Below, in pieces: positions 1 to 7,245 of a stretch of 7,245 nt of DNA (its first letter is position 1; each line of letters opens with the position of its first letter). The notes beneath the pieces were generated by a model. It saw only the letters and a list, made by a program, of their open reading frames with translations, was not told where the DNA came from and ran no database searches. The stretch lies in the NCBI GenBank assembly GCA_947259865.1, contig CAMYNZ010000322.1, forward strand, positions 1 to 7,245. Direction: 5' to 3'. This stretch comes from an uncultured Desulfobacterales bacterium (GTDB lineage Bacteria > Desulfobacterota > Desulfobacteria > Desulfobacterales > G020354645). The translations under genes were made by a program, and so were the position numbers.

Positions 1-1405
1 ACTGCCCGGCAATAATCGCTTTAGCCGGTATGAGTCCGGTGGCACTGGCGGATACGATGTTACCGGCCACACCGGGCCCGTCTCCGGCCACATACATACC
101 ACGGATCGCGGTTTCCAGCGCATTCGAACTCTCAACCTGGGTTGCAAAGAATTTGATCTCCGGAGCATACAGCAGGGTTTCATCGTTGGCCACACCGGGA
201 ACCACACAATTGAGCTTTTCCAACCCCTCGATGATGTTGGTCAAGATCCTTTCGGGCAATGCCATGGCGATATCCCCGCAGACAACCTTGGTCAATGTCG
301 GCTCGATATAGCTGTTTTTTATCCGACCCCAGGTGCTGCGCCTGCCGCGTTTAAGGTCACCAAAGCGCTGCAGGATGGGTTTGCCGCCACCTATCAAAGT
401 AGCCAGATTACCGATTGATTCACCATAGGCCTGGTTGTCGGTTACCGGCTCGGTCAGCACAACTTTGGACAGAAAGGCAAAGTTCGTATTCTCTGATTTT
501 GTGTGCTGGTAGGCGTGGCCGTTGACACAGACAAATTCACTGTAGTTTTCGATGGAAACAAATCCGCCCTTGTTAGTGCAAAAGGTCCGGGTATGATCGT
601 CATATTTTGAGGTTTGAATAAAAAAAGTGGGATCGTATATCACCCTGCAAAGATCCTGCATAATATCATTGTGAACCTCCACCCGAACACCGACTTCTAT
701 ACCCCGCTGTTTGAGCCCGATCCCATGGCTCTGGGCCAGGCGCCCGACCCAATCCGCACCGACCCGACCCGGCGCCAGAATTACGTTTTGGGTTGCGTAT
801 ATTTTTCTATTGGTAACCAGGCCTGTGACCCGTCCTTTTTCAATCACTACATCTTTAACTTCTTCAGATGTATGCATAGTCACCCCATTGGATTTAATGG
901 CACCGGCCATTGTGGCAATGTGGCCGGGCAGGCAGTCGCTTCCCAAATGCTTTTGCTTGATGATAAGCAAATCAACCCCGTGGGTTTTGGCTTTTTTGCG
1001 GATGTCCTTGGCGGCTTCCATATCGGTTGGATATACGGGGCCGTGCATCCCAAACCGGTTAAAGATACTTTCGGTTTCGTCCACAAGTGCCTTTGCCTGT
1101 TTAACGGGCATAAACTGGGTCAAGTCTGTTTTGCCGAGTTTGTGGATGTAATTCAGTTTTCCGTCCGAAAACAATCCGGCACCGCCGATGCCGCATAAAA
1201 TATTGCACGGTTTGCACTTATAGCAATGTTGGTGCGCATTGATGGGACACTGCCGGTTGGCCAGACTTTTACCTTTCTCGATTATAAGTACTTTAAGATC
1301 CGAGTTCTCGCTCAAATACCAGGCGGCAAATAAGCCGGCAGGACCGCCACCCACAATGATGACGTCATATTTTTTATCTATTTCACTGGCTTTTACAGCA
1401 GACAT
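1..1405 (-). CDS. FAD-dependent dehydrogenase of the COG2509 type, C-terminus cut by window edge
   Basis: The minus frame is open from ATG at 1405 to the window edge (468 codons seen). It starts with a dinucleotide-binding Rossmann motif, VGGGPAG, at residues 18-24, with IIEKG at 41-45 ending the second strand. A cysteine cluster follows (C53, C61, C64, C67, C71), running into GIGGAGLFSDGKL at 72-84. Near the end is a second FAD contact, VAGDGPGVAGNI, followed by SASATGLIPAKAI, so only a few residues are probably missing. These features match the uncharacterised FAD-utilising dehydrogenases of COG2509. The substrate is unknown; a cytoplasmic redox role is inferred. The start is supported by an in-frame TGA 33 bases upstream and by a strong promoter, although the Shine-Dalgarno sequence is poor (GGAAAAAAAG). 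The gene is monocistronic in this window. Confidence 0.88.
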   Translation of the reverse strand, partial: MSAVKASEIDKKYDVIIVGGGPAGLFAAWYLSENSDLKVLIIEKGKSLANRQCPINAHQHCYKCKPCNILCGIGGAGLFSDGKLNYIHKLGKTDLTQFMPVKQAKALVDETESIFNRFGMHGPVYPTDMEAAKDIRKKAKTHGVDLLIIKQKHLGSDCLPGHIATMAGAIKSNGVTMHTSEEVKDVVIEKGRVTGLVTNRKIYATQNVILAPGRVGADWVGRLAQSHGIGLKQRGIEVGVRVEVHNDIMQDLCRVIYDPTFFIQTSKYDDHTRTFCTNKGGFVSIENYSEFVCVNGHAYQHTKSENTNFAFLSKVVLTEPVTDNQAYGESIGNLATLIGGGKPILQRFGDLKRGRRSTWGRIKNSYIEPTLTKVVCGDIAMALPERILTNIIEGLEKLNCVVPGVANDETLLYAPEIKFFATQVESSNALETAIRGMYVAGDGPGVAGNIVSASATGLIPAKAIIAGQ

Positions 1406-1473
1406 CTTTTTTTCCGAGAAAATATTGCCCTCAATTCAAATACCGATAAGGTGATTTGTAATTACATTGAGAT

Positions 1474-1502
1474 AGTATAATATTAAGTAAGAGGGGTGTC
1501 AA
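1474..1502 (-). promoter_or_regulatory. Sigma-70-like promoter for the FAD-dependent dehydrogenase
   Basis: On the minus strand TTGACA (1497-1502, perfect -35) is separated by 17 bases from TATACT (1474-1479, 5/6 match to -10). Transcription would start near 1467, giving a leader of about 60 bases before the ATG at 1405. The near-consensus boxes and ideal spacing make this the best promoter in the window. The -35 box lies inside a GGGG..TCA/TGACCCC inverted repeat (1493-1516), a possible operator. Confidence 0.72.
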
Positions 1503-1516
1503 AACAATATGACCCC
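1493..1516. promoter_or_regulatory. Operator-like inverted repeat over the -35 box
   Basis: GGGG (1493-1496) plus TCA (1499-1501) is mirrored by TGACCCC (1510-1516), with a two-base bulge in one arm and an eight-base AT-rich centre. It covers the perfect -35 hexamer of the flavoprotein promoter. A repressor or activator site is inferred from position and symmetry; no specific regulator can be named. It could also be the end of a dispersed repeat. Confidence 0.35.
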
Positions 1517-1524
1517 AATCGAGC

Positions 1525-1649
1525 GTAAACAAAATGGAAACCTAATGTAAAAAACCTAATTTATTGCTTTTGCTAAGTGACCCATAGACTGTTTACAATG
1601 TTTGCATCGGTGAAATATAAATTGTCAAAAAGCACTCCATTTTGTTTAC
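1525..1649. repeat. MITE-like 125-bp inverted-repeat unit
   Basis: GTAAACAAAATGGA at 1525-1538 is the exact reverse complement of 1636-1649 (14/14). The enclosed 97 bases are AT-rich and include a short direct repeat, AACCTAAT, seen twice close together. There is no open frame of note. The size and symmetry resemble a miniature transposable element or a hairpin repeat unit. No target duplication could be identified at its edges. Confidence 0.5.
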
Positions 1650-1806
1650 CCCTTGGGCTTCGCTTTCAGCTATGACCCAACAGGTCGGGAAAGCCACGCC
1701 AAGGCGGACAAGCCGATGTTTATCCGCCAGAGATCTTTGGCGGAATACCCCATAGCCTCCGGCTTGACTCCTACGGTGCCTGCGTTGCCATACACTCAAG
1801 GAGTCA
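1650..1806. repeat. Hairpin-rich tract, possible dispersed repeat
   Basis: Two inverted repeats are visible. TCCGCCA/TGGCGGA (7 bp, 8-base loop) lies around 1717-1743. TGACTCCT (1765-1772) pairs exactly with AGGAGTCA (1799-1806). The second abuts the TAA stop of the patatin pseudogene at 1809 and could cap its transcript, but it lacks a following T-run. Composition is richer in G+C than the AT-rich unit to the left. That this is a genome-wide repeat is inferred from its look only. Confidence 0.35.
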
Positions 1807-1808
1807 GT

Positions 1809-3134
1809 TTATTGCATTTCATCAACAAGTTTTTTAAATTCTACCGAATCCGTTAAAATCTTTTGAGCTGCCGCCTTTAACCTGTCAACATCGCTCGCTT
1901 CAAGATGAAAGGAGGTCGGGAGGTTTTTAAGATGATTGCGCTCAGATTCATCCTTTAGCTCGTCAAAGTCCACCTCGATAAGGTAAGTTCGAGCAGCACA
2001 GGCAGGGGTTTCGCCAGAGAATCCTTGCTGCTTCGTTTTTTTAGAGGATGTCCCACGGCCGCAGCGACCGGTGGTAATCGTCTCCCGCCAGCGGCTGATA
2101 TTATTTCTTAATAATTCCATGGTTTCAAAAGAGTATTGAGTCAGTGGGATAGAAGAACCCGCACCTAACGAATCAATTAGTGGGATAGAAAAATCTCTTT
2201 TACTGAAACTCGTGTCCCTGGCCTTCTGGGCATTGACAACGATGATGGCAAATTTGTTTGTTTTTTCAAGATCAAGTTCTTTGAGTTTGTTCCAGATGCC
2301 TTCCCCACTTAAAGTAGTATTTATCAGCACCCGAATTCCATGATTTTCTGATATACCTCAGTCGAGCAAGTGGATATAAGGTTGGATTTTTCGATCGTTA
2401 TAATTGCTCAGCGTTTTGGCCATGTGGTAATGGCGCGTGTTTATTTTTCCTTTATTGAGGGCTTTGGTGGCCCACTTTGGCATCTGGTAATTACATGATC
2501 CGGCGTAATTTTTAATAATGATGCTGGGGAATGCGCCTGGAACCGCAGAGGAAGCAGTAACGGCACGAGATACGGGGTATGAAGCAAGGTCGGAGCAGAT
2601 GGGCTTAAACTGCTCTCCTGTGAAAGTAAACTGGGATCCCTGGGCGACATTGGTTGCATTGATGGCTATCACCGGACCATTCGAAGTGATGAAATCTTGA
2701 AAAGTTTTTTTTTGAAACAACAGTTCGTCATAGTAATCTGCGGCGAGATCGCTGCGTCCGTAATGCAGCGAAGCCAATTTGGGCCAGCTAAATGGTGAAA
2801 TTACGCGTCTGGTAAGCTCGGACTGCACATTGTGTTTGAGGAATTTAGTTTCAAAGTCCTCGAAGATTCGGTCTTTGAAAAGACCGTAATAGGCAGCGGT
2901 AACCCCGAATGCCAAAGCCGCCGCTCGGGTACCACCGCCTGAAAATGTTAAAATCAGCAGGAGTTCATCCGAACGACTTCCAGGTTTATTTTCGAGTGAA
3001 AATTGCCGGACCGACTCTGTGGATACGATCGGGTTGTTGATGGGATAGTGGGCAACACAGGCAGTCAGTTGAACAAACAGTGCGAATCCTAAAATAGTTA
3101 TTAGAAATTTCTCTATTTTTAACACATCCTGCAT
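1809..3134 (-). pseudogene. Broken patatin-like phospholipase lipoprotein
   Basis: One minus frame runs from ATG 3134 to TAA 1809, interrupted by a single TGA at 2358-2360 (441 codons plus stop). The N-terminus is a lipoprotein signal: basic start, hydrophobic 10-22, lipobox LTAC with C26. Residues 64-70 carry the patatin oxyanion loop FSGGGTR. In this family the nucleophile motif GxSxG should follow some 35 residues later, ahead of a TAAYYGLF-like stretch; here GV78 joins directly to T79AAYYGLF, so that block appears deleted in frame. The catalytic Asp region reads IHLLD, then TGA, then GIS, where family members have DGG. The remainder still reads like the family C-terminus (YLIEVDFDEL, NLPTSFHL). 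A strong GGAGG site (3141-3145) precedes the ATG. Such proteins are predicted membrane-anchored lipid acyl hydrolases; this copy should be inactive. The family comparison is from memory, not an alignment. Confidence 0.82.
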
Positions 3135-3208
3135 ATTGATCCTCCGTCAGTAGAAACGGGCAGTTTCGGCTGTCTGGATTTCTTATCACAAAACCAAGTT
3201 AATTACAG

Positions 3209-3238
3209 ATATTATTTAGATCCTTCGGGGAGTGTCAA
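3209..3238 (-). promoter_or_regulatory. Putative promoter of the patatin-like locus
   Basis: On the minus strand a perfect TTGACA (3233-3238) is followed after 18 bases by TAATAT (3209-3214), a 4/6 match to the -10 box. It lies in the 144-base gap between the methyltransferase stop and the patatin ATG, about 75 bases upstream of the start. The spacing is one base above optimum and the -10 is weak, so this is a moderate call. Confidence 0.5.
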
Positions 3239-3278
3239 GTCTGAGGAATGTCATGGATATCTTTTTGCTTAATGCAGC

Positions 3279-4286
3279 CTATACTCGAACCCCTTCAATT
3301 ATGCAAACACTCTCTTTAGTAAGTATAATCCGGGAGAGTTTGAAACCTGACGATACGAACAGGTTGCTAAACTCTGCTTCCGTCCGTTCTCGGCCGCCCG
3401 TAATGACAAGCATTTCAAGATCCAGGAGCTTAGCAACGGAGGGCTCGTTTCCGGGAGGTATAACCATCTCAACAACCAAAAGCCTTGATGCTGTATTCAT
3501 GGCTCGGTGGCAGTTTGTCAGAAATATCCGGCACTGCTCATCCGTCCAATCATGAAGGATATTTGACATGAGATACGCGTCACTACCCGGGGGAATATTC
3601 TTAAAAAAATCACATTCTACTGCCTGACAACGATCTTCAATACCTCGGGTCTGGATCACTTTTCTGGTCTTTTGAATTACAGAAGGAATATCTGCCACGA
3701 CCCCTTCCATTAAAGGATTTGCTATCAGAATTTCTGCCATCAAGACACCCAGCCCTCCGCCCACATCCGTTAGTGTACTGATGCCTGAAAAATCATAGAC
3801 ATCAACAATTGCACGGTGTGAGCCAGCAGCTTTTATTGCATTGGCTTCATTAAACACTTCTGCTGCCTGAGGGTTTTTTTCAAGCCAATCAGAAACCGAC
3901 GTCCCATGAGCTTTTTCAAAGGCTGTGACCCCTGTTTTTACACTATCCAAAAAATATCCCCACGCCTTGTCACTCCAGTCAGAGTTAAACAGTAGCGCTA
4001 CGGATCTCATTGCACCCGTTTTCAAATACTCAGCCATTGGTGTAAGTTCAAACCGTTTGGCTTCTGTCTCGAAAAAAATACCGACACTCGCCAGGGCTCT
4101 CATCATCCTGTAAAGAAAAGGTGCATGGGAGTGGCTTGCTTGGGCGAGTTCTTCTACACTTTTGGGACCTTCAGCCAGCATATCGGCTATGCCAAGCTCG
4201 GCCGCTACGTAAATAGGTTTGCTTATCCAATTTCCGACGATAAATTTCATAAGCTGTGCTGGTGGTGGTAACTCGTTCGGTTTCAT
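3279..4286 (-). CDS. SAM-dependent O-methyltransferase (COMT-like, Methyltransf_2 family)
   Basis: This is an intact 335-residue protein of usual family length. Residues 10-90 look like the N-terminal winged-helix dimerisation domain (ISKPIYVAAELGIADMLAEGPKSVEELA). SAM-binding motif I is DVGGGLGVL at 174-182; ADIPSVI at 198-204 takes the place of the family DLPxV. CDFFKNIPPGSDAYLMSNIL at 225-244 leads into H245-D246-W247, where the His corresponds to the catalytic base of plant-type O-methyltransferases. GGRERTEAEF at 297-306 is the usual C-terminal signature. It should transfer a methyl group from SAM to a hydroxyl of a small, probably aromatic or polyketide-like, molecule; the substrate cannot be read from sequence. 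AAGGAG (4293-4298) is well placed before ATG 4286. No biosynthetic partners lie beside it. Confidence 0.88.
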   Translation of the reverse strand: MKPNELPPPAQLMKFIVGNWISKPIYVAAELGIADMLAEGPKSVEELAQASHSHAPFLYRMMRALASVGIFFETEAKRFELTPMAEYLKTGAMRSVALLFNSDWSDKAWGYFLDSVKTGVTAFEKAHGTSVSDWLEKNPQAAEVFNEANAIKAAGSHRAIVDVYDFSGISTLTDVGGGLGVLMAEILIANPLMEGVVADIPSVIQKTRKVIQTRGIEDRCQAVECDFFKNIPPGSDAYLMSNILHDWTDEQCRIFLTNCHRAMNTASRLLVVEMVIPPGNEPSVAKLLDLEMLVITGGRERTEAEFSNLFVSSGFKLSRIILTKESVCIIEGVRV

Positions 4287-4619
4287 TTCTATCTCCTTTT
4301 GTTGGAATAATTTATTAGCTACGGATTACCATAAAACTTTACGAGGCATTCGCCTCGCGCTTTAATAAATCTGTTTTAGGTAACGCAAACTTTTCGTTAC
4401 TTATCCGCTGATATCGCTACGGATTTCTAATTTTAAGGATTTTCAGGTCAGGAATTTTGAATCAGAAAAGAAAAAAAGCTAATGGATGCAAAATGGCATG
4501 TTTTAAGGAAATGAAAAATACAAGTAAGATCGGATATTCAAGCTTTGTTGACGCGTGAAGGTTACACACGAACCGACTGAATGTCAATACAGTTGCGATA
4601 AATTTCCGATAAAAAGGGG
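4287..4619. other. 333-bp non-coding leader and insertion-site flank
   Basis: No supported gene. The part nearest the methyltransferase is its leader, with a strong ribosome site but no convincing promoter. It contains a 6-bp hairpin with four-base loop (4342-4357), another inverted repeat GTAACG/CGTTAC (4380-4385/4395-4400) and a 10-bp direct repeat, GCTACGGATT, at 4318-4327 and 4416-4425. At 4535-4547 is TATTCAAGCTTTG, identical to 13 bases of the inverted repeat at 6332-6344. The last bases, AAAAAGGGG at 4611-4619, form the left flank of the insertion sequence. Confidence 0.55.
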
Positions 4620-4627
4620 TCACCCAT

Positions 4628-4637
4628 TAAAAGGCGC
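4628..4637 (-). repeat. IS subterminal inverted repeat, downstream (RE) side
   Basis: The minus-strand reading outward is GCGCCTTTTA, 9/10 identical to GTGCCTTTTA at the other end. It ends about six to eight bases inside the inferred junction. Subterminal rather than terminal repeats are typical of the IS1111 subgroup. Confidence 0.65.
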
Positions 4638-4663
4638 TAGGTCAAGAAAAATATCTCCCCTGT

Positions 4664-4691
4664 GCAAGTAGCAGCCTTTACTGCTGCTTGC
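4664..4691 (+). repeat. 11-bp hairpin in the IS downstream end
   Basis: GCAAGTAGCAG (4664-4674) and CTGCTGCTTGC (4681-4691) pair at 10/11 around a six-base loop. The one odd position would be a U-G wobble in a plus-strand RNA and a C-A mismatch in a minus-strand RNA. It lies between the right-end repeat and the predicted guide RNA. Its role is unknown: a transposase-binding site, or a hairpin that stops transcription into the element, are both possible. Confidence 0.45.
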
Positions 4692-4854
4692 TTATCTCAG
4701 CGATGGTATCACCTCATATATACTGAAGCTCAGCGTTTTTTTACCGCACCCGCAGTTTCTTTAGATTGAAGTGCAGCCTATGGTATACTGCACCAGTCAC
4801 CCATCAGGATTAAGGCCATTGGACTCGATCGATTCATATCGTGTCGCGACCCTT

Positions 4855-4870
4855 GTCCGCTTTAGCGGAC
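4855..4870 (-). repeat. Perfect 6-bp hairpin within the predicted RNA
   Basis: GTCCGC (4855-4860) and GCGGAC (4865-4870) pair perfectly around a four-base loop, separating stem-loop 2 from the donor-like segment. A second inverted repeat, GTGCAG/CTGCAC (4771-4776/4788-4793), closes the far side of that segment. Confidence 0.5.
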
Positions 4871-4915
4871 CCAGAAAATCTTCGGTACCATGGACGTGTC
4901 CAATATTGTTTTTTC

Positions 4916-4954
4916 TCAAATCTTATGGTTATTAGCCAACCCCTTCTGGCTCAC
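4916..4954 (-). repeat. Core of stem-loop 2, candidate target-binding loop
   Basis: In RNA sense the 5' side holds AGAAGGGGT (4939-4947), 8/9 identical to the left target flank at 4612-4620. The 3' side holds AAGATTTGA (4916-4924), 8/9 complementary to the right target flank at 6183-6191. The two stretches meet at the inferred junction TC/GA. This is the split-guide arrangement of a bridge RNA target loop. The sister core at 5009-5047 matches the same target positions less well (7/9 and 7/9). Confidence 0.5.
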
Positions 4955-5008
4955 GCCATGGGCAGTAAAAGTGTCTGATGCTTCATATTGGGTGGAACGG
5001 CTTTCCAA

Positions 5009-5047
5009 TCAAATCTAATGGTTTTTCCAACCCCTATACAGGTTCAC
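5009..5047 (-). repeat. Core of stem-loop 1, sister copy of the target-like loop
   Basis: This 39-nt core aligns with 4916-4954 along its length; for example TCAAATCTAATGGTT at 5009-5023 matches 4916-4930 at 14/15. It is 93 bases away and enclosed by its own stem. It may be a duplicated target loop, a structural scaffold or a drifted donor loop. It contains no clear match to the donor ends. Confidence 0.5.
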
Positions 5048-5060
5048 CGCTCCAGCCACT

Positions 5061-6083
5061 TCATTTTGCAAAAAGCTTGGCAGCATCAAATGGCACTACG
5101 TCCTTGATGACAAAGTAAGCCGCTCGGGCCAACTTGTGAGCCAAAGCGCTGTGCGCTACCATGCGGTTGGTCTTGGCGGCTTTGCGATTAAAATAGGCCC
5201 GGGCATCAGAGTCATAACGCCGGGCAAATTCAACCGCCTCGGAAAAGGCCCAGGCCAGATAGCGGTTACCGTTTTTCTTGTTGCCTTTGCCTTTTGCTTT
5301 ACCGTTGCTGGTCCACTTTGTGGGAACTTTGCGACAGTAAGACACGTAGTCACCGACTTTGGCGAACCGATCGATAGGACCGGTCTCCAACATGATCGTC
5401 ATCGACAATATCTTGCCCACACCCGATATGGTCGGCAAATACTTGAAGGCCGGCTGCAACTTGACTTTCTTTTGCACGGCGTTTTCTATTTGCCGGATCT
5501 TGCCTGTTAAAAAATCAATGCATTCCTTGCTGACCCGCCCACTGAGCTCCAGATCCTGCTGTCCGGCCAATAACGGAACCACCTCGTCTTGGGTTACTTT
5601 CTTGACCTGATTTACGTTCACTCTCAAGCCACAATTTCTATGGATAATGCCTTGTAAGCTTAAAATCAAAGAAGTCCTCAGTTTTACCAAGTGGCCTCTT
5701 TTCCTCAGCAAGTCACGCACCGGACGCTGCGCCTTGGGATATATGTAGCCCTCAGGCAAAATCCCCAAACGCAGAAGATGGGCCAGCCAAAACGCATCAT
5801 GATTGTCATCGCTATGTTTAAGACCTTTGTATTTTTGGATAGCTGAAGGATTGGCCAGGTGTAATTGATAACCCTGATCCATTAAAAGATCCACCAGCCA
5901 GTACCAGTTAAAAGTTGATTCGACCACCACCCCCTTTAGAGTCTGCTTGAATGGTGCTAAGGCTTCAAGGATAAGATTCGGGGCATTGGCTAACTTCTTG
6001 CGGTAAACACGTCTGTCTTGCTCGTTAATGATTCCAATGTGATTACTGGTTGAATGTAAATCAATTCCTGCGTATAGTTGCAT
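5061..6083 (-). CDS. IS110-family (IS1111-type) transposase
   Basis: The 340-residue protein is intact and of normal family length. The N-terminal RuvC-like DEDD domain shows D8 in YAGIDLHS, E55 in VVVEST, and D93/D96 in DDNHDAFWLA. The middle (120-210) is likely helical and coiled-coil. The C-terminal Tnp domain has ISGVGKILSMTIMLETG at 219-235 and WTSNGKAKG at 257-265, where S259 is the likely catalytic serine, then GNRYLAWAFSEA. IS110 enzymes recombine donor and target DNA using a DEDD-plus-serine chemistry guided by an element-encoded RNA. GGAGG (6090-6094) sits six bases before ATG 6083. All expected catalytic residues are present, so the element could be active. The gene stops two to three bases before the predicted guide RNA begins. 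Confidence 0.93.
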   Translation of the reverse strand: MQLYAGIDLHSTSNHIGIINEQDRRVYRKKLANAPNLILEALAPFKQTLKGVVVESTFNWYWLVDLLMDQGYQLHLANPSAIQKYKGLKHSDDNHDAFWLAHLLRLGILPEGYIYPKAQRPVRDLLRKRGHLVKLRTSLILSLQGIIHRNCGLRVNVNQVKKVTQDEVVPLLAGQQDLELSGRVSKECIDFLTGKIRQIENAVQKKVKLQPAFKYLPTISGVGKILSMTIMLETGPIDRFAKVGDYVSYCRKVPTKWTSNGKAKGKGNKKNGNRYLAWAFSEAVEFARRYDSDARAYFNRKAAKTNRMVAHSALAHKLARAAYFVIKDVVPFDAAKLFAK

Positions 6084-6169
6084 GGGGCACCTCCTTGCTG
6101 TTTATGGTTTACTCACCACAAAGCATACCAGGAGATTCTTTCTTTTGCTATGCCCCAGTAGGGGGTGCC
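6083..6169 (-). promoter_or_regulatory. Leader able to mask the transposase ribosome site
   Basis: In a minus-strand transcript entering from outside the element, GGCACCCCC (6169-6161) can pair with GGAGGTGCC (6094-6086) at 8/9, burying the Shine-Dalgarno sequence. TGGGGCA (6157-6151) can pair perfectly with TGCCCCA (6089-6083), reaching the first base of the start codon. A transcript beginning inside the leader would lack the upstream arm. Masking of transposase starts against read-through is known in other insertion sequences; its use here is inferred. Confidence 0.42.
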
Positions 6170-6174
6170 TTTTA
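6165..6174 (+). repeat. IS subterminal inverted repeat, transposase (LE) side
   Basis: GTGCCTTTTA reads outward here and matches the opposite end at 9/10. It lies about eight bases inside the junction with TCAAAGCTTG. Confidence 0.65.
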
Positions 6175-6182
6175 TATGATTA

Positions 6183-6345
6183 TCAAAGCTTGAATAGTGA
6201 ATTAAATCGATTATAATTTATTTTTAGATTATTAAATCCTTGCCGATTGCATTAATCCTTCATTCCAAACACCCATTCTCATATAATAAATTTCCATTGA
6301 AAATTTCCAATCAGCTTAAAAGTTTATTCACTATTCAAGCTTTGA
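6183..6345. repeat. MITE-like unit bounded by 20-bp perfect inverted repeats
   Basis: TCAAAGCTTGAATAGTGAAT (6183-6202) is the exact reverse complement of 6326-6345. The enclosed 123 bases are strongly AT-rich and hold no credible gene. The right repeat continues outward as CCC (6346-6348), and the left repeat regains GGG once the insertion sequence is removed, so the full repeat was at least 23 bp. Seventeen bases separate it from the N-acetyltransferase stop. A miniature transposon or a large hairpin repeat is likely. No transposase of its own is present. Confidence 0.65.
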
Positions 6346-6362
6346 CCCTATTTCGCTTAAAT

Positions 6363-7202
6363 TCAGCAGAATCCGAAAGCGGGCCCCTCTTCTTCTTGGT
6401 CAGTTTCCGGAAGTGGGCAAAGCGCCTCATAGGGTGCATCGAGTTCAATACCAAAATGATCCTTTAATGCATCGATATACAATTGCCCCTCAGGCAATTC
6501 TTGAACCTGCTCTTTGTCCGCAGTCAGTCTTTTCAATGTATTATTGAAAAGTGTGATTACTCCGTTATGAACCGGGAGCGCCGCCACTCTGGCAAAGGTA
6601 AAGAACGAGCTGGGATGGGTCGAGGTGAAGTGATTCCCGTATGCGATGTCAGCTGGGCACACATGCCCCAAATCGAAACTATAAAGATCTTGCCATTGAT
6701 CGTCTTTTAAGGTCTGGAGCATGATGCCGAAAGGCCCTGCATCCACGAGACGAAATGTCTGTCCATCTTGGGTTGCTGGGTGATCGAGTTCTAACGGAAT
6801 CGGGGCACGTAGATTTGGATTCCCAAACCCCACGTCGGTAATCCATTGCCTCCCCTGAACTGATACGAGTGCAACCTGATGTCCCCGGCCCGATGGTGTG
6901 CCGGTTAAGTGAACCCGGGCCAGAAGAGCGCGGGCGTCGAAGCCAACAGCCTTGAGAGCCATAAGAAACAAGCCGTTCAACTCAAAGCAGTAGCCACCGC
7001 GTGCCCTGTTCACCATTTTGTCGAAGAGCGCTGCTGGTTCTAGCGATATGCCACGTCCCAAAAGAATATCGAAATTCTCTAATGGGATTGTGAAGTATTG
7101 AGCGCGGTGGAGGGCTTCAAGCCGATCCTCTGTTGGTTGTATGACCCCGGAATAGTTCAGGCGTTCGAGGTAGGCGTCAAGTTCAAATTCTTTATTGTCC
7201 AT
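6363..7202 (-). CDS. nat: Arylamine N-acetyltransferase
   Basis: This 279-residue protein has the length and catalytic triad of bacterial NAT enzymes: C72 in RGGYCFELN, H108 in GRGHQVAL and D123 in ITDVGFG. IPLENFDIL at 39-47 is the conserved N-terminal signature. It moves an acetyl group from acetyl-CoA through the active Cys to arylamines, hydrazines or similar cytosolic substrates; the physiological substrate is not evident. AAGGA lies about ten bases before ATG 7202, a modest ribosome site. The C-terminal tail is acidic (ETDQEEEGP) and ends in FGFC. No co-transcribed gene is visible: the inverted-repeat unit follows directly and the window ends 43 bases upstream of the start. Confidence in family is high, in start fairly high. 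Confidence 0.93.
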   Translation of the reverse strand: MDNKEFELDAYLERLNYSGVIQPTEDRLEALHRAQYFTIPLENFDILLGRGISLEPAALFDKMVNRARGGYCFELNGLFLMALKAVGFDARALLARVHLTGTPSGRGHQVALVSVQGRQWITDVGFGNPNLRAPIPLELDHPATQDGQTFRLVDAGPFGIMLQTLKDDQWQDLYSFDLGHVCPADIAYGNHFTSTHPSSFFTFARVAALPVHNGVITLFNNTLKRLTADKEQVQELPEGQLYIDALKDHFGIELDAPYEALCPLPETDQEEEGPAFGFC

Positions 7203-7245
7203 GGTGTAACGTTCCTTGATTTGCTGGCACGGCCTAACGTCTATA

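Follow-up and report, generated by a model that had tools for sequence, protein, structure and literature searches.

The window, by which we mean the whole 7,245-nucleotide stretch of DNA analysed here, holds a single IS110-family element, which lies on the minus strand. Its features, with element ends deduced from 21 of 24 related loci, are as follows.

2-1405, minus strand: FAD-dependent oxidoreductase (Pfam)
3279-4286, minus strand: O-methyltransferase (Pfam)
4611-4620, minus strand: right target flank ACCCCTTTTT, whose ACCCCT is complemented by the 5' guide of SL1
4621-4635, minus strand: right end of the element: GCCTTTT, which forms the right arm of the subterminal inverted repeat, followed by AATGGG and the TG core at 4622-4621
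4790-4889, minus strand: SL3, predicted donor module, with 5' guide 4883-4871, hairpin 4870-4855 and 3' guide TCC-TGATGGG-TG-AC-TGG at 4809-4793
4888-4961, minus strand: SL2, second target-like loop, with stem 4961-4952/4898-4888, 5' guide 4948-4939 and 3' guide, including a long core-to-box spacer, at 4925-4900
4989-5058, minus strand: SL1, predicted target loop, with stem 5058-5046/5001-4989, 5' guide 5039-5030 and 3' guide LT-TG-AT-TGG at 5018-5005
5061-6083, minus strand: IS110-family RNA-guided transposase of 340 aa, with Pfam domains PF01548 (DEDD) and PF02371 (Transposase_20) and a match to NCBIfam NF033542 above cut-off
6167-6185, minus strand: left end of the element: the TG core at 6185-6184, followed by ATAATCATAT and by AAAAGGC, which forms the left arm of the subterminal inverted repeat
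6186-6193, minus strand: left target flank TCAAGCTT, whose inner five bases AGCTT agree with the SL1 guide AGATT at 4/5
6329-6345, plus strand: second copy of the left-target sequence, inverted and uninterrupted, reading CACTATTCAAGCTTTGA then CCCT
6363-7202, minus strand: arylamine N-acetyltransferase (Pfam)

Two further open frames adjoin each other on the minus strand at 1809-3134; the upstream one (2358-3134) is weakly patatin-like, below the Pfam cut-off, and the two may be one gene split around 2330-2358. No Rfam family matched anywhere in the window, and a search of viral contigs for relatives of the transposase found none.

The DEDD and Transposase_20 domains place the protein in the IS110 family, and by sequence the solved structures nearest to it are those of the IS621 and ISCro4 transposases. 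Across the related loci the ends are laid out as left flank - TG - ATAATCATATAAAAGGC ... GCCTTTTAATGGG - TG - right flank, and the left-end motif also lies upstream of the gene in those relatives where the left end is present. Because the element has a 7-bp subterminal inverted repeat (AAAAGGC / GCCTTTT, within the 7-17 bp range of the IS1111 group), a long noncoding region downstream of the gene (~440 nt, versus ~100 nt upstream) and SL1 guides that match the top strand and then the bottom strand of the target flanks, it fits the IS1111 group as described in PMC11187229 and PMC11208160.

The second copy of the left-target sequence at 6329-6345 is likely the target in unoccupied form, its CCCT continuation being what is expected of an empty target. 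Inverted copies of TTCACTATTCAAGCTTTGA at 6183-6201 (minus), on the left edge of the element, and at 6327-6345 (plus), ~130 bp further out, look like the paired arms of a REP-like palindrome. At one related locus (L012), the next open frame downstream of a truncated transposase presumably encodes a REP-associated tyrosine transposase, with GGTGTCAGACCTAC-type repeats nearby, a context which suggests that the window's element family targets REP sequences. Two other loci carry the right end in tandem duplicate (L060 near 3044-3065 and L087 near 2929-2957, in reverse-complement coordinates). The ACCCC flank of L087 sits between its tandem right ends, and the real right flank of L060, beyond the tandem right end, also starts with CC; these duplicates are perhaps the footprints of repeated insertion beside the right end.

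To compare the downstream region across relatives, SL1 homologues were located with nhmmer and then read with a motif parser, an initial regular expression having matched 2 loci only. Among the window and 119 loci there were 86 distinct downstream regions, 72 of which the parser handled. The 14 failures comprise truncated or interrupted copies (L022, L048, L049, L067, L089, L118), offsets (L036, L055, L075, the same RNA being seen under L017/L036, L021/L055 and L051) and five distant members (L082, L083, L085, L114, L119). Three of the 72 were taken out manually, being misparsed or without the RNA (L047/L012, L088, L113), leaving 69 elements including the window. Right flanks were found for 57, of which 52 were used (3 unreliable and 2 too short), and left flanks for 44, of which 43 were used (one reads N). 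The alignment holds 67 of the 69, with L104 and L106 omitted for their extra loop, and hand edits were made to the 5' guides of L099, L108 and L112, the left flank of L080 and SL2 of L100 and L103. Where measured, transposases of the kept elements are ~41-69% identical to that of the window; closer proteins, up to 94% identical, lie outside the compared elements. The hosts that bear a title are mostly genomes of deltaproteobacterial groups; further genomes belong to those same classes, and some elements sit on plasmids of Burkholderiales or of Pseudomonas aeruginosa.

Downstream of the transposase gene, and on its strand, three modules follow one another in the order SL1, SL2, SL3. The preliminary description had proposed a guide RNA of this design, with two loops resembling the target and a separate donor-like segment, and all three modules indeed lie on the minus strand, the donor-like segment being SL3. 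The modules have a common grammar, with exceptions in individual elements: (A)CC - 5' guide - YUGG - hairpin - CC(A) - 7 nt - TG - spacer - UGG. It is in the spacer between core and UGG that they differ. This is 2 nt in 68/69 elements for SL1 and in 61/63 parsed elements for SL3 (6 further elements are unparsed), while for SL2 it ranges over 5-28 nt, is 10-14 nt in 59/67 and is typically ~12. Two target-like loops were parsed in all 69 kept elements, and in the 63 where a donor motif could be parsed it follows both of them, a departure from the exactly two guide loops of the IS621 type. In two related elements, L104 and L106, SL2 is preceded by two SL1-type loops whose guides differ, making three target-like loops per region; the transposase of L106 contains in-frame stops. 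Among more distant members, L082, L083, L085, L113, L114, L119 (31-36% identical) and L121 have by eye a like second loop with a 2-nt spacer; their left guide often fits the flank poorly, and that of L113 does not fit (by eye; the region of L114 is incomplete at its end). A nucleotide search with L113:1-1200 gave no match, and no loops were seen by eye downstream in L122, one of four regions (L120-L123) taken from the plasmid matches.

SL1 to SL2 spans 171 nt in the window, and the two loops are alike in two blocks, GGGGTTGG and AGATTTGA. They had been described as sharing a nearly identical 39-nt core, 93 bases apart; the likeness does exist, at a distance of ~91 nt, but "nearly identical" is generous, since an indel lies between the blocks and an ungapped repeat finder did not list the pair. 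As for the two proposed stems, that at 4952-4961/4888-4898 was given correctly, whereas the extent of the other (5047-5053/4994-5000) had been understated, the actual helix pairing 5058-5046 with 5001-4989. Both are present in the minimum-energy fold of 4790-5061 on the minus strand (-85 kcal/mol, z -2.42, 2/200 shuffles equally good), in which SL3 is branched between its guides.

Compensatory changes in both stems, on which the proposal had been staked, are present. Across the alignment of 67 elements, the window plus 66 relatives, 24/33 pairs show two-sided changes, including 11/12 pairs of the SL1 stem and 9/13 of the SL2 helix. The covariation score is 0.361 versus 0.184 for shuffles, and 0/500 shuffles reach any of five measures. 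When the two-loop structure is laid on the alignment, 90.7% of cells pair, compared with 26.0-49.4% when it is slid by 1-3 columns, a tally in which reading the structure from the window alone favours it over the slid versions and kinship inflates the cell counts. The spread of pair types, for example GC 29, CG 23 and AU 3 at one SL1 pair, is harder to put down to a single-member structure or to kinship.

Comparison of the guides with the flanks identifies SL1 as the putative target loop, the one that would pick the insertion site. Its 3' guide matches the left flank at 4.79/7 positions versus 2.54 when permuted (43 elements; 0/5000 permutations), and its 5' guide the right flank at 6.10/8 versus 4.22 (52 elements; 0/5000 permutations). 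With the sample reduced to representatives with distinct flanks, the inner left bases score 4.11/5 versus 1.83 (19 left-distinct), the inner right bases 4.38/5 versus 2.67 and the outer right bases 2.31/3 versus 1.28 (both 13 right-distinct), with 0/20000 permutations each. Single cases are L016 and L040, with 10/10 and 9/10 right-hand bases matched, and L051, L054 and L056, which come from one genome and have identical guides, and whose left flank ends in AGGTT-TG every time, as does the guide.

SL3 has the corresponding attributes of a donor loop, and we assign it as such on the basis of its match to the element's own end and to the first bases of the target. In SL3 the 3' guide (TGATGGG-TG) repeats the right-end sequence (AATGGG-TG), and the two bases after the core are the first two right-target bases in 42/47 readable elements (permutations: mean 25.4, best of 20000 equal to 34), a match that spans AC, CC and TC types. 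The match follows the handshake principle that IS621 is described to use (PMC11208158). Between the 5' guide of SL3 and the left end the fit is loose (in the window GATTTTC versus the expected GATTATC, by eye). Reciprocally, the two post-core bases of SL1 match the element's left end in 40/46, although 37 of these are the common AT.

Like SL1, SL2 matches the inner target above permutation, so that the claim of two loops resembling the target holds. Its inner left bases match the flank at 3.05/5 versus 1.74 permuted (19 left-distinct representatives; 0/20000) and its inner right bases at 3.46/5 versus 2.75 (13 right-distinct representatives; 23/20000), while its outer bases do about as well as chance predicts (14695 and 3475 of 20000). 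The same division is seen when SL2 is compared with SL1 in 12 target-class representatives, where the inner five agree at 3.17 versus 1.54 on the left (0/20000), with position -1 agreeing in 12/12, and at 3.17 versus 2.31 on the right (4/20000), and the outer bases show no agreement beyond permutation (6276 and 3996 of 20000).

As a control for ancestry, elements were paired by the distance between their RNA scaffolds, with the guides masked. In 28 disjoint sister pairs, SL1 and SL2 change together 23 times at the left inner positions versus 11.2 expected (0/20000), and 10 times versus 11.7 at the left outer ones. On the right, the inner positions give 5 versus 2.9 in the 28 close pairs, which is not significant (Fisher 0.085; 2720/20000), and 15 versus 6.5 in 34 wider pairs (5/20000), in which the outer positions lean the same way (32 versus 26.3; 353/20000). 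Leaving out 11 hand-edited or ambiguous elements, the left inner result holds in 24 pairs (18 versus 8.9; 1/20000) and in 29 wider pairs (33 versus 20.3; 0/20000), and the right inner result is 15 versus 6.0 in wider pairs (0/20000) and 4 versus 2.0 in close pairs (2098/20000). L080/L081 is a clear single case of such coevolution. These observations indicate that the inner guide bases of SL2 follow SL1 and the target through retargeting, while its outer bases mostly do not.

Equivalence of the two loops is not supported. SL1 fits the inner five bases of the left flank better in 26 of 43 elements, the two are equal in 12 and SL2 is better in 5 (L005, L008, L117, L062, L026). SL2 has short guides and is without the bases for the exchanged strand: its post-core bases match the right target in 1/54 and the left end in 3/46, so the handshake seen in SL1 and SL3 is lacking. 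SL2 does not make up for positions at which SL1 mismatches the left flank (9/34 versus 7.1 expected), and by eye SL2 does not track short-term flank changes within the main AGRYYTG/ACCCC clade, the largest. In L060, also by eye, the right guide of SL2 is a closer match to the real right flank CCCTCCCC than that of SL1 (7 versus 5 of 8). A crude unaided scan of 35 elements, which is noisy for single elements, found SL1 in 27 and SL2 in 20, with SL2 outscoring the best other place in 11 and losing in 17; for the window, each of the two loops scores 9/10, a value equalled by 0.04 of 50 shuffles. Since such a scan does not single SL2 out, the evidence for this loop is comparative. Judged on that evidence, SL2 is a third, old and distinct module and not a recent copy of SL1; a switchable guide architecture is unsupported.

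The reading that we regard as probable is that the element encodes a three-loop bridge RNA in which SL2 is an auxiliary, and probably non-exchanging, target loop. The RNA would be made, and bound by the transposase, and SL2 would pair with DNA. SL1 would pick the insertion site and SL3 would fit the right end, with its two handshake bases matching the first two right-hand bases of the target. SL2 would read ~3-5 bases to either side of the core; it lacks a handshake match, and its spacer is ~12 nt instead of 2. Its most likely role would then be to keep DNA of the target or flank within the recombinase while taking no part in strand exchange, at a guess during excision of the integrated element, for example, or as a check before recombination.

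An alternative that we consider unlikely is that SL2 is a spare guide cassette, namely a duplicate of SL1 that is occasionally refreshed by recombination and otherwise idle, so that its likeness to the target is inherited and not selected. Target loops do duplicate, as the second SL1-type loop before SL2 in L104 and L106 shows, and by eye SL2 lags SL1 within the main clade. However, SL2 was parsed in 69/69 kept elements and has a conserved scaffold of its own, a stem with compensating changes and a long spacer, features that an idle copy should lose, and copying would bring the outer guide bases along as well, whereas the agreement is mainly in the inner ones.

We give distinctly less weight to SL2 being an arm of a multi-branched donor loop, in which case its likeness to the target would be a by-product of the common boxes (CC, UGG, TG). 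Multi-branched donor loops have been noted for many IS1111 elements (Durrant et al., PMC11208160), and SL2 lies immediately upstream of SL3. Yet SL3 alone can account for the donor, having a 3' guide that repeats the right end and a branched fold of its own, and the bases used in the guide comparisons are not part of the boxes and vary as the target does. The SL2 guides are variable and the ends of the element hardly so, which also disfavours SL2 as a donor loop in itself. Finally, stems alone cannot separate RNA from DNA, and the hairpins could in principle act as DNA, for example as folded single strands at the element end; this we hold to be very improbable, given the G-U combinations among the pairs (e.g. 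UG 15 and GU 4 at SL2 columns 159/260) and the transposase-bound RNA from the downstream region reported for four IS1111 elements (PMC11187229).

The three-loop bridge RNA that we favour can be set beside several known systems. Like the IS1111-type seekRNA elements portrayed in PMC11187229, the window's element has subterminal inverted repeats, a noncoding region downstream of the gene and a transposase of ~340 aa that carries RuvC-like and Transposase_20 domains; in SL1, moreover, the top-strand match lies 5' of the bottom-strand match. Unlike the published short form of these seekRNAs, which is 70-100 nt long with one target-matching pair in ISEc11, ISPa11, ISKpn4 and ISPst6 (Siddiquee et al. 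2024, PMC11187229), it has two target-like loops. The same source describes a long form of 145-170 nt as a potential precursor whose precise role is still to be established; since SL1 to SL2 spans 171 nt here, our guess is that the long form might equal SL1 plus SL2.

IS621 of the IS110 group (Durrant et al., Hiraizumi et al. 2024) has guides split around a core dinucleotide and reciprocal handshake bases, as here. Its bridge RNA, as described in PMC11208160 and PMC11208158, lies in the left end and has one target and one donor loop, and the target and donor loops of one complex come from two RNA molecules. The window's element differs in its three loops, their location in the right end, its TG core and its reversed guide order. 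Among the matches listed in searches of open-access PubMed Central text, we recognised no paper on a bridge RNA with two target loops.

ISGsu4-type IS110 elements of Paraburkholderia plasmids (L026, annotated as ISGsu4 family, and its near relative L025), with a 48.8% identical transposase, have the same three modules in the same order and differ in their targets; no paper describing their RNA was found in open-access PubMed Central text, where one listed paper that names ISGsu4 is, by its title, on another subject. IS4321 of plasmid R751 (L120) resembles the window in having an IS110-like transposase and a downstream loop that matches both flanks (inner bases: 10/10 with the boundary assumed in one place, 9 and 8 with two other placements). 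It differs in that no second target loop stands out clearly: the runner-up position scores 8/10, a weak yardstick given that shuffled regions of other elements reach a mean best of 6.2-7.5 in a stricter search. We thus do not claim SL2 as a universal feature of IS1111 elements.

For ISEc11, excision needs both target flanks, and a short RNA with one target-matching pair is enough for transposition (PMC11187229). SL2 may thus be specific to other branches. More tentatively, and with rather more doubt than confidence, one may propose a transposon branch with a three-loop guide RNA in which a low-stringency loop of the SL2 type, unfit for exchange, reads the core-adjacent bases and licenses or directs one step. 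If so, this step would be excision, or the choice between excision and insertion, and one RNA would carry both catalytic and regulatory target guides. The published picture of the bridge RNA has two loops, and the conserved third loop here appears to read the target without handshake bases. Bridge RNAs are under development as programmable recombinases, and the third loop suggests control of excision versus insertion, or a second check of specificity. The third loop is also a candidate explanation for what the long seekRNA does, and for why ISEc11 circles need target flanks.
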